Source of the DNA: Planctomycetota bacterium
GTDB taxonomy: Bacteria > Planctomycetota > Phycisphaerae > Phycisphaerales > SM1A02
Length of the DNA stretch: 64,000 nucleotides
Assembly: GCA_027618565.1 (NCBI GenBank)
Contig: JAQCEQ010000003.1
Span: 1-64,000 of the forward strand
Reading direction: 5' to 3'
Under the pieces are notes generated by a model. That model searched no databases and was not told where the DNA came from. It was given only the letters and a program-made list of their open reading frames with translations. Below, in pieces: positions 1 through 64,000 of this stretch; the first letter of the stretch is position 1; every line of letters starts with the position of its first letter. The position numbers were made by a program, and so were the translations under genes.

Positions 1-775
1 CCATGAGGACGACCGGCACGTAATCCCGCGCTAGCCGCTCGATCATGACTTGCCGAGCCGTACGGGCGTTCTCCGCCTCGCGGATCAGCGACTCCACCTT
101 GCCGATCGTCGTTTCGCCGGCGACCGCCGTGACCTGCACGTCGATCTGGCCGGTGAGGTTGGTGGTGCCCGCATACACATCGGTCCCGGCCTGCGCCTCG
201 ATCGGCACGGCCTCGCCCGTAAGACTGGCCTGGTTGATGCTGCTCGTGCCGGTCACGACGCGCCCGTCCACCGGGAGGTTTTCTCCGGGTCGCACGCGTA
301 CCACCTGGCCCGGGCGAACCGCCGCGAGGCTGACCTCGCGTTCTGCACCGTTGGAATCGACCAAGCGAGCCACGTGTGGAGTCAATTCCACCAAGTCCCG
401 GATCGCGCGCTGCGCACCCCACGCGGTCCGCGACAGCACCAGTTCGCTCAGCCAGAGAAAGAAGGCCAGGAATCCCGCCGGGAGGTAGAGGTCGTTCGCA
501 AACGCGGCGAGCACGGCAAGCGACGCCAGGCTGTCGCTGGATGGCGCGCCCGCCTTGAGTTCCCTCCAAGCCCCATGCACCAGCGGGGCCGCCACGATCG
601 CCGCACCGATGGCAGCGACCAGATTGGTCACGTCAGACCCGAAGCCAAAGAAGGACCCCCCGATCCACGACACCAGGAGAAGCACGCCACCCACCAGCGC
701 CACGAAGAGCTTGGACTCCAGCCGCGCCCCCGAGTTGGAGTCATCCACGGGGAGCAGGCCAGATTGGGCGGGCAT
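1..775 (-). CDS. Heavy-metal translocating P-type ATPase (P1B), N-terminal part, truncated by window edge
   Basis: The first 258 residues are visible; the phosphorylation (DKTGT) and ATP-binding domains lie beyond the left edge. Three hydrophobic stretches (about residues 22-45, 48-70 and 83-114) are followed by an actuator domain with the diagnostic TGE motif at residues 186-188, inside NQASLTGEAVPIEAQAG, after PGENLPVDG. This arrangement is typical of P1B metal-exporting ATPases (CopA/ZntA/CadA group). No N-terminal CxxC metal-binding domain is present before the first helix, so the metal cannot be guessed. The ATG at 775 is the only sensible start. It is divergent from gpsA with 142 nt between them. 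Family is certain; substrate is unknown. Confidence 0.9.
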   Translation of the reverse strand, partial: MPAQSGLLPVDDSNSGARLESKLFVALVGGVLLLVSWIGGSFFGFGSDVTNLVAAIGAAIVAAPLVHGAWRELKAGAPSSDSLASLAVLAAFANDLYLPAGFLAFFLWLSELVLSRTAWGAQRAIRDLVELTPHVARLVDSNGAEREVSLAAVRPGQVVRVRPGENLPVDGRVVTGTSSINQASLTGEAVPIEAQAGTDVYAGTTNLTGQIDVQVTAVAGETTIGKVESLIREAENARTARQVMIERLARDYVPVVLM

Positions 776-917
776 CGAGGTCACAGGGATGGAGCTCCGT
801 GGCTGGGACTGAATCGGACGCAGTGGAGACTATCACGCGTGGATCGATCCGCAGGTTCGACGCACGCACGAGATTGAGGCCGCTGCGGTGCCGATTCCCC
901 GTTCGTAGGATGGCGCG

Positions 918-1919
918 ATGAGCTCGCGTGCCACGATCCTCGGCGACGGTCAGATGGCCCTGGTGCTGGCCGAAGTCCTGGACCAGAATGGGTTCGCGGT
1001 CACCGTATGGAGCCCGACCGAGGAGTCCGGGCGCGCCCTGGCTGGAGACCGGAGCGCGCACCGGCTTCCCGGATACCAAGTGCCTCCATCGATCACGCTC
1101 ACCACGGACTCGGAGCTGGCTATCGGAGACGCGTCGGTTGTGGCATCCGCGATTCCGACGCCGTTCCTGCGGGCCACGATTGGTCGGCTCGCCGGTGCCC
1201 TCGCGGCCCGACGGGCCTCGGGCAACTTCCTGGTGGCCAGCGCCACCAAGGGGATCGAGTGCGTGACCGGCCGGCGCCCCAGCCAGATCTGGCACGAGTG
1301 CGCGTCGATCGATCCGGTGGTCGTGAGCGGCCCCAACATCGCGACAGAACTCATTCGCGAGTGTCCCGCGGCGATGGTGGCGTCACATCGAGAGGGCGCG
1401 TGCGCGGAAGCGATGCAGCGCTGCCTGTCGCGTCCCTGGCTCCGGGTCTACACCAATGACGACCCCATCGGCGTGGAATTGTGTGGTGCGCTGAAGAATG
1501 TGGTCGCGCTCGCGGCGGGCATGCTGGATGGCCTCGGCGCCGGCTACAACGCGAAGAGCATGCTGCTCGCCCGCGGATTGGCGGAGATGCGTCGGTTTGG
1601 CCTGGCATGCGGCGCGCGCGACGAGACCTTCATGGGGCTGGCTGGGGTTGGCGACCTGGCCACCACGTGCTTCTGCCCAGATGGGCGCAACCGGACGACT
1701 GGCGAGGCGCTCGCGCGTGGGGAGCCGCTCGAGCGCGTCCTGTCGCGCAGCACGTCCGTGATCGAAGGAGTGCCGACCGCGCGCGCCGTCGTGGAGCAGG
1801 GGCGCGCGCTGGGCATCGAGATGCCGATTGCCTCCGCGGTCGAGGGTGTCTGCGCGGGACGGCTCACCCCGCGCGAGGCCCTCGTGATGCTCATGGAACG
1901 AAACGCTCGGGGAGAGTGA
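918..1919 (+). CDS. gpsA: Glycerol-3-phosphate dehydrogenase [NAD(P)+]
   Basis: Converts dihydroxyacetone phosphate to sn-glycerol 3-phosphate, the backbone for phospholipid synthesis, in the cytoplasm. The 333-residue length matches the family. The N-terminal Rossmann loop is ILGDGQMA (GxGxxA type), followed by ATKGIE and a VVVSGPNIATE segment; family members usually have GPSFA here, so the Asn is a small variation. The helical C-terminal half has the catalytic-lysine region GALKNVVALAAGMLDGLG, then YNAKSMLLARGLAEM and GVGDLATTCF followed by GRNR. All landmarks are in order. It stands alone on the plus strand between a divergent P-type ATPase and the convergent ptsH. The ATG at 918 puts the Rossmann strand close to the N-terminus, as expected. 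Confidence 0.95.
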   Translation: MSSRATILGDGQMALVLAEVLDQNGFAVTVWSPTEESGRALAGDRSAHRLPGYQVPPSITLTTDSELAIGDASVVASAIPTPFLRATIGRLAGALAARRASGNFLVASATKGIECVTGRRPSQIWHECASIDPVVVSGPNIATELIRECPAAMVASHREGACAEAMQRCLSRPWLRVYTNDDPIGVELCGALKNVVALAAGMLDGLGAGYNAKSMLLARGLAEMRRFGLACGARDETFMGLAGVGDLATTCFCPDGRNRTTGEALARGEPLERVLSRSTSVIEGVPTARAVVEQGRALGIEMPIASAVEGVCAGRLTPREALVMLMERNARGE

Positions 1920-1955
1920 GTCTGGGCGCCGGGTCGCACTGCCGCCGCGAACGCG

Positions 1956-2225
1956 CTACTCGCCGCACCCGGATTTGACGAACTCGCCCAAGGCCGCCAA
2001 GGCCGCTTCGCTGTCAAGCCCCTCACAGGCGATCTCCAGTTGAGCGCCGCGCGTGGCGGCCAGGAGGAGCATCTGCATGATGCTCTTGCCGTCCACCACC
2101 TCGTCGCAGCCGCGCCGCCGGACGGACACGGCCGATTCAAAGGTCATCGCCAGCTGCACGAAGGCCATCGCCGGCCGCGCGTGCAGTCCAAGTTCGTTGG
2201 AGATGGTGACGGTCGCCGTCGGCAC
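1956..2225 (-). CDS. ptsH: HPr-family phosphocarrier protein (PTS, probably NPr-like)
   Basis: An 89-residue HPr fold. The phosphoryl-accepting His is H15 in NELGLHARPA, and the regulatory-serine region is VDGKSIMQMLLLAA with Ser at 48. In the phosphotransferase system HPr takes phosphate from Enzyme I and passes it to IIA proteins. The gene sits 4 nt downstream of ptsN, and hpf is upstream, so an NPr-like role in a nitrogen-type PTS is more likely than sugar uptake. This is inference from context: no Enzyme I, HPr kinase or sugar permease lies in the window. Presence of a Ser46-like site would allow HPrK control if that kinase exists elsewhere. Confidence 0.93.
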   Translation of the reverse strand: MPTATVTISNELGLHARPAMAFVQLAMTFESAVSVRRRGCDEVVDGKSIMQMLLLAATRGAQLEIACEGLDSEAALAALGEFVKSGCGE

Positions 2226-2229
2226 TGTG

Positions 2230-2709
2230 TCAGCTCATGGCGATCGCACCGGCTTCGTACTCCGCAACCAGGTCGGTGACGGCAGTGGGGCTCGTGGCGG
2301 AGAGGAGGAAACGCCGGAATTGGGCGTGTCCAAAAGCGGAAAAAATCAACTCCATCGCCTCCACATGAAGATCCGGCTTCGGTTCCGGCGTCACCATGAA
2401 AAAGACCCCGCGGACTGGTTCGCGGTCCAGCGACTTGAAGTCGATGCCAGCCACGGTCAGGCCGAACGCAGCGATCGGACTCTTGTCCCATGGAAGACGC
2501 GCATGCGGCACGGCTATGCCGTGGCCAAATCCGGTGGAGCCACGGCGCTCTCGCTTGAGGGCGAACTTGACCGCGTCCGCGGCCTCGGCGTCGGTGCAAG
2601 CCCCGGCGGCGGCCAGAGCGGAGGCCAGTTCCTGAATCGCATCATCGCGCTTGCTTGACTGCAGGGGGACGATGACGGCGCGTTGAATGAGAATCGAGGA
2701 AAGTTGCAT
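2230..2709 (-). CDS. ptsN: PTS IIA component, nitrogen-regulatory/fructose type
   Basis: A IIA domain of the mannitol/fructose/Ntr class, 159 residues from the chosen ATG. The active-site histidine is H69 in GFGHGIAVPHARLP, the standard phosphorylation motif. The domain begins directly at MQLSSILIQRAVIV, as in PtsN proteins, so I prefer the ATG at 2709 to the in-frame upstream ATG at 2757, which would add 16 residues with no domain match. Neither start has a clear Shine-Dalgarno motif. The standalone IIA lacks IIB and IIC domains, so it is probably regulatory. It lies between hpf and ptsH on the same strand, the order also seen around rpoN in proteobacteria, but rpoN itself is not here. Confidence 0.92.
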   Translation of the reverse strand: MQLSSILIQRAVIVPLQSSKRDDAIQELASALAAAGACTDAEAADAVKFALKRERRGSTGFGHGIAVPHARLPWDKSPIAAFGLTVAGIDFKSLDREPVRGVFFMVTPEPKPDLHVEAMELIFSAFGHAQFRRFLLSATSPTAVTDLVAEYEAGAIAMS

Positions 2710-2784
2710 GGCGGCGGTGCGGGTTCGTCCGCCGCCATGCGTCGCGCTCGAGGTCATCGAGGGATGGCGGTGCGCCGGTCGGGA

Positions 2785-3081
2785 TCAGGGCCGGCGGCGG
2801 CGGACTCGGCTCTTGTGGTCGGTCAACTGGCGGGCGGTACGGTCCACAGCCAGGTCGATGCACGCCACCAAGTCCTTGTGGTCGCAGGAACCGATGAACT
2901 CGGAGTGGCGCTCGACATCGCTGTGGATCTCCACATGGTAACCACGGCGGAGGCGCTCCACGACGACCGCAAATTGCCGCACCTTGTTGAAGTACTTGGT
3001 CAGCCGCCCCACCTTGCGGCGGATCGATGCCGCCACCAGATCTGACAGGTTCATGTGCTTCGCGCTGATCGTGATCACCAT
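2785..3081 (-). CDS. hpf: Ribosome hibernation-promoting factor, short HPF/YfiA type
   Basis: A 98-residue beta-alpha protein of the HPF/RaiA family. It starts MVITISAKHMNLSDLVAASIRR, continues with KVGRLTKYFNKV and has the family's VERLRRGYHVEIHSDVER strand region. It lacks the C-terminal dimerisation domain of long HPF, so it is the short form, which in other bacteria stabilises inactive ribosomes in stationary phase. The start at 3081 is fixed by a strong Shine-Dalgarno motif: AAGGAG ends 6 nt before the ATG. The longer reading from 3114 would run through this motif. It is the first gene of the hpf-ptsN-ptsH group and has a structured leader upstream. Confidence 0.92.
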   Translation of the reverse strand: MVITISAKHMNLSDLVAASIRRKVGRLTKYFNKVRQFAVVVERLRRGYHVEIHSDVERHSEFIGSCDHKDLVACIDLAVDRTARQLTDHKSRVRRRRP

Positions 3082-3373
3082 GGCCAACTCCTTTCGCTCG
3101 TGGTGCCAGGGCACCCGAGGTGTGCCGCCCCGTCCCGAAAGGAACGGGCTGGCGGTGCGTGGTCGCGGACGATGTCGCCCGCGCTCCGGCCGTTGCCGGA
3201 CGAGTATGGCCAGTTACGCACCGGCCATAGTCGGCGCCGATGGTCTCCACAAAGAATGTAGCGCCATTGTTCGCCCGGGGAAGTTTCCCCGGCCCCGAAT
3301 CCGAAAATCGACCCGATGCGTACGAATCGGGAGGCGCGGTCGGGCTTGGTCGGGTGGTGGCGGCTGGAGTCCA
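3082..3373. other. Intergenic region, structured leader of hpf
   Basis: This 292-nt gap between the metallopeptidase stop and the hpf start has no supported ORF. It holds three inverted repeats on the hpf-sense strand: CCGGGGAA/TTCCCCGG with a 2-nt centre at 3275-3292, a stem of CCCGTTCC with GGGACGGG at about 3132-3151, and GGCAC/GTGCC at about 3108-3124, close to the hpf Shine-Dalgarno motif. None has a T-run after it, so these are not classical terminators. I see no convincing -35/-10 pair. The region probably contains the promoter and 5' leader of hpf. Confidence 0.5.
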
Positions 3374-4915
3374 TCAACGTCGCGCGCGCCCCAAGGGGGC
3401 GAGCGTGGCTTCAACGGTCAGATACGCATCGCCCCGCCGGAAGCGCACGGTCACTTTCTCGCCAACTTTCCTCCGGGCTAGGTCGAGCTGCATTTCCAGA
3501 TGCGATCGCACCAGCCTTGTGCCAATCTGCACAATCACGTCGCCCTCGCGGATCCCGGCGCGCTCGGCCGGAGTCCCGGGAGCCACCGTCAGCACTTGCA
3601 CGCCGTCCCCGGCATCGGTTCCAGCCAGGCCCAGAGAGGCATCGCCCTGCTGGATCGTGTCGTCCACCTGGCCTCGGCGGCGTACCCATGACTTCCATGC
3701 GTCCTCCACCTTCTCGATCGGCTTGCCCCACACCGTCTCCAGCGCGCGCCGTCCCGAGGGGTCCTCCGCGTAGCGGTTGACATAGGCTCGATAGAACTCT
3801 TCCACCTTTCGCTGGCTGGCGAGGTGCTCGAAGATGCTCCGTGCCGTGGCGTAATTGAGCAACGACTGCGAGGGATCGACAAACTCCTCGCTTCCCAGAC
3901 GGAAGAGTCGATCCCAGGACGGGGCGACCCCGCGGTTGATCGCGTCCCAGACCACATTGTGCCGTTCGTTGGGGCGAAAACGGATGCGTCCAGAATCGGT
4001 GAGTTCATAGGCCTCGTGCAGGGCGGCGAGCCCTTCCATGATCCAGATCGGGTGGCGCTGCCGGAGGCGATCCATGTGCCCCCAGTGCATCGCGTGCGTG
4101 AACTCGTGGCGGAGGCTTGAGCCGATGTCGCGCGACACCAGCGCTCGCTCGCCATGGTCGTAGACACCGCCCTGGGTGGGACCATTCGGTTCGTCGGAGA
4201 CCTCCAGGTAGAGCTTGGCGTCCTCCAGGGTGGGGATCGCGACGACGACGGTGTCGGGCTGCGCCTCGACAAAGAACGCCTCGATCAGGTGGTCAGCCAG
4301 GGAGCGGATCTGGGACTTCATCTCTCCGTCCGCCACGGGATCGAGCGACGAGATGAAGATCAGCTTGCGTACCGTGTCGCGCTCGTACCGGTACGCCGTC
4401 TCGCCGTGCCGCGACTTCCAGTCCTCCAGGACGCGCTCGGCCCGTCCAGTCGGCCCGGGACCGATTCCCGCGCGGTCCGTCCCGCCGTTGCCGCGCCTGG
4501 GAGCGGATCGAATCGAGTCCCTCACCGCGACGACAGATTCCCAGGACTCGTGGCTGCGCAGTGGCGCCAGGTCCTCGTCCGCATCCATGTGATCCCACTC
4601 CATGAAGCCGGCGTGCATCGCCTGGCGCAGGCTGTCCGCCGCCCGACGCTGGTCGCCCAGCTGCGACTGGGCGCACGCGAGGTTGTAGAGCATGAGCTCG
4701 TCGTCGGGGTGGCCCTGCAGCCACTCTCGCGCGAACCGATCGGCATCGTTCCAGCGTCCGGCGCGCCCCAGGTCACCCAGTGTTTTCAGCGCCGCGCCAC
4801 GGGCATCGGAGAGCGTCGGGGCACCCTGCACCGGGGATGCGCACGCCCCGCTTCCCGCGGCAGGGCATGAACCGATCGCGGCGGCGAGGAGTGCAAGCGC
4901 GACGAGACGCCTCAT
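3374..4915 (-). CDS. Secreted/lipoprotein metallopeptidase with helical-repeat N-terminus and C-terminal PDZ domain
   Basis: 513 residues from the ATG at 4915. The N-terminus MRRLVALALLAAAIGSC looks like a lipoprotein or Sec signal with Cys17. Residues about 35-135 form TPR-like helices (YNLACAQSQLGDQRRAADSLRQAM). The middle carries a gluzincin zinc motif: HEFTH at 270-274 with a downstream E294 in WIMEGLAALHE, as in MA-clan peptidases. The last 90 residues are a PDZ domain (APGTPAERAGIREGDVIVQIG). It is therefore probably an envelope zinc peptidase, substrate unknown. Longer upstream reading in this frame has no family match and overlaps purN. It is the last gene of the gcvH-uvrBA run, 10 nt after purN. 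Confidence 0.85.
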   Translation of the reverse strand: MRRLVALALLAAAIGSCPAAGSGACASPVQGAPTLSDARGAALKTLGDLGRAGRWNDADRFAREWLQGHPDDELMLYNLACAQSQLGDQRRAADSLRQAMHAGFMEWDHMDADEDLAPLRSHESWESVVAVRDSIRSAPRRGNGGTDRAGIGPGPTGRAERVLEDWKSRHGETAYRYERDTVRKLIFISSLDPVADGEMKSQIRSLADHLIEAFFVEAQPDTVVVAIPTLEDAKLYLEVSDEPNGPTQGGVYDHGERALVSRDIGSSLRHEFTHAMHWGHMDRLRQRHPIWIMEGLAALHEAYELTDSGRIRFRPNERHNVVWDAINRGVAPSWDRLFRLGSEEFVDPSQSLLNYATARSIFEHLASQRKVEEFYRAYVNRYAEDPSGRRALETVWGKPIEKVEDAWKSWVRRRGQVDDTIQQGDASLGLAGTDAGDGVQVLTVAPGTPAERAGIREGDVIVQIGTRLVRSHLEMQLDLARRKVGEKVTVRFRRGDAYLTVEATLAPLGRARR

Positions 4916-4925
4916 GCCACCCACT

Positions 4926-5516
4926 CTAGTCGGCGCGGGACGCCCGGTGCCAACGAGTGATCGCTTCCGGCCACGCAGCCAGCTCTTCCTCGAAGACCCG
5001 TTGTGCGAGGATCTCTGGAGTGTCGCCAGGGAGGACGGGGCAGCGACGCTGGAGCAGGGGAGGTCCGTGGTCGTACTCCTCATCGACTTCGTGGATCGTG
5101 CATCCGCTCTCGCGGTCGCCCGCGTCCAGAACCGCCCGGTGGACGCGGAGTCCCCACATGCCCGCCCCGCCGTGCCGTGGGAGAAGTGCCGGGTGGACAT
5201 TGAGGCATCGCCCTCTCCATGCGTCGACGCGGAACTTTTGCATGTAGCCGCACAGGCACACGAGCCTGACGCCGTGGTCGGTCAGCGCCTGGTCGATGCG
5301 GTCGTCGAGCCCGTCTCCGCCAGACATCACCAGCGTGTGGATGCCATCGGCCCGGCAACGGGCAACCGCCTGGACACTCTCCCGGGTGGCGATGACGATC
5401 CCCACGCGCCCATGGATTCTCCCGCTGCGGCAGAGCTCGTGGAGGTGGCTCACCGTCCGGCCACTGCCAGAAACGAGGCATCCGAGCACGGTCGGCTGGT
5501 CAATGGCGCAGCACAT
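4926..5516 (-). CDS. purN: Phosphoribosylglycinamide formyltransferase (GAR transformylase)
   Basis: 196 residues of the folate-dependent formyltransferase fold, third step of de novo purine synthesis (GAR to FGAR). The start region VLGCLVSGSGRTVSHL matches the phosphate-binding SGxGSN loop in degenerate form. The active-site block CLNVHPALLPRHGGAG contains the conserved His-Pro pair, and SGCTIHEVDEEYDHGP matches the loop carrying the catalytic Asp. The first glycine loop is divergent (GSGRTVS rather than GSGSNLQ), so activity should be tested if it matters. The gene is 9 nt downstream of the thioesterase and 10 nt upstream of the metallopeptidase in the same operon. purD is elsewhere in the window at 55042-56400. 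Confidence 0.88.
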   Translation of the reverse strand: MCCAIDQPTVLGCLVSGSGRTVSHLHELCRSGRIHGRVGIVIATRESVQAVARCRADGIHTLVMSGGDGLDDRIDQALTDHGVRLVCLCGYMQKFRVDAWRGRCLNVHPALLPRHGGAGMWGLRVHRAVLDAGDRESGCTIHEVDEEYDHGPPLLQRRCPVLPGDTPEILAQRVFEEELAAWPEAITRWHRASRAD

Positions 5517-5525
5517 GCGACTCGC

Positions 5526-5912
5526 TCAGGCCCGGGGGGCCTTCCACGGAATGGGATGCCCCGCTCGGTCGATGCACACCATCGTCACGACACCCTCGGT
5601 CACCAGTTGCGTGCGGAGGTCTTCGTGGTTCTCCGACTCCACGCGAACGCGCACGGAGAGGCTGGTCGTGCCTTCGCGTTCCGTCTTGGTGAAGAGCGTC
5701 ACGATGTCGCCCGTGCGGACGGGCGCGTGGAACTGCAGGGTGTCCACGGCACGCGTGACCCAACGGCGAGGCTGCACTCGCTGCGCATGCGCGAAGGCCG
5801 CCTGGTCCACCAGGCTCATGATGTAGCCGCCAAAGATCGTCCCGACATGATTCGTGTCGCGTGGCATGGGGACCACACGGAGCGTCGTCTCAAATCCTTC
5901 GGGTGCCTTCAT
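5526..5912 (-). CDS. Acyl-CoA thioesterase, hotdog fold (YciA-like)
   Basis: 128 residues, single hotdog domain hydrolysing acyl-CoA thioesters. The signature MPRDTNHVGTIFGGYIMSLVDQAAF matches the YciA/BACH family, including the catalytic Asp and the glycine loop (quoted here in part). AVDTLQFHAPVRTGDIV is the second family strand pair. The start is fixed at 5912 because its ATG shares four bases (ATGA) with the uvrA stop codon; the longer reading from 5948 would extend into uvrA. The coupling to uvrA looks like operon packing rather than shared function. Its acyl-chain preference cannot be read from sequence. Confidence 0.88.
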   Translation of the reverse strand: MKAPEGFETTLRVVPMPRDTNHVGTIFGGYIMSLVDQAAFAHAQRVQPRRWVTRAVDTLQFHAPVRTGDIVTLFTKTEREGTTSLSVRVRVESENHEDLRTQLVTEGVVTMVCIDRAGHPIPWKAPRA

Positions 5913-8900
5913 CGGCGGGATGATCCCACCGCCGCGCGTGCGCCGCAAGCGGACTTCGGCGCTCGGAGCGGTGCGCGAGAGGCACCGCCGGCCTGGTTAC
6001 CAAACCTCGTCGCGAGGTACTGCCCGGTGAAACTGCTCGGATGCCTGGCCAGGTCCTCCGGGGTGCCGCTCCCCACCACGGTGCCTCCACGCAGGCCACC
6101 CTCCGGGCCGAGATCGATGATCCAATCGGCGCACTTGATGACATCCAGGTTGTGCTCGATGACGACCAGCGTGTGCCCGGCGTCCGCCAACCGCTGGAAC
6201 ACCGTCAGCAGTCGATCCACATCGCAGAAATGAAGCCCGGTGGTGGGCTCGTCCAGCACATAGAGCGTGTGCCCGTGGGTCGCTGCGCCCAGCTCGGTGG
6301 CCAGCTTGACGCGCTGCGCCTCGCCGCCGGACATCGTGGTGCTGGGCTGCCCCAACTGCATGTAGCCCAACCCCACATCGTTGAGGGCCTTGAGGAGCCG
6401 GTGCGCCTTGGGGTGAGCCTCGAAGAACGAGGTCGCATCCTCGATGGTCATCTGGAGGATGTCGGCGATCGATTGTCCGCGGTACTTGACTTCAAGGGTC
6501 TGTGGATTGAATCGCAAGCCGCGGCACGCTTCGCAGGTCACGAACACATCCGGGAGGAAGTGCATCTCGATCTTGCGCACACCCTGTCCCTGGCAGGTCT
6601 CGCAGCGGCCGCCCTTGACATTGAAGGAGAACCGCCCGGGCTCGTAGCCGCGGATCCGCGCCTCCGGCACTCGCGCGAACACCTTGCGGACCTCGTCAAA
6701 AACGCCCGTGTAGGTCGCAGGGTTGCTTCGCGGGGTGCGACCGATCGGCGACTGGTCCACCTCCACAACGCGCTCGATGCCGGTGAGCCCCGAGATGTCC
6801 TGGTGTGCCCCCGGGATCTCCTTGGAGCCAAGGACCGTGCGCCGCACTGCGCGGAGGAGGATGTCGTTGACCAGCGTGCTCTTCCCGCTGCCGCTCACGC
6901 CGGTCACGCAGACGAACCCGCCCAGCGGCACATCCACATCGATCGACCGAAGGTTGTGTTCGGCCGCACCCCTGATGTGCACCGCGCGGCGGATGGGGTC
7001 CATCGGGCGCCGGGTCATGGGGACCGCGATGAACTTTCGCCCAGAGAGGTAGTCCGCGGTGGAACTGCCGACATGCGGGAGGATGTCGGCGAGTGTGCCC
7101 TGCGCCACAATCGTCCCGCCATGCCGTCCCGGACCAGGGCCGATATCGACGATGTGGTCGGCGCTGCGGATGACATCCTCGTCGTGCTCCACCACCAGAA
7201 CCGTGTTCCCCAGTTCCGTGAGGTGCCGGAGGGTCGTGAGGAGCCGGTCGTTGTCACGCTGGTGGAGCCCGATCGTGGGCTCGTCCAGGACATAGGCCAC
7301 GCCGACCAGGCCCGATCCCACCTGCGTCGCAAGGCGGATCCGCTGAGCCTCGCCGCCGGAGAGGGTGCCGCTGGAGCGGTTCAGCGTGAGGTAGTCCAGC
7401 CCGACGGACTCCAGGAAGCCGAGCCGCGCCTCGATCTCCTTGCGGATGGGCGCGGCAATGGTGGTGGCGTTTTCTCCGAGGTCCATGTCGCGGGCGAACG
7501 CGCGCGCCTGCGAGACATTCATCGCCGTGAGGTCGGAGATGCTGCGGGAGCCTCCGGGGCCGGCCACCGTGACGGCGAGCGCTTCCGGCTTGAGTCGTGC
7601 GCCCAGGCAGGCCTCGCATCGCACCGGGCGGAGGTACGCACGCAGCCGCTCACGCACCAACTCCGACTCGCTCTCAAGCATGCGACGGCGCAAGTTGGGC
7701 AGCACGCCTTCGAAGCGAAGGCCGAGCGCCTTGGTGTCGTCGTCGGTCGTTCCCTCAAGGAGCACGCGCCGCGCCGTCGCGCTGAGCGAGGCCATGGGCG
7801 TGGAGCGGGGGAGGTCAAGCGCCTGCAGAAACTTTCGGAGCTGCCTGCCGTACCACGCATTCATGCGCGGTCCATTTCGGCTCCATGGCTCGATCGCGCC
7901 GTCGCCCACGCCGGCGGACTCGTCGGGCAGGATGAGCTCGACAATGAACTCATCGCGCGTCCCCAGGCCACTGCAGGTGGTGCAGGCACCCTGCGGCGAG
8001 TTGAACGAAAAGAGGCGAGGCTCCAATTCTTCCAGCGCACACTCGGGGTGTTCCGCACAGGAGTGCCGGTCGCTGAATCGAGCCTCCTCCCGGGATCCGT
8101 CTGGCTGCTCAATGAGTGCCACCAGCGCGCCAAGCCCAGCCTTGAGCGTGGTCTCCACGCTTTCGGCCAGTCGCTGCCGGTCTTCCGGCTTGACTTCCAG
8201 TCGATCCACCACCGCCTCGATCGTGTGTTTCTCGTATCGACCCAGCTTGAGCGGGTTCTCGCCGGGCTCCTTGAGCGCGTCGCGCAGGTCGATCATCGTG
8301 CCATTGACGCGGGCGCGCACGAATCCTGCCTTGCGCATGGCTTCAAGTGCGTCGCGGTGGAATCCCTTTCGTGCGCGAATCACCGGCGCGCACAAGAGAA
8401 GGCGCTTCCCGCTTGAGCGCTCCAGCAGCCGTTCCACGATGACGGATGCCGCCGTGGCAACGATGGGGAGGCCGCAGGTCGCGCCCGCCTCATCGACATG
8501 CCAACAGGTGGGAGTGCCGCAGCGCGCAAAGAGGAGCCGCAAGTAGTCGTAGATCTCCGTGGTCGTGGCCACGGTCGAGCGCGGCGTGTGGCCGCCGGTG
8601 CGCTGCCCGATGGCGATCGTCGGAGGAAGTCCCTCCACGCTCTCCACCGCGGGCTTCTGCACTTGGTCCAGGAACTGGCGCGCGTACGCAGAGAGGCTCT
8701 CCATGTACTTGCGCTGGCCCTCGGCGAAGATCGTGTCAAACGCCAGCGAACTCTTCCCCGAGCCGCTGGGGCCGGTCAAGACCACCAGCTTGTCGCGCGG
8801 GATGTCGACATCGATCCCCTTGAGGTTGTGTTCGCGTGCGCCCCGCACGCGGATGCAGTGGGATCCATCACCCAGGCTCGATGGGCGCTGCGGGGACGAC

Positions 8901-8920
8901 TTGGCGGCGCGGCGAGCCAT
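5909..8920 (-). CDS. uvrA: Excinuclease ABC subunit A
   Basis: 1003 residues, full length. UvrA dimers recognise bulky DNA lesions and load UvrB in nucleotide excision repair. Two ABC modules are present, with Walker A motifs GPSGSGKSS (residues 50-58) and GVSGSGKST in the second half, and two signature/Walker B sets ([26 protein letters not shown]). The first zinc finger is slightly unusual: the leading ligand pair reads HPEC rather than CxxC, followed by CTTC. The second finger is standard (CETC and CEAC). It lies 11 nt downstream of uvrB, so both repair subunits are co-transcribed. The ATG at 8920 gives the expected N-terminus with [19 protein letters not shown]. Confidence 0.98.
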
Positions 8921-8931
8921 GGAGGTCCAGT

Positions 8932-10992
8932 CTAGGAGCGGCGTCGACCACGCCCGCGCGCTCGCGTGCGTGCGGCGGGGCCACTGCGCCCGGAATCCGT
9001 CGGATCCGCGCCCGCCTTCACCCGATCGATCTCGTCCCGCAGCCGCGCCGCCCGCTCAAACTCCAGCCGGTCGGCCGCGGCCAGCATCTCCTCGGTCAGC
9101 TGCCTGACCACCTCGTCACGGTCGAACTCAATCGCCTTGGCCTTGGCGTGCTCGCTCCCGCGGCCCGCAGCGATCTCGGACTCGATCCCCTTGCGAATCG
9201 CCTTCGTGATCGTCGTGGGGATGATGCCGTGCTCCGCGTTGTACGCCAGCTGCTTGGCGCGGCGACGCTCCACCTCCTGGATGGCATCAGCCATCTCTGG
9301 AGTGACCGTGTCGGCGTAGAGGATGCAGCGGCTGTTGGCATTGCGCGCCGCACGACCCATCGTCTGGATGAGCGACGAGCGGCTGCGCAGGAAGCCTTGC
9401 TTGTCGGCGTCCAAGATGGCGACCAGCGCCACCTCGGGGAGGTCCAGTCCCTCGCGGAGCAGGTTGACTCCCACCAGCACATCGAAGTCGCCTTCGCGCA
9501 GCGCCTTGAGGATCTCCAGCCGCTCCAGCGTCTCGATGTCGCTGTGCAGGTACTGCACTCGAACCCCGCTGCGCTTGAGGTACTCCGTCAATTCCTCGCA
9601 CAATCGCTTGGTGAGCGCGGTGACCAGCGTCCGTTCCTTGCGGGCAGTGACCGGACGGATCGATTCCAGCAGGTCGGCGATCTGCCCGCGGGCTGGCTTG
9701 AGGTCGATGGGGGGATCGACCAGCCCGGTGGGGCGGATCACCTGCTCTACGACGATGCCGCCGGACTGCTCCAGTTCCCATGTCGCCGGCGTGGCGCTCA
9801 CAAAGACTGCCTGCGGGACCAGCGTGGTCCACTCCTCGAACATGAGCGGTCGATTGTCCAGCGCGCTGGGGAGCCGGAAGCCGTGCTCGACCAGCGTCTG
9901 CTTCCGCGCACGGTCTCCGTGCTGCATGCCGCGAATCTGCGGCACCGTGACATGGCTCTCGTCCACGAACACCAGCCAGTCATTGGCCCTGTCCGGGTTG
10001 CGTGAACGGAAGTAATCCAGCAGGCATCCGGGGCGCGAACCGGGCGGCCGACCATCCATGTGCCTGGAGTAGTTTTCGATCCCCAGGCAGGAGCCGGTCT
10101 CGCGGAGCATCTCCAGGTCGTACCGGGTGCGACCCAGCAGGCGCTGCGCCTCCAGGAGCTTGCCCTCGCCATCCAGTTCCGTGGTGCGCAGCCGCAGTTC
10201 CTCCTGGATTCCCTCTAGCGCGGCCTTCATGCGTTCGGCGGGCATCATGTGGTGGACGGCGGGAAAGATGAAGGTGCGGTCGCAGGTCGCCAGCACCTCG
10301 CCGGTCAGGGGATCGAAGTGTTCGATGCGATCTACGTCGGTCCCGAAGAGGTCGATGCGCGTGGCGTGTTGCTCGTACGCCGGCCAGACCTCGATGCCAT
10401 CGCCGCGCACCCTGAAGTTGCCGCGCGAAGGATCCAGGTCGTTGCGTGTGTACTGCATCCCCGAGAGCGCCAGCAAGAATTCGCGACGGTTGAGCGGCCG
10501 CCCGCGCTCCACCATGAACGCGCGCGCCTTGTACTCGTCCGGCGAGCCCAAGCCGTAGATGCAGGAGACGCTGGCCACCACGATGACATCGTCGCGCGAG
10601 AGGATGCTGCTAGTGGCCGCCAGGCGCAATCGGTCCAGGTCGGCGTTGCGAGACGCGTCCTTCTCGATGTAGATGTCGCGCTGCGGGATGTAGGCCTCAG
10701 GCTGGAAGTAGTCGTAGTAGCTGACGAAGTAGCCGACGGCGTTGCGGGGGAAAAGTTCGCGAAGTTCCTCGAAGAGTTGCGCCGCCAGCGTCTTGTTGTG
10801 GCTGATGACCAGGGTCGGTCGCCCGATCTGCTGGATGACATTGGCCATCGTGAACGTCTTGCCGGTCCCGGTCGCACCCAGGAGCGTCTGCCACTTGGTC
10901 CCCGCACGGATGCCCTCGACCAGCTGGACAATCGCCGTGGGTTGGTCTCCCATCGGCGCAAAGGGGCTGACCAGCGTGAACGGGCTGGTCAT
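8932..10992 (-). CDS. uvrB: Excinuclease ABC subunit B
   Basis: 686 residues. The helicase-like damage-verification subunit of nucleotide excision repair. It begins [20 protein letters not shown], the family N-terminus, then Walker [16 protein letters not shown], the beta-hairpin tyrosines in [16 protein letters not shown], the DESH box in [12 protein letters not shown] and helicase motifs to QTMGRAARN. The UVR domain that contacts UvrC and UvrA is near the C-terminus ([17 protein letters not shown]). It ends in a basic tail rich in Arg. The ATG at 10992 overlaps the permease stop by four bases (ATGA), so the longer upstream reading is rejected. uvrC is not in the window. Confidence 0.98.
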
Positions 10993-13622
10993 GACCCTCT
11001 TGCATCCTGGAGCAACTCGCGACTGGGGCGAGAAGCCGTGCGATGGCTCACGATGAGCGCGGTGACGGTACAGAGTGCCAACAGCGTCATCGCCGCGATG
11101 GCGATGCCACTCCACGGCATGGCCGTCACCAGCTCCAGACCGGCCAGGTCGCTGAAGAGCTGGCGCTCCGCCCAGGCCAGCTGGAGCCCCAGCGCCACGC
11201 CGGAGACCAGGGCTGTCAGCGCCACGGCCATTCCCTCTCCCACCGCCAATCGCGTGACCAGCGAGGGATGGCCGCCGATCGCGCGCAGGACGCCCCATTC
11301 CATCGCGCGTGCGTTGAGCCCCGCGGCGACGACGCTGGCAGTGCCCAGGGTGGCCAGCACGATCGCCATTTCTCCGATGCCGACAAAGATCGACATGATC
11401 GTCTCCCCCAGTTCCAGCACGAATCCCCGCAACTTGCGACCGGAGATGAAGAGCGTGCCCGGCGCCTGCGATTGCACCAGCGTCCCAAGTGCCACCTCAT
11501 CGGCATCCGTGAGACCCTCATCAAGGTTGACTTGCATGATGTAGGCCTCGCGGCTGCCAAACTGCCGCCCGACCTCGTCAAAATCAAGGAAGACGCAGCT
11601 CACCGCATGTTCGGAGTACACGCTTCGGATCCCGAAGAACTGCGTCGCCACATCAAGACCGGCGGCGCTGACCACACCCACGATCTCATAGGTCTTGGAT
11701 CGGCCCATCGGCCCAATGTCCACGGTGTCGCCCAGGTCCAGCCCACGGGAGGTCAGGAATTCCCGTGCCACCAGGATGCCTCGCCCCTCACGCAGCGGAG
11801 CCAGCGCCGACACTGGGTCTCCACGCTCCCACTCGATCCGGTTCAGCGCGAAGAACTCTTCCGGGGGAAATCCGATCGCCACCACATTGGGGGGCGAGAC
11901 ATCCGCGATCCCCAGCACATGCGACCCCGTCGTGCCGTCGGACTTTCGGTACCCCTGCACGCGCAGGGGGAGGTACCCAACGGGCACGGCGTCGCGAAGT
12001 GCCGGAATCGTTCGCAGTCGAGCTTGCTCTGCGGTGGAAAGTCCCGTGGTCTTGCAGATGAACGCATCGGCAAATCGAACGCGCTCCGCAAGGTTGTCCA
12101 GCATCGCTGGGCCGTTGGTCTGCGTGATGGTCAGCACGGCCACGCCCACCATCATCGCCCCCGCCGTCATGCCAAAGCGGTAGGGGCTGGCTCGCAGCGA
12201 CCCGAGGAGCAGCCCGCTCGGAAGTCTCAGCAAAACCTCGCTCGTGGCACCGACCGGCACGGCCAGCATCCACAACACCGGCACGGAGAGCAGGAACCAC
12301 GCCACGAAGATGAGCGGGAGACCGACAAACGCCCAGAGCCAGAATCGCCACGACTCTTCTTGTGCGGCCGCGAATGGCCCGATGGCGCACGCCACGAGTG
12401 CCACGCCGATCAAAGCGGTCAGCAAGAGCCCTCGCATCGAAGGTGCCTTGGAGCGCACGCGCATGGCCTCCAATGGAGGCACCGCAGCCGCGCGGACGGC
12501 GGGGTACGCCGCACCCATGAGCCCCGCTCCCACGCCACCACCGATCGCCAGGACCGGGCTCCACCACGGCACGATGAGCCCCAGCGGCAGCCAATGGGAG
12601 TAGTGCGATGCCACCCACCAGGCCAGTCCCAGTCCGAGCGGGACGCCAAGCGCTGCCCCTGCGGAACCGACGCAGAGTCCAATCGCCAACTGCCCACCCA
12701 CGACCTGCGCGCGCGATGCGCCCAGAGCGCGCACCACCGCGATCTCCCGCACCTGTTCCGCCATCGCACTCGTGAGCCCGGTCGCCACGATGAAGGCACA
12801 GCACAGAAACGCCATCACGCTCACGATCGACAGCGCAATCGTGAGGGCACGCCGGGGTCGATCCAGCCCCGAGATCATCGCCTCCGCCGGCTCGATGCGC
12901 AGCGATGCACCGACGCGCCCGCCGTTGGCAGCCAGCCACGCCGTTGGATCCACGTCGTCACGCAGCGTGAGGAGCACTTGCGTCACGCCCGGCTCCAAGT
13001 CTGCCGCGGTGATCAATCCCGCGCGCGACAGCCTGGCGATCGGTCGCTGAAGCGCACCGATCACCGGGCGCTCGTAGATGCCCACCACCTGGAGCGTGAG
13101 CGGCTCGCCGAATCGCTGGACTTCCAGGCGATCCCCGGCACTCACGCCAAGCAACTCGGCTGCCATGGGATCGAGGAGCACCTCATCGTCTGCGGTGGGC
13201 AGGCGCCCGGAACGCAGGTCAAATCGATTTGCATCACGAGCGGGATCCAGGTCTCGTCCACGCGCCTGCACCGTGACTCTGGGGAGTTCTTCCTCTCCCG
13301 GTGCCAGTTCGCGCAGCGGGGTTAGCAGGAGCGAGCCCTCAACGAGGCCGGCTGCCTCCGCGACACCCGCCCACCCCAATACATCCGCCACGAGCGCGTC
13401 GCCAAATGACTCGCCGGTCGTGTGCACGATCCGGACCTGCGCATCGCCTACCAATCGCTCCATGCGCCGCGTGATGTTGTCACGCAGCGTGGCCATGCCT
13501 GTCGAGAGTGCGGTCACCAGCGCACACGCCATCGCCACCGCGGTGGCGAGGAGCGCTGTGCGGCGGCGCCTACCCGCCAGTGCCTGCCGCGCGAAGAGCC
13601 AGCTTGCCGGGATCCATTCCAT
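10989..13622 (-). CDS. ABC transporter permease, large FtsX/MacB-type with duplicated core
   Basis: 877 residues. One N-terminal helix (LLATAVAMACALVTALS), a large extracytoplasmic MacB-PCD-like domain, three helices of an FtsX core (residues about 265-390), further helices near 400-460, a second periplasmic region and a second FtsX core at the C-terminus. This double layout resembles lipoprotein-exporting or macrolide-export permeases rather than sugar importers. It works with the ATPase gene just upstream, whose end overlaps this start by 53 nt. The ATG at 13622 (MEWIPASWLFARQAL) is preferred to a TTG at 13631. Substrate unknown; a Lol-like or peptide/lipid export role is inference from the family. 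Confidence 0.87.
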   Translation of the reverse strand: MEWIPASWLFARQALAGRRRRTALLATAVAMACALVTALSTGMATLRDNITRRMERLVGDAQVRIVHTTGESFGDALVADVLGWAGVAEAAGLVEGSLLLTPLRELAPGEEELPRVTVQARGRDLDPARDANRFDLRSGRLPTADDEVLLDPMAAELLGVSAGDRLEVQRFGEPLTLQVVGIYERPVIGALQRPIARLSRAGLITAADLEPGVTQVLLTLRDDVDPTAWLAANGGRVGASLRIEPAEAMISGLDRPRRALTIALSIVSVMAFLCCAFIVATGLTSAMAEQVREIAVVRALGASRAQVVGGQLAIGLCVGSAGAALGVPLGLGLAWWVASHYSHWLPLGLIVPWWSPVLAIGGGVGAGLMGAAYPAVRAAAVPPLEAMRVRSKAPSMRGLLLTALIGVALVACAIGPFAAAQEESWRFWLWAFVGLPLIFVAWFLLSVPVLWMLAVPVGATSEVLLRLPSGLLLGSLRASPYRFGMTAGAMMVGVAVLTITQTNGPAMLDNLAERVRFADAFICKTTGLSTAEQARLRTIPALRDAVPVGYLPLRVQGYRKSDGTTGSHVLGIADVSPPNVVAIGFPPEEFFALNRIEWERGDPVSALAPLREGRGILVAREFLTSRGLDLGDTVDIGPMGRSKTYEIVGVVSAAGLDVATQFFGIRSVYSEHAVSCVFLDFDEVGRQFGSREAYIMQVNLDEGLTDADEVALGTLVQSQAPGTLFISGRKLRGFVLELGETIMSIFVGIGEMAIVLATLGTASVVAAGLNARAMEWGVLRAIGGHPSLVTRLAVGEGMAVALTALVSGVALGLQLAWAERQLFSDLAGLELVTAMPWSGIAIAAMTLLALCTVTALIVSHRTASRPSRELLQDARGS

Positions 13623-14379
13623 GGGAGTCAAAGGTGTCGGCGACCACGCCGTCGCGGAGGACGGTGGTGGTCTCGCAGTGTGCGGCCGCCTCAGGCTCGT
13701 GCGTCACCATCAGCACGAGGAGCCTCCGTTCGCGGGCCGTCTGGTCAAGGATCGACCACAGCCGCCGTGCATTGGCGGTGTCCAGGTTCCCGGTGGGCTC
13801 GTCCGCGAAGAGCACCGCTGGTTCCAAGAGGAGCGCTCGCGCGATGGCGACTCGCTGCTGCTCGCCACCGGAGAGTGCCTCGGGCCGATGGTCGGCCCGG
13901 TCGCTGACGCCCAGCTCCGCCAGCAACTGCGCTGCCCGCGCCACCAACCCGTCCCGTGGTCGACCATCCAGCACCCCCGGCAGCACGACATTGTCGAGCG
14001 CCGTCAGCGTGGGGAGGAGGTTGAACTGCTGGAACACGACGCCAATGGCACGACGCCGGAAGAGCGTCAGGGCGCCTTCGTTCATGCCATCCACGCGTTG
14101 TCCCGCGACAGAGACGTACCCGCCATCGCATCGATCCAACCCCGCGAGGACATGCAGGAGCGTGCTCTTGCCGCTGCCGGAGGGTCCCATCACCGCATGG
14201 AACCCGACGGGGGGGAAGGTCACCGAGACGCCGCGCAGCGCCTCGACCGTGCGCGCCCCCGTGCGAAAGGATTTCTGGACATCGCGTGCGACAATGCCGC
14301 CGGGAATCACGGGCGTCGCGACTCCTGCACCACGGGAAGCAGCGCCGGCCAGTGGCTCAGTGGACAGGATGGCGTCCAT
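13570..14379 (-). CDS. ABC transporter ATP-binding protein, LolD/MacB class
   Basis: 269 residues. Walker A is [19 protein letters not shown]-loop VVFQQFNLLPTLTALDNV, signature LSGGEQQRVAIARALL, Walker B VLFADEPTGNLD and H-loop THEPEAA. The DEPTGNLD and LPTLTALDNV stretches are typical of the LolD/MacB/FtsE family that pairs with FtsX-fold permeases. It has an N-terminal extension of about 28 residues before the domain. Its 5' end overlaps the end of gcvH by 23 nt and its 3' end overlaps the permease, so the three are probably translated from one message. It energises the permease at 10989-13622. Confidence 0.93.
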   Translation of the reverse strand: MDAILSTEPLAGAASRGAGVATPVIPGGIVARDVQKSFRTGARTVEALRGVSVTFPPVGFHAVMGPSGSGKSTLLHVLAGLDRCDGGYVSVAGQRVDGMNEGALTLFRRRAIGVVFQQFNLLPTLTALDNVVLPGVLDGRPRDGLVARAAQLLAELGVSDRADHRPEALSGGEQQRVAIARALLLEPAVLFADEPTGNLDTANARRLWSILDQTARERRLLVLMVTHEPEAAAHCETTTVLRDGVVADTFDSHGMDPGKLALRAAGTGG

Positions 14380-14740
14380 CGTAGGTCGCTCGGTCCATCA
14401 GTCCCGCCAGTGTCGAGAGATCGGATACGCGGATCTTCACCAGCCAACCGCCGCCAAGCGGATCGGAGTTCACCAGGGATGGATCGGCAATCACTCCCTC
14501 GTTGACGGCCTCGATCGTTCCCGCCACGGCAGAGTACACGTCGCTGGTCGTCTTGACCGACTCGACTTCGCCGACGGAATCGCCGACCTTGACGGCTGTC
14601 CCGACCGGCTTGGTCTCGACGAACGTGACATCGGTGAGTTCATTGGCGGCGAATTGCGTGATGCCGACGGCGACCAGATCTCCCTCGGCTCGAAACCACT
14701 CGTGCGAATCGGTGAATCGGCAGGAGGCTGTGGTGCTCAT
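14357..14740 (-). CDS. gcvH: Glycine cleavage system H protein
   Basis: 127 residues of the lipoyl-carrier H protein. It shuttles the methylamine group of glycine between the P, T and L proteins. The family start is clear (FTDSHEWFRAEGDLVAVGIT), and the lipoylated lysine sits in VGEVESVKTTSDVYSAV. The C-terminal part GGGWLVKIRVSD is also typical. It heads the minus-strand run that continues through the ABC exporter into uvrB and uvrA. gcvT and gcvP are not nearby. The short gap of 59 nt to the divergent TIM-barrel gene must hold promoters for both directions. Confidence 0.96.
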   Translation of the reverse strand: MSTTASCRFTDSHEWFRAEGDLVAVGITQFAANELTDVTFVETKPVGTAVKVGDSVGEVESVKTTSDVYSAVAGTIEAVNEGVIADPSLVNSDPLGGGWLVKIRVSDLSTLAGLMDRATYDGRHPVH

Positions 14741-14799
14741 GGTGTTTGGTGGAAGGTGGATCGTACCGATGGCAACCTGACGCTGCTATCCTCAGTCCA

Positions 14800-15654
14800 A
14801 TGGCCGCGGCGGCTCCGATCCTCCTAACCCTGTGTGCCGGCGCGCTCGTCGGCCATCTGCCGGTGAGGGGGCGGACGGCGCTCGGGTTGCCGGATGTCCC
14901 TGCGTATGCGGCGGAGTTTCTCGGGTATCGCGGGCTCAACGCTCCGACCTCACTCCTGAGGGGCCTCACCGAGGCGCAGTTGCGGCATCTGGCGCATCGC
15001 GCCGACCAGGCCGGCTGCCCATTCCTGGCCATCGTGGATGACAGCCCGATGCTCTTCTCCGGGGATTCCATCGACGGCAGCGCTGAGCGATTGGAACGCC
15101 TCCTGCTGGCGGCCCGCGCGCTTGGTGCCGCGCAGGTGGGGATTCGGATCCCTTGCGAGGGTGACGACACGGAGGTCTCGCGCATCGCCCGCTCGGTCCG
15201 CGAAACGCTCGAGTCGGTCGCGAGGCACGAGGTGATGCTGCTCCTGCGACCCTGCGCTCCCGGCTTGGCCGATACCGAACGATTCACCGCCTTCATCCAG
15301 CGCATCGGTGGATTCCGGATCGGCGGAATGGCCTCGTCGGACCTCCTTCAGGGCCCCGACGAGCTGGCTTCGCTGCGTCGGCTCGCGCCGTACTCCGGTT
15401 GCGTCCGACTCCTCCCGCCCCTCAGGCGAGGGAAGCCCGATCGCCCCTACATCCAGTCCTTCATGGTGGCGCTTGGCGCGGTCGGCTACCAAAGTTCACT
15501 GTGCGTCACGGTTCCGGCCGGCAAGGACGCCGCGAAGGTCCTTGAGGCCACCGGTGCACTCATTCGGGGATGCCTCGAGCCTGCCGCACGGCACATTGGC
15601 GTGGGCGCCGCCGGGGGCGTGGAGGCGGATGCCGACGCTCCGGCCGAGGCGTGA
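14800..15654 (+). CDS. Putative TIM-barrel protein (sugar phosphate isomerase/epimerase-like)
   Basis: 284 residues. The alternation of short hydrophobic strands and helices (CPFLAIVDDSPMLF, AAQVGIRIPCEG, HEVMLLLRPCAP, FRIGGMASSDLL, SGCVRLLPPL) suggests a xylose-isomerase-like TIM barrel. The usual metal-binding Glu/His/Asp ligands of active isomerases are not obvious, so enzymatic function is uncertain. The ATG at 14800 begins a hydrophobic strand (MAAAAPILLTLCAGALVG), and the upstream in-frame ATG at 14746 adds 18 residues with no pattern. It ends with a GTGA overlap with cmk, heading the cmk-plsC-CCA group. I do not recognise a specific family. Confidence 0.7.
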   Translation: MAAAAPILLTLCAGALVGHLPVRGRTALGLPDVPAYAAEFLGYRGLNAPTSLLRGLTEAQLRHLAHRADQAGCPFLAIVDDSPMLFSGDSIDGSAERLERLLLAARALGAAQVGIRIPCEGDDTEVSRIARSVRETLESVARHEVMLLLRPCAPGLADTERFTAFIQRIGGFRIGGMASSDLLQGPDELASLRRLAPYSGCVRLLPPLRRGKPDRPYIQSFMVALGAVGYQSSLCVTVPAGKDAAKVLEATGALIRGCLEPAARHIGVGAAGGVEADADAPAEA

Positions 15655-16334
15655 GCACTCGATGCATCATCGCGATCGATGGCCCGGCGGGGAGCGGGAA
15701 GAGCACCGTGGCACGGGCCTTGGCCACGCGGCTCCGGTTCGCGTTCCTGGACACGGGTGCGATGTACCGGGCGGCCGCCGTGGCCGTACTGGAATCCGGG
15801 GGCGATGTCGCTGACGCCGTGGCGTGCGCGGGCATCGTCAAGCGGCACACCATTTCCCTCGACCCGGATGCGTTCCCTCCCCGGATCCTCCTGGACGGGC
15901 GCGATGTTGGCATCCGCATCCGGGACCCCGATGTCAGCGCCGCAAGCAGCCCCGTGAGCGCGTCGCCCGAGGTCCGCGCGATCCTGGTCCAGGCGCAGCG
16001 CGCCTTCGCGATCGATCATCCGTTGCTGGTGACGGAGGGTCGAGACCAGAGTTCCGTCGTCTTCCCCGACGCGGAGGTGAAGGTGTTCTTGGTGGCGCGA
16101 CTCGAGGTCCGGGCCGCCCGAAGGGCAGCCGAGCTGCGATCGAAGGGAGTGCCTGCCGATGAGGCAGAGGTCCTGCATGCGATCCAGGAGCGCGACCTCC
16201 GGGACAGCACTCGCACCACCAGCCCGCTGCGAGAGGTCTCGGGATCGTTGCGTGTGGACAGTTCGGAACTCAGCGTCGAGCAAGTGATCTCGCTTATCGA
16301 GGCGCACCTGCCGGTCGGTGCCGCACGGCCATGA
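15651..16334 (+). CDS. cmk: Cytidylate kinase
   Basis: 227 residues. Phosphorylates CMP and dCMP with ATP. P-loop IAIDGPAGSGKSTVARALA and the following FLDTGAMYRA segment are diagnostic, and the later DGRDVGIRIRDPDVSAASSPVSA block is the CMP-binding stretch, followed by EGRDQSSVVFPDAEVKVFL. The typical family motif is EGRDIGTVVFPDA; here QSS replaces IGT, a mild divergence. The start is a GTG at 15651 overlapping the preceding stop (GTGA). A longer in-frame reading from 15570 encodes an Arg/Gly-rich shadow and is rejected. It is coupled to plsC downstream by ATGA. Confidence 0.95.
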   Translation: MSTRCIIAIDGPAGSGKSTVARALATRLRFAFLDTGAMYRAAAVAVLESGGDVADAVACAGIVKRHTISLDPDAFPPRILLDGRDVGIRIRDPDVSAASSPVSASPEVRAILVQAQRAFAIDHPLLVTEGRDQSSVVFPDAEVKVFLVARLEVRAARRAAELRSKGVPADEAEVLHAIQERDLRDSTRTTSPLREVSGSLRVDSSELSVEQVISLIEAHLPVGAARP

Positions 16335-17032
16335 CCCGCTACGCCGTGCTTCACGAGCGCGCACCGGGCCGCCCGCTTGCCCAGCTCTGGTGGTACGAGA
16401 CCGCGCGCCGGCTCTGCGGGGTTGCCGGGGCGATGGGTTTCGGGCTTCGCGTGCGCGGTGCCTCCAATATCCCGCTCCAAGGCCCGGTCGTCTTTGTCAG
16501 CAATCACCAGTCATTTCTGGATCCGATGCTGTGCGGAGTCGCCACGGGCGCCAGACCCAGTCGACCCATGGCTCGCGAATCCCTCTTCTCTTTCTGGCCA
16601 ATGGGAGTGTTGCTGAAGACCTTGGGAATCGTTCCCGTGAACATGGATGGCGGCGCAACGGCTGCGCTCCGGATCGCGATCGAAGAACTTCGCGCCGGGC
16701 GCTCGGTCACTCTTTTTTCCGAGGGAACCCGCTCCTCCGACGGCGAGCTGACGGAGTTCCGGTCGGGACTGGCGCTCCTCGTTCGCCTGACCGGCGCGCC
16801 AATCGTTCCGATGGCCATTGACGGTGCATTCGATGCCTGGCCGCGGCATCGCCTACTCCCACGCCTCACTGGACCCATCTGCGTCGAGATCGGCACCGTG
16901 ATCCGCCCGGAGGCATTGGTCGATGAAGCTCCGCACCACGGCAAGATTGTCGCCATCGTCCGGGACCGCGTGGCGGCGTTGATCACACGCGCACGCGCGC
17001 GCAGGGCGTTTCTGATGGGGGAGCCGACATGA
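16331..17032 (+). CDS. plsC: 1-acyl-sn-glycerol-3-phosphate acyltransferase
   Basis: 233 residues of the LPLAT acyltransferase family, which adds the second acyl chain to lysophosphatidic acid at the inner membrane. The catalytic HxxxxD motif is NHQSFLDPML, the substrate-binding block FSEGTRSSDGELTEFRSG (usually FPEGTRS) follows about 90 residues later, and GAPIVPMAIDGAF matches the third block. The ATG at 16331 overlaps the cmk stop, and the stop overlaps the next start, so translation is coupled. The cmk-plsC neighbourhood recurs in other bacteria. Together with gpsA it covers two phospholipid steps. Confidence 0.93.
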   Translation: MTRYAVLHERAPGRPLAQLWWYETARRLCGVAGAMGFGLRVRGASNIPLQGPVVFVSNHQSFLDPMLCGVATGARPSRPMARESLFSFWPMGVLLKTLGIVPVNMDGGATAALRIAIEELRAGRSVTLFSEGTRSSDGELTEFRSGLALLVRLTGAPIVPMAIDGAFDAWPRHRLLPRLTGPICVEIGTVIRPEALVDEAPHHGKIVAIVRDRVAALITRARARRAFLMGEPT

Positions 17033-18270
17033 GCGAGGGTTGCCCCGCCGAACCGGCGCTCTCCGCGCGGGAGGCCGCCATTCAGGTGGCCCGCCGACTG
17101 CACGAGGCCGGCCATGTCGCCTACTTCGCGGGCGGGTGCGTGCGCGACGCGCTTCTGGAGCTGGATCCGCAGGACTTCGATGTGGCCACCGATGCTCGTC
17201 CCGAGACCGTGCAGCAGCTTTTCCGCAGCGCGCGCCTGGTGGGCGAAGCATTCGGCGTCGTGCTGGTTCGATGCGGCGGGCGCACGATCGAGGTGGCGAC
17301 CTTCCGCAGCGACGGGCCGTACCACGATGGACGTCGGCCGCAGATGGTCCACTTCTCCTCACCCCAGGAAGACGCTCAGCGACGCGACTTCACGGTGAAC
17401 GGGCTCTTTCAGGATCCATCGAGCGGCGAGGTCATCGACTTTGTCGGCGGCCGCGACGACCTGTCTCGCGGCGTGATCCGGGCCATCGGGAGTGCCGACG
17501 ACCGCATCGCCGAGGATCGACTTCGGACCATTCGTGCGGTTCGATTCTCAGCGCGGCTTGGGTTCACGATCGATGGCGCCACGATGGAGGCGATCCGCGC
17601 TGCGGCGCCGGGACTGCAAGCCGTCAGCCGCGAACGCATCGGCATCGAACTGAGGAAGATGCTGGCGCACCCCACGCGCGGCCGGGCTTGCCAGTTGCTG
17701 GAAGAGGCTCTCTTGGATGGGCCCACGCTCGCGGAACCTTGTGTGGTCTCGGGCGCACCGTCAGTGGGGCGACTCGCGCCCGATGCGGACTGGGTGACCG
17801 CACTTGCGGCATGGCGGGCAGATCGCCGATCAAGCGGAGGTGAGGCGGGTACCGGCGACGCGGCTGCCGCGCTCGTCCTGAGCACCGCCGAACGCCAACT
17901 CCTTGAGGGCTGTGAGCAGTGTCTGGCCATGCTTCCCGGCTGGCTCGGTGGTTCGATCGCCGCGCGCATGAGACAGGCCGCCTCGCGGGGTTTCCTCCAG
18001 GCGCTGGAGATTGCGCGAGCCCAGTGCGCGCCCGGCGCAGCCAGTTGGCGATCGGAGTTGGAGGCGCTGGCTGCGCGCCCGGGCGGACTCACGCCACCGT
18101 CCTTGGTGACCGGCGACGATCTCACCGCGCGGGGACTCAAGCCCGGCCCGGCGTTCAAGGTGATCCTCGACGCTGCCTACGACCGACAGCTGGAGGGTGG
18201 ATTCGTCGACCGTGACAGCGCGCTCGCCGCGCTTGAAGAGCAACTCCGCACCGGCGCCACTCGTCCCTAG
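17029..18270 (+). CDS. CCA tRNA nucleotidyltransferase / poly(A) polymerase family protein (class II)
   Basis: 413 residues. The nucleotidyltransferase head carries the flexible loop motif FAGGCVRDALLELDPQDFDVATDA with the catalytic Asp pair in DFD (quoted in full only by position, residues about 34-55), then RRDFTVNGLFQDP and the AEDRLRTIRAVRFSARLGF block. These are shared by CCA-adding enzymes and bacterial poly(A) polymerases, which cannot be told apart by eye. It either repairs tRNA 3' ends or adenylates RNA. The C-terminal half is helical and less conserved. It ends the TIM-barrel-cmk-plsC operon with an ATGA overlap at its start. Confidence 0.92.
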   Translation: MSEGCPAEPALSAREAAIQVARRLHEAGHVAYFAGGCVRDALLELDPQDFDVATDARPETVQQLFRSARLVGEAFGVVLVRCGGRTIEVATFRSDGPYHDGRRPQMVHFSSPQEDAQRRDFTVNGLFQDPSSGEVIDFVGGRDDLSRGVIRAIGSADDRIAEDRLRTIRAVRFSARLGFTIDGATMEAIRAAAPGLQAVSRERIGIELRKMLAHPTRGRACQLLEEALLDGPTLAEPCVVSGAPSVGRLAPDADWVTALAAWRADRRSSGGEAGTGDAAAALVLSTAERQLLEGCEQCLAMLPGWLGGSIAARMRQAASRGFLQALEIARAQCAPGAASWRSELEALAARPGGLTPPSLVTGDDLTARGLKPGPAFKVILDAAYDRQLEGGFVDRDSALAALEEQLRTGATRP

Positions 18271-18357
18271 GATGGTTCATGGGCCTTGCGGGGGTCAGGG
18301 AGGTTCCACCCCAACCAACGGCTCTGGCCACCGTCCGGGAGCGGTCGAGCGCGCGGC

Positions 18358-19455
18358 TCAACCCAGCTCGCGCCGCTGGAAAAACATCACGCTGAGCGCC
18401 AGGAACGCCGTCACCAAGAGCGCGGCATAGCCGGTCGCCAGCCCAAAGTAGGCAGCGGGAACGCCGATGCCCTGGTTGATGGCATCGGTCACGAAGAACA
18501 TCTGGAAGTTGGGGACGACGGCCCATCCCACGCATGCGATGGCGTACGCGGTCTCGCTCACCGCCTCGCTCGAGGCGCTCACGAGCGGGACCGATGCATC
18601 CTGCGAAAGCGTGACGGCCACCTCCGTCACCTGCGCCTGGACGGCGCCGCCGCCGTGCGCTGCTTGGTAGGCCAGCACCGTTCGGCCAAACACCCAGTCC
18701 GAGAGCAGACCACACACGAGCGCGGCCAGCGTGAGCACCAGCGTCGGCACTTGTCCCAGCCGCGTGCTGGCGGCGACGGCGATGGCGCACAGGACCAGGA
18801 TTCCCTCGACGATAAGGATCATGGCCTTCCACTGCTCCGGCTCAAAGGCGACCGACATCGACTGCGAGACCATCTTGGCGTCGAAGAGCATCGAGACGAC
18901 ATACGCCACGCCAAGGCACGGGACGCCCAGGAGCAGGAATGAGGCACCAAAGCTCCGGTCATGCATGTAGTTGAGCCAGGTGGCGCCGGCCACCGCGACC
19001 AGCATCCCCAGCGTCCCGAACAGGATCACCGACAGGTGGATCGGCGTGGCGGCGGTCTCCAGGACCCCGTGCTGCTCGACGATCGCGAAGACGAGCGCCA
19101 GGAACAGCATCGTCACCACCAGCGCGCCTGCGATTCCTGCGAACCGGCCCACCACGAAGATGGCTCGGGGCACGGGCTTGGAGATAACCGTCAGGAGGGT
19201 TCGATTCTCGATCTCGCGGCTGATGGCACTGGTCGCCAGGAACGCTGCCAGGATCGCCCCGGCCAGGAAGATGGTGGAGAGCCCGATGTCCACGAACATG
19301 TGGTTGTCGTTGGAAAGCGTGTACGCAGAGAGTGGATTGCTCAGCGTCACCAGGATGGTCGCGACGATGACGGTGGCCAGCGACACGGGCTGCCGGAGGC
19401 ATTCCACCAGCGTGGTCCTCGCGATGGCGAGGAACTGCTCTATCCAGGCAAACAT
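18358..19455 (-). CDS. ABC-2 type transporter permease
   Basis: 365 residues with about eight membrane helices. After helix 2 there is a cytoplasmic loop ISREIENRTLLTVISKPVPR followed by FVVGRFAGIAGAL. That loop (E..NR...S KPV.R..F..G) is the coupling-helix region of ABC-2 type permeases and is echoed in the second permease at 25342 (ELRDRQAWQTLCKPVARWQF). The ATG at 19455 gives MFAWIEQFLAIARTTLVECL. The nearest ATPase is at 24104 on the other strand, across the divergent promoter region. I infer that it is part of the same transport system, perhaps as an alternative or second membrane subunit. Substrate unknown. Confidence 0.82.
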   Translation of the reverse strand: MFAWIEQFLAIARTTLVECLRQPVSLATVIVATILVTLSNPLSAYTLSNDNHMFVDIGLSTIFLAGAILAAFLATSAISREIENRTLLTVISKPVPRAIFVVGRFAGIAGALVVTMLFLALVFAIVEQHGVLETAATPIHLSVILFGTLGMLVAVAGATWLNYMHDRSFGASFLLLGVPCLGVAYVVSMLFDAKMVSQSMSVAFEPEQWKAMILIVEGILVLCAIAVAASTRLGQVPTLVLTLAALVCGLLSDWVFGRTVLAYQAAHGGGAVQAQVTEVAVTLSQDASVPLVSASSEAVSETAYAIACVGWAVVPNFQMFFVTDAINQGIGVPAAYFGLATGYAALLVTAFLALSVMFFQRRELG

Positions 19456-19574
19456 GGCCGCGAGTCTATCGCTTCTTTCGTCGGCAACGACCAAACACGA
19501 ACCCGCGCAGGAGCGTACGATCCGCGCTGCCGCACCCCACGCCATCTCTTGCTGCGGCCGCCAGCGACTGACCG

Positions 19575-21698
19575 ATGCGAACGGACCACCTCGCATACCA
19601 GCAAGCCACGCGCGTGGCCTTCCTTGGACTCCTGCTCCAGCTGGGGCTGGGGCTGGTGTTGCTGGCGTACGGACGCGGCGCGGACGACTCGGCCCTGGGC
19701 GTGACGTCGCAGTGGATCCTCGTGGGGGTCATCCCTTGGATCGCCTTGGTGCTGACCTTCCAGCAGCACACTTCGGAGCGCCTGGAGTCGTTGGAACTGG
19801 ACGCAGGCGGCGAAGGTGCCGGTTCCGCATTTGACGCGACCGACTCCGGCGCGCGTGTCGCCGCGCGGCGTCTGAAGACCGTGCATGCCTGGCTGGTTCC
19901 GGGTGCCAGCATCCTCTACGCCGGCATCTTGGTGTGGGTGGGGTGGTCGGTCTACGCCTGGTTCCGCGCCTTGGCGATCGACGACCCCAATGCCGTGGTC
20001 GCACATTTTGGCGTCAACCCAAATTCCGGCTGGGAGCTGGCCCTCTGTGCCGGTGGAGCCCTGGTCGTCTTCATCTTCTCGCGATTCGTCGCGGGGATGG
20101 CTCGGCAACCGGCGTGGTCCAACCTCCGCGGCGGTGCGGGGATCATGGTGGGCAATGCCATCGTGCTCCTGGCGGTGGCCACCGGGACGATTTTCCAACT
20201 CTTCGCCAAGCCCGCTGTCCTTGAGGGCGTGACGCAAGGAATCGGCTGGTTCATGTGGCTGATCGCCGCGGAGACCGCCCTCAACCTGGTCCTGCACATC
20301 TACCGACCTCGCCGGCCGGGAGAAATCCCCAAGGCCGCGTTCGACTCCAAGCTGCTGGGACTCTTGGCCACGCCGGACTCCCTCGTCCGCAGCATCAACG
20401 AGGCGGTCAACTACCAGTTTGGCTTCGACCTCACCAGTTCGTGGGGCTACCAGCTCCTGCTGCGCAGCCTGACGGCCCTTGCAGGCGTGGGCATCATCGT
20501 GCTGCTGGCGATGAGTTGCGTCGTCGTCGTGGGCCCCGGCGAGCAGGCGATCCGGCTTCGTGGCGATCGCATCGTCGGTGAAGTGGCGACAGGGACCGTT
20601 CTCTTCAAGCTCCCGTGGCCCCTCGAGGATGTCGAGGTCTGGCCGGTGGGCCGCGTTCACACGGTCCTTCTCGGGCCGCCGACTCGCAACGAGGGCGAAG
20701 TCATCCTCTGGGTCGACGACGAGAACAGTCTGGAAGCCGGCACGGATCGCGCGCCGTACCTGGTGTTGGCGGGTCGTGCCGCGCAGGCGGTGGCGTCGTC
20801 GGGGCGACCGGGAGCCGAGGACACCGACGAGACCTCCGCCCAGGGCTTTTCGCTGGTGGATGCGGACATCCAGGTGAACTGGCGCATCCGCCCGGACGGT
20901 CTCCTGGATTTCATCGGGTTCTCCAACGACACGAGGAGCCGCCGATCTCGGCTGGACATGCGCGAGCGCGCGCTCCAGCAGATCGCGCTGCGCGAGGCGA
21001 CCCAGTTCCTCTCCACGCAGACGCTGGAGTCCGTGCTCTCGCCGCAGGGCGACTCGCTGACCAGGGCACTCCAGTCCAGGATCCAGGGCGCGTTCGATGC
21101 TGCCGGGTCCGGCGTGGAGGTCGTGAGCGTGCTGGTTCCCCGGCTCCGCCCGCCCAATGGCGCGCGAAACGCATTCGAGGAACTCTCCATCGACCAGCAG
21201 AATGTCCAGAAGATGACCGAAGAGGCGCGTCGAGTCGCCAGCGTCACGATGGCCGCGGTCGTGGGCGGGGAAGCGCTGGCCCAGGAAGCCATCGCGGCCA
21301 TCGCGGAACTCCGGCGGATCGAGTCGGCTCACGGCGTCTCCAGCCGCGAGGCGGCCATCCAGCGTGCGACGCTGGAAGCGCTCTTGGTGCGTGAGTCCGC
21401 CCAGGCGGCGACCGTGATCTCGCGTGCGCGCGCGCGCCGCTGGGAGGTCCTGATGGATGCCCGCTCCAACGCTGCGGATGTGCTTGGGCAAGCACCGGCC
21501 TTTGAAGCCGCGCCAGAACTGTATCGGCAGCGACGGATGATGGAGGTGCTGGCGGCGCAGCTCGCGCGCGTGCGGATCAAGTACCTCATCGGGACTGATC
21601 CAGCCGGCACCACGCTGGACATCGAAATGCAAGAGGCGGAATCCGGCCTCAACCTGGCGGACTACTTGAGCAAAGATGGCGGCGGGGGCGGCGGTTGA
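19575..21698 (+). CDS. Multi-pass membrane SPFH-domain protein (HflK/prohibitin-like)
   Basis: 707 residues. The first 320 residues hold about seven hydrophobic helices (near 13-33, 45-63, 107-131, 155-175, 191-211, 226-244 and 300-320). An SPFH domain follows (VVVGPGEQAIRLRGDRI), with ADIQVNWRI as the core strand and a long charged coiled-coil-like segment from about 540 to 640. It ends in a run of glycines. Ordinary HflK or HflC has one anchor helix, so the N-terminal membrane block is unusual. It opens a seven-gene operon with two more SPFH proteins and an ABC transporter. It probably builds a ring-like membrane scaffold; this is inference from SPFH biology. Confidence 0.85.
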   Translation: MRTDHLAYQQATRVAFLGLLLQLGLGLVLLAYGRGADDSALGVTSQWILVGVIPWIALVLTFQQHTSERLESLELDAGGEGAGSAFDATDSGARVAARRLKTVHAWLVPGASILYAGILVWVGWSVYAWFRALAIDDPNAVVAHFGVNPNSGWELALCAGGALVVFIFSRFVAGMARQPAWSNLRGGAGIMVGNAIVLLAVATGTIFQLFAKPAVLEGVTQGIGWFMWLIAAETALNLVLHIYRPRRPGEIPKAAFDSKLLGLLATPDSLVRSINEAVNYQFGFDLTSSWGYQLLLRSLTALAGVGIIVLLAMSCVVVVGPGEQAIRLRGDRIVGEVATGTVLFKLPWPLEDVEVWPVGRVHTVLLGPPTRNEGEVILWVDDENSLEAGTDRAPYLVLAGRAAQAVASSGRPGAEDTDETSAQGFSLVDADIQVNWRIRPDGLLDFIGFSNDTRSRRSRLDMRERALQQIALREATQFLSTQTLESVLSPQGDSLTRALQSRIQGAFDAAGSGVEVVSVLVPRLRPPNGARNAFEELSIDQQNVQKMTEEARRVASVTMAAVVGGEALAQEAIAAIAELRRIESAHGVSSREAAIQRATLEALLVRESAQAATVISRARARRWEVLMDARSNAADVLGQAPAFEAAPELYRQRRMMEVLAAQLARVRIKYLIGTDPAGTTLDIEMQEAESGLNLADYLSKDGGGGGG

Positions 21699-21735
21699 GC
21701 GCCCACCGCCACCCACGACTCCACGAGGCACGACC

Positions 21736-22662
21736 ATGACACTTCGCAAGCGCATTCCCATCATCCTCGGATTGGCCCTGCTGGCCATCTTGGTGCTCTT
21801 CAACACCACCTACACGGTGGGGGAGCACGAGATCGCCATTGTGTCGCGGCTGGGACGGCCAGCCGAAGTGGTGGACGAATCCGGACTGCACCTCAAGGCG
21901 CCATTCTTCATAGACCAGGTCACCACGCTGGACACGCGCCTGCAGTTGATCGAGAGCCCACTGGAGACCGTCCTCACGAAGGACGGACAGCAGGTGGTGG
22001 CGCAGGCCTTTCTCCTCTGGCGGATCAACCCTTCAGCGGCACAGGCCCTGGACTTTCACGCCAGCTTCGGGGAATTGTCGGCGGCTGAAGGGGAGCTGGA
22101 GACGCGGCTGCAGGGAGCGCTTCGACTGCTGGGTGGGTTCGAGTTCAACCAGCTGATCGGCACTTCCAGCAAGATCGGCGATGCCGAGGCGGCGATCCTG
22201 GCCGACCTCCAGGCCACCAGCACGACCGGCATCGAGGTGGTGAAGGTCGGCATCTCCCAACTGGTGCTGCCTCCCAAGACGACGGTCGCCGTGCTTCGGC
22301 GCATGAGCGCGGTGCAGGAGACGCTTGGCAACCTGGAAGAGAGCAAGGGAGCTGCTGCGGCCGACGCCATCAAGAGCATGGCGGCCACGCAGGCCGACAC
22401 GATTCGTGCCTTCACCTCGCAGTGGGCGGCGGAAATCGAGGCGAAGGGTGCCGAGGAAGCCGCGACCTACTACGAGCAAATGCGCAGCGAGGCCGAGTTG
22501 GCGATCTTCCTCGCCTGGCTGGACACGCTGAAGGCCTCGCTCTCGGGAAGCACCACCTTCGTGGGAGACATGAGCCGCCCACCATTCCACCTCTTGGATC
22601 CTGACGCGCCGATTTCTCCCGAAGGGATCCCGGTCCCGCCGCCGCAGGCCGGAAAGCAGTGA
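21736..22662 (+). CDS. SPFH-domain protein, HflC-like
   Basis: 308 residues. One N-terminal membrane anchor (IPIILGLALLAILVLF), then a typical HflC start TYTVGEHEIAIVSRLGRPAEVV and DESGLHLKAPFFIDQVTTLD. The HflC/prohibitin domain continues with a helical Ala-rich segment (SKGAAAADAIKSMAATQADTIRAF). The ATG at 21736 has a GAGG about 8 nt upstream and directly precedes the anchor; the ORF could be read from 21676 but that overlaps the previous gene. It is 37 nt after the first SPFH gene and overlaps the third by four bases. HflC normally pairs with HflK and regulates FtsH; no ftsH is present here. Confidence 0.88.
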   Translation: MTLRKRIPIILGLALLAILVLFNTTYTVGEHEIAIVSRLGRPAEVVDESGLHLKAPFFIDQVTTLDTRLQLIESPLETVLTKDGQQVVAQAFLLWRINPSAAQALDFHASFGELSAAEGELETRLQGALRLLGGFEFNQLIGTSSKIGDAEAAILADLQATSTTGIEVVKVGISQLVLPPKTTVAVLRRMSAVQETLGNLEESKGAAAADAIKSMAATQADTIRAFTSQWAAEIEAKGAEEAATYYEQMRSEAELAIFLAWLDTLKASLSGSTTFVGDMSRPPFHLLDPDAPISPEGIPVPPPQAGKQ

Positions 22663-24107
22663 CGAACTCCCCCGACTATCCCGATCCCGCACAGGACGCG
22701 CCAGACCAGGCTCGTCCGGCCTCGGCTCCACGCCGGTCCGCGAGCGCGCGGCTGACCGTTGCCGGGGAGGCGACCGACGCGGCAGAACTCCGTGCGGCGA
22801 TGGATCCCGCCAACCAGAGCCTGGGAGAGGCGCTGCTCCTCTCGTACCGCATCCTCCAGCTGGCGATCCTGGGATTGGTGGTGGCGTTCCTCTTCAGCGG
22901 ATTCCAGACGATCCAGGACGGGCACACCGGCGTCCGAACCGTCTTTGGCCGAGTCTCCGGCGAGCCGGGCGAGGAGATGGTGAGCCCGGGTCTCCACCCG
23001 TTCTGGCCCTACCCCATCGGCGAGATGATCGTCTTTCCGCAGCGCCAGAGCGTGGACCTGCGCAGCGCCTACTGGCCACAGCGTCGCTCCGCCGATGTCA
23101 CGCTGAACCAGATGACGGAAGGTGCGGACATCACCCAGCCGCTGCGGCCAAGCACGCAATTCGGCTCGCTCATCACCGCCGATGGTGACCTGGCGCACAT
23201 GCAAGTGACCGCCGAATTCGCCGTCGCGGATCCCGTCCGGTTCTTGGAGCGATTCTCTCCCGGGCAGGCCACGGCCATCGTGCGCGCCGCGCTGCAGCAG
23301 GCCACGGTCCGCATCGCGGCGCAGACCTCGCTCGACGCGCTCGTAGAGCAACGCACGCCACCCAGCGCAGAGATTCAGGCATCGGCGCAGTCGTTTCTGG
23401 ACGACATGCAGTGCGGCATCCAGATTCTCACGGTGTCGGTGCCCGAACGGATCGCGCCACTCGCCATCCGAAACATCTTCCGTCGCGTCCAGAGCGGCCG
23501 GGAAGATGCTCGCACGACCGTTGAGAAGGCTCGCCAGGAAGCCGTCGCCATGCTTCTGGATGCCGCCGGTCCCGGATACGACGACCTCTTGGGCATCATC
23601 GGCCGCTACGAGTCCGCCCTCACCGCGATGAACACCGAGCAGGCAAACGAGGTGCTTGCCGAGCTGGCGAGGCGTCTGGAAGAGCCCGACATCGGTGGAA
23701 CCGCGGCGAAGGTGATCCAGCGGGCCCGCGCGTCGCAGGCCGGGCTGGAAGCATCCTTGGGTCGTGACGCGCGGCGAGTGGCGGGGCTTGGCCCCAGTTT
23801 CCACGAGAACCCACGGCAGCTGGTGCGGCAGCTCTGGCTGGAGGCGCTCGCCGAGGTCTTCGCAGGCGAGGGCACGGAGGTGTTCGCCGTTCCGGACGGC
23901 ATGCGCGATGTCGTGCTGCGCGTGCGCAGCAGCCAGGATGTCATGCAGGCGCGCCGTGACGCGGACCTTGAGCGCAAGAAGCGTGAGGCCGGCATGATTG
24001 GGATGGATGCGGCGGGTCGATTCCAGCTGGGTGGGGACCTCATCCAGATCGATGGACCCGGCCGAAGGCTGGACAAGTCCTCCAACAAGGCGACAGGAGC
24101 GGAATGA
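22659..24107 (+). CDS. SPFH-domain protein, HflK-like
   Basis: 482 residues. A Pro/Ala-rich cytoplasmic N-terminus of about 60 residues, a single helix (ILQLAILGLVVAFLFSGF), then TIQDGHTGVRTVFGRVSG and LHPFWPYPIGE, which match the HflK start of the SPFH domain. The C-terminal half is helical, with GREDARTTVEKARQEAVAML. It starts at GTG 22659 within a GTGA overlap of the HflC-like gene. It is the natural partner of that protein. The tail from 420 on is charged and ends with a polar stretch. The ABC ATPase gene overlaps its stop by four bases. Confidence 0.87.
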   Translation: MTNSPDYPDPAQDAPDQARPASAPRRSASARLTVAGEATDAAELRAAMDPANQSLGEALLLSYRILQLAILGLVVAFLFSGFQTIQDGHTGVRTVFGRVSGEPGEEMVSPGLHPFWPYPIGEMIVFPQRQSVDLRSAYWPQRRSADVTLNQMTEGADITQPLRPSTQFGSLITADGDLAHMQVTAEFAVADPVRFLERFSPGQATAIVRAALQQATVRIAAQTSLDALVEQRTPPSAEIQASAQSFLDDMQCGIQILTVSVPERIAPLAIRNIFRRVQSGREDARTTVEKARQEAVAMLLDAAGPGYDDLLGIIGRYESALTAMNTEQANEVLAELARRLEEPDIGGTAAKVIQRARASQAGLEASLGRDARRVAGLGPSFHENPRQLVRQLWLEALAEVFAGEGTEVFAVPDGMRDVVLRVRSSQDVMQARRDADLERKKREAGMIGMDAAGRFQLGGDLIQIDGPGRRLDKSSNKATGAE

Positions 24108-25345
24108 ACATGGTGACCGCACCGCATGGCAACGCGCCTGGAATCGTGGAGGCCGCTGGGCTGGTCAAGACCTTCCGGGACTTCTGGATGCGCGACAAGG
24201 CGCGCGCCGTCGATGGCATCGACTTCGAGATCCGACCCAACGAACTGTTTGGATTGCTGGGTCCCAATGGCTCGGGCAAGAGCACGACGATCAAGTTGAT
24301 CCTCGGCCTGCTGCGCAAGACGCGTGGCAAGCTCCTGGTCCTGGGGCAGGACCCCGGCAATGTCAAGGTGAAGGCGCAGATCGGCTACCTGCCGGAAGAG
24401 AGTTACCTTTACCGGTTCCTCACTGCGCACGAGACGCTGGACTACTACGCCAAGCTCTTCGGGCTGGACCGGGGCACGCGTCGCCGGCGCTCCGGCGAGT
24501 TGCTGGAGATGGTTGGCCTCGACCGGCTTGGGCATCGGCAAGTCGGCGAGTTCTCCAAGGGAATGGCGCGACGCCTGGGAATCGCGCAGGCCCTCATCAA
24601 CGACCCCGCCTTCCTGATCCTGGATGAGCCCACGAGCGGACTGGACCCCATTGGCACCAGGCAAGTGAAGGACCTCCTCCTGGATCTCAAGCGGCGCGGC
24701 AAGACGATTCTCCTCTCCAGCCACCTCCTGGCGGATGTGGAAGATGTCTGCGACCGGATGGTGATTCTCTACGGTGGCAAGATCCACGCGCAGGGGACCG
24801 CCGGGGACCTGCTCGCGGACACGCGCCACACGGTGATCGAGTCCGCACGGCTGGATGAGGCCACCATCGTCGCGGTGGACGAGGTGATCCGCGCGCGCAC
24901 GGGAGGCGGCATCGAGCGAGTCGCGGCGCCACGGCAGAAGCTGGAGTCGTTCTTCCTGGACCTCGTAGAGCGAGCGGCAGCCAAGGAGTCCTCCACCAGC
25001 GGCGCGCGGGCCGGCGGCCGCACGGCAGAATTCCTCCGGGGCGAACCGTCGCCCGCCACGGGCGACGCGCTCATGGAGTCCCTCACGCGGAGTGAACCCG
25101 CGCCACAGCAGCGATCCACCATCGCCCAGGCGGCAGCCACCGCTCCCCCCGCACCAACGACGCCGTCGCTGGGCGGCATTGAGACGGTGACCGGCGATGG
25201 TCCTCCCCAGCCGGCACCAGGGTCAACGGTGCGCCGGGACAGGCCATCGACGTCGGGCGTGGCGGAACCAGACCGTTCCCTCATCGAGGGCCTGCTTGAG
25301 GGAGGAACCAAGGGCGGAGAGAAGCCGGGAGGCACGGCTTCGTGA
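24104..25345 (+). CDS. ABC transporter ATP-binding protein with long disordered tail
   Basis: 413 residues. A standard DrrA/CcmA-type ATPase: Walker A GLLGPNGSGKSTTIKLILGL, GYLPEESYLYRFLTAHETL after it, a signature segment GEFSKGMARRLGIAQALIND, Walker B FLILDEPTSGLDP and H-loop LLSSHLLADVEDV. Residues 1-300 cover the domain. The last 110 residues are a Pro/Ala/Thr/Gly-rich, probably disordered tail not seen in ordinary members. It overlaps the HflK-like gene (ATGA) and the permease (GTGA). It should energise the permease at 25342 and possibly the divergent one at 18358. The class usually exports drugs, lipids or polysaccharide; the substrate is unknown here. Confidence 0.92.
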   Translation: MNMVTAPHGNAPGIVEAAGLVKTFRDFWMRDKARAVDGIDFEIRPNELFGLLGPNGSGKSTTIKLILGLLRKTRGKLLVLGQDPGNVKVKAQIGYLPEESYLYRFLTAHETLDYYAKLFGLDRGTRRRRSGELLEMVGLDRLGHRQVGEFSKGMARRLGIAQALINDPAFLILDEPTSGLDPIGTRQVKDLLLDLKRRGKTILLSSHLLADVEDVCDRMVILYGGKIHAQGTAGDLLADTRHTVIESARLDEATIVAVDEVIRARTGGGIERVAAPRQKLESFFLDLVERAAAKESSTSGARAGGRTAEFLRGEPSPATGDALMESLTRSEPAPQQRSTIAQAAATAPPAPTTPSLGGIETVTGDGPPQPAPGSTVRRDRPSTSGVAEPDRSLIEGLLEGGTKGGEKPGGTAS

Positions 25346-27375
25346 ACCTGGTCTTCGAGGTCTGGCGTCGGCTGCGTGAAATGTCGGCCAGCCCCCGGGG
25401 CCGCATCGTGTTCGCGACCGCGCTCGGGCTGGTGGCCCTCGGGCTGACGCTCCCGCTGCAGCTGGAGTCGATGCGGTACCTCGAACTCCGCGGGCAGGTC
25501 GAGGACGTGCTCGCCCGGGCCAATGCGGAAGAGCGCACACCGGAAGCTGTCGAGTTGGTGGAACGGGGCACGGTCACCATCGGGAGCACTCCCTTCGGTG
25601 GACCTCCCGTCGCCGCCATTGCAGTGCAGGTCTTCGACGAGAAGGGCAGGGTGTCGGCACCGCGCGAACTGGCCTCCTTCATCCTGGCGCCCACGCTCCC
25701 GGAGTGGGCGCCCGAGCCAGTCGTCGGGTCGTCCACGACGCCGATCCTCATCATCGCCGTCGCGGTCGCCGTCGCAGCGGCGGCTGGGCTCACCGGCCTC
25801 GGCTTGGCCGCAACCATCACGATCCTCGCGACCGCATTGGTGTCGGCGATCGCCTGGCAGCAGGGCGTGATCACCTGGGTGATCGCGGCTGCGGGTGCCG
25901 GGGCGACGCTCTTGCTGTTCCTCCTCTCGACCAGGCTGGCGCTGTTCGTGCTGTCCGGTTCCAACCCCGTCTGCTCGATCGCACAGGGCGTCGTTCGCGA
26001 AGCCATCCGGCTCCGCGTGGCGGCGTTCTTCATGGGCGCGACGCTGGTGCTCATCCCGGCCATCGTGGTCTGGATCAGCCCCGACCAGCCGCTCCGGTAC
26101 CAGGTCCAGACATTTCTCTCCCGATCCACCGGCCTGCTCTACGCGCTGGTCGCGACGATGACGCTCTTCCTCGGCTGCGCGACCACCGCGTTTGAGCTCC
26201 GCGACCGGCAGGCATGGCAGACGCTCTGCAAGCCCGTCGCCAGGTGGCAATTCCTCGTTGGCAAGTGGCTTGGACTGGTGGTGCTGGCGGTCACGCTGCT
26301 GGGAGTGGGCTCCAGCAGCATCGCCGGCTTCCTCTCCTACCTCCGGACGCGCCCGGCGAAAGACCTGCCGGATGCCGTTGCCGTGACCGAGGAAGTGTTG
26401 GTCGGCCGCCAGGGCGTGCTCCCGGAGTTCAAGCCACTTTCGCGGGAGGAGTTGATCGAGTCGATCGATCGCGAGATCGATGGTGATGCCATCCTTCGCG
26501 AAGACATTGATCGGGGTGTTCGCAAGGAACTCGATGTGCGACGGACCTTGGCCCAGGACAAGCAGAAGGCGCACCTCGCCTCGCTGCGATTGATGGCACC
26601 CGGCCAGTCACGCGAGTACCTCTTCCATGGGCTCCGCGAGGCGCGCAACTCCGGGCGCATGATCTCGCTTCGCTACAAGTTCCACGCTGGCGCGGAGGAC
26701 GCGCACGAGGTCCACCCCATCCTCCTCCGATTCCCCAAGAACGGCTCGTGGACCGATCGCCAGTTCGTTGCCGGGCAGGTGTATGTCTTCACCGTCCCTC
26801 CCGACCTCATCGAGGACGATGGGACGCTCCGCATCGAAGTGGCCAACATCGCCGTCGATGGCCAGGGCTTTGTGGAGCCGAAGTGGAGCATCAACTTCGA
26901 GCCCGACGACCTGGAAGTGCTGTACCCGGTGATCGGCTTCGGAGAGAACTACCTGAGGGCTCTCTTGGTCGACCTCTCCAAGGTGGCGTTCCTCGCGATG
27001 CTGAGCGTCGCCGCGGCCTCGTTCCTCTCGTTCCCCATCGCGTGCCTCCTGGCGTTTTCCATCTTCGCCATCGGGAGCATCTCGCCGTTCCTGGCCATCA
27101 GCGTCGACTACTACTCCGTGAGCAAGGATGCCCCTGTGGTGATTCAATGGGTGCAGATAGCGATCAAGGGAGTCGCCACGGCGGCCAACTGGATGCTGGG
27201 CGGCTTTGGGGTGGTCGACGCGACGGAGATGCTGGTTCGCGGCCGCGTCATCGGCGGCGATGCGCTGCTGCGGGTGGTTGGCGGCATCGGGATCTTCTGG
27301 ACTGCGCTGACGCTGACCATCGGCTACGCCTGCTTCCGACGCAAGGAGGTGGCCATCTACTCCGGCCACGGATGA
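25342..27375 (+). CDS. ABC-2 type permease, large, with extracytoplasmic domain
   Basis: 677 residues starting at GTG 25342 (GTGA overlap). Helices lie near residues 18-36, 132-200 (a block of three), 228-247, 261-284, 305-330, then a soluble region of about 200 residues (340-540) and C-terminal helices near 546-590 and 650-670. The loop ELRDRQAWQTLCKPVARWQFLVG matches the coupling motif in the permease at 18358 (position 285-305). The large soluble insert with a beta-rich C-terminal part is unusual for ABC-2 permeases. It is paired with the ATPase just upstream. It probably moves a membrane-associated substrate. Confidence 0.8.
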   Translation: MNLVFEVWRRLREMSASPRGRIVFATALGLVALGLTLPLQLESMRYLELRGQVEDVLARANAEERTPEAVELVERGTVTIGSTPFGGPPVAAIAVQVFDEKGRVSAPRELASFILAPTLPEWAPEPVVGSSTTPILIIAVAVAVAAAAGLTGLGLAATITILATALVSAIAWQQGVITWVIAAAGAGATLLLFLLSTRLALFVLSGSNPVCSIAQGVVREAIRLRVAAFFMGATLVLIPAIVVWISPDQPLRYQVQTFLSRSTGLLYALVATMTLFLGCATTAFELRDRQAWQTLCKPVARWQFLVGKWLGLVVLAVTLLGVGSSSIAGFLSYLRTRPAKDLPDAVAVTEEVLVGRQGVLPEFKPLSREELIESIDREIDGDAILREDIDRGVRKELDVRRTLAQDKQKAHLASLRLMAPGQSREYLFHGLREARNSGRMISLRYKFHAGAEDAHEVHPILLRFPKNGSWTDRQFVAGQVYVFTVPPDLIEDDGTLRIEVANIAVDGQGFVEPKWSINFEPDDLEVLYPVIGFGENYLRALLVDLSKVAFLAMLSVAAASFLSFPIACLLAFSIFAIGSISPFLAISVDYYSVSKDAPVVIQWVQIAIKGVATAANWMLGGFGVVDATEMLVRGRVIGGDALLRVVGGIGIFWTALTLTIGYACFRRKEVAIYSGHG

Positions 27376-27376
27376 C

Positions 27377-29329
27377 ATGCCTGACCGCGTCATCCAGCTC
27401 TTCTGCCTGATCGTCGCCTTCCTTTCGCTGGCGGCGGGGAGCACACTGCTCCCCAAGATGCTGCGCGTGAGCGACCAGTCCGGGATGCGATTTACCGACG
27501 TCTCGGTGGAGGGCGCACCGCCCATCGTCGCGCTGGGACAGGCGATCGGCGCTCTCCGCGGCATCATCGTTGACTACCTCTGGATCAAGGCGATGCAGCA
27601 GAAGCAGGAGGGGCTCTTCTTCGAGGCGATGTCGGACGCCGCGCTGATCACCACGCTCCAGCCCCGGTTTGGCGAGGTATGGGGGTTCCACGGCCACAAC
27701 ATGGCCTACAACATCAGCGTCCTGACCAACACGCCCGAGGAACGCTGGGAATGGGTCAAGGCGGGCGTGGACCTGGTCCGCAACCAGGGGCTTCGATACA
27801 ACCCCAACGACCTCTGGCTGCACAAGGAACTGGCGTTCTGGTTCTCCCACAAGATCGACGGCGTCGCCGACGACGCGCACTTTCACTACAAGCGGGAGTT
27901 GGCCAGGGAGTGGCACTTCCTGCTGGGTGAGCCGCCGGGGAGCCACTCCGAGCGCATCGCGTGGATCGACGCCATCGCCACGGCGCCCGACACGCTGGCG
28001 GAGTGTGACGCTGCGGTGCCAGGGACCAGCGCGGTGCTCGACGACATTCGCAAGGCTGTCAGCGGGTTTGACAGCACCTTCGCCGTCAAGCCGGATGCGC
28101 AGCTCCTGCGCGCCTACGGGCAATGGGAGTCCGTGCAGGCCAGCCCCACGGCGAAGATGCTGGGGCTGGACCAGGCCTTCAAGCAGAACGACCAGGTCTA
28201 CCGGACCTTCGACCAGATCTTCGCCGATCCTGCCAGGAAGGATCAGGTGGTGATGTTCGTGCGCTGGTTGCGCAAGAAGGTGCTCCGCGAGGAGTACAAC
28301 ATGGAGCCGGCGCTGATGTCGCAGTACACGAGGGAGTTCGGCCCCTTCGACTGGCGCCACCCGCAGAGCCACACCTTCTACTGGGCACGAAAGGGCTCCA
28401 CGCAGGCCACGCGACGGTTTGAGGACGAAGACGACATCTACAAGGTCCTCAACAACGACCGCCTCAACATCCACGCGATGCAGGCCCTGGAGCGAAGCGG
28501 GTTGATGCGGTTTGACCCCTTCGCCAACGACAATCCCACGCGGCTGACGGACCCGAGGTGGATCAAGGTCATCGACAACTACTTCCACATCCTGTACCAG
28601 AAGCACTACGGGACGCGTGGGGCCGGCGGCGACACCTTCATCGACTTCTACGAGAACTTCATGGCCAGCGCGATCCGCGAGCTCTACCGCGCCGGCGACA
28701 TCGAGGGTGCGCAGCAGATCCTGGACAAGCTGGACCGGCTCTTCGGCCGGGGGGGCTTCGTCCCCAACAACAAGTACGAGGCACCGCTGGACGTCTTCGT
28801 CCGCAACATCACCTACGGCGAGTACGAATACCAGCCCGAGGCCGCGCGGAGCGATGTCTACAACGCGCTCCGCCGCGGGTTCCGCGAGGGACTGCTCCTC
28901 AACCGCAAGCAGGTCCTGGACAGCGCGATCACGTTCGCCGAGGAGCTCACGGAGTTCTTCCAGGGGACGCGCTACACCAACTTCGTCAACAAGTTTGGCG
29001 AGCGTCGCATGGCGGACCTGGTCTCCGACATCCGCACCAGCATCGACACGGTGTTCCTGGAGGTCCTGCTGGACCAATCCCAGCCAATCATCGACCGCCT
29101 CACGATCTACAACCGCGCCGGCGAGGCGTACCAGCGCGCGGCCTACGACGCGGCACACGTGGCGCTGCGCTCTGAGTACGAGCGAACGGTGCTGGCCAAG
29201 AGCCTCCCGTTCGACCGGGCGTTCCCCGAACCGCCCGGGATGGAGGCGTACCGCGCCTTCAAGGCCGCCGAGGCCGAACGCGCAGGTGCCGGCGCGAAGG
29301 AGAACGACATGGGGAGCGAGCGCCGCTAG
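27377..29329 (+). CDS. Membrane-anchored helical protein of unknown function, operon-linked to the SPFH/ABC set
   Basis: 650 residues. One N-terminal helix (VIQLFCLIVAFLSLAAGSTLL) is followed by a large soluble domain with TPR-like helical pairs, such as IVDYLWIKAMQQKQEGLFFEA and PRFGEVWGFHGHNMAYNISV. The N-terminus plus positive inside pattern suggests most of the protein faces the periplasm or the cell surface side of the inner membrane. I do not recognise the family. Starting 1 nt after the permease stop, it ends the cluster core; the hydrolase follows 15 nt later. It is rich in aromatic and charged residues and has no cysteine pairs. A structural or adaptor role is the best guess. Confidence 0.8.
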   Translation: MPDRVIQLFCLIVAFLSLAAGSTLLPKMLRVSDQSGMRFTDVSVEGAPPIVALGQAIGALRGIIVDYLWIKAMQQKQEGLFFEAMSDAALITTLQPRFGEVWGFHGHNMAYNISVLTNTPEERWEWVKAGVDLVRNQGLRYNPNDLWLHKELAFWFSHKIDGVADDAHFHYKRELAREWHFLLGEPPGSHSERIAWIDAIATAPDTLAECDAAVPGTSAVLDDIRKAVSGFDSTFAVKPDAQLLRAYGQWESVQASPTAKMLGLDQAFKQNDQVYRTFDQIFADPARKDQVVMFVRWLRKKVLREEYNMEPALMSQYTREFGPFDWRHPQSHTFYWARKGSTQATRRFEDEDDIYKVLNNDRLNIHAMQALERSGLMRFDPFANDNPTRLTDPRWIKVIDNYFHILYQKHYGTRGAGGDTFIDFYENFMASAIRELYRAGDIEGAQQILDKLDRLFGRGGFVPNNKYEAPLDVFVRNITYGEYEYQPEAARSDVYNALRRGFREGLLLNRKQVLDSAITFAEELTEFFQGTRYTNFVNKFGERRMADLVSDIRTSIDTVFLEVLLDQSQPIIDRLTIYNRAGEAYQRAAYDAAHVALRSEYERTVLAKSLPFDRAFPEPPGMEAYRAFKAAEAERAGAGAKENDMGSERR

Positions 29330-29344
29330 CGCGCGCGACGCACG

Positions 29345-30022
29345 ATGCCAGCGCCGTTCGTCCCGCCAGCCATCCTTGCGATTGGCCGCAATTACCCAGA
29401 GCACGCCGCAGAGATGGGGGGCACCGTGCCGCAGCTGGTGGTGTTCATGAAGAATCCAGCCGCGGTCTGCGGATCGGGCGATGCGATCGTGATCGGCCCC
29501 GCGTGCCGCGAGCATGGACCGCAGGTGGACTTCGAGGGCGAGCTCGGGATCGTGATCGGGCGCGATTGCCGGAATGTTGACCTGGCCGATGTCTTGAACC
29601 ACGACGCCGGCGTGGTCAGCGGATTCTGCGCCGCCAACGACGTGAGTGCCAGATGGTGGCAGAAGGAGGGGGCCGGCGGGCAATTCTGCCGAGGCAAGAG
29701 CTTCGACACCTTCTGCCCCGTGACCATCCCGGCATCGCTGGCTTCGGTGGGTAACCCATCAGGCCTCACGATCACCACCACGCTGTGCGGCGAGGTCATG
29801 CAGCGCGGTTCAGTGGCGTCGATGTCGTGGAGCGTTCCGCGGATCGTGGCGGAATTGTCGCGCGATACCACCCTCCTCGCGGGCACGCTGATCCTGACGG
29901 GCACGCCCGCAGGGGTCGGCTCTGCGCGCACGCCGCCGCGGTATCTCCGGCACGGCGACGAGGTGATCGTGGACATTCCCGGCGTCGGTCGGCTCCTGAA
30001 CCCCGTGGTCGAGCAGCCGTGA
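29345..30022 (+). CDS. Fumarylacetoacetate hydrolase (FAH) family protein
   Basis: 225 residues, single FAH-fold domain. AIGRNYPEHAAEMG is the family start motif (GxNYxxH), VDFEGELGIVIGRDC provides the acidic metal ligands (Glu, Glu), and GVVSGFCAANDVSARWWQ and RGKSFDTFCP match the core. LILTGTPAGVGSAR is the closing motif. The family includes acylpyruvases, oxaloacetate decarboxylases and 2-hydroxyhepta-2,4-diene-1,7-dioate isomerases, which cannot be separated by eye. It follows the SPFH/ABC genes by 15 nt, so it may be in the same transcript, but a functional link is not evident. It overlaps yidD by four bases. Confidence 0.9.
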   Translation: MPAPFVPPAILAIGRNYPEHAAEMGGTVPQLVVFMKNPAAVCGSGDAIVIGPACREHGPQVDFEGELGIVIGRDCRNVDLADVLNHDAGVVSGFCAANDVSARWWQKEGAGGQFCRGKSFDTFCPVTIPASLASVGNPSGLTITTTLCGEVMQRGSVASMSWSVPRIVAELSRDTTLLAGTLILTGTPAGVGSARTPPRYLRHGDEVIVDIPGVGRLLNPVVEQP

Positions 30023-30237
30023 GCATCGCCGCGCGAATGATGGTGCTGCTCATCCGCGCGTATCAGCTCACGCTCTCCCCAATCATCGGTCGTTCATGCC
30101 GGTTTCAGCCGACCTGCTCGCGGTACGGTGCGGAGGCGATCTCGAGCCACGGCGCGATCCGTGGAGGGTGGCTGACTGTCCGCCGCGTCTGCCGATGCCA
30201 CCCCTGGGGCGGGTCTGGCCACGATCCCGTCCCCTGA
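30019..30237 (+). CDS. yidD: Membrane protein insertion efficiency factor YidD
   Basis: 72 residues starting at GTG 30019, in a GTGA overlap with the FAH-family gene. The sequence MMVLLIRAYQLTLSPIIGRS, then CRFQPTCSRYGAEAI and GGWLTVRRVCRCHPWGGSGHDPVP (residues 26-72), is the YidD signature: a membrane-binding helix, the PTCS-Y motif and the RCHPWGxxGxDPVP end. YidD aids YidC-dependent insertion. In most bacteria the order is rpmH-rnpA-yidD-yidC on one strand; here yidD faces rnpA tail-to-tail, and rpmH and yidC are absent. A longer reading through 29785 is a shadow of the FAH gene. Confidence 0.94.
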   Translation: MSIAARMMVLLIRAYQLTLSPIIGRSCRFQPTCSRYGAEAISSHGAIRGGWLTVRRVCRCHPWGGSGHDPVP

Positions 30238-30262
30238 GATTCCTCCGGCGCCCGGGAGTGCC

Positions 30263-30670
30263 CTAGGACTCGGAGTCGATCGGCGCGGGCGTGTCGCTTC
30301 CGGCCCACAGCCGCCTGGCCAACGACGGCACGGATTCTTGGAAGAGCTGAGTGGCCTCGCCAAGGCTTGGCCGATCCCTCGGCGCGTCGGCGCGAAGCCG
30401 ACAGACCACCACGAGATCCATCCCGGCGGGGAGTTGCGCGCGGGTGAGGCGAAACCCCTCGCGGAGCAGTCGCTTGATCCGGTTCCGACGGACGGCTGGA
30501 CCGCATCGGCGGCTGACGCTCAGGCCAAGCCGATTGAATGGCAGGCCATTGGCGACGGCGTGCACCACGAACACCCCGGCGTCGCGACGAAGGCCGTGGT
30601 CATAGGCCCGGCGGAAGTCATCTCCGCGCTTGACCCGATGCTGCGAACGGAACCGGCAATCGTGGCTCAT
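30263..30670 (-). CDS. rnpA: Ribonuclease P protein component
   Basis: 135 residues. The basic protein subunit that assists RNase P RNA in tRNA 5' maturation. The RNR signature is present in RRCGPAVRRNRIKRLLREGFR, with the start block FRSQHRVKRGDDFRRAYDHG typical of the family. The last 30 residues are a poorly conserved tail. The ATG at 30670 overlaps the stop of the CLC gene (ATGA), so translation is probably coupled to a chloride channel gene rather than rpmH. It converges with yidD, 25 nt apart. Confidence 0.94.
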   Translation of the reverse strand: MSHDCRFRSQHRVKRGDDFRRAYDHGLRRDAGVFVVHAVANGLPFNRLGLSVSRRCGPAVRRNRIKRLLREGFRLTRAQLPAGMDLVVVCRLRADAPRDRPSLGEATQLFQESVPSLARRLWAGSDTPAPIDSES

Positions 30671-32469
30671 GCTTGTGCCAGGGCCTTCTGGTAGGCCTTC
30701 ATCACCTGTTGGCGCGAGATCAGCCCACGCGGGATGTTGGAGCGCCGGTCCACGATGGGGAGGCTCTGCGCATCAGTGGCGGAGAAGGCCTCGAAGGCGA
30801 TGTCCAGCGTGTCGTCCCCGCGGAGCGGCTGCTGTTCTCGCATGAGTTCATGGACATAGAGCAACGGGGCGGCCTCGCGGTAGGCAAAGGCCGCACGCAG
30901 GTCCGGTGCGGCCACCATGCCGACATACCTGCCATCGGTGTCGACGACGATGCAGTCCCAGTCGCCGGTCCGCTCCGCGTTGAGGAGCAGTTCAGCCACG
31001 GTGGCGTGGCGAGAGATCGGGTGGGCCTCTTGGACGAAAAGGTCGCCGACCCGCACGCGCCGGAGGACCGACATGTCGATGCTGCTCCCCAGTTTCAGGC
31101 CAAGCCGGTCGATCTCTCCCGTGTAGACGCTGTGGGTGGAGACGAGCCGCGAGAAGAGCGTGCTGAGCACCGTGACCATGAGCAATGGAAGCATCACCGA
31201 GTAATTCCTGGTGATCTCGTAGGCCAGCATGACCCCCGTCAGCGGGGCGTGGGATCCGCCCGCTACAAACGCTGCCATCCCAATCACGGCGCAGAGCACG
31301 GGATTCACATCGGGGAGTGGCGTGTACGCGTTCAGGAAGACGCCGCAGAGTGCACCCGAAACCGCGCCAAGGACCAGCGAGGGCGCGAAGAGCCCACCGC
31401 AGGCTCCGGATCCGATGGTGAGACATGTAGCCACCGCCTTCGCCGCCAGGAGGAGTGTGAGCATCCTCACGATGGGCCACGCTTCCTGCCCGTCCCTGAT
31501 CTCCGTGCGTTCGCTGCTGCACCAGGCGCTGATCGTGGAGTATCCGTTCCCAAAGAAGGGCGGGAAGGCGTGCGAGTCGTGTGCGGTGCACCACAGCCAT
31601 CCCAACCCCGCCAGCAAGAGTGCGCCGACCGCAGGCCGGACGAGTGCTGGCACCTTCAGCCTTGCGAAGAGTCGCGCGCTTTGCTCCAGCATCCGGACAA
31701 ACCAGCCTCCGCAGAGGCCGACAACGACTCCCAGAATCACCATCGAGGGAATCTCGTCCAGCTCAAAGAAGAACCCGTCGAACTGGGATGGCCCGACACC
31801 AAAGATCGGTTCGTTGCTGGCGCGAAGCGCCTGTGCCGTCGCAGCACCCATCACGCTGGCCACGACGATGGGAGCCATCATCCGAAGCGAGAAGTCCCTC
31901 AGCAGCACTTCCAGCACGAAGAACACGCCTGTCAACGGAGCGTTGAAGACGGCGGCCAGTCCGGCGGCCGCGCCGCAGCCCAGGAGCGTGGTCCGCTGCA
32001 TGGTGTCCACTCGGAGGAAGTGAGCGACCTGGCTCCCCACGGCGGCGCCGACAGACACGATGGGTCCTTCCGGCCCCGCCGAGCCGCCGGACCCGATGGT
32101 GCAGGTGGAGCCGATCCACTGCTTGATCCCAAGCGATGCTGGGATCCGGCTCTGCAGGCGGTTGACCGCCCAGATGATCTGCCCGATGCCGTGGGCCTGG
32201 ATCGGGCTGGCGATGAGCGCAAAGATCAGCCCCGATCCGAGCGCGCCGACGATCGGTGCCGCCAACATCATTGCGAATCCCGCTTCCCCGGACATCCCCA
32301 AGGCCTGAGTCTTGTGCTCCAGCCAGGTGATGGGGACCATATAGGCCAGCGCCAAGGCGCCAACCGCAAGCCCGATAAGTGCGCCGACGATGACCCCCTC
32401 CCAGTCAGGGCCTGGCATCCACCGGCGCAGGGTGGCTCGAAGGCGAGTATTGAGGGCAGGAATCGGCAT
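30667..32469 (-). CDS. Chloride channel/transporter of the CLC family with C-terminal CBS pair
   Basis: 600 residues. CLC core: GSGGSAGPEGPIVSVGA with the gating Glu at E134, APLTGVFFVLEVLLRDF, GSGACGGLFAPSLVLGA (the GxFxP loop) and GSHAPLTGVMLAYEI. Two CBS domains follow at about 475-600. The position of the internal proton glutamate in exchangers (the second Glu of IIEEM in E. coli ClcA) is Val188 here (LEV), as in vertebrate ClC channels. I therefore infer channel-like or altered transport rather than a strict 2Cl-/H+ exchange. The ATG at 32469 precedes the first helix; the in-frame 32529 start adds 20 residues over the rpoZ promoter. rnpA overlaps its end. Confidence 0.93.
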   Translation of the reverse strand: MPIPALNTRLRATLRRWMPGPDWEGVIVGALIGLAVGALALAYMVPITWLEHKTQALGMSGEAGFAMMLAAPIVGALGSGLIFALIASPIQAHGIGQIIWAVNRLQSRIPASLGIKQWIGSTCTIGSGGSAGPEGPIVSVGAAVGSQVAHFLRVDTMQRTTLLGCGAAAGLAAVFNAPLTGVFFVLEVLLRDFSLRMMAPIVVASVMGAATAQALRASNEPIFGVGPSQFDGFFFELDEIPSMVILGVVVGLCGGWFVRMLEQSARLFARLKVPALVRPAVGALLLAGLGWLWCTAHDSHAFPPFFGNGYSTISAWCSSERTEIRDGQEAWPIVRMLTLLLAAKAVATCLTIGSGACGGLFAPSLVLGAVSGALCGVFLNAYTPLPDVNPVLCAVIGMAAFVAGGSHAPLTGVMLAYEITRNYSVMLPLLMVTVLSTLFSRLVSTHSVYTGEIDRLGLKLGSSIDMSVLRRVRVGDLFVQEAHPISRHATVAELLLNAERTGDWDCIVVDTDGRYVGMVAAPDLRAAFAYREAAPLLYVHELMREQQPLRGDDTLDIAFEAFSATDAQSLPIVDRRSNIPRGLISRQQVMKAYQKALAQA

Positions 32470-32484
32470 CGGCGGCCCACGCCA

Positions 32485-32513
32485 TTTCGGGAACGCGGGA
32501 GTTGGGTTATACT
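32485..32513 (+). promoter_or_regulatory. Candidate rpoZ promoter
   Basis: TATACT at 32508-32513 is a good sigma70-type -10, 40 nt before the GTG of rpoZ. The -35 position (32485-32490, TTTCGG, 17-nt spacing) is weak. On the opposite strand the same bases read TATAAC (32511-32506), a possible -10 for the divergent CLC gene. Confidence 0.45.
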
Positions 32514-32553
32514 GCCCGGCTTTCCCCAACCGCCCAACCCCACGGAGCCACGC

Positions 32554-32784
32554 GTGATTGAAGTCCTAAAGAGCGATGACATCGTCAAGAAGTTTGGTGG
32601 TCGATTCAAACTGACGGCACTCATCCAGCGGCGGCTGCAAGAGTTGGTCGGTGGAGCCCGCCCGCTCGTGGATCGCGAAGGTCGCAGCGACCTTGAGGTG
32701 GTCATCGAAGAGATTCGGCAGGACAAGATCACCATTGACTGGGAAGCCTCGGAGCTGGACGCACCAACTAAGCCCGGCCGCTAG
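32554..32784 (+). CDS. rpoZ: DNA-directed RNA polymerase omega subunit
   Basis: 76 residues, starting at GTG 32554 with GGAG 6 nt upstream. Omega helps assemble the beta' subunit into RNA polymerase. The family core is KKFGGRFKLTALIQRRLQEL followed by ARPLV and EVVIEEIRQDKI. This matches the N/RFxLVxLAxxRARQL pattern of RpoZ with divergence. Length is typical for the short form. It is divergent from the CLC gene, and about 100 nt upstream of the secreted Cys-repeat gene. I am confident of the family, with some allowance for divergence at the N-terminus. Confidence 0.85.
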   Translation: MIEVLKSDDIVKKFGGRFKLTALIQRRLQELVGGARPLVDREGRSDLEVVIEEIRQDKITIDWEASELDAPTKPGR

Positions 32785-32837
32785 GGATAATCCCCCCGAT
32801 TTCCTCAACCAATTCCGGGTTTGCGAGCAACAATTCC

Positions 32838-32865
32838 TTGCGGAAGTCTGGGGAACGGCTATTGT
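32838..32865 (+). promoter_or_regulatory. Candidate promoter for the Cys-repeat secreted protein
   Basis: TTGCGG at 32838-32843 and TATTGT at 32860-32865 are separated by 16 nt and sit 19 nt upstream of the ATG at 32885. The Shine-Dalgarno motif AAGGAG lies at 32872-32877. The short leader fits a strongly translated secreted protein. Confidence 0.45.
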
Positions 32866-32884
32866 CTTTCCAAGGAGATCCTGC

Positions 32885-34465
32885 ATGCGCGCGATGATTG
32901 CTTCCATCACGGCTTTGTCTGGTTCGTTCGCGTCGGTCGTCGCCATGGCGGATACTGGTTCCGTGCTGGCGACCGGGACTCGCATTCGGGAGGAACTCAC
33001 CATGATCAGCGACCCGGCGATCATGACCATCAACCTGACGCCCGCGATTGCGGCGGCACGGGATCGCGCTCGCCAGGAGCGTGGTGGTGCGGGTGCGGGC
33101 GGGGGGGCGCAGAGTGGTGCGCAGGACGGCGGCATTGCGGGCTTCTGTGACCCGATCACCGTCGCTCACACCGATTCCACCTTTGGTGGCGGGCAGTACA
33201 CCATGCAGGCGGGCTTTGCGCAGGAGGAGGCTTTGGGGGTGTCCTTCACCGTCGATGCAGCCCACTTCCCGATCAAGGTGGACCAGCTCGATGTCCTGTT
33301 CGTGACGTACAGCGCCACGGCCCAGACGACGACCGAGTGGTCAGTCCTCCTCTACGAAGGGAATCCAACCGCAGGAGCCTCCTTTGTGTTCTCCAGCGAC
33401 GGCACGATCCTGCCTCACTTGGTGATGCCTCCGGGCTCCACGGGCATGATCATCCAGTTCGTGGTCGATCCCGGCGACCCTGACCAGATCTACCTGGACA
33501 ACTCGGGATCGGCGACATGGTCATTCGCGTTCCGGATCGATCAGCACAACAACCAGACGCAGAATCCCTGCCTCTACTCGCCGCCGACCAGCAGCAACGC
33601 GTTCCCCGCGACCGACACCAGCGGGCTGGCGCAGCCATCTCGAAACTGGCTCTACGCCGTGAACTGCGGCGGCTTCGGCTGTCCGGCCGGCTGGACCACG
33701 TTCCAGTCGCTTCCCACCATGTGTCGCCCATCCGGCGACTGGGTGATGCGAGGCTTCTACACGCCGATCGAGTGCGGTGGCTCCCAGGTGCCGGGGGCGT
33801 GCTGCATCGAGACATCGTGCCTCCAGCTGACGGAGAAGGAGTGCGCGCTTGCAGCAGGGAACTTCACCGCGGAGGGCACGCCGTGCACGGCCTCGACCTG
33901 CCAGACTTCGTCCACCGTTCCGTGTTGCTTCGCCGCCACGGGCGGTTGCGTGGAACTCAGCCCCGGCAACTGCGCCGCGGCCGGCGGCGTCGCTGGACCG
34001 GCGGGTGTTCTCTGCACGCAGCACATCTGCTTCCCGGAGGGCGCGTGCTGCCTGCCGAGCGGCAGTTGTGTCGGTGGTGTCAGCCCCCAGGAATGCGCCG
34101 CCATGAGCGGAGTCTTCCAAGGCGACGGCACCTCGTGCGCCTCCACGAATTGTCCACAGCCGATGGGAGCGTCCTGCTTCTCCAATGGATTCTGCCTCGT
34201 GCTGACCCAAGCGCAGGCGACGTCTGCCGGTGCAGCATGGCAGGGGGCAGGCACGAACTGCGCCGATGGCAATGGCAACGGCACGGCCGATGCCTGCGAA
34301 CAGTCGGACCCCGCCGACATCAACGGTGACGGGCTGATCAACGGTCAGGACCTCGCGCTCCTCCTGGGATCCTGGGGGGCGGCGGACGCGGACGCAGACA
34401 TCGACGGCAATGGGACCGTTGGTGGCGAGGACCTCGCTGCGCTCTTGGGCGGCTGGACAGGCTGA
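32885..34465 (+). CDS. Secreted protein with tandem Cys-rich repeats and dockerin-like C-terminus
   Basis: 526 residues. The start at 32885 is decided by AAGGAG 7 nt upstream and a Sec signal peptide ending near AMA (residue 22). A domain of about 270 residues follows with no recognised family. Residues about 295-465 hold four tandem units of about 38-40 residues with the pattern GACC..G.C......C.....G.F...GT.C....C, spanning GACCIETSCLQLTEKEC to GASCFSNGFCLVLTQ. The last 50 residues are a dockerin-like module: DINGDGLINGQDLALLLGSW, then DADIDGNGTVGGEDLAALLGGWTG (here cut into two quotations). Such tails are common in exported planctomycete proteins and imply calcium binding. Function unknown. 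Confidence 0.85.
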   Translation: MRAMIASITALSGSFASVVAMADTGSVLATGTRIREELTMISDPAIMTINLTPAIAAARDRARQERGGAGAGGGAQSGAQDGGIAGFCDPITVAHTDSTFGGGQYTMQAGFAQEEALGVSFTVDAAHFPIKVDQLDVLFVTYSATAQTTTEWSVLLYEGNPTAGASFVFSSDGTILPHLVMPPGSTGMIIQFVVDPGDPDQIYLDNSGSATWSFAFRIDQHNNQTQNPCLYSPPTSSNAFPATDTSGLAQPSRNWLYAVNCGGFGCPAGWTTFQSLPTMCRPSGDWVMRGFYTPIECGGSQVPGACCIETSCLQLTEKECALAAGNFTAEGTPCTASTCQTSSTVPCCFAATGGCVELSPGNCAAAGGVAGPAGVLCTQHICFPEGACCLPSGSCVGGVSPQECAAMSGVFQGDGTSCASTNCPQPMGASCFSNGFCLVLTQAQATSAGAAWQGAGTNCADGNGNGTADACEQSDPADINGDGLINGQDLALLLGSWGAADADADIDGNGTVGGEDLAALLGGWTG

Positions 34466-34528
34466 ATCGAACCTGCGATACTGCCCAATCGTCCTTCGCT
34501 GCCATCACTCCCGGTGGTCGCTGGTCGT

Positions 34529-34616
34529 GGAGAGATGGCCGAGTGGTTGAAGGCGCCAGTCTCGAAAACTGGTATGGGGCTCGTCCTCATCGTGGGTTCG
34601 AATCCCACTCTCTCCG
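34529..34616 (+). tRNA. tRNA-Ser (anticodon CGA)
   Basis: An 88-nt type II tRNA with an acceptor stem GGAGAGA/TCTCTCC, a D-arm with GGTTGAAGG, an anticodon stem CCAGT/ACTGG with loop CTCGAAA (CGA at 34563-34565), a long variable arm and T-arm GTGGGTTCGAATCCCAC. It decodes UCG. No 3' CCA is encoded (the next bases are GCTCG). Confidence 0.95.
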
Positions 34617-34648
34617 CTCGACTCCCCGGGTGCCTTCCATCGCGCTGT

Positions 34649-37396
34649 TCACGGGCCAGGTCGAATCAGTTGTGACTTGGGAAGCCAGCCTTCCCGTCCT
34701 CCAGCCAGTCTCACCAGCATCCAGGCCCGGTGTTCTTCAACCACGCTGACGATGGTGCCATCGTGCAGTTCCGGTCCGGGTACGGAGGGGAAGGACTCGC
34801 CAGTGCCCGTGCGGAGCGTGGCACCTTGCCCTATCACCACCGCGACGGAGTCTGGCGGCAGTGCCTGCTGGTCCAGCACAACCGTCGCTCCCGCAGAAAC
34901 GGCCAAGGTGCCGGTGGCCGCGATGATGGCCTTCCAAGGCACGCGTGAGGGCCAGCGCAGGAGCACGCCGGCGGCCAAGGCGCTCCAGACCAGGAGCCAA
35001 CTGAACCATGTGGCGCTCCACCGTGCGCTGCTGGGGATGGACTGCCACCAGGTCCGGGCGTCTTCCACCAATCGATCCGTGCTGGACATTGGGACGGCCG
35101 CGGCGGTCTGTAGTGCCTGGTGGAGCCGCGCGTCCCCGGGATCCAATCGCTGCCCGGCGAGGTACGCGGCGCGAGCGCGCGACAGATCGCCGGCCGCCAG
35201 GTAGGCATTGCCCGCATCCAAGTACAGGCCCGGGTTTCGCGCGCCCGCCTCGATCAAGTTGGAGTACTGCAGTGCCGCCGCGCGGAACCGGAGTCGCGCA
35301 GCTTCGTCCGAGACGCCACGGAGGTGGAGCCCGTCTTCGTAGGCACGATGAGCATCCGCCACTCGGTCGACCGGAAGGGTCGGAGCGGTCAGCTCAATCG
35401 CGGACGAGGACTGCGCGGCGCTGGCCGTTGGACTGGGGATGAGCATTCCAAGACACGGCAGCAGCACCACCAACGGCAGCGACTTTGCGATGCGCCCGAT
35501 CAGGCTTCGCGCGCGGGCCGGATCTGGTCGTGCGGCGTCGGTCGAAGCGTAACGGGCACGCTCGCACTGGTTGAGAAACCCATCCACATCTTCCGCAAGA
35601 GAGAGATCCGAAGAATCGCCCAGTTGACGCACGATGTCGGTTGGAGTCAGCGTCCCCTCAACCAGATTCCGTCGATCCTCCACCAATCCTGCGATCGCGA
35701 TGCCGGGGTCATCGGTCTTCAGGCGTGAGAGCGCCCTCGCGACGGCGCGTCGCCGTCGTCCAGCGGCTGGGTTGGCGGCCGCACGCCGACGCATTCCCAC
35801 CACCACGGCGATCGCGGCAAAGGCCGCCGGAGGAATGCCCAGCGCGACGGCGACCATCGTCTGGCTTGGGATCGAACTGGCCACCAGCAGGGGAGCGCCC
35901 CTCCAATCGTGCCCGGCGTCGGGGGAATCGTCGGGGCCGCCTCCGGCACCGTCGTCGCCACCAGCCGCTTCGCCATCAATCTTCCGGCCCTCGATGGAAC
36001 CTCGTGCCATTCGTTCCGCCGGGCGCACTGTGATGGGGATCGGAGCGGTGTGTGCGGTCTCGTAGGAAGCGGTTGCTGGATCGAACCAGGAGAACTCCAG
36101 CGCAGGGATGGAGTCGATCCCGTCATGAAGTGCACGCAGAGTCTGCGTGAAGACCTTGACGTTGTCTTGGATCACCCCGCCCGCCGCACCATCGGGAATC
36201 GCAAAGTCGCGCTCCAGGCCGGGAGTCGCCGCCAGATTGGGTGGCTGCACGCTGTTGAGTTCAGACGCGCCACTCTCATCCCGAACGACCACGGTCAGTG
36301 TGATGGGATCTCCCACCAGCACCGCGGTGGGCCGGGCCGAGGCGACCACTCTGAAGGTGCCGACGGCTCCTGTGAACGACGCAGGGCGCCCTTCCATTGG
36401 GAGCGGGAGCACCTCCAGATCGGAGATCGATGGCTCTAGCGTGAGCAGCCGCCGCTGCGTGACCGCCACGCGCGGGCCGAAGAAATCTCGCTGCCGACTC
36501 GCCGCCAGTGGGTATCGAATGCGAATTCGAACATTGGAGAGGTCCGGGCTTCCTGACTTGTCCGCGAAGAACTGCACGGGGATCCTGTACTGGTACTGCA
36601 CCGGGCCCTCTCCCGGCACGATGCGCCCCCGCGGAATGCGATTGGTCTGAACCAGATTCAGGATGGATTCAGAGAAGGGTCCCCAATCGCTGCCGTTGAG
36701 GTCGATGGCGGACCACATATCAGCGGCGGAGAGCACATCCGTTGGTCCCGACACCTGTGTGGCACGCAGCGTCACCACCAACTCCAGCTCGGTTGCCTCA
36801 CCCAGCCATACCGTCTGGTTCGAGCTCTCCACGACCGCGCTGGCAAGTTCCTCTAGGCGCGGGCCATCCTGGACGACCAGGTCCGCAGGGGGCGTGGGGT
36901 ACTCGCGGCCATCGACGACGATGGAGATGGCAGGGAGCGCATGAGTTCCGGGGACGAGGGGTGTCAACTGCAGCACGAACGACTCGCTGGTACTCCGGGT
37001 CACTGTCCCGTTGACAATGGATGTCCGTTCGGATCGACTGGTCCCCGGCAAGAGTTGGATATCAAAGACACCAGGAACGCCCTGAAATACAGGTGGCCCG
37101 TAGTCACGACCATCCTGGACATAGACGGTGAGGTGGAATGGGACGCCCACCATGCTGGTCTGCGAGTCGATGGAGAACCGGACAACGCCCTCCACCGACC
37201 CCGGCGTCGATTCCGCGGCGCGAGTGGCCGCGTCGGCGGCGGCACTCACGGGTGCCGGCCAGGCCATCGAGTCGCCACACCAGTGGATGAGGGACATGAG
37301 GGCCGCGACGATCGACAGCGTCAGGCGTCGGCGAGCGGGTTGCCCGGAGGAGTGCAGCGATCGAGTCGATGGCTGATTCCGGATGTCGCTTGTCAA
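34649..37396 (-). CDS. Fused BatD-BatE protein: oxygen-tolerance domains, TPR and SH3-like end
   Basis: 915 residues. N-terminal signal/anchor (LTLSIVAALMSLIHWCG), then beta-rich BatD-type repeats (residues about 60-520: VVRFSIDSQTSMVGVPFHLTV and SARPTAVLVGDPITLTVVVRD), a helix near 537-556, a helical region with a further hydrophobic stretch (SLPLVVLLPCLGMLIPSP), TPR units (ALQYSNLIEAGARNPGLYLD), two more helices and an SH3-like end (GATLRTGTGESFPSVPGPEL). BatD and BatE are normally separate genes, so this is a fusion. The start is TTG 37396 with GGAAGGA 8 nt upstream; no ATG lies between it and the batC stop. It is the last gene of the Bat operon. Confidence 0.85.
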   Translation of the reverse strand: MTSDIRNQPSTRSLHSSGQPARRRLTLSIVAALMSLIHWCGDSMAWPAPVSAAADAATRAAESTPGSVEGVVRFSIDSQTSMVGVPFHLTVYVQDGRDYGPPVFQGVPGVFDIQLLPGTSRSERTSIVNGTVTRSTSESFVLQLTPLVPGTHALPAISIVVDGREYPTPPADLVVQDGPRLEELASAVVESSNQTVWLGEATELELVVTLRATQVSGPTDVLSAADMWSAIDLNGSDWGPFSESILNLVQTNRIPRGRIVPGEGPVQYQYRIPVQFFADKSGSPDLSNVRIRIRYPLAASRQRDFFGPRVAVTQRRLLTLEPSISDLEVLPLPMEGRPASFTGAVGTFRVVASARPTAVLVGDPITLTVVVRDESGASELNSVQPPNLAATPGLERDFAIPDGAAGGVIQDNVKVFTQTLRALHDGIDSIPALEFSWFDPATASYETAHTAPIPITVRPAERMARGSIEGRKIDGEAAGGDDGAGGGPDDSPDAGHDWRGAPLLVASSIPSQTMVAVALGIPPAAFAAIAVVVGMRRRAAANPAAGRRRRAVARALSRLKTDDPGIAIAGLVEDRRNLVEGTLTPTDIVRQLGDSSDLSLAEDVDGFLNQCERARYASTDAARPDPARARSLIGRIAKSLPLVVLLPCLGMLIPSPTASAAQSSSAIELTAPTLPVDRVADAHRAYEDGLHLRGVSDEAARLRFRAAALQYSNLIEAGARNPGLYLDAGNAYLAAGDLSRARAAYLAGQRLDPGDARLHQALQTAAAVPMSSTDRLVEDARTWWQSIPSSARWSATWFSWLLVWSALAAGVLLRWPSRVPWKAIIAATGTLAVSAGATVVLDQQALPPDSVAVVIGQGATLRTGTGESFPSVPGPELHDGTIVSVVEEHRAWMLVRLAGGREGWLPKSQLIRPGP

Positions 37397-37450
37397 TGTC
37401 GGTGTCCTTCCAATTGCTGCAACCTCATGTGAGTATCTCGTACGCAGGCG

Positions 37451-38518
37451 CTACCAGTCGCGGTTCGGCGGTCCATACGGGTTTCGTTGCGCCTGTTCCT
37501 GCTTCGCGCGGCGCTCCTTTTCTCGATCGCGGGTGGCCTGAAGGAGGCGATTGACCTCGTCTTCCGTGAGTGTGCCCTCACGCCGCGCCTTCGCCGTTGC
37601 CTCGCGAGCGTCTGCCGGTTGAGTGGGCGTCTGACCCGCTCCCAGTTGCTGCTGCTGCTGCTGCTCTTGTGGCTCTTGCGGCGATTGCGGCTCTTGCGGC
37701 TCTTGCGGCGATTGCGGCTCTTGCGGCGATTGCGGCGATTGCGGCTCTTGCTTGCCCTCCTGGGCGCGTTGCTCGGGTTGGTCCTGCTCGCCTTCGGGCT
37801 CCTGCGGCTGGTCACGCTCCTCCGAGTGTTCTTGGTCGGTCTCTTGCTGCTGGTGCGTCTCCTGGGGCTCTCCGCTCGGAGACTGCTGGTCCTGTTGCTC
37901 CTGCTGCTCGAGCGCCTTGAGCAATCTATGCGTCCGCTCCGCATTCTGGACCGCCGCAGTGTCTCCAGGCTGCGTCATCGCCGCGTCCCGGAACGCACGG
38001 TCACACCGCTTCAGGGCGTCGATGAGGTCCACACGATCCTTGGCGGGCCCGGCACCGGCCGGGCGAGGACCGCCCGACTGGGGCGTGTCCTGGAGCGCTT
38101 CCTCAAGCCGTGGTCGGAGTGCGACCATCATGGCCCAGCCGCGATTGAAGCTGCTGGCATGCGCGGTCTCCGCGTCCATGGTGCCCAAGCCGTCCAGGAG
38201 TTGAAGTGCCTCCGCCGCAAGCCCAGCGTCCAATTGCTCCACCGAGGCGTTGTAGGCGCGGCGTGCCGCGAGGGGGGAACTGAGGGTGTGCATCCGCTGT
38301 GCTTCCGCCAGCGCCGCCAATGGATCCGAGCCCAGTTCACCACTTGGGTGCTGGACGAGCCCGGGATCGATGTGGTCCACCACGGCCGATGCTGGCTGTG
38401 TGGAGTCGTCCTGCGCAAGGACCAATCGATCCATGGTCCCCAGCACTGAGAGCACGCCCACAATGCTGGCGATGGCCGGCTTGCCGAGCGACTCCGAGAG
38501 TGCCAACCGGTGCTTCAT
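37451..38518 (-). CDS. BatC-like TPR protein with long Gln/Pro/Glu-rich tail
   Basis: 355 residues from the ATG at 38518, which overlaps the batB stop (ATGA). The N-terminal half has a signal/anchor (IASIVGVLSVLGTMDRLVL) and helical TPR-like segments (LDAGLAAEALQLLDGL, FNRGWAMMVAL). Residues about 220-300 are dominated by Gln, Pro and Glu, with PQS/PQE repeats, then a polyQ-like run. A charged helical end follows. This low-complexity tail is typical of BatC. In the periplasm or membrane it is thought to scaffold BatA/BatB complexes; direct function is unknown. Gap to the batD/E gene is 54 nt. Confidence 0.75.
   Translation of the reverse strand: MKHRLALSESLGKPAIASIVGVLSVLGTMDRLVLAQDDSTQPASAVVDHIDPGLVQHPSGELGSDPLAALAEAQRMHTLSSPLAARRAYNASVEQLDAGLAAEALQLLDGLGTMDAETAHASSFNRGWAMMVALRPRLEEALQDTPQSGGPRPAGAGPAKDRVDLIDALKRCDRAFRDAAMTQPGDTAAVQNAERTHRLLKALEQQEQQDQQSPSGEPQETHQQQETDQEHSEERDQPQEPEGEQDQPEQRAQEGKQEPQSPQSPQEPQSPQEPQEPQSPQEPQEQQQQQQLGAGQTPTQPADAREATAKARREGTLTEDEVNRLLQATRDREKERRAKQEQAQRNPYGPPNRDW
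37664..37753. repeat. Ten 9-bp units in batC coding for PQE/PQS repeats
   Basis: Ten consecutive 9-mers, each a close variant of CTCTTGCGG or CGATTGCGG on the plus strand, run from 37664 to 37753. On the coding strand they read CCGCAAGAG or CCGCAATCG, giving Pro-Gln-Glu or Pro-Gln-Ser. A CTG/GCT run for polyQ lies beside them at about 37646-37663. The 9-bp period suggests slipped-strand expansion inside a disordered tail. Confidence 0.9.
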
Positions 38519-39540
38519 GAGAATCGCTCCCTTCGGCCCGGAGACGGAATCATTGACTGCACCAACAAGAACACCAGCGCCGCCGCTGCCGGCCACTGGA
38601 ATCGTGGCTGGGCGTACTGCACGCTGGAGACGCCCCGGTCGACCCGATCAAGGTCTGCAAGCAAGTCGCGGACGATGGCCCCAAGGTCGACCTGTGCCGT
38701 CCCCGCTGGAATGAAGGAGCCGTCCGCCGAAAGCGCCATTTCCCGCAAGAGTGATCCATCCATCTTGGTCCATACCTCCTGCCCATCGTGAACCAGGTAA
38801 CGGGCTCCGACGGGGATGCGGGCGCCTTGCGCTTCGTCCCCAAGTCCCACCGTGATGACCCGAATGCCATGATCGCTCCAGGCCGTCCCTGCCTCCTCGA
38901 CGGGGCTGGTCTCGTGCTCTTCCATGGCGAGGTCCTCGCCATCGGACAGGACGATGATGGCCCGCCCGCCCGCTCGCTCCGATGGGAAGCTCTCCACCGC
39001 CAGCCGCAACGCCTGTGAGAGGTCGCTGCCTCCCTGGTACGACTGCTTGATGGTGAGGTCCTTCACTTGGCCCTTCACGGCGCCGTAGTTCAGCGTGAGC
39101 GGGCTGCGAAGCGTGGCCACCCCTGCGAAATCCACCAGTCCCACTCGATCCCCCGCGAGCCGGTCGATCGCATCCATCGTGAATTGCTTCTCTCGTTCCA
39201 GGCGGGAAGGGGACGCGTCCTGGGCCAGCATGCTTCGGCTGGTATCCAGCACAAACATGATGTCGGCGCTCCGACGCTGGATCTCCACGGCCTTGCTCCC
39301 CAATCTCGGGTCAGTGAGCGCCGCCACCAGAAGCACAAACGCCGCCGCACCGGAGAGGAAGCGCAGCGTCTCGGAAGTCGTGGATGCGCCCGGAAGCACG
39401 ACGGGCTGCAGTGCCCCGTCGGCCAGCGCGGCCAACGACTGCCTGCGGCGCCAGGTGGCGTAGAGGGCCAACGCGACGATGGCGCTGGTGAGCCACGCCA
39501 ACCGTGCCGCATCCATATTGCCAAAGACGAGTTCGTGCAT
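38515..39540 (-). CDS. BatB-like von Willebrand factor A membrane protein
   Basis: 341 residues. N-terminal helix (LAWLTSAIVALALYATW), helix near 60-77, then a VWA domain with MIDAS motif DTSRSMLAQDASPSR (DxSxS), Thr/Asp sites in GGSDLSQALRLAV and VLSDGED, and a C-terminal helix (WPAAAALVFLLVQSMI). The two anchoring helices before the VWA domain and one after match BatB. The Bat (Bacteroides aerotolerance) proteins act with MoxR ATPase; their exact biochemical role is unknown. It is 7 nt downstream of batA and overlaps batC. Confidence 0.92.
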   Translation of the reverse strand: MHELVFGNMDAARLAWLTSAIVALALYATWRRRQSLAALADGALQPVVLPGASTTSETLRFLSGAAAFVLLVAALTDPRLGSKAVEIQRRSADIMFVLDTSRSMLAQDASPSRLEREKQFTMDAIDRLAGDRVGLVDFAGVATLRSPLTLNYGAVKGQVKDLTIKQSYQGGSDLSQALRLAVESFPSERAGGRAIIVLSDGEDLAMEEHETSPVEEAGTAWSDHGIRVITVGLGDEAQGARIPVGARYLVHDGQEVWTKMDGSLLREMALSADGSFIPAGTAQVDLGAIVRDLLADLDRVDRGVSSVQYAQPRFQWPAAAALVFLLVQSMIPSPGRRERFS

Positions 39541-39547
39541 GATGGTC

Positions 39548-40642
39548 CTATCCGATCCTCCGACCCCAGGTCGCGGCGACTGCGGAGTCCAGCAACAGGC
39601 ACGCCGCCGCCAGCATCAGGATGGCAGGAAACGCGCGCCCGCCCAGGCGGAACCCCTGTACGGCAAGATCGCGGTGAAAGGTCGTGATGCTCTGCTCGAT
39701 CCGCGTCCTCTCAAGCGCATCGATCGCCTCGTAAATCTTGGCAAGCCCGTCCGTGTCCGTGGCGCGAAAGTACCTGCCCCCCGTGGCCTCGGCCATGGCG
39801 GTGAGCAGTTCCTCGTCAATCGTGACCGCCTGCTGCTGGTAATAGGTGCGACCGTTGAGGCCCCGCGAAGGGAATGGCGCATACCCGCGCGTCCCGACAC
39901 CGATCGCGTAGATGCGAACTCCCAGCGTCTTTGCCAGTTCCGCTGCGGACATGGGATCCGTGTCTCCGGCGTTGTTCTCTCCGTCGGTCATGAGGATCAG
40001 CGCGGCGCCCTTCACGCGCTCCTGCCCGTCCCGATTGGCGCTCTCCATCGCGTCCCGGAGCCGCTCCACGCCAAGAGCCACGGCATCGCCGATGGCGGTC
40101 CCGCTTTCGCTGGCTTCCGTCGCCACTTGGGTTCCATGGAGCGCTTCGATGAGGAAATCGTGGTCGGTGGTGAGAGGCGAAATGGAGTCCGCAAATCGGG
40201 CAAAGACGGTCAGTCCAACCAAGTCAGAGGCTCGGCCATCCAGTCCCTCTCCGCCCTTGATGAAGTTGGTGGCCACCCGCTTCACGGCGTTCAGCCGATT
40301 GGTTCGCTTGCCGTCGATCGTGAAGTCCTCCGCGTTCATTGAGCCGGATCGATCCACGACCAGCTCCACGGCGGCACCCTCCGTAAACACCTGCGAGTCC
40401 TGGTTGGTGAGCACCGGCCGCGCGAGCGACACGACCACGAGCGCAATGGCCAGCGAACGCAAGGCCGGCGAGAGCCACCAGGTCCGTGCGCGGAAGCTTG
40501 GCGGGATCGACGACAGGATGTCTCCCCGTGAATGGATCGCCGCCACCCGGCGAAGTCGTGGGTGCCGGAGGATCCATGGGGCAACCGCCAAGGGCAGAAG
40601 CAGGAGGAACGGCCAATGCAAGAACGAGATGGCGCTCAGCAT
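39548..40642 (-). CDS. BatA-like von Willebrand factor A membrane protein
   Basis: 364 residues. Helix FLHWPFLLLLPLAVAPWIL at the N-terminus, a second helix near 55-75 (LRSLAIALVVVSLARPV), then VWA with MIDAS VDRSGSMNAEDF, SGTAIGDAVALGVERLRDA and ILMTDGENNAGDTDP, and a C-terminal helix (AFPAILMLAAACLLLDSAVA). This layout is the BatA type. VWA domains bind protein partners through the metal site. It overlaps the upstream gene by 7 nt and is followed by batB 7 nt later. Confidence 0.92.
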   Translation of the reverse strand: MLSAISFLHWPFLLLLPLAVAPWILRHPRLRRVAAIHSRGDILSSIPPSFRARTWWLSPALRSLAIALVVVSLARPVLTNQDSQVFTEGAAVELVVDRSGSMNAEDFTIDGKRTNRLNAVKRVATNFIKGGEGLDGRASDLVGLTVFARFADSISPLTTDHDFLIEALHGTQVATEASESGTAIGDAVALGVERLRDAMESANRDGQERVKGAALILMTDGENNAGDTDPMSAAELAKTLGVRIYAIGVGTRGYAPFPSRGLNGRTYYQQQAVTIDEELLTAMAEATGGRYFRATDTDGLAKIYEAIDALERTRIEQSITTFHRDLAVQGFRLGGRAFPAILMLAAACLLLDSAVAATWGRRIG

Positions 40643-41550
40643 GTGGTTGCCTCCGAGGATCCCCTCACGCTGCTGATGCCAGCGTCCAGCTCGGGCCGAG
40701 GAGCGTGGTCACGAACGAAGCCGCGCACAAATCGCAGCGCCATGCGGGCTTCGTCGGGCGAGGCGCGGTGCCGGGCGAACTTCACGCGATCGGCAAAGTC
40801 CAGCAAGGATCGCAGTCGTTCCTTCTGCTGCTCGGACACGGGGAGTCCCTCGCGCGCCGCGGCCAAGAACTCATGTGTCGTGAGCTCCGGGGCGCGCAAC
40901 TGGAACCGCGTCCCGATGTAGGTGCGCAGCACGCCTGTGACATCGAACCAGAACTGCTCCGCTTCTTCGGTGGATCCCAACTCGTGTCCCTCCAGTCGGT
41001 CAAGGGCGGCCAGAGCCACTTCCTCATCGCTGGGCACAACGACCGGTCGGCGCCGGAAGACCCAGAGCCCAGCGGCGCAACCGAGGATCGCCAACGCGCT
41101 CCCAGTGGCGGCCCACGGTCGCCACGAGGACTCGCCCGGAATCGAGAGGACACCCTTGTGGGCTCCCATGTCCACCAGCGGGTCATCTTGGGGGAGCGAG
41201 GTTGCGGCGAGGACCGTGACCGACGGCAGGAGTGCCTCATGTGACGATCCGTCGTTCGCGACGACCACTACAGGAAGGGTGGGCAGCGCCTCTTCCGCAT
41301 TCGTCCAGACGACAAAGGTGATGGCCACCGTGCGCGGGCCGGGCAACTGCACATCGACAATGTCCCAGGCGCCGGTGGTCGCGCTGATGTGGGGCGCCAA
41401 GACGGTCGCGCCGGGCTCGCCATCCAGCCTGTACTCCACGACGAAGGGCTTCCCGACGGCGAGGCCATCAACGGGAGCGAGGGCGCTGAACTGCCAGTCC
41501 GCTGGAGCGGCCACGGTCGCCGCGCCCGCCAGGAGCGCGAGGATGGTCAT
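40636..41550 (-). CDS. Bat-operon membrane protein (BatI/DUF4381-like)
   Basis: 304 residues. A cleavable or anchoring N-terminus (MTILALLAGAATVAAPADWQ), a beta-rich extracytoplasmic part to about 145, one helix near 148-168 (AATGSALAILGCAAGLWVF) and a helical cytoplasmic end with FWFDVTGVLRTYIGTRF and TTHEFLAAAREG. The end region resembles the DUF4381/BatI-type proteins found between the DUF58 protein and BatA. The ATG at 41550 overlaps the upstream stop by four bases (ATGA). The upstream reading from 41583 adds 11 residues overlapping the DUF58 gene. Role is inferred only from operon position. Confidence 0.75.
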   Translation of the reverse strand: MTILALLAGAATVAAPADWQFSALAPVDGLAVGKPFVVEYRLDGEPGATVLAPHISATTGAWDIVDVQLPGPRTVAITFVVWTNAEEALPTLPVVVVANDGSSHEALLPSVTVLAATSLPQDDPLVDMGAHKGVLSIPGESSWRPWAATGSALAILGCAAGLWVFRRRPVVVPSDEEVALAALDRLEGHELGSTEEAEQFWFDVTGVLRTYIGTRFQLRAPELTTHEFLAAAREGLPVSEQQKERLRSLLDFADRVKFARHRASPDEARMALRFVRGFVRDHAPRPELDAGISSVRGSSEATTC

Positions 41551-42431
41551 CGGGCCCTCCGTTCCTCGCGGCGCCGCAGGCAAGCCACGATCGGTTCGAC
41601 CAGGTCCGCGTCATCCGTTCGCATGCGGACCGCTTCCAGCTGCGTCCGCGCCAGCGTCCGGTCGCGAGTGTCCCGTGCCGCGAACGCGGCGTCGCGGAAG
41701 CGCCGGCGCACGCCGCCGTTGGAGGTGTCCACGATGCGCTCGGCTCCCGACTCTGGATCGGTGAAGGACACCAGTCCCGCTCGCGGCAGCTCAAATTCCG
41801 CAGGGTCTTCGATGATGATGGGGATCACATCGTGGCGGAGGCTGGCGCGCTGGAGCGGTGACTCCCATCCCTGCGAGAGAAAGTCGCTCACGACGAACAC
41901 CACGGACGGGCGATGGAGCGCCCGCGCCAGTTCATCGATGGACCCGCCCAGGTCGGTGCCTCGACCCGTCGGTTCAAAGGCGAGCAACTCTCGCACCAGT
42001 CGCAATACATGCCCGCGGCCGCGCCGGGGAGGGATCCACTTCTCGACTCGATCCGTGAACATCAAGAGCCCCACCTTGTCATTGTTCGTGACCGCGCTGA
42101 ACGCCAAGATGGCTGCCGCTTCGGCGGCCAGTTCGCGCTTCAACCGCCCGCGCGAACCGTATCGCAGGGATCCAGAGAGATCGACCGCAAGGACGATGGC
42201 CAACTCGCGCTCCTCACGAAAGACCTTGATATGCGGCTCGCCCGTGCGCGCGGTGACATTCCAGTCAATCGTTCGGACCTCATCGCCTGGGACATAGGGG
42301 CGAACCTCCTCAAACTCCATTCCGCGCCCCTTGAAAGCGCTGTGCCAGCGGCCGGCGACCGCCTCGCGCACCGCCTTGCGGGTGGAGATGTCGATGCGGC
42401 GGATCTTGGCGGCCAGTGCGGCGGTGATCAT
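41547..42431 (-). CDS. DUF58 domain protein (MoxR/Bat partner)
   Basis: 294 residues starting at ATG 42431. The DUF58 core is clear: GRGMEFEEVRPYVPGDEVRT and IDWNVTARTGEPHIKVFREE, followed by LAVDLSGSLRYG, a VWA-like MIDAS. DUF58 proteins are fixed partners of MoxR ATPases and VWA proteins. The residues before MITAALAAKIRRIDISTRKA in the longer ORF from 42653 show no pattern and overlap moxR, so they are excluded. Gap to moxR is 11 nt and it overlaps the next gene. Confidence 0.92.
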   Translation of the reverse strand: MITAALAAKIRRIDISTRKAVREAVAGRWHSAFKGRGMEFEEVRPYVPGDEVRTIDWNVTARTGEPHIKVFREERELAIVLAVDLSGSLRYGSRGRLKRELAAEAAAILAFSAVTNNDKVGLLMFTDRVEKWIPPRRGRGHVLRLVRELLAFEPTGRGTDLGGSIDELARALHRPSVVFVVSDFLSQGWESPLQRASLRHDVIPIIIEDPAEFELPRAGLVSFTDPESGAERIVDTSNGGVRRRFRDAAFAARDTRDRTLARTQLEAVRMRTDDADLVEPIVACLRRREERRAR

Positions 42432-42442
42432 GCGTGGATTGC

Positions 42443-43471
42443 TCAGGGGACAGGAACATGCGAGAGCAGCGCTGCCACGACATCGTCTTGCGTCCGTCCC
42501 TCGGCCTCGGCCTCGTAGGAGAGCCCGATGCGGTGACGAAGCACGCGGTGTGCGACATCCTTGACATCCTGCGGCGTTGTAAAGGCACGGCCATCCAGGA
42601 ACGCCTTCGCCTTGGCCACCAGCGTGAGCGCAATCGTGGCGCGGGGCGAGCAACCGTATTGGATCAGCCCCTCGATCGGGACGCGCGATCCCTTCGGTTG
42701 GCGAGTGGAGACCACCAGATCGACGATGTAGTCCTTGATGCGATCATCCATGTGGATCAGGTCGACCAATTCCCGCGCGTGGGCGATGTCCTCCGGGCTC
42801 ATGACGGAGTCAATGCGGAAGTGCGTAGAAGTCTTTCCCATACGGTCCAAGATCTGCCGCTCCTGCCGGGGATCGGGATAGGTGACGACGCACTTGAGGA
42901 GGAATCGATCCACTTGCGCTTCCGGCAGCGTGTAGGTGCCCTCGTGCTCGATGGGATTCTGCGTCGCCAAGACCATGAAGGGCTGCGGCAGCGGGAAGGT
43001 CTCGCCACCGATGCTGACCTGACGCTCCTGCATCGCCTCAAGGAGCGCCGACTGCACCTTGGCAGGTGCGCGGTTGATCTCGTCCGCCAGGACGATGTTG
43101 GCGAAGATCGGTCCCTTGCGGACAGTGAAGGTGCCGGACTTGGGTTCGTACACCTGCGTGCCGACCACGTCCGCGGGGAGCAGGTCCGGCGTGAACTGCA
43201 GTCGATGGAATGAGGTATGCAGCCCCGCGGCCATCGCGCTCACGGCGGTGGTCTTGGCCAGTCCGGGGACGCCCTCGATGAGGACATGGCCGTTGGACAG
43301 GATGCCAAGCAACAGTCCCTCGACCAGCTCGTCCTGACCGACGACGACGCGGTGCATCTGCTCCACCAGCGCCTTGAACGGTCGGCTGGCAGCCTGGACC
43401 CGGGCCTCCAGTGCAGCGAGGTCGGACATGGGACTGTGGGAATGGCTGGGGACTGTCATGGCATGGTTCAT
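42443..43471 (-). CDS. MoxR-family AAA+ ATPase
   Basis: 342 residues. A cytoplasmic AAA+ chaperone-like ATPase that works with VWA proteins. Walker A is IEGVPGLAKTTAVSAMAAG (MoxR-type GLAKT), Walker B NIVLADEINRAPAKVQSALL, sensor MVLATQNPIEHEGTYTLPEA. It heads the Bat operon, with DUF58, a BatI-like protein, BatA, BatB, BatC and the fused BatD/E following in order. The start is at ATG 43471; internal ATGs at 43459 and 43429 are possible, and none has a clear Shine-Dalgarno motif. The upstream 115-nt gap is shared with the divergent dehydrogenase. Confidence 0.94.
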   Translation of the reverse strand: MNHAMTVPSHSHSPMSDLAALEARVQAASRPFKALVEQMHRVVVGQDELVEGLLLGILSNGHVLIEGVPGLAKTTAVSAMAAGLHTSFHRLQFTPDLLPADVVGTQVYEPKSGTFTVRKGPIFANIVLADEINRAPAKVQSALLEAMQERQVSIGGETFPLPQPFMVLATQNPIEHEGTYTLPEAQVDRFLLKCVVTYPDPRQERQILDRMGKTSTHFRIDSVMSPEDIAHARELVDLIHMDDRIKDYIVDLVVSTRQPKGSRVPIEGLIQYGCSPRATIALTLVAKAKAFLDGRAFTTPQDVKDVAHRVLRHRIGLSYEAEAEGRTQDDVVAALLSHVPVP

Positions 43472-43587
43472 GGTGTGGCGATACGGGACGCAGGTCGATA
43501 GGGTTCACCGCGAACGCTCGCCCCCGATGGCGTTCTCGGCGGTGAAAAACTACCATTCTTCGCTTGACACAAGCCGCCACGAAATCG

Positions 43588-44457
43588 ATGCAGGTCGGAT
43601 GGATCGGGCTGGGTGTTATGGGGGCGCCAATGGCGATGCACCTGGTGAAGGCGGGTCATCGCGTTCGCGTGCATACGCGTACCCAATCCAAGGCCGCCGC
43701 GCTCCTGGATGCCGGCGCGACCTGGCATGACTCGCCCGCCGAGGCCGCGGACGGGTGCGACATCGCGTGCAGCATGGTGGGGCTTCCCGCCGAAGTGGAG
43801 GCTGTCCATCTCGCGAGCGAGGGGACGCTCGCGGCCCGCGCGAGGCCCGGCCTCATCATTGACTTCTCCACCGCGCCACGAAGCCTGGCCATGGCCATCG
43901 CGCAGCGCGCCCGCGAGGTTGGCGTGGAGGCGCTTGACGCACCGGTGTCCGGCGGAGATGTCGGTGCCAAGAACGCCACCCTCTCCATCATGGTGGGAGG
44001 CACGGCCGAGGCGTTCGACGCAGCGATGCCACTCCTTCGCGCGTTGGGGAAGACCATCGTGAGGGTCGGCGATGCCGGGGCGGGCCAGGCCACGAAGGCA
44101 GTCAACCAGATCCTCGTCGCCGCGAGTTGCGTGGCGATGGCGGAGGCGCTTGCGTTTGCCCAATCAGCCGGGCTGGACCTTGCCAAGGTGCTGGAGGTCG
44201 TTTCAGCGGGAGCCGCGGGAAGTTGGACCCTGGCCAATCTCGCTCCACGGGCCCTCAAGGGAGACTGGAATCCCGGCTTCATGATCGACCACCTCGTGAA
44301 GGATCTCGGAATCGTCTCGGAAGAGGCCGGTCGACAGGGGGTCCGCTTGGAACAGGCTGCCTTTGCCGAGCACCTTTATCGCACGATCCAAAGCCTTGGA
44401 GGCGGTCGAGACGGCACGCAGGCGGTGGTCAGGCACCTCTTGCGGCCCATTCCGTGA
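43588..44457 (+). CDS. NAD(P)-dependent oxidoreductase, 3-hydroxyisobutyrate dehydrogenase family
   Basis: 289 residues of the beta-hydroxyacid dehydrogenase family (GarR/MmsB type). The Rossmann motif is VGWIGLGVMGAPMAMHLVKAG, the substrate-binding segment is DAPVSGGDVGAKNATLSIMV, and the catalytic lysine lies in GQATKAVNQILVA. The conserved end GWN-type block here reads DWNPGFMIDHLVKDLGI. The exact acid (tartronate semialdehyde, hydroxyisobutyrate or other) cannot be read. The ATG at 43588 gives the usual N-terminus; a TTG at 43564 would add eight residues. It is divergent from moxR with the small basic protein gene after it. Confidence 0.9.
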   Translation: MQVGWIGLGVMGAPMAMHLVKAGHRVRVHTRTQSKAAALLDAGATWHDSPAEAADGCDIACSMVGLPAEVEAVHLASEGTLAARARPGLIIDFSTAPRSLAMAIAQRAREVGVEALDAPVSGGDVGAKNATLSIMVGGTAEAFDAAMPLLRALGKTIVRVGDAGAGQATKAVNQILVAASCVAMAEALAFAQSAGLDLAKVLEVVSAGAAGSWTLANLAPRALKGDWNPGFMIDHLVKDLGIVSEEAGRQGVRLEQAAFAEHLYRTIQSLGGGRDGTQAVVRHLLRPIP

Positions 44458-44468
44458 GGGGGTAGACT
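44440..44468 (+). promoter_or_regulatory. Candidate promoter for the small basic protein gene
   Basis: TTGCGG at 44440-44445 and TAGACT at 44463-44468, spaced 17 nt, sit inside the end of the dehydrogenase gene and 25 nt before the ATG at 44494. AGGAG lies 6 nt before the start codon. This would give the small gene its own transcript. Confidence 0.45.
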
Positions 44469-44493
44469 GATTGGCTCGCCACAGGAGCTCTCC

Positions 44494-44799
44494 ATGGACT
44501 TCACCCCCGGAACGACCGTGACCCTTGCCGTGACCAAGGTGCCCGCCAAGGTCTCGCATATCAAGACCCTGCAGCGCCTCATGCGCATGCAGCCGGACAT
44601 CCAGCGCGGTCTTTCCAAGGTGGCCAAGGCACGACATCGCAAGAACCGCGAGCAACCTCGTGGTGGCCGCATCTGGGTGGCTCGCATTCGCGCCACCAAG
44701 TTGATCCGCGTCGCTGAAGGCGAGACCTTCACGCTCTTCGTGACCCCGCAGATCGTGCCGGACCTCCGCGCGGTCTCCCACTACCTCAAGGCTGCCTGA
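44494..44799 (+). CDS. Small basic protein of unknown function
   Basis: 101 residues, strongly basic in the middle (KVAKARHRKNREQPRGGRIW). The N-terminal part LAVTKVPAKVSHIKTLQRLM and the C-terminal strand-like stretch (VARIRATKLIRVAEGETFTL) suggest a compact alpha/beta fold, possibly nucleic-acid binding; this is only a guess from charge. AGGAG 6 nt before the ATG supports translation, and a good promoter lies just upstream. It overlaps the convergent STN-like gene by 14 nt at the 3' end. I do not recognise the family. Confidence 0.75.
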   Translation: MDFTPGTTVTLAVTKVPAKVSHIKTLQRLMRMQPDIQRGLSKVAKARHRKNREQPRGGRIWVARIRATKLIRVAEGETFTLFVTPQIVPDLRAVSHYLKAA

Positions 44800-45643
44800 T
44801 CCCGTCGGGACCGGGCTCCGCACCATCATCGGTTTCGGGTGCCTCATCCGCCCCAGCGGGGTTCCCTTCGTCGTCCGTTCTTGGCGTGATCTCGACCGTG
44901 GCCATCCACTTTCCGGTGGGCCCTGACGCCACGATCCCGCCGTCCGCGGGAATCGTTGCTTTCCCCGTCACCGAGTCGCTTCCGATGGAGATCGTCCAAG
45001 CCGCCTGGAGCGTGCCGGGTGATGGCCCGGCGAATCCCACCGATGCCTCGTAGGTGCGCTCCCTCAATCCGCGCATGGCTCGGGCCAACAGTTGGATGTG
45101 GGCGTGCGCGATGGCAGGGGCGGTCACCAGGATGATGTCGTTGGCCTCGCTCTGCGCCTCGATGGAGGAGCCCAGTTCTCGATCCTCCGCGGTCAGCCCA
45201 TCACGGATCCGCTCCAGGATCCGCACCGTCTCAGTCGATCCCGGGTAGGGGCGCGTGCAGAGCGGCCGCCGTTCGAGTGCATCCCGAACCGTCAGGGCCC
45301 CATCGACCACTTCCAGCCGGAATACCCCGTCGGATCCCTCACCGACCAGTCGCGAGGCGACCACGAGCGCCGGTCCCGACCGCTCCTGCGCGGACACGCG
45401 AGTGGCGAGCGCCTTGCCTTCCGCTGAGTGTGGTGTGGCGTGGTCTAGACGAAGTGGGACGCCGGCTTGGGAGGCGATGGCTTGCAGCGCCTCCTGTAGC
45501 GGCATGTCGGCCTCCAGCGTGACCGCGGTAGACAGGGCGCGCACCGCACAGGCCACGTCGCCATCGCACGTGTCCATCGATGCCGCAACGGGCGACATGC
45601 CCCAGAGGAGTGTCCACGCCGCCGGCGCGAACCATCCCAGCAT
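44786..45643 (-). CDS. Secreted STN-like protein of unknown function
   Basis: 285 residues from ATG 45643. A signal peptide (MLGWFAPAAWTLLWGMSPVAA) is followed by a segment that resembles a secretin/TonB short N-terminal (STN) domain: ADMPLQEALQAIASQAGVPL then RLDHA. A later block, SEANDIILVTAPAIAHAHIQ and LLARAMRG, resembles secretin N-domains. There is no pore domain, so it is not a secretin. It ends in an acidic tail. It begins in a TGATG overlap with the gene upstream, so the two are probably made together. Function unknown. Confidence 0.75.
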   Translation of the reverse strand: MLGWFAPAAWTLLWGMSPVAASMDTCDGDVACAVRALSTAVTLEADMPLQEALQAIASQAGVPLRLDHATPHSAEGKALATRVSAQERSGPALVVASRLVGEGSDGVFRLEVVDGALTVRDALERRPLCTRPYPGSTETVRILERIRDGLTAEDRELGSSIEAQSEANDIILVTAPAIAHAHIQLLARAMRGLRERTYEASVGFAGPSPGTLQAAWTISIGSDSVTGKATIPADGGIVASGPTGKWMATVEITPRTDDEGNPAGADEAPETDDGAEPGPDGIRQP

Positions 45644-46380
45644 CAGTTGCCGCCTCCGGTGAGGATCGCGTCCCGGAGCGGGTGGATGATCGTCGGGAGC
45701 AATCGCTCCGCGATCAGGGCCTCGCCCTGCGTGGCCAGCAGGTCGAGGTGGTGCGAGAGCTCCTCGATACGGTTGACGGCCCCCGTTCGGCGAACCGTGA
45801 AGTCCACGAAGATCGGGCCCGACTCCGGCGAGCCAGGGTCGTCGTTGGTTCGCGTTCGCACCTCCAGCAGTCCGTGGAGACCGGCTGCGGCATCGATCGT
45901 GAAGCTGGTGAATGGCTGGCAATCCAGAAGCGCGCCGTCCCCGGCGGGGACCCATCGACCCAAGGGGGAGTGGCGAAGCAGTGCTTCCGCCACGATTTCG
46001 TCGCGATTGCCGGGCGCCTCGAACTGGAAGGCGTAGGTCAGTTCCAGTGACTCCACGTCGAGCGGCGTGATCGAGAGGTAGCAGGGGGCCGCCTCGAGCA
46101 CGGATCGATGGAGCCGGTAGGCATCCGTGCCCGCCCCCGGATTGGCGTGCGCGCTGAAGAGTTCCGTGTCGAGCAACCCGACCAACATCGATTCTCCCCC
46201 GCCTTGGCGAGCCTCCAGGACATGGAGGCGATCCTCTCGGTGCATGCGGTGGAAGTCCGGGAACTCGCGCCGGATGCGGTCGAAGAAGTCGAGGATCGGC
46301 TCACGCCGCGCGGGGAGGTCCAGCCGGAGGACCAACTTCTGTTGGATCGAAAAGTGATTCGACCAGAGCCCAAGGTCCAT
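45643..46380 (-). CDS. Conserved hypothetical protein, partner of the STN-like gene
   Basis: 245 residues starting at MDLGLWSNHFSIQQKLVLRLDL. It reads as a soluble alpha/beta protein with no signal peptide or membrane helix; HHLDLLATQGEALIAERLLP near the end looks like an amphipathic helix. I do not recognise a family. The ATG at 46380 is the first that fits; the upstream ORF from 46530 has basic shadow-like sequence overlapping the HAD gene. Its stop is joined to the next start as TGATG. It is 23 nt downstream of the HAD phosphatase. Confidence 0.7.
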   Translation of the reverse strand: MDLGLWSNHFSIQQKLVLRLDLPARREPILDFFDRIRREFPDFHRMHREDRLHVLEARQGGGESMLVGLLDTELFSAHANPGAGTDAYRLHRSVLEAAPCYLSITPLDVESLELTYAFQFEAPGNRDEIVAEALLRHSPLGRWVPAGDGALLDCQPFTSFTIDAAAGLHGLLEVRTRTNDDPGSPESGPIFVDFTVRRTGAVNRIEELSHHLDLLATQGEALIAERLLPTIIHPLRDAILTGGGN

Positions 46381-46403
46381 GGGCGGAGCGTAGCCCCTTC
46401 GCG

Positions 46404-47087
46404 TCAGCCGAACCCCATCCAGGCCAGGATCGCGCCAGTGTCGGAACAATCTGTCACCGAGTGGCACGCCCCAGCCGCGCGCAGGTCGTCGATGCCGAAG
46501 AATCCCGTCGCGACCGCAAGCGCACGGCAACCGTGGTGGCGCGCGCAGTCCACGTCGTCGGGCGTGTCGCCAACGATGACCACGGATTCGGGAGGCAGGT
46601 CCGACCCGCGACGCTGGGCATCGCGCCGACGAGCGGCGACGGTCAAGTCGCGGCGGAAGCTCCCGTCCTCGGCGAACGCGTTCGCGACAAAGCAGTCGGG
46701 ATCAAACCCCGCGCTGGCGACCTTCATGCGACCGGTGTCGGAGTAATTCCCCGTGAGCAAGCCGATGGTGGCGTCGTCTCGCTCGTGAAGCACCCGGACC
46801 AGCTCCCGCATTCCTGGCATGGCGCGCGCGGGCTTCGTGGCCAGTTCCGCCGCCAGGGCAAGGCTGTAGTGGCGACGGAACGCTGCGACCAGGGCGTCAT
46901 CGTGCGCCTCGCCGGCCCGCTCACACGCCGCCTTGAGGATTCGGCTGTCCAGCTGCCCAGCCAGGGTCATGCCCTCCAGCGACCACTTCCGCTGCGGCCG
47001 GGCCGCGGCTAATCCAGCCACGAACGCCCGAACGCCCACGCCATCCGTCCGGAGGAGCGTGCCATCGATGTCAAAGAGCACCAGCAC
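46404..47087 (-). CDS. HAD-family hydrolase, phosphoglycolate-phosphatase-like
   Basis: 227 residues. Motif I VLFDIDGTLLRTDGVGV, motif II LLTGNYSDTGRMKV and motif IV VIVGDTPDDVDCARHHG are those of HAD phosphatases with a helical cap (GPH/Gph type). The substrate is likely a small phosphate ester but cannot be named. It lies 10 nt downstream of sucC on the same strand. The gene could be co-transcribed with sucC and dedA; a functional link is not clear. Confidence 0.88.
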   Translation of the reverse strand: MLVLFDIDGTLLRTDGVGVRAFVAGLAAARPQRKWSLEGMTLAGQLDSRILKAACERAGEAHDDALVAAFRRHYSLALAAELATKPARAMPGMRELVRVLHERDDATIGLLTGNYSDTGRMKVASAGFDPDCFVANAFAEDGSFRRDLTVAARRRDAQRRGSDLPPESVVIVGDTPDDVDCARHHGCRALAVATGFFGIDDLRAAGACHSVTDCSDTGAILAWMGFG

Positions 47088-47097
47088 GGGCGACGGC

Positions 47098-48294
47098 CTA
47101 GGCGACCGCCCGGGTGATCCGCATGGCGGCGTCCGTCAGGTCAGTGGCGGATTGCATCATGGGGATGCGGTCCCGCGCCGAGTCCAGGATCTTCCTGGCC
47201 TCGTCCACATTGGTGCCCTCCAGCCGGACCACGAGCGGCACGGAAAACCCGACCGTCTCTGCGGCTCCGACGATGGCGCGCGCGATCCGGTCGCACTGCA
47301 TGATTCCCCCAAAGATGTTCACCAGCACGCCCTTCACCTTGGGGTCGGACAGGATGATCCGGAAAGCCTCGGCGACGGCATCCTCGCTGGCGCTTCCGCC
47401 GACATCCAGGAAGTTCGCGGGTGAGGCCCCGTGGAGCGATATGACGTCCATCGTGCTCATCGCCAGCCCGGCACCGTTCACCAGGCAGCCAATGTTCCCG
47501 TCCAGCGCCACGTAGGAGAGCCCGTGCTGCGCCGCATGGAGCTCGGAGGCGTTTTCCTCGGTGGGGTCGAACCAATCGGCGATCGCCTTCTGCCGGAAAA
47601 GCGCATTGTCGTCAAAGGTGCACTTGGCGTCCACCGCGATGATCCGGCCCTGGGGATGATCGGCACACGGCGGCGTGAGGACGAGCGGGTTGATCTCCAG
47701 CAACGATGCATCCACGCCACGGAACAGGTTGGAGAGCCGGACGATCAGGTCGACGGCCTGGTTGAGCGGCTTCCCATGCAGTCCCAACGCCATCGCGGTA
47801 TCACGCGCCTGGAAAGGGGCCAATCCAGCCACGGGATGGAAGGGGACGCGCAGGATCGCCTGGGGACGCGTGGCCGCAACATGCTCAATCTCCACGCCTC
47901 CCTCCGCGCTGGCCATCAGCGTGTTGGTCCGACGGGCTCGATCGACCGTGATCGCGAGGTAGTACTCCTTCGCGATCTCCACGGCCTCCGCCACCAGCAC
48001 GCGCTTGACCTCCAGGCCCTCGGGTGGGGTCTGCGGAGACACCATGCGATTGGACAGCATGAAGGTGGCGGCCGCGAATGCATCGTCCGCGGATCGGACC
48101 AGCTTCACGAAACCCGCCTTGCCGCGACCCCCGGCATGGACCTGGGCCTTCACGACCACCAGCCCGGCACCGGTGGCAAGGACGGCCTCGGCCGCCCGTC
48201 GAGCATCACTCGCGGTGGTCACCATGCGGCCCGGCGGAACGGGAATGCCCGCGTCGGCGAGCAACTGCCGGGCCTGGAATTCGTGGATCTTCAT
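47098..48294 (-). CDS. sucC: Succinyl-CoA synthetase (ADP/GDP-forming) beta subunit
   Basis: 398 residues. The ATP-grasp beta subunit of the TCA-cycle enzyme that makes ATP or GTP from succinyl-CoA. Start MKIHEFQARQLLADAGIPVP is family-typical, then VVKAQVHAGGRGKAGFVKLV (nucleotide-binding), LEINPLVLTP, NGAGLAMSTMDVISLHG, and NIFGGIMQCDRIARAIV. SucC needs SucD, whose gene is absent from the window. The ATG at 48294 is the conserved start; the longer ORF from 48696 runs through dedA. It is 13 nt after dedA and 10 nt before the HAD gene. Confidence 0.97.
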   Translation of the reverse strand: MKIHEFQARQLLADAGIPVPPGRMVTTASDARRAAEAVLATGAGLVVVKAQVHAGGRGKAGFVKLVRSADDAFAAATFMLSNRMVSPQTPPEGLEVKRVLVAEAVEIAKEYYLAITVDRARRTNTLMASAEGGVEIEHVAATRPQAILRVPFHPVAGLAPFQARDTAMALGLHGKPLNQAVDLIVRLSNLFRGVDASLLEINPLVLTPPCADHPQGRIIAVDAKCTFDDNALFRQKAIADWFDPTEENASELHAAQHGLSYVALDGNIGCLVNGAGLAMSTMDVISLHGASPANFLDVGGSASEDAVAEAFRIILSDPKVKGVLVNIFGGIMQCDRIARAIVGAAETVGFSVPLVVRLEGTNVDEARKILDSARDRIPMMQSATDLTDAAMRITRAVA

Positions 48295-48307
48295 GGGGGC
48301 GGGGATG

Positions 48308-49018
48308 CTACTTGGGGCTTGACGAATCGGAGCCGGCGCGGGCGCTCCGGCGGCTGGACCGCCACCACTCGATGACGATCGGAAGGACGCTGAGGACGAT
48401 GATCGCAACGATGACCAGAGTGAAGTTGCGGCGCACCGCGGGAAGGCCGCCGAATAGGCGACCCAGCAGCGTGAAGCTTCCCACCCACGCCGTCGTTCCA
48501 AGGGCGCTTGCAAGGAAGAATCGACTCCAGCGCATCTGACCCACGCCCGCCACGAACGGTGCGCAGGTGCGGACGATGGGCACGAACCGCGCCAGGATGA
48601 TGGCCTTGCTCCCGTGCCTCTCGAAGAACGCGCGGGTCTTCTCGAGGTGGCGCTGGTTGAGGAGTGGAAGGCGCCCGGTGAACGCGGCGGGACCAATCCG
48701 TCGCCCGATGAACCAGTTCAGGTTGTCGCCCAGCACCGCCGCCAGCCAGAGGAGTGGCGCGGCCAGTTCCAGCCGCAGCCCGACACCTTCCGCGCTCAGC
48801 GCGCCGACGACGAAGAGCAGGCTGTCGCCGGGGAGGAAGGGCATGATGACGATGCCCGTCTCCACGAACACGATGCCAAAGAGCAGGGCGTAGATCGCCG
48901 GACCGTGGTCCCGGATCACCTCGCCCAGCAGACCCGGCAGATCGTTGAACAGCCTCAAGAACTCATGGAATGCGCCGGTGTCGGCGGCCGCGAGGAAGTG
49001 GGGGAGGCACTCTGGCAC
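48308..49018 (-). CDS. DedA-family membrane protein
   Basis: 236 residues with about five helices. The DedA/VTT motif region FLPGDSLLFVVGALSAEG and the later FFERHGSKAIILARFVPIVR, then ACPFVAGVGQM-type sequence (here CAPFVAGVGQMRWSRFF), are typical. DedA proteins are thought to be lipid scramblases or undecaprenyl-phosphate flippases of the inner membrane. It sits 27 nt downstream of tRNA-Ser(GCT) on the same strand, so it may be transcribed from the tRNA promoter, and 13 nt upstream of sucC. The gene is intact. Confidence 0.92.
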   Translation of the reverse strand: MPECLPHFLAAADTGAFHEFLRLFNDLPGLLGEVIRDHGPAIYALLFGIVFVETGIVIMPFLPGDSLLFVVGALSAEGVGLRLELAAPLLWLAAVLGDNLNWFIGRRIGPAAFTGRLPLLNQRHLEKTRAFFERHGSKAIILARFVPIVRTCAPFVAGVGQMRWSRFFLASALGTTAWVGSFTLLGRLFGGLPAVRRNFTLVIVAIIVLSVLPIVIEWWRSSRRSARAGSDSSSPK

Positions 49019-49044
49019 GGGTGTGGCAGGGGCGGAGAGGCGAG

Positions 49045-49135
49045 CGGACAGGGCGGGATTCGAACCCGCGATAGGGGGGATACCCCCTATGCCGGTTTAG
49101 CAAACCGGTGATTTCAACCGCTCATCCACCTGTCC
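49045..49135 (-). tRNA. tRNA-Ser (anticodon GCT)
   Basis: A 91-nt type II tRNA on the minus strand: acceptor GGACAGG/CCTGTCC, D-arm with GGTTGAAATC, anticodon stem CCGGT/ACCGG with loop TTGCTAA (GCT), a long variable arm with GGGGGT/ATCCCCCC and T-arm GCGGGTTCGAATCCCGC. It decodes AGC and AGU. No CCA is encoded. Confidence 0.95.
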
Positions 49136-49184
49136 GATGGAGTCAAGAGGTCGAATCCTAGCAACTGTCCTCGCGCTGAAGACT

Positions 49185-51098
49185 TCAGCCGTCCCAGTCG
49201 GAAAGCACGGCTGCGAGTTCCTGGCCGCCGACGGTGGTGCTGGTCCCCAGCGCAATCATCGGGTTGGCCAGCCCCCAGTTGGCCAACACCGCTGCCAGGT
49301 CTGCAGCATCGACCGAACCGGAGCGATCAAAGTCGGCAATGCTCAGCGACCGTCGCGCCCGATACGCCGCGGCGTCGTCGGAGTCGACCACTCCGTCGCC
49401 GTCAAAGTCAAACATCTCGCAGCCGGCATACATCCCCGAGCCAAGGCAATCGGCAAGCGCCGGATCATCGTCGGAATCGACCTCAAAGTCACCGTCAGCG
49501 TCCCCAAGTCGTGACAGCGGATACACGCGCCACCGGCCTTCGGGCAAGCGCTCCAGCGTCCGCACTGCGCTCCCCCAAGGCCATCGGACGACCAGGGCGT
49601 CCGTCTCCATCGCCCCATCCAGCCCGAAGTGGAGCGGCAACTCGTTCTGGCCAAGGTAGCCGTGGCCTCCCGCCATGACCTGTGCGATGCGGGTGGATCC
49701 GCCGACGGAGAGGTCCACCAGCGCTCCAATCGCCTGCGTGTTCGGCCACTCTCCCACGATCTCCAGCGTGACGCTGGACCGCTCCTCCCCCTCATGGTTC
49801 ACGAGCAGGCGCAGCGTGGTGGACAGCTCGGCGGAAACCAGGTCGATGTCACCGTCCAGGTCCAGGTCGGCGGCAGCACTGCAATACGAGGGCTTGTTGG
49901 GGCCGCCAAAGGCAGCGTCGCTGGTGACATCGGTGAAGTGCCGGGTGCCATCATTGCGGTAGAGCCGATTGGGGTGCAGCTGGTTGTTGACCGCCAGATC
50001 CGTCCACCCATCGTTGTCAAAGTCAGCGGCGATGGTGCTCCAGGCGGTGATGTTGGTGCCGACGGGCAGCAGTCTCCACGACTCACTCTCCTCGAGGTAC
50101 GCCCACTCTGACGATGCGATGAAGAGCGGGTTCACTGGCCCGAGTGGCTGGTCCACCGCATTGAGGTTGGCCACGAAGAGGTCGATGATGCCGTTGCGGT
50201 CAAAGTCGCCTGGCGCAAGCCCCATCGAGTAGAGCGCTTGTCCGAGGCCGCAGGTGTCGGTCACTTCGGCGAGGGCGACCCCAGTGTTGGTCCAGGCCTG
50301 GTTGCCCTGGTAGTGCGGTGGGATGATCCCTCGATCATTGGAGAGGACGAGGTCGGGACGCGTATCGCGGTCCACATCGAGGAAGCACCCAAGGAACGAG
50401 TACGCGGGATCTCCCACACCCATCGCCGCGCCAGATTCCACCAAGAACCCACGCTGGTTCAGGTAGAGATGCGAACGCGCGTCCAGCGTGCCCGCGATGC
50501 CACCGGCGTACCGCGCGATGAAGAGGTCGGGCCAGCCATCTCCGTTCACATCTGACCACGATGCACATCGCGCCGGTCCATCCGTCTCCAGGCCAGTGCC
50601 GCCAGTGACATCCTCAAAGACGAATGGCGCGGTCTATCGGAAGAGCCTGCTGGGAGAGCCCCACATCGTGCAGAGCAGGTCGGGATCGCCATCGGCATCG
50701 AAATCAGCGAAGGAGAGCGACGATATCCCGGGGAGTTCCGGGAGCCCGCTCCCCGGTTCGCGATCGGCGAAGGTACCGGCCGTGTTTTCCCAGAGCCCCA
50801 ATCGCCCCGTGGCGTGACCACCCGCCACCAAGTCCGGGTCACCGTCGCGGTCAAGGTCGCACCAGGCCGCAGGGATCCCGTAAATGCCCGCAGTCTGTGG
50901 GTAGGAAAGCGTCGGGTAGCTCACGCCTCGAGACGCGGCCTCGTTGGTGAACGGCTCAAAGTCCGTCGCGGGCGGCCCGGCGGGCGCAGGCTCGGCTGGA
51001 GCAACCGCCGCCGTGAGGCAAGCAAGAACACCGAGCGCCAATCCAGTGTCTGCGCAGGACTCCCACCAGCCATGACGGAGTGACCGACCCACAACCAT
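49185..51098 (-). pseudogene. Secreted FG-GAP/ASPIC repeat protein with dockerin-like end, interrupted by one in-frame TAG
   Basis: Read from ATG 51098, the gene codes for 154 residues with a signal peptide (LGVLACLTAAVAPAEP) and FG-GAP repeats (WCDLDRDGDPDLVAGG, SLSFADFDADGDPDLL), then meets TAG at 50636-50634 right after SPSRLFR. The same frame continues without another stop for 482 residues, giving APFVFEDVTGG, more FG-GAP calcium loops (VNGDGWPDLFIARY, DFDRNGIIDLFVANL), an ASPIC/UnbV-like beta domain and a dockerin-like end (DFDRSGSVDAADLAAVLANW). The stop lies in a repeat and is a point event (for example from CAG), not a frameshift. I call it a pseudogene or a sequencing error; two separate genes are unlikely. 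Gene-like GC and codon use persist downstream. Confidence 0.8.
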
Positions 51099-51125
51099 TG
51101 ACTGTAGCGGAGTCTTGCATCCACG

Positions 51126-51150
51126 CAAGAAAAACCCCCGTTTCCGGGGG
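51126..51150 (-). terminator. Rho-independent terminator of the subtilase gene
   Basis: On the minus strand the bases 51150-51135 read CCCCCGGAAACGGGGG, a 5-bp GC stem (six with the closing C-G variant) with a 6-nt loop, followed directly by TTTTTCTT at 51134-51127. It lies 74 nt after the subtilase stop and in front of the FG-GAP gene, which begins at 51098. Confidence 0.85.
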
Positions 51151-51223
51151 CTGGGCGAGCGATGGCATGGTTGATCACGAGCCGACGTGAATCAAGGAAC
51201 GGAACGTGCTCCGTTCGACAACA

Positions 51224-54200
51224 TTATTGGCCCACACAAGGGTCAATGGGAGCCTGCGGATTGTTGACCTCGATGACCGCCATGTCCGTGACTTGCTGGA
51301 ACTGCCCGAACATTCCGTAGCCACCAGAAATGAATCGGGCAGCGATGACGCCACCTGGGTAGTTGGGGTCGTTCATGCGAACATAGTCCGCCGGCACTCG
51401 ATATGCCGGCATGCAGAAGTTGAGCGGATCCTCCGGGAAGTTCTGGTTCAGCTGCGCGAATCCCCAGAAGTCGTAGCGACGCACTCGTGGATTGAAGGTG
51501 AAGGTAAACGCGTAGACAAAGCCACCGCTCACCCGGGCGTACAGCCTGGTGCGGAGGAAGTAGAGATCCGACGGTTTGGCTATGTTAAGCGCGCGAAGGA
51601 CCTGCAGGTCCATGGCCCGGCTCGTGCTGGGGTAGAAGACGGCTGCCCCGCCGTAGCCCGCCGACGCAGACCCGCCGGAAACGCCAGTTGACTTGATCGT
51701 CAGGTAGTTGCCATCGACCTGCTTGAGGGAGTATGTGTTGCCGCTGAGCGTGGTGCCCACCAGCACCGTGGAAGTGCTGTCATTGCTCAGATCCAACCAG
51801 TCTCCCGTGCTCACATTTTCCGCGCATGTCTTGGCGCGTGGGAAGCCGCCGATGAGGGCCCGGACATCGCCATCGGGGTCGTCGTTGTCTCCGAGGTTGG
51901 GGTTCGGCGATATAAACGGAGGCGCCACCAGGCCAGCCTGTGGGAACTTGTTGATCGGCGTCTGGAACAGTTCCAGCCATGCGGATGCCGGAATGCCGAC
52001 TCCGCCAAAGACAACCTTGGCGTGGGCCTGGATGCAGGCGATCAACCCGCCGATCTGGGCCGCCGCGGCGCTGGTTCCGGTGAATGTCGTGGTGTAGGTG
52101 CGAAGCTTGTTGGTCTCGTAGCAGTCTGGCACATAGCCGGACTCCGCGGTGATCGCGGAGTTATCGCCGAGGAACAGGTCTCCGTATCCACAGGTGGTGA
52201 CTCCACGACCCCAGCCGCTGGTGGTCATGTTGTTGGTGGGTTCATCGGAGGCGTCATAGTTGCTCTCGCCGATGCGCCCGTAGATCAGCCCGACCTGCAC
52301 GCCGCCCAGCAGGCCGAAGTCCGACCGCTGACCGGGCCAGCACGCGCCGGTGATCACGCAGCGGCTGGCATCGATGTCGACATCAGGATCCACGATCGCC
52401 GCAGCGACGGCGCTGGCACCGTTGCCGGCCGAGAGGACCCAGGTGATCCCACCGTCGGCCCCAAGGCTCAGGAGTGTCGCCGTGAGGTCCAGCTCGCCAT
52501 TCAGGCCCGTGTTGAGCGGCTGGCGATCGGCACCGCCCTTGTTGATGGGGACAATGCAGACGTTGGAAGGATCCGACCCGACCTCGGGTTCGGTCAACTC
52601 TGCAACGGCTCCCATGAGGGCGCCATTGAGGCGATCACCCGACGGCAGTCCGGAGTCCGGATCACCCGCCGTGACCGACGGGAAGAACCACTTCTGCGAG
52701 GCGTTGGTGCACAGGCCCGAGACGCCCTTGCCATCACGCTCGGCAAAGAGGACACCCAAGACAGCGGTGCCGTGGTGCGGCCAGATGACACTGGGTGAGC
52801 CACCTACGACAGACACCAGTTCAGCCGGGTCACAGCCCGCCGGGAGGCCATTGGGCCAATTCGGGTAGTCGGACCGGTCGATGGTCAGGAACATGGGGAT
52901 CCCCGCCTCCACGCGAATCACGCTTTTGCCATCGTCGTCCAAGAACTCTTCGTGGTTGACATACGCGCCCTTGTCCACGACCGCCACCTTCACTCCGCGG
53001 GCGAAATACTTCGGCACGGCACCCGTGGCGGTGGAATCCTTGATGAAGGCATTGAGGGCCTCCATCTCCAGGCCACCGCCCTTGAAGGAGGTGACCGCCT
53101 GGAAGACCTCAAAGAGGGAGTTGTTGGCGGGCGGGAATGGGTCGGCACCGTACGCCGCGTGGGTTTCCGTGCCCCAGAGCGCCAACGGCAAGGAGCCAGC
53201 CTGCGCTTCAACGTCGACGAGGTCATTGTTGTTGTTCACGATCTCCACCGTGGTCGCAGCGGCCAACGGGAAATCCGTCACAGGCACTGGTGCACCGCCG
53301 TCTTCCAGGTTCAGCAACTCCCAGCCGTAGAAGGGCGAGAGATCAGCGCTCGGATCAAACTTGTCGCCGAGCGAAATGTTGCCGCCCGCCGGGAAGTTTG
53401 CGGCAACCCCGGGCAGGCTTCCCGGTGCGACTGGCGCCGTCTGCACTGGGAATTCCGCTGGAGGACCATCATCGCCGGAACCGTCGGGAAGCTGGGGGTT
53501 CCCGCCGGGGGTCACGGGGCTGGGATTGTCAGCCAGCGGCCACTGCGTGCGCGCGAAAGTCTCCAGGCAGGGAGAGAATGGCAATGCTCCCGGCACGCCA
53601 CCGATCGGCTGCGATACCGCCATGGCCAGCGCCGCACAGTTCTCGTCCCAGGTAATGGTGCAGCAGAGGAAGTCCTGCGCGCACACGGCTGCGCAGCAAT
53701 CACTCAGATTGGTCCCGGGCAGCGGGTGTGGAACGAACGAACTGGCGAGGACTTGGACTGAGTCGGCCCAGTAGGAGGTGCTGGAGTAGCCCAAATACAC
53801 CATGCCACCGGGACTACCCACACCTGTACCAAGGTCGCAAGGACCGGTGTTCGGGTCCGGGGGCACGGACGCGAAGAAGGCCCAGACGTTTGGGTGGATC
53901 GGCGTGACATTCCCGGCAAAGGTCGTGCCCAGGCATGTATCCAGTTGGGCGGTCGCGTCCCCATTGGGGAAATAGGATGGCGTACAGAGCAACTCGGCGA
54001 TCCCGACGCAGGACGCGTCCCAGGCCCCGCCCTCGTCGACGGTATCGGCGCAGGTGGGAAGAATCGCGCCAACGGTTGCGCAACAGCCTGCCCAAGCGGC
54101 CCCTGGCGCCCACATGTACTCCGTACAACTCTCAGGATCGTAGACCTTGGCGGGAATTCCAAAATCGCACCCCGTCTGCGTCAGCACATCGCACTGCACC

Positions 54201-54892
54201 CACTCCCAGGGTTGGAAGCCGCACGCCGGGTCGCCACATGCGGCGCAGTCCACCTGCGACTGCACCGTCCTCTCCTCGATCTCGATGGAAGTCACCTCCG
54301 GGAGCGAGCCGAGAAGCCGCGCAGCCGACACGAGCTGGGCGCCGGCCCCCTCGACATAGAAGTAGGTGTTGAAGTCCGGGTAGGTCTTGCCGCTGCGAGC
54401 CGCAATCCGGGCCGTGACCGCCGAAATCAGATCCGGAGACTGGTCCAGGGCGGGACGCACCCTCAGGCCAAGCGCGCCGACGATGTTGTTGAATGCTTGC
54501 AGTCCCTCATCATTGCTGGACTCGACCCGTGCGGAGCCCGCGAGGGGTGCTCGGGGACTCCAGTCTTCGCGGAGTTTGATCAGGATTCGGCCGGTAGCAA
54601 TGGATCGGCCTGTCCGAGAATCCACTGGCTCACGGAGTGCGCCCAGATTCTTCCGCGCGCTCATGAGCGTGTCCCAGCGCGTCATCTCGATGGTCGCTTG
54701 TGGCACCTCAGTGGGGGAGAGCCTGCTTCCGGCGCTGGGTTCACCAACGGATGATCCACGGCGATCGCCCATCGTTCGACCAGATTCCACATCCCCAGGC
54801 GCCCGCATGCCAGCAGCCGCCAAGGAAACGGCACTGGCCATCAGGAGAGTGATGGGCAGGTAGACAAGGCGCGGCGCGAGTCGCGATGACAT
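51224..54892 (-). CDS. Secreted subtilisin-like serine peptidase (S8) with Cys-rich N-terminal insertion
   Basis: 1222 residues. Signal peptide near residues 8-27 (LVYLPITLLMASAVSLAAAG). A prodomain-like region ends near 215. Residues 216-430 are Cys-rich, with two units of the type CC...C...D..CC...WD..C...A (DCCAAVCAQDFLCC and TITWDENCAALAMA). The S8 catalytic parts follow: Asp640 (VAVVDKG), His707 (WPHHGTAVLG), Asn824 (VLSAGNGAS) and Ser941 (TGTSAAAAQIGG). The last 250 residues form a beta-rich end without a dockerin tail. It stands alone with its own promoter and terminator. The start ATG 54892 has GGAG about 9 nt upstream. It is likely an exported peptidase with unknown substrate. Confidence 0.88.
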   Translation of the reverse strand: MSSRLAPRLVYLPITLLMASAVSLAAAGMRAPGDVESGRTMGDRRGSSVGEPSAGSRLSPTEVPQATIEMTRWDTLMSARKNLGALREPVDSRTGRSIATGRILIKLREDWSPRAPLAGSARVESSNDEGLQAFNNIVGALGLRVRPALDQSPDLISAVTARIAARSGKTYPDFNTYFYVEGAGAQLVSAARLLGSLPEVTSIEIEERTVQSQVDCAACGDPACGFQPWEWVQCDVLTQTGCDFGIPAKVYDPESCTEYMWAPGAAWAGCCATVGAILPTCADTVDEGGAWDASCVGIAELLCTPSYFPNGDATAQLDTCLGTTFAGNVTPIHPNVWAFFASVPPDPNTGPCDLGTGVGSPGGMVYLGYSSTSYWADSVQVLASSFVPHPLPGTNLSDCCAAVCAQDFLCCTITWDENCAALAMAVSQPIGGVPGALPFSPCLETFARTQWPLADNPSPVTPGGNPQLPDGSGDDGPPAEFPVQTAPVAPGSLPGVAANFPAGGNISLGDKFDPSADLSPFYGWELLNLEDGGAPVPVTDFPLAAATTVEIVNNNNDLVDVEAQAGSLPLALWGTETHAAYGADPFPPANNSLFEVFQAVTSFKGGGLEMEALNAFIKDSTATGAVPKYFARGVKVAVVDKGAYVNHEEFLDDDGKSVIRVEAGIPMFLTIDRSDYPNWPNGLPAGCDPAELVSVVGGSPSVIWPHHGTAVLGVLFAERDGKGVSGLCTNASQKWFFPSVTAGDPDSGLPSGDRLNGALMGAVAELTEPEVGSDPSNVCIVPINKGGADRQPLNTGLNGELDLTATLLSLGADGGITWVLSAGNGASAVAAAIVDPDVDIDASRCVITGACWPGQRSDFGLLGGVQVGLIYGRIGESNYDASDEPTNNMTTSGWGRGVTTCGYGDLFLGDNSAITAESGYVPDCYETNKLRTYTTTFTGTSAAAAQIGGLIACIQAHAKVVFGGVGIPASAWLELFQTPINKFPQAGLVAPPFISPNPNLGDNDDPDGDVRALIGGFPRAKTCAENVSTGDWLDLSNDSTSTVLVGTTLSGNTYSLKQVDGNYLTIKSTGVSGGSASAGYGGAAVFYPSTSRAMDLQVLRALNIAKPSDLYFLRTRLYARVSGGFVYAFTFTFNPRVRRYDFWGFAQLNQNFPEDPLNFCMPAYRVPADYVRMNDPNYPGGVIAARFISGGYGMFGQFQQVTDMAVIEVNNPQAPIDPCVGQ

Positions 54893-54955
54893 GGAACAAT
54901 TCTCCGTTGCAACAACGATCAAAGGGATCGCAGCCAAATCCGCGACCCCGCGCTA

Positions 54956-54983
54956 AGTTTATCACCCACTCCCGGCTTGCCAA
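54956..54983 (-). promoter_or_regulatory. Candidate subtilase promoter with overlapping palindrome
   Basis: On the minus strand TTGGCA (54983-54978) and TAAACT (54961-54956) are 16 nt apart, 64 nt before the start. The -35 lies inside a perfect inverted repeat GGCTTGCCAAGCC (54974-54986), which could be an operator. Confidence 0.5.
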
Positions 54984-55041
54984 GCCCCGTCGGTCTAAAT
55001 AGTTTGTCCGACGCGTGCGCAGCCCGGTGGGGGGAGCCCCC

Positions 55042-56400
55042 TCAGCTGGAAACCGGCGCGGATCCAGCCAAAACGCGGTGACCGATGTCCTTGCGAAAGA
55101 AAGCGCCCGGGAAGTGAATCCGGGCGGCGGCCCGTGTGGCCAACGCCGCGGCCTCCGTCAGGGACTGAGCGAGTGCTGTCACTCCAACCACTCGGCCGCC
55201 GGCGCTGACGGCTCCCGCAGACCCCGGGCCGAGTGGCTTGGTGCTCGCGTGGAACACCTTGACCACCTCGCCCGTTCCGGCTTCTGCTTCCGCATCCGCT
55301 ATCCCCTCGATCCGATCACCCGTCCGCGGTGCGCCCGGATACCCCTGGGCGCACACGACCACGCAACACGCCGTCCGCGAATCCATCGAGAAACTGGCTT
55401 CATCCAGTGATCCGTTCGCGGTGTGCCACAGCAGTCCGAGGAGGTCGCCCTGGAACCGCATCATGAGAGCCTGTGTCTCCGGGTCGCCAAAACGAGCGTT
55501 GTACTCAAGCACCTTGGGACCGCCCGGAGTGAGCATCAGCCCGGCAAACAAGACGCCTCGGAACGGAACGGCGGCGGACTCGTCCTCAACGCGGCGACGG
55601 AGCGCGTCGACCGTGGGAACAAGGATCTGCCGAGAGACCGTGTCAAGCAGGGCGTCAGGTGCCAGCGGGGTGGGGCAGTAGGCGCCCATGCCCCCGGTGT
55701 TGGGGCCGGTGTCGCCCTCCCCGACTTGCTTGTGGTCCTGGCAGGGGTCCAGGATGGTGATGGTCTTCCCATCAACTAGGGCCAAGACCGAGAGCTCCTG
55801 CCCATCCAGTCGTTCCTCGATGACCACCTTCGCAGCGTGGTCACCCTCCCGAACGCCCGCAAAACAGGCCCGAATCGCGACGCGCGCCTCCTCGGTGGTG
55901 GAGCAGACGGTCACGCCCTTTCCAGCGCAGAGTCCCGCCATCTTCACCACACACGGTTCGTCCCGATCATTGACATACCGCAGCGCCGCCGCTGCGCTGG
56001 TAAAGACACGACCCTCCGCGGTGGGGACCAAGGCCTCTCGCATGAGGGACTTGGCCCACGCCTTGTCGGATTCGATGAGGGCCAGGTCCCTGCGGGGTCC
56101 AAAGACGAGACGGCCCGGTGCCGAAAGCACATCAGCCATGCCCTCGGCCAATGGTCCTTCGGGACCGATCACAACCAAGCCGATCTCTTCGCGATCGCAC
56201 CACCGCGTCAGGAAAAACGCCTTCCCGGGAGTGAGCTCCTCCGGGCATTCGCGTCCAAGCGCCACGAGGCCGGCGTTGGCACCCTTTTGGACCCACAGCG
56301 TGCCCAATCGTGGTGACTGCGTGAGTCGCCACGCGATCGCGTGTTCGCGCCCGCCAGAGCCAATCAAGAGGACATTCACGCGGTCTGGGGGAGTCGCCAT
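55042..56400 (-). CDS. purD: Phosphoribosylamine-glycine ligase (GAR synthetase)
   Basis: 452 residues. ATP-grasp enzyme for the second step of de novo purine synthesis. Start VNVLLIGSGGREHAIAWRL is diagnostic. The ATP-binding stretch is CVVKMAGLCAGKGVTVCST; most family members have KADGLAAGKGV, so the Asp is replaced here. QVGEGDTGPNTGGMGAYCP and LEYNARFGDPETQALMMRF complete the family pattern, and a C-terminal domain follows. The ATG at 56400 is conserved; the longer ORF from 56481 is not supported. It is divergent from the secreted protein at 56462 and stands apart from purN. Confidence 0.95.
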   Translation of the reverse strand: MATPPDRVNVLLIGSGGREHAIAWRLTQSPRLGTLWVQKGANAGLVALGRECPEELTPGKAFFLTRWCDREEIGLVVIGPEGPLAEGMADVLSAPGRLVFGPRRDLALIESDKAWAKSLMREALVPTAEGRVFTSAAAALRYVNDRDEPCVVKMAGLCAGKGVTVCSTTEEARVAIRACFAGVREGDHAAKVVIEERLDGQELSVLALVDGKTITILDPCQDHKQVGEGDTGPNTGGMGAYCPTPLAPDALLDTVSRQILVPTVDALRRRVEDESAAVPFRGVLFAGLMLTPGGPKVLEYNARFGDPETQALMMRFQGDLLGLLWHTANGSLDEASFSMDSRTACCVVVCAQGYPGAPRTGDRIEGIADAEAEAGTGEVVKVFHASTKPLGPGSAGAVSAGGRVVGVTALAQSLTEAAALATRAAARIHFPGAFFRKDIGHRVLAGSAPVSS

Positions 56401-56461
56401 CGCGCCCAAGTCTATGGGCAATCTGGTACTTTCCTCATCCACCCCGCGACGGAACACTTTC

Positions 56462-57964
56462 ATGAGCAACCACGACCGCATGAGTCATCGCCTTCACCCG
56501 CTGTTGCCGGTCCTCGCCACGGTTGCGGCGCTTGCCGCCATCAGCCTCAGCCTCTGCCTGGGGAGGACTGCCACCGCGCAAGAGCCAGGGGAGGGCCCCG
56601 CCGGCGTCATCCGCGAGTTGAACGGCCCCGATGCCAAGCTCTCCGACGACAACAAGAAGAGCGGACCAAGGGTCTTTCTCGAGTGGATCAAGGTACCGGC
56701 TCCACCAGCGGGGCGCTCGGTGGAGGTGTGGCCCGGGATGAAGGACTGGTCGAAAGTCTCGGCGTGGGCGCAGGGCGCCTCCGCGCTGGGCGACATCTTG
56801 GTGACCACGCAGAATGCTCGGTCGCTGGGGCTCCCCTATGGCATGGACGGGGTCTCGCCAGCGTTTCAGGAGAAGGGGATTTCCGTCGATTTTGGGACCG
56901 GCGACGACTTCGGGATAGTGACCTACGGGTACCTGGATGCCGTCCGCGGCATTGGCGTCTACGCCGCCGCCGAGATGTATCGCGCCGCGGAAGCCAAGGA
57001 TTGGACCCGTGCCTTCGATGTTGGCGTTGCATGGCTGCGATTCCTTCGTTTGGTGGCGGACCGCGAGATGATGGCGGAGTCGGCATGTGCGCTCGCCGAG
57101 TTGGAGAGCGCCCTCTCGGTCCACCGCGACTTCCTCTGGCGATACCGGGACGCCATCCCCGCCGAGGTGTGCAAGCGAGCGTCGCTCAAGCAGTATCCGT
57201 TCCTGCATGCCGGCGATGGCGAGCGTCTGGAGGTGCTGGAACTGCCCGAGGGCGACCGCCTGCTGGCGAAGGCCGTGATGGAGCAGCGGACCTTCTCCGG
57301 TGACGAGCCGGACGAGGTGCAGTTCGTGGAGCTCTACGGCGCGAAGGACTCGGCAGACGCTCCCCTCATGCGCTTTGGCACCGTCAAGATGTGGGAACGC
57401 ATCGCGTCACACCACGGAGCGCGGGCCGCGTCGATCGAGCGACTGGACGGGATGTACGACGACTGGCACCGGCGCTGGCGCTCCAACCCGTACGGCCGCC
57501 TCTCGGAAGTCCCGACGATGCGGTCCAAGACAAACGCGTTGCGGTACGCGGCGGTTATCTTCTCGATCCAGGACCTGCAAGAGTTTTTCGCCGCGCGCAA
57601 GCGAGTCATCGCCTCCATCAATGGGACGGCGCTGGCGGCGGGGCTCTGCTCCTATCGGCGGAGCTACGAAGGACGCTGGCCCTCGGCGGTGAAGGCTGCA
57701 CATGCCGCCCACATCGTGAAGCGGTTCGACTTCGACCCCTTTGACAAGCAAGGCCAGACGCTCAGTTACCGCACGTTCGAGGGTTCGAAGAATCTCCAGG
57801 TCCCCGGTGGATTGGTCTCGGTTCCGGAGGTCATGCTCTGGTCGCTGGGCATGGACGGGAAGAATGACAATCTCTCGTCGCATACGGATGATGGGTCGAA
57901 GGGCGACATCCTGTTGTGGCCTCCCGTGCGCGAGCTCCAGAGAGAGAGCCGAGGGGGAAAGTGA
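56462..57964 (+). CDS. Secreted protein of unknown function, coupled to trxB
   Basis: 500 residues. Signal peptide (LLPVLATVAALAAISLSLCL, then AQEP cleavage region), after which the sequence is a soluble alpha/beta protein with no recognised domain; GDDFGIVTYGYLDAVRGIGV and AFDVGVAWLRFLRLVADREM look like helical segments. No catalytic motif or membrane helix is visible. It starts at ATG 56462, divergent from purD across 61 nt. Its stop overlaps the GTG of trxB (GTGA), so it is translationally coupled to a redox enzyme. A link to thiol redox chemistry is speculation. Confidence 0.75.
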   Translation: MSNHDRMSHRLHPLLPVLATVAALAAISLSLCLGRTATAQEPGEGPAGVIRELNGPDAKLSDDNKKSGPRVFLEWIKVPAPPAGRSVEVWPGMKDWSKVSAWAQGASALGDILVTTQNARSLGLPYGMDGVSPAFQEKGISVDFGTGDDFGIVTYGYLDAVRGIGVYAAAEMYRAAEAKDWTRAFDVGVAWLRFLRLVADREMMAESACALAELESALSVHRDFLWRYRDAIPAEVCKRASLKQYPFLHAGDGERLEVLELPEGDRLLAKAVMEQRTFSGDEPDEVQFVELYGAKDSADAPLMRFGTVKMWERIASHHGARAASIERLDGMYDDWHRRWRSNPYGRLSEVPTMRSKTNALRYAAVIFSIQDLQEFFAARKRVIASINGTALAAGLCSYRRSYEGRWPSAVKAAHAAHIVKRFDFDPFDKQGQTLSYRTFEGSKNLQVPGGLVSVPEVMLWSLGMDGKNDNLSSHTDDGSKGDILLWPPVRELQRESRGGK

Positions 57965-58947
57965 GCGACGGCGCGAGCGCCGCCGAACGCGTCGTGATCG
58001 TGGGGTCGGGTCCGGCGGGATGGACCGCCGCGATCTACGCCGCACGTGCCAATCTCCAGCCTGTCGTGTACGAGGGGGTCCCCACCGCCAATCCCGCGCC
58101 GGTCTTGCCGGGTGGGCAGTTGATGCTCACTACCGAAGTGGAGAATTACCCCGGCTTCCCCAAGGGGGTCTCGGGGACGGACATGATGGAGCTCTTCCGG
58201 GAGCAGGCGGTGCGATTTGGCACGCGAGTGGTGGGAGAGAACATCGACCGATGCGAATTCGGGGCGCGGCCCTTCACGCTTCACACGAGCGGGGGATCGA
58301 CGGTCCGTGCGGCATCCGTCATCCTCGCCACCGGGGCGACCGCCAACTGGATCGGCCTTCCGAACGAGTTGCGGCTCGCCACCACTGGCGGCGGCGTGAG
58401 CGCGTGCGCGGTGTGCGACGGCGCGCTGCCCCCGTTTCGTGACCAGCCGCTGGCCGTGGTTGGCGGCGGTGACACGGCGATGGAAGAGGCCTCGTACCTG
58501 ACCAAGTTCGGGTCGCGCGTCCATGTCATCCATCGCCGCGCGGAACTCCGCGCGTCCAAGGCGATGCAGGATCGGGTGCTGACCAATCCCAAGATCGAGA
58601 TGGTGTGGAACAGTTGCGTGAGCGATGTCCTCGGTGGCGACTTCATTGAGGGCATCCAACTGACCAACACGGTGGATGGGGCCGTCAGCACGCTGCCCGT
58701 CAAGGGACTGTTCATCGCGATCGGCCACTCGCCCGCGACAGGATTCCTCAAGGGCTCCGGCGTGGCGCTGGACCAGGCCGGCTATGTGCACCTGTCCTCG
58801 CGCAGCGCGATGACCAACATCGACGGAGTGTTTGCGGCGGGCGATGTGGCCGACTCGGTGTACCGCCAGGCCGTGACCGCCGCGGGCATGGGTTGCCAGG
58901 CGGCCATCGAGTGTGAACGATGGTTAGCTGCGAAGGGAATTCACTGA
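57961..58947 (+). CDS. trxB: Thioredoxin reductase (NADPH)
   Basis: 328 residues. FAD-dependent enzyme reducing thioredoxin with NADPH. FAD motif VVIVGSGPAGWTAAIYAARA, redox-active CAVC in SACAVCDGALPP (usually CATC), NADPH motif VVGGGDTAMEEASYLTKFG, and end motif DGVFAAGDVADSVYRQAVTA. All are in order. The start is GTG 57961 in a GTGA overlap with the upstream gene; the longer ORF from 57916 lies inside that gene. It is followed closely by a dicarboxylate symporter. Thioredoxin itself is not in the window. Confidence 0.96.
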   Translation: MSDGASAAERVVIVGSGPAGWTAAIYAARANLQPVVYEGVPTANPAPVLPGGQLMLTTEVENYPGFPKGVSGTDMMELFREQAVRFGTRVVGENIDRCEFGARPFTLHTSGGSTVRAASVILATGATANWIGLPNELRLATTGGGVSACAVCDGALPPFRDQPLAVVGGGDTAMEEASYLTKFGSRVHVIHRRAELRASKAMQDRVLTNPKIEMVWNSCVSDVLGGDFIEGIQLTNTVDGAVSTLPVKGLFIAIGHSPATGFLKGSGVALDQAGYVHLSSRSAMTNIDGVFAAGDVADSVYRQAVTAAGMGCQAAIECERWLAAKGIH

Positions 58948-58949
58948 CG

Positions 58950-60326
58950 GTGGCGAAGCGCGGTCCATGGCGTGATCGATGGGTCTCCTGGGGGAGTGTC
59001 GTAGCGCTCTTCGCTGGGGTGGCTGTCGGCCAGTGGCTTCACTCGAATGGCGGATCGGCGGAGGGATGGGCGGCCGCAGGCGACCTCATCCTCATTCGCC
59101 CGCTCATGCTGGTGGTGATGCCGCTGGTCTTGGTGAGCGTGATCACGGGAGTCACTTCGATCGGGAGTCCCTCGCGGCTTGGGCTCCTTGGTGGGGCGGC
59201 CATCGTCTACTACACCGCGACGATGATCGTGGCGTGCACGCTGGGCGCGTTCCTCGTGACCTGGGTCGACCCGGGCGGCGGTGTCTCGCCGGAGGTGGCG
59301 AAGGATTTGCTGGCGGAAGGATCCTCCGCGCTCTCGTCCAATCCATCGCTTGCGCCGCGCATCCAGTCAGGGGAAGCGGAGGGACTCTCCGGTGCGTGGC
59401 TCAACATCATCCGCCAAGTCGTGCCGGGCAACCCGTTCGCCGAAATGGCCAACGGGCGTCCCCTGGGCATCATCGGCTTCGCGCTGTTGATCGGCGCGGC
59501 CCTCGCGGTTGCCTGTGATCGGATCCCCGCGGCGCGGATGGCGCGTGACGCGATCAACGGCGTCTATGAGGCGTTGCTGGTGGCCGTGCAATGGATCATC
59601 GTGCTGCTGCCGATCGGTGCGTTCTGCCTGGTGGTGTCGACCGTGGCGCGCACCGGACTCACGGAGTTTTCCGGCCCGATCGCGAAGTACATGGGCGTGG
59701 TGGTTCTGGGACTTCTCACGCACGCTCTGATCGTCCTCCCGATCGTGGCCCGGGTGGGAGGCGTCGGGCGACCTTGGCAGTTCATGTACCGGTGCCGTGC
59801 GGCCCTGGGAACGGCCTTCGTCACCAGTTCCAGTTCGGCCACGCTTCCCGTCACCCTCGAGGCCGGCGTGGAGGCCGGTGCCTCGCGTCGCGCCACCAAC
59901 TTTGTCTGCCCGCTGGGATCCACCGTCAACATGGACGGCACCGCCCTGTACGAGGCAGTCGCCGTCGTGTTCCTCTTCCAGTTCATGGGGATCGAGCTGG
60001 GCATGCAGGAATTGGTGGTGGTCGTGGTCACGGCGACGCTGGCGGCGATCGGCGCCGCGAGCATCCCGAGCGCGGGATTGGTCACGATGGTCCTGGTGAT
60101 CGGAGCGGTGAACACCAGTCTGGCGGATCCGTCAAAGGCGCTGCCGCTGGGGGCGATCGGTCTCATCCTCGGCGTTGACCGGATCCTGGACATGCTCCGG
60201 ACGAGCGTCAATGTCTGGGGGGATCTGGTCGGCGCCAGGATGCTGACGCCGCTGGCTCCGGATGACGACGCCTCGTCCCAGTCGGTGCCGGCCGCTCACG
60301 CGGGCACCGACGCCGCGGCCGCCTGA
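58950..60326 (+). CDS. Dicarboxylate/amino acid:cation symporter (DAACS family)
   Basis: 458 residues if started at GTG 58950. About eight helices plus re-entrant loops. The serine-rich hairpin TSSSSATLPVTLEAG and the NMDGTALYEAVAVVFLFQF motif are diagnostic of DAACS (glutamate/aspartate/C4-dicarboxylate uptake driven by Na+ or H+). An ATG at 58920 inside trxB would add ten residues (MVSCEGNSLT), and neither start has a strong Shine-Dalgarno motif. It converges with aspS and overlaps its 3' end by 31 nt. Substrate cannot be decided. Confidence 0.92.
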   Translation: MAKRGPWRDRWVSWGSVVALFAGVAVGQWLHSNGGSAEGWAAAGDLILIRPLMLVVMPLVLVSVITGVTSIGSPSRLGLLGGAAIVYYTATMIVACTLGAFLVTWVDPGGGVSPEVAKDLLAEGSSALSSNPSLAPRIQSGEAEGLSGAWLNIIRQVVPGNPFAEMANGRPLGIIGFALLIGAALAVACDRIPAARMARDAINGVYEALLVAVQWIIVLLPIGAFCLVVSTVARTGLTEFSGPIAKYMGVVVLGLLTHALIVLPIVARVGGVGRPWQFMYRCRAALGTAFVTSSSSATLPVTLEAGVEAGASRRATNFVCPLGSTVNMDGTALYEAVAVVFLFQFMGIELGMQELVVVVVTATLAAIGAASIPSAGLVTMVLVIGAVNTSLADPSKALPLGAIGLILGVDRILDMLRTSVNVWGDLVGARMLTPLAPDDDASSQSVPAAHAGTDAAAA

Positions 60327-62098
60327 CGAACATGCAGTTCCTTGAGTTGCTCGTCGTCGATGGGTGACGGGGCATCAATCATGAGGTCCTGGCCCGACTG
60401 CGTCTTGGGGAACGCGATGACATCACGGATGTTGTCCGTCCCGACAATGTGCATGACCAGGCGGTCCAGCCCGAAGGCGATCCCGCCGTGCGGCGGTGCG
60501 CCATGTCGGAGTGCGCCGAGGAGGAAGCCGAACTTGGCCTGGGCCTCCTCGCGAGAGAGCCCGATGAGGGAGAAGACCCGTTCCTGGACATCCATCCGGT
60601 GGATGCGGATCGAGCCACCGGCGATTTCACTTCCGTTGAGCACGAAGTCGTAGCCCGCACTGAGGCAGCGGCCGGGATCGCTCTCGAGCAACCCGAACTG
60701 GTCCGGGTTGGGGCTGGTGAAGGGATGGTGCAGCGCGACCCAGCGCTTGCCGTCGTCGTCCCACTCAAACATCGGGAAATCCACCACCCAGAGGAAGTTC
60801 CACGCGCCCTCGGGAATCATCTTGAGGTCGCGCGCCACGCGCAAGCGCAACTCGCCCATGACCTTCGTCGCGGTCTCCCAGGTGTCGGCGGCAAAGAGCA
60901 CCGCGTCGCCGGGCTTCACGCCAAGGCGCGACTCCAGCTGCGCCGCGATCGGCTCGAGGAACTTGGCGATGCCGGTTTCCCAGCCTTTCTCCGTGCGCTT
61001 GGCGACGGGGACACCGCCCGCCTTGAAGGTCCTGACCCACTCGGTGTAGCCATCGGTCATCTTGCGCGTGAGCGACTCCGCGCCGCCGGGCACGACGATG
61101 CACTTGACCACGCCGGACCGTCCTGCCGGGCTGCGCTTGGCGAGCGCCTCTTGGAAGACCTTGAAGTCGCACTTCGCCGCGAGATCGCTGATGTCATGGA
61201 CATGAAGCCCGAACCGCGTGTCGGGGCGGTCGATGCCGTAGGTCTCCATCGCTTCCGCCCAGGTGATGTGCGGGACCTGGCCGATGTCGTGGCTGAAGAG
61301 CTCCGTCCAGACATGCCGGATGAAGCCCGTCATCATCGAGATGACGTCCTCACGCTCGACAAAGCTCATCTCCAGGTCGATCTGGCTGAACTCCGCCTGG
61401 CGATCGGCGCGCGGGTCTTCGTCACGCAGGCACCGGCAGATCTGGAGGTAGCGGTCGCAGCCGGCCACCATCAGGATCTGCTTGAAGAGCTGGGGCGACT
61501 GCGGCAGCGCGTACCACGAGCCCTCGTGAAGCCGGCTGGGGACCACGAAGTCGCGTGCGCCTTCCGGCGTGGACTTGATGAGCAGGGGCGTCTCGATCTC
61601 CAGGAACCCATGCTGCTGGAAGTAGTCGCGCGTGGTCTTGGTGAGCCGCGACCGCGTGCGCAGGATCTGCTGCATGCGCGGCCGGCGCAGGTCGATGTAT
61701 CGGTAGCGGAGCCGGGTCTCCTCGGCGATCTTCTCGGCCTCGTACTCGTCCGGGAGGATGGGCGGGTTTTCCGCGCGGTTGAAGAGCTCGATCTCCTCGA
61801 CCACGATCTCCACCTCGCCGGTCGCCAGCTTGGGGTTTGGGCCTCCGGCCCGCGTGCGCACTCTTCCGCGGACGCCGATCACATCCTCCCGGCGCACGGA
61901 ACGGCCGACCCGGACCACCTCTGGCGATGCCGACTCCTGGTCAAACACCACCTGCGCAAGGCCTTCCTTGTCGCGAAGGTCGATGAAGGCGAGGCCCTTG
62001 GACTGTTCGCGGTAGGTGTTCACCCATCCGCAAAGGACGACCTCTTCCCCGACATGGGAGGGGCGGAGTTCGCCGCAATACCGAGTGCGCTTGAGCAT
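60296..62098 (-). CDS. aspS: Aspartyl-tRNA synthetase (bacterial type)
   Basis: 600 residues. Charges tRNA-Asp (and tRNA-Asn in organisms without AsnRS). It has the N-terminal anticodon-binding OB fold (RTRYCGELRPSHVGEEVVL), class II motif 1 region (RDYFQQHGFLEIETPLLI), motif 2 region (DRYLQICRCLRDEDPRADRQ), the bacterial GAD insertion and motif 3 (HGGIAFGLDRLVMHIVG). The L1 region reads TYREQSKGLAFIDL, unlike the common RRRDHGG or RRRDLGG, so Asp/Asn discrimination is open. The ATG at 62098 is the family start. No gat genes lie in the window. Confidence 0.97.
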   Translation of the reverse strand: MLKRTRYCGELRPSHVGEEVVLCGWVNTYREQSKGLAFIDLRDKEGLAQVVFDQESASPEVVRVGRSVRREDVIGVRGRVRTRAGGPNPKLATGEVEIVVEEIELFNRAENPPILPDEYEAEKIAEETRLRYRYIDLRRPRMQQILRTRSRLTKTTRDYFQQHGFLEIETPLLIKSTPEGARDFVVPSRLHEGSWYALPQSPQLFKQILMVAGCDRYLQICRCLRDEDPRADRQAEFSQIDLEMSFVEREDVISMMTGFIRHVWTELFSHDIGQVPHITWAEAMETYGIDRPDTRFGLHVHDISDLAAKCDFKVFQEALAKRSPAGRSGVVKCIVVPGGAESLTRKMTDGYTEWVRTFKAGGVPVAKRTEKGWETGIAKFLEPIAAQLESRLGVKPGDAVLFAADTWETATKVMGELRLRVARDLKMIPEGAWNFLWVVDFPMFEWDDDGKRWVALHHPFTSPNPDQFGLLESDPGRCLSAGYDFVLNGSEIAGGSIRIHRMDVQERVFSLIGLSREEAQAKFGFLLGALRHGAPPHGGIAFGLDRLVMHIVGTDNIRDVIAFPKTQSGQDLMIDAPSPIDDEQLKELHVRQAAAASVPA

Positions 62099-62165
62099 GG
62101 GCGGGGAATGGTACCTGTGGGTGTTCGCTGCCTCGGGTCGTGATCCTCGCAGTAGCCTCACGCGC

Positions 62166-63305
62166 GTGGGAGCGCCTTCGCTTGGAGTCCTGTTCACGGC
62201 CTTTGAGCCATCCGGGGACGCACACGCTGCAACGGTGGTGAGAGCGATCCGAACGCTCGCGCCTGAGGTGCCGATCCTCGCCTTCGGTGGCCCGCACTTG
62301 GCGGCTGCTGGTGCGGAGGTGATTCTGGAGACCGCGTCCGATGGGTCGATGGGGCTGGGCGCGTGGCGGAAGATCCCGGAACTCCAGCGCGCCCGCAAGG
62401 CGATGCACGAGATCCTGCACACGCGACGCATCGGGCTGCATGTGCCCGTGGACAGTTCCAGCGCCAACTTCCCGCTGTGCAAGATCTCGCGAGCGGAAGG
62501 AAAGCGAATCGTCCACCTCGTGGCGCCGCAATTGTGGGCTTCGCGGCCGTGGCGTGCCAAGACGCTCAAGCGGCTGACGGACCATGTGCTGTGCCTGCTG
62601 CCGTTTGAGCCGGCCTGGCTCGCGGCCCGGGGGATCCCCGCCAGCTACATCGGACACCCCAGGATCCACCGCCCGCTGGACACGGCGAGCCTGGTGGCGC
62701 GGGCGGCGCAATTCCCGGTCGGGAGCCCGCGAGTCGCGCTCCTCCCGGGCTCGCGTCGCGCCGAGGTCGCCGCCAACCTCCCCTCAATGATCCAAGTCTT
62801 CGAGGCACTGGGCGGGGGGCACCGACGGATCGCAGGAGTGATGGCCTTGGCGAACGAATCACTGCGCGCAGTCGTCCGGAGAGTCGCGCCAGACCTCCCG
62901 GGGACGGTGGTCGTGACGGTGGACGCACTCGACCCAGCGCTCCATTGGTGCGACCTGGCGCTGGCGGTCTCCGGGACCGTCTCGCTGGATGTCACCCGGC
63001 ACGCCAAGCCGATGGTGGGCATGTACCGGGTCTCGAGACTGTCGGCCCTCCTCGCACCGCTGATCCTGCGGACTCCCTTTCGGCTCCTGCCCAATGTCAT
63101 CGCCCAGCGCGAGATCGTCCCCGAGTTCGTGCCGTATGCCGGAGGCATCGGGAGGATTGCCGAGGCAGCGGAGGAACTGCTCACGGACTCGCGGACCGCG
63201 GCGCGGGCGACGGCCGAACTCCTGCGCGTGCGCGAGGCCTTTGGCGAGCGAGACCCGGGCCAGGAGGCAGCGCAGCGGATCCTTCGCTATGTCCGCCGGG
63301 ATTGA
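62166..63305 (+). CDS. lpxB: Lipid A disaccharide synthase
   Basis: 379 residues starting at GTG 62166. Joins UDP-2,3-diacylglucosamine and lipid X in outer-membrane lipid A biosynthesis. FEPSGDAHAATVVRAIRTLA matches the LpxB N-terminal motif (GExSGDxHA) with Phe replacing Gly. Other landmarks are ILAFGGPHLAAAGAEVI, the BAPQLWA-like VAPQLWASRPWRAKTLKRL, VALLPGSRRAEVAANLP and LALAVSGTVSLDVTRHAKPM. The reading from 62016 overlaps aspS and is not supported. It is divergent from aspS. lpxA, lpxD and lpxK are not in the window. Confidence 0.92.
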   Translation: MGAPSLGVLFTAFEPSGDAHAATVVRAIRTLAPEVPILAFGGPHLAAAGAEVILETASDGSMGLGAWRKIPELQRARKAMHEILHTRRIGLHVPVDSSSANFPLCKISRAEGKRIVHLVAPQLWASRPWRAKTLKRLTDHVLCLLPFEPAWLAARGIPASYIGHPRIHRPLDTASLVARAAQFPVGSPRVALLPGSRRAEVAANLPSMIQVFEALGGGHRRIAGVMALANESLRAVVRRVAPDLPGTVVVTVDALDPALHWCDLALAVSGTVSLDVTRHAKPMVGMYRVSRLSALLAPLILRTPFRLLPNVIAQREIVPEFVPYAGGIGRIAEAAEELLTDSRTAARATAELLRVREAFGERDPGQEAAQRILRYVRRD

Positions 63306-63335
63306 GGGCCAAGGTGTGGCGCGCGGCCGGTCCAG

Positions 63336-64000
63336 TCACCAGGGATCGATGTCGATGAAGAAGACCTCGCTCGTGGCCGGCCGCGGGGAAAGGTCATTGA
63401 GCGCCTCCGGTCGTTCGTCGTGGGCGACGCGGTCGCAGGAATAGAGTCCGAGGTACTCCAGGTCCAGCTCTTCCAGCCTGGACTCAACCAAGTCCTCGAC
63501 TTCGTCCAGGCAGGTCGCCGCCAGCCACAGGTTGACATACGCGCCGTCGGACCGGGCGGCACCTTCCGTCGCCGTGCGATCTGAATCCACGGCCTCCGGA
63601 TCGATTGGCCGCGCGAGCGCGACCGCGTACCACAGCGTCCGGCCGAGTGGGCGGCCACCTTCGTCCAGGTTGCTGGATCGGTCGACATTCAGTTCGAGGC
63701 CGAACATTTCGCGAAGTTGCATGAGCACCTCCTCAAAGTCGGGCCTGGTCAGGTCCTCTGGCTCCGCGGACCCGGGCACCCCCGCCGACAGCACGTCTCG
63801 CACCACGGTGGGACTGGTGGCGCGGCGATCCAGTTCCAGCGGCCAGGTCTCGGGCACCTCGGCGAGGTCGTGCTGGTGCAGCATCCGCTCCACCTCCCAC
63901 CGCATCGCGATCGGGACGTTGATGAGGAGACCCTTCCAGGAATCCAGGAAGACCTCCACGAAGGGCTCGTCAGAGTTGGCGCCGATCCCGATGTTGGCGT
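63336..64000 (-). CDS. Protein of unknown function, N-terminus beyond the right edge
   Basis: The frame is open from the window edge (64000) to a stop at 63336, about 221 codons. It reads ANIGIGANSDEPFVEVFLDS at the left of the visible protein, so GTG 63959 is not necessarily the start. It is acidic, with DDLTRPDFEEVLMQLREM-like segments (PEDLTRPDFEEVLMQLREMF) and VNLWLAATCLDEVEDLVESR. No signal, membrane helix or known motif is visible. It converges with lpxB, 30 nt apart. I do not recognise the family. Confidence 0.7.
   Translation of the reverse strand, partial: ANIGIGANSDEPFVEVFLDSWKGLLINVPIAMRWEVERMLHQHDLAEVPETWPLELDRRATSPTVVRDVLSAGVPGSAEPEDLTRPDFEEVLMQLREMFGLELNVDRSSNLDEGGRPLGRTLWYAVALARPIDPEAVDSDRTATEGAARSDGAYVNLWLAATCLDEVEDLVESRLEELDLEYLGLYSCDRVAHDERPEALNDLSPRPATSEVFFIDIDPW

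Follow-up and report, generated by a model that had tools for sequence, protein, structure and literature searches.

A conserved, putatively secreted FG-GAP/ASPIC beta-propeller gene in the window (the whole 64,000-nucleotide stretch of DNA that was analysed) is interrupted by a single in-frame TAG, which is probably a nonsense mutation that has turned the gene into a nascent pseudogene or a null allele segregating in the population. On the minus strand the frame that opens at ATG 51098 runs for 154 codons ending in SPSRLFR, meets the TAG at 50636-50634, and in sequence and translation continues without a shift for another 482 codons, as far as a TGA at 49187-49185, with exactly one stop ahead of that terminal TGA. 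The original prediction had described a single in-frame TAG at 50634-50636, and its layout (154 + 482 codons, one frame) is exact. The features of the locus are as follows.

49185-51098, minus strand: FG-GAP/UnbV_ASPIC/dockerin-like secreted protein gene with one interruption (sequence, translation, Pfam, relatives' alignment)
50634-50636, minus strand: in-frame TAG, codon 155 (sequence, translation, relatives' alignment)
50637-51098, minus strand: N part, 154 codons, signal-peptide-like start (by eye) and FG-GAP repeats forming blade 1 and half of blade 2 (translation, Pfam, model)
49188-50633, minus strand: C part, 482 codons, remaining propeller, UnbV_ASPIC and weak dockerin-like end (translation, Pfam, model)
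49545-49733, minus strand: UnbV_ASPIC domain, C-part residues 301-363 (Pfam)
51133-51152, minus strand: hairpin resembling a terminator, with a T tail, downstream of the subtilase gene and immediately ahead of the interrupted gene (consensus match only)
51224-54937, minus strand: upstream neighbour, subtilase-like (Peptidase_S8) protein (Pfam; syntenic)
49044-49135, minus strand: downstream neighbour, tRNA-Ser (GCT) (tRNA search; present in relatives too)

The hairpin lies only ~35 bases ahead of ATG 51098, and a search upstream of this ATG found no sigma-70-like promoter.

Domain content and predicted fold

Long chance frames are common in the G+C-rich DNA of the window, and the status of the locus as one gene follows from homology on both sides of the TAG, not from frame length. 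FG-GAP_3 matches are found in the N part (57.8 bits, E 1.7e-15) and the C part (83.9 bits, E 1.2e-23; Pfam cut-off 26.9 for both), one match running across the TAG, while UnbV_ASPIC is matched in the C part (45.9 bits, E 5.3e-12; cut-off 23.4). Judged from its sequence, the locus is one gene with one stop, and by both Pfam domains it fits an FG-GAP/ASPIC (CRTAC1-like) protein. Of the parts originally predicted, FG-GAP and ASPIC are thus borne out, whereas the C-terminal Dockerin_1 match falls below the Pfam cut-off (17.9 bits vs 22.9) and occupies a low-quality region of the structure model. The genome holds 58 FG-GAP_3 matches, and only the one over this TAG contains a stop. It also holds 23 Dockerin_1 matches, despite which a search of the same genome for cohesin gave no match. 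Cohesin/dockerin modules have been described for freshwater Planctomycetes in one report (PMC6461901), and our search for literature combining FG-GAP, dockerin and Planctomycetes found none.

The protein read through the TAG was modelled from 34 sequences (mean pLDDT 77.2, pTM 0.78) and is predicted to form seven propeller blades, counted from the strand list, followed by the ASPIC domain. In this model residue 155, the TAG codon, belongs to strand 151-157, which is third in blade 2 of 7. Translation would end in blade 2 of 7, leaving a 154-residue stub that could not form a closed propeller; the downstream part would have no start bearing a signal peptide. If the model is right the stub should not fold into a propeller, and since the stop lies in a strand of blade 2 the truncated product would be non-functional.

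Orthologs, gene order and selection

Orthologs were sought in 61 genomes including the window's own, 55 of them giving a match, and 16 of the 19 loci from other genomes were aligned, the partial loci L024, L027 and L028 being excluded. Among the relatives listed in a contig scan all were distant, with at most 34% identity in the best segment; a Planctomycete cytochrome C match and the gene content point to Planctomycetota as the source. The closest relative, G001 of the same genus, carries an uninterrupted 663-codon frame at the same position (70% identity over the C part) with a glutamine codon at the TAG column, in line with the single-base change of CAG to TAG type that had been proposed. 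A comparison of strains had also been suggested, and all 15 relatives with a residue at this column have a sense codon (3 Gln, 10 Asn, 2 Gly; 0 stops), the sixteenth being cut by a contig end. A stop where 15 of 15 orthologs carry sense codons is the pattern of a nonsense pseudogene. In no relative whose alignment spans the site is the region split into two genes, so the single gene stands.

Within the genus, represented by three genomes (one genome per species), the gene is intact in G001, carries the TAG in the window's genome and is absent from G002. The G002 junction (L192 5541-5571), itself sequenced in a genome rated only 88% complete, leaves the subtilase gene and tRNA-Ser(GCT) 29 bases apart, and the block is otherwise kept (purD, subtilase, tRNA-Ser(GCT), DedA, sucC, HAD). 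The identity of the subtilase comes from Pfam; purD, DedA, sucC and HAD are what we take the other neighbours to be from their translations. The gene order including the FG-GAP gene is common to G001 and G018, and the same order is seen in G003, but with purD not found within the fetched stretch, and in G004, but with DedA unmatched at 1e-8; the G012 copy lies on a small contig with none of the neighbours. In G001, G018, G003 and G004 tRNA-Ser(GCT) adjoins the gene, on the opposite strand in the latter two. Because this order is shared among relatives, the gene was probably ancestral at the locus and lost in G002. In another genus, the G013 ortholog (L024 1432-1453) has a frame change with a net loss of ~10 bases relative to the G012 copy, which could be an assembly error. 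The G013 copy also has a further in-frame TAG near its start. The related genomes would then show gene loss on a small scale, the same ancestral locus being intact in some, newly broken in one, and frameshifted or deleted in others.

Both halves of the interrupted gene are under purifying selection. In comparison with G001, pN is 0.166 and pS 0.714 for the N part (104 codons), while the C part (482 codons) has pN 0.198, pS 0.606 and dN/dS ~0.19, ratios that are rough because pS is near saturation; the dN/dS values of the neighbours bracket this one, at ~0.19 (DedA), ~0.11-0.12 (sucC and purD) and ~0.45 (subtilase). Relative-rate counts for the C part with three outgroups (window-only : G001-only, 36:32, 20:32 and 23:24) do not clearly show more changes on the window lineage, and a single gap block separates the gene from G001 in 619 aligned codons. 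Relaxed selection or further lesions were sought in both halves and none were seen; a very recent break would leave selection unrelaxed in any case, so this result is not decisive against a pseudogene. With 162 one-step nonsense paths in the gene and no further lesion, the neutral divergence accumulated after the break has an upper bound of ~0.055 per site if only nonsense changes are counted, or of 0.012-0.020 per site when indels are included at an assumed 0.05-0.1 per substitution. The dN/dS of ~0.19, the lack of a clear lineage excess and the one gap block point to a young break, and purifying selection on both halves together with the lack of a second lesion indicates that the stop is either very recent or a base-calling error.

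Explanations for the stop

Such an error is the main rival to the pseudogene reading: the TAG could be a base-calling or consensus mistake, or the assembler could have fixed a variant carried by a minor strain, and the organism itself would have an intact gene. We consider this unlikely. An error would present the same single base, no other lesion and intact selection in both halves; in addition the genome is a draft assembly, the same-genus ortholog in G001 is intact, and the 42 window blocks aligned to contig 16 of G001 hold no other interrupted gene. In those alignments an internal stop flanked by conserved sequence occurs in this gene alone (23/30 and 20/30 residues identical around the TAG); a TGA at 16160, within one alignment block, was dismissed because it lies in a shadow frame, ahead of the real start at 16331. 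Against an error, broken frames are not in excess elsewhere in the window or in the 464 kb sample, so the assembly shows no sign of being noisy. This sample (the window plus 20 stretches) was scanned by codon usage, and the strict scan gave 3 candidates, each dismissed on reading its translations as adjacent, different genes (presumably NuoL/NuoM, ArgRS/Upp and L1/L10). The strict scan missed the interrupted gene (upstream score 0.06 vs a threshold of 0.15), and 935 of 1277 sampled interior codons from verified genes would pass it. A relaxed scan returned 18 sites, the interrupted gene among them; the other 17 include the 3 strict ones, 9 were judged by eye only and 5 were checked with Pfam, which found different families on the two sides in 4 and no match on the downstream side of the remaining one. 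Loss or breakage of the gene in relatives also lends credibility to a real null, and we infer that the TAG base is real.

Read-through of the TAG, by a near-cognate glutamine tRNA or programmed recoding, with low-level full-length protein, is improbable. Purifying selection in the C part and an encoded tRNA-Gln with CTG anticodon are compatible with it, and PMC9481147 reports insertion of glutamine at UAG; the UAG read-through rates measured there are low (~0.01% in P. putida, 1 in 20,000 in P. aeruginosa). The stop is kept in no aligned relative, TAG ends 9 of the 41 window genes whose ends align (TGA 31, TAA 1), and the genome encodes three RF-1-family matches. None of the 44 typed tRNAs in the draft genome (96.83% complete) has a CTA anticodon. 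The one match to pyrrolysine synthetase (PylS_Cterm) scores 18.5 bits (cut-off 178), and similarly weak matches appear in 13 of 14 controls, with 1 over the cut-off. Recoding is therefore unsupported, and a code change or pyrrolysine was dismissed. tRNA-Tyr is also absent among the 44 tRNAs found, probably through an assembly gap or a miss by the search model. That the TAG is real and fixed, with glutamine insertion yielding a secreted stub and rare full-length protein, is more improbable still, the intact downstream frame being its sole support. Least probable is a pair of genes, the first encoding a secreted FG-GAP protein of 154 residues and the second a C-terminal protein with a start of its own: a GTG at 50549 does open a 454-residue frame, but this codon sits within an FG-GAP repeat and, judged by eye, no signal peptide follows it; in the model the split would cut through a propeller blade, and all aligned relatives covering the site have a single frame.

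Of the three options originally offered, a recent pseudogene is thus best supported, sequencing error remains its rival and read-through is disfavoured. Most likely the lineage is just starting to lose the gene, which is nothing out of the ordinary and involves no new reading of the genetic code. The case carries little weight for general biology; for annotation it advises caution, with one gene, not two, and no new code.

Comparison with known systems

The FG-GAP family binds calcium. The nearest solved relative of the window protein is murine CRTAC1 (9etn), by sequence (profile E 4.9e-47) and by fold (E 4.0e-28, TM 0.61 by query length), and the two share the propeller followed by an ASPIC domain of the CRTAC1/ASPIC-UnbV family (Pfam PF13517 + PF07593). 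Unlike CRTAC1, to which it is ~20% identical, the window protein is bacterial, has a sub-cut-off dockerin-like end and is interrupted by a stop.

UAG recoding is known through pyrrolysine, suppressor tRNAs and phage code 15. Such systems and the window gene alike have an in-frame TAG followed by conserved coding sequence, but in the window gene none of the decoding parts sought was found and the stop is not conserved in the aligned relatives. Nonsense pseudogenes are a known kind in bacteria, and nothing distinctive sets the window gene apart from them beyond its being young and without a second lesion; like them, it has one in-frame stop in a conserved frame and belongs to a gene lost in relatives.
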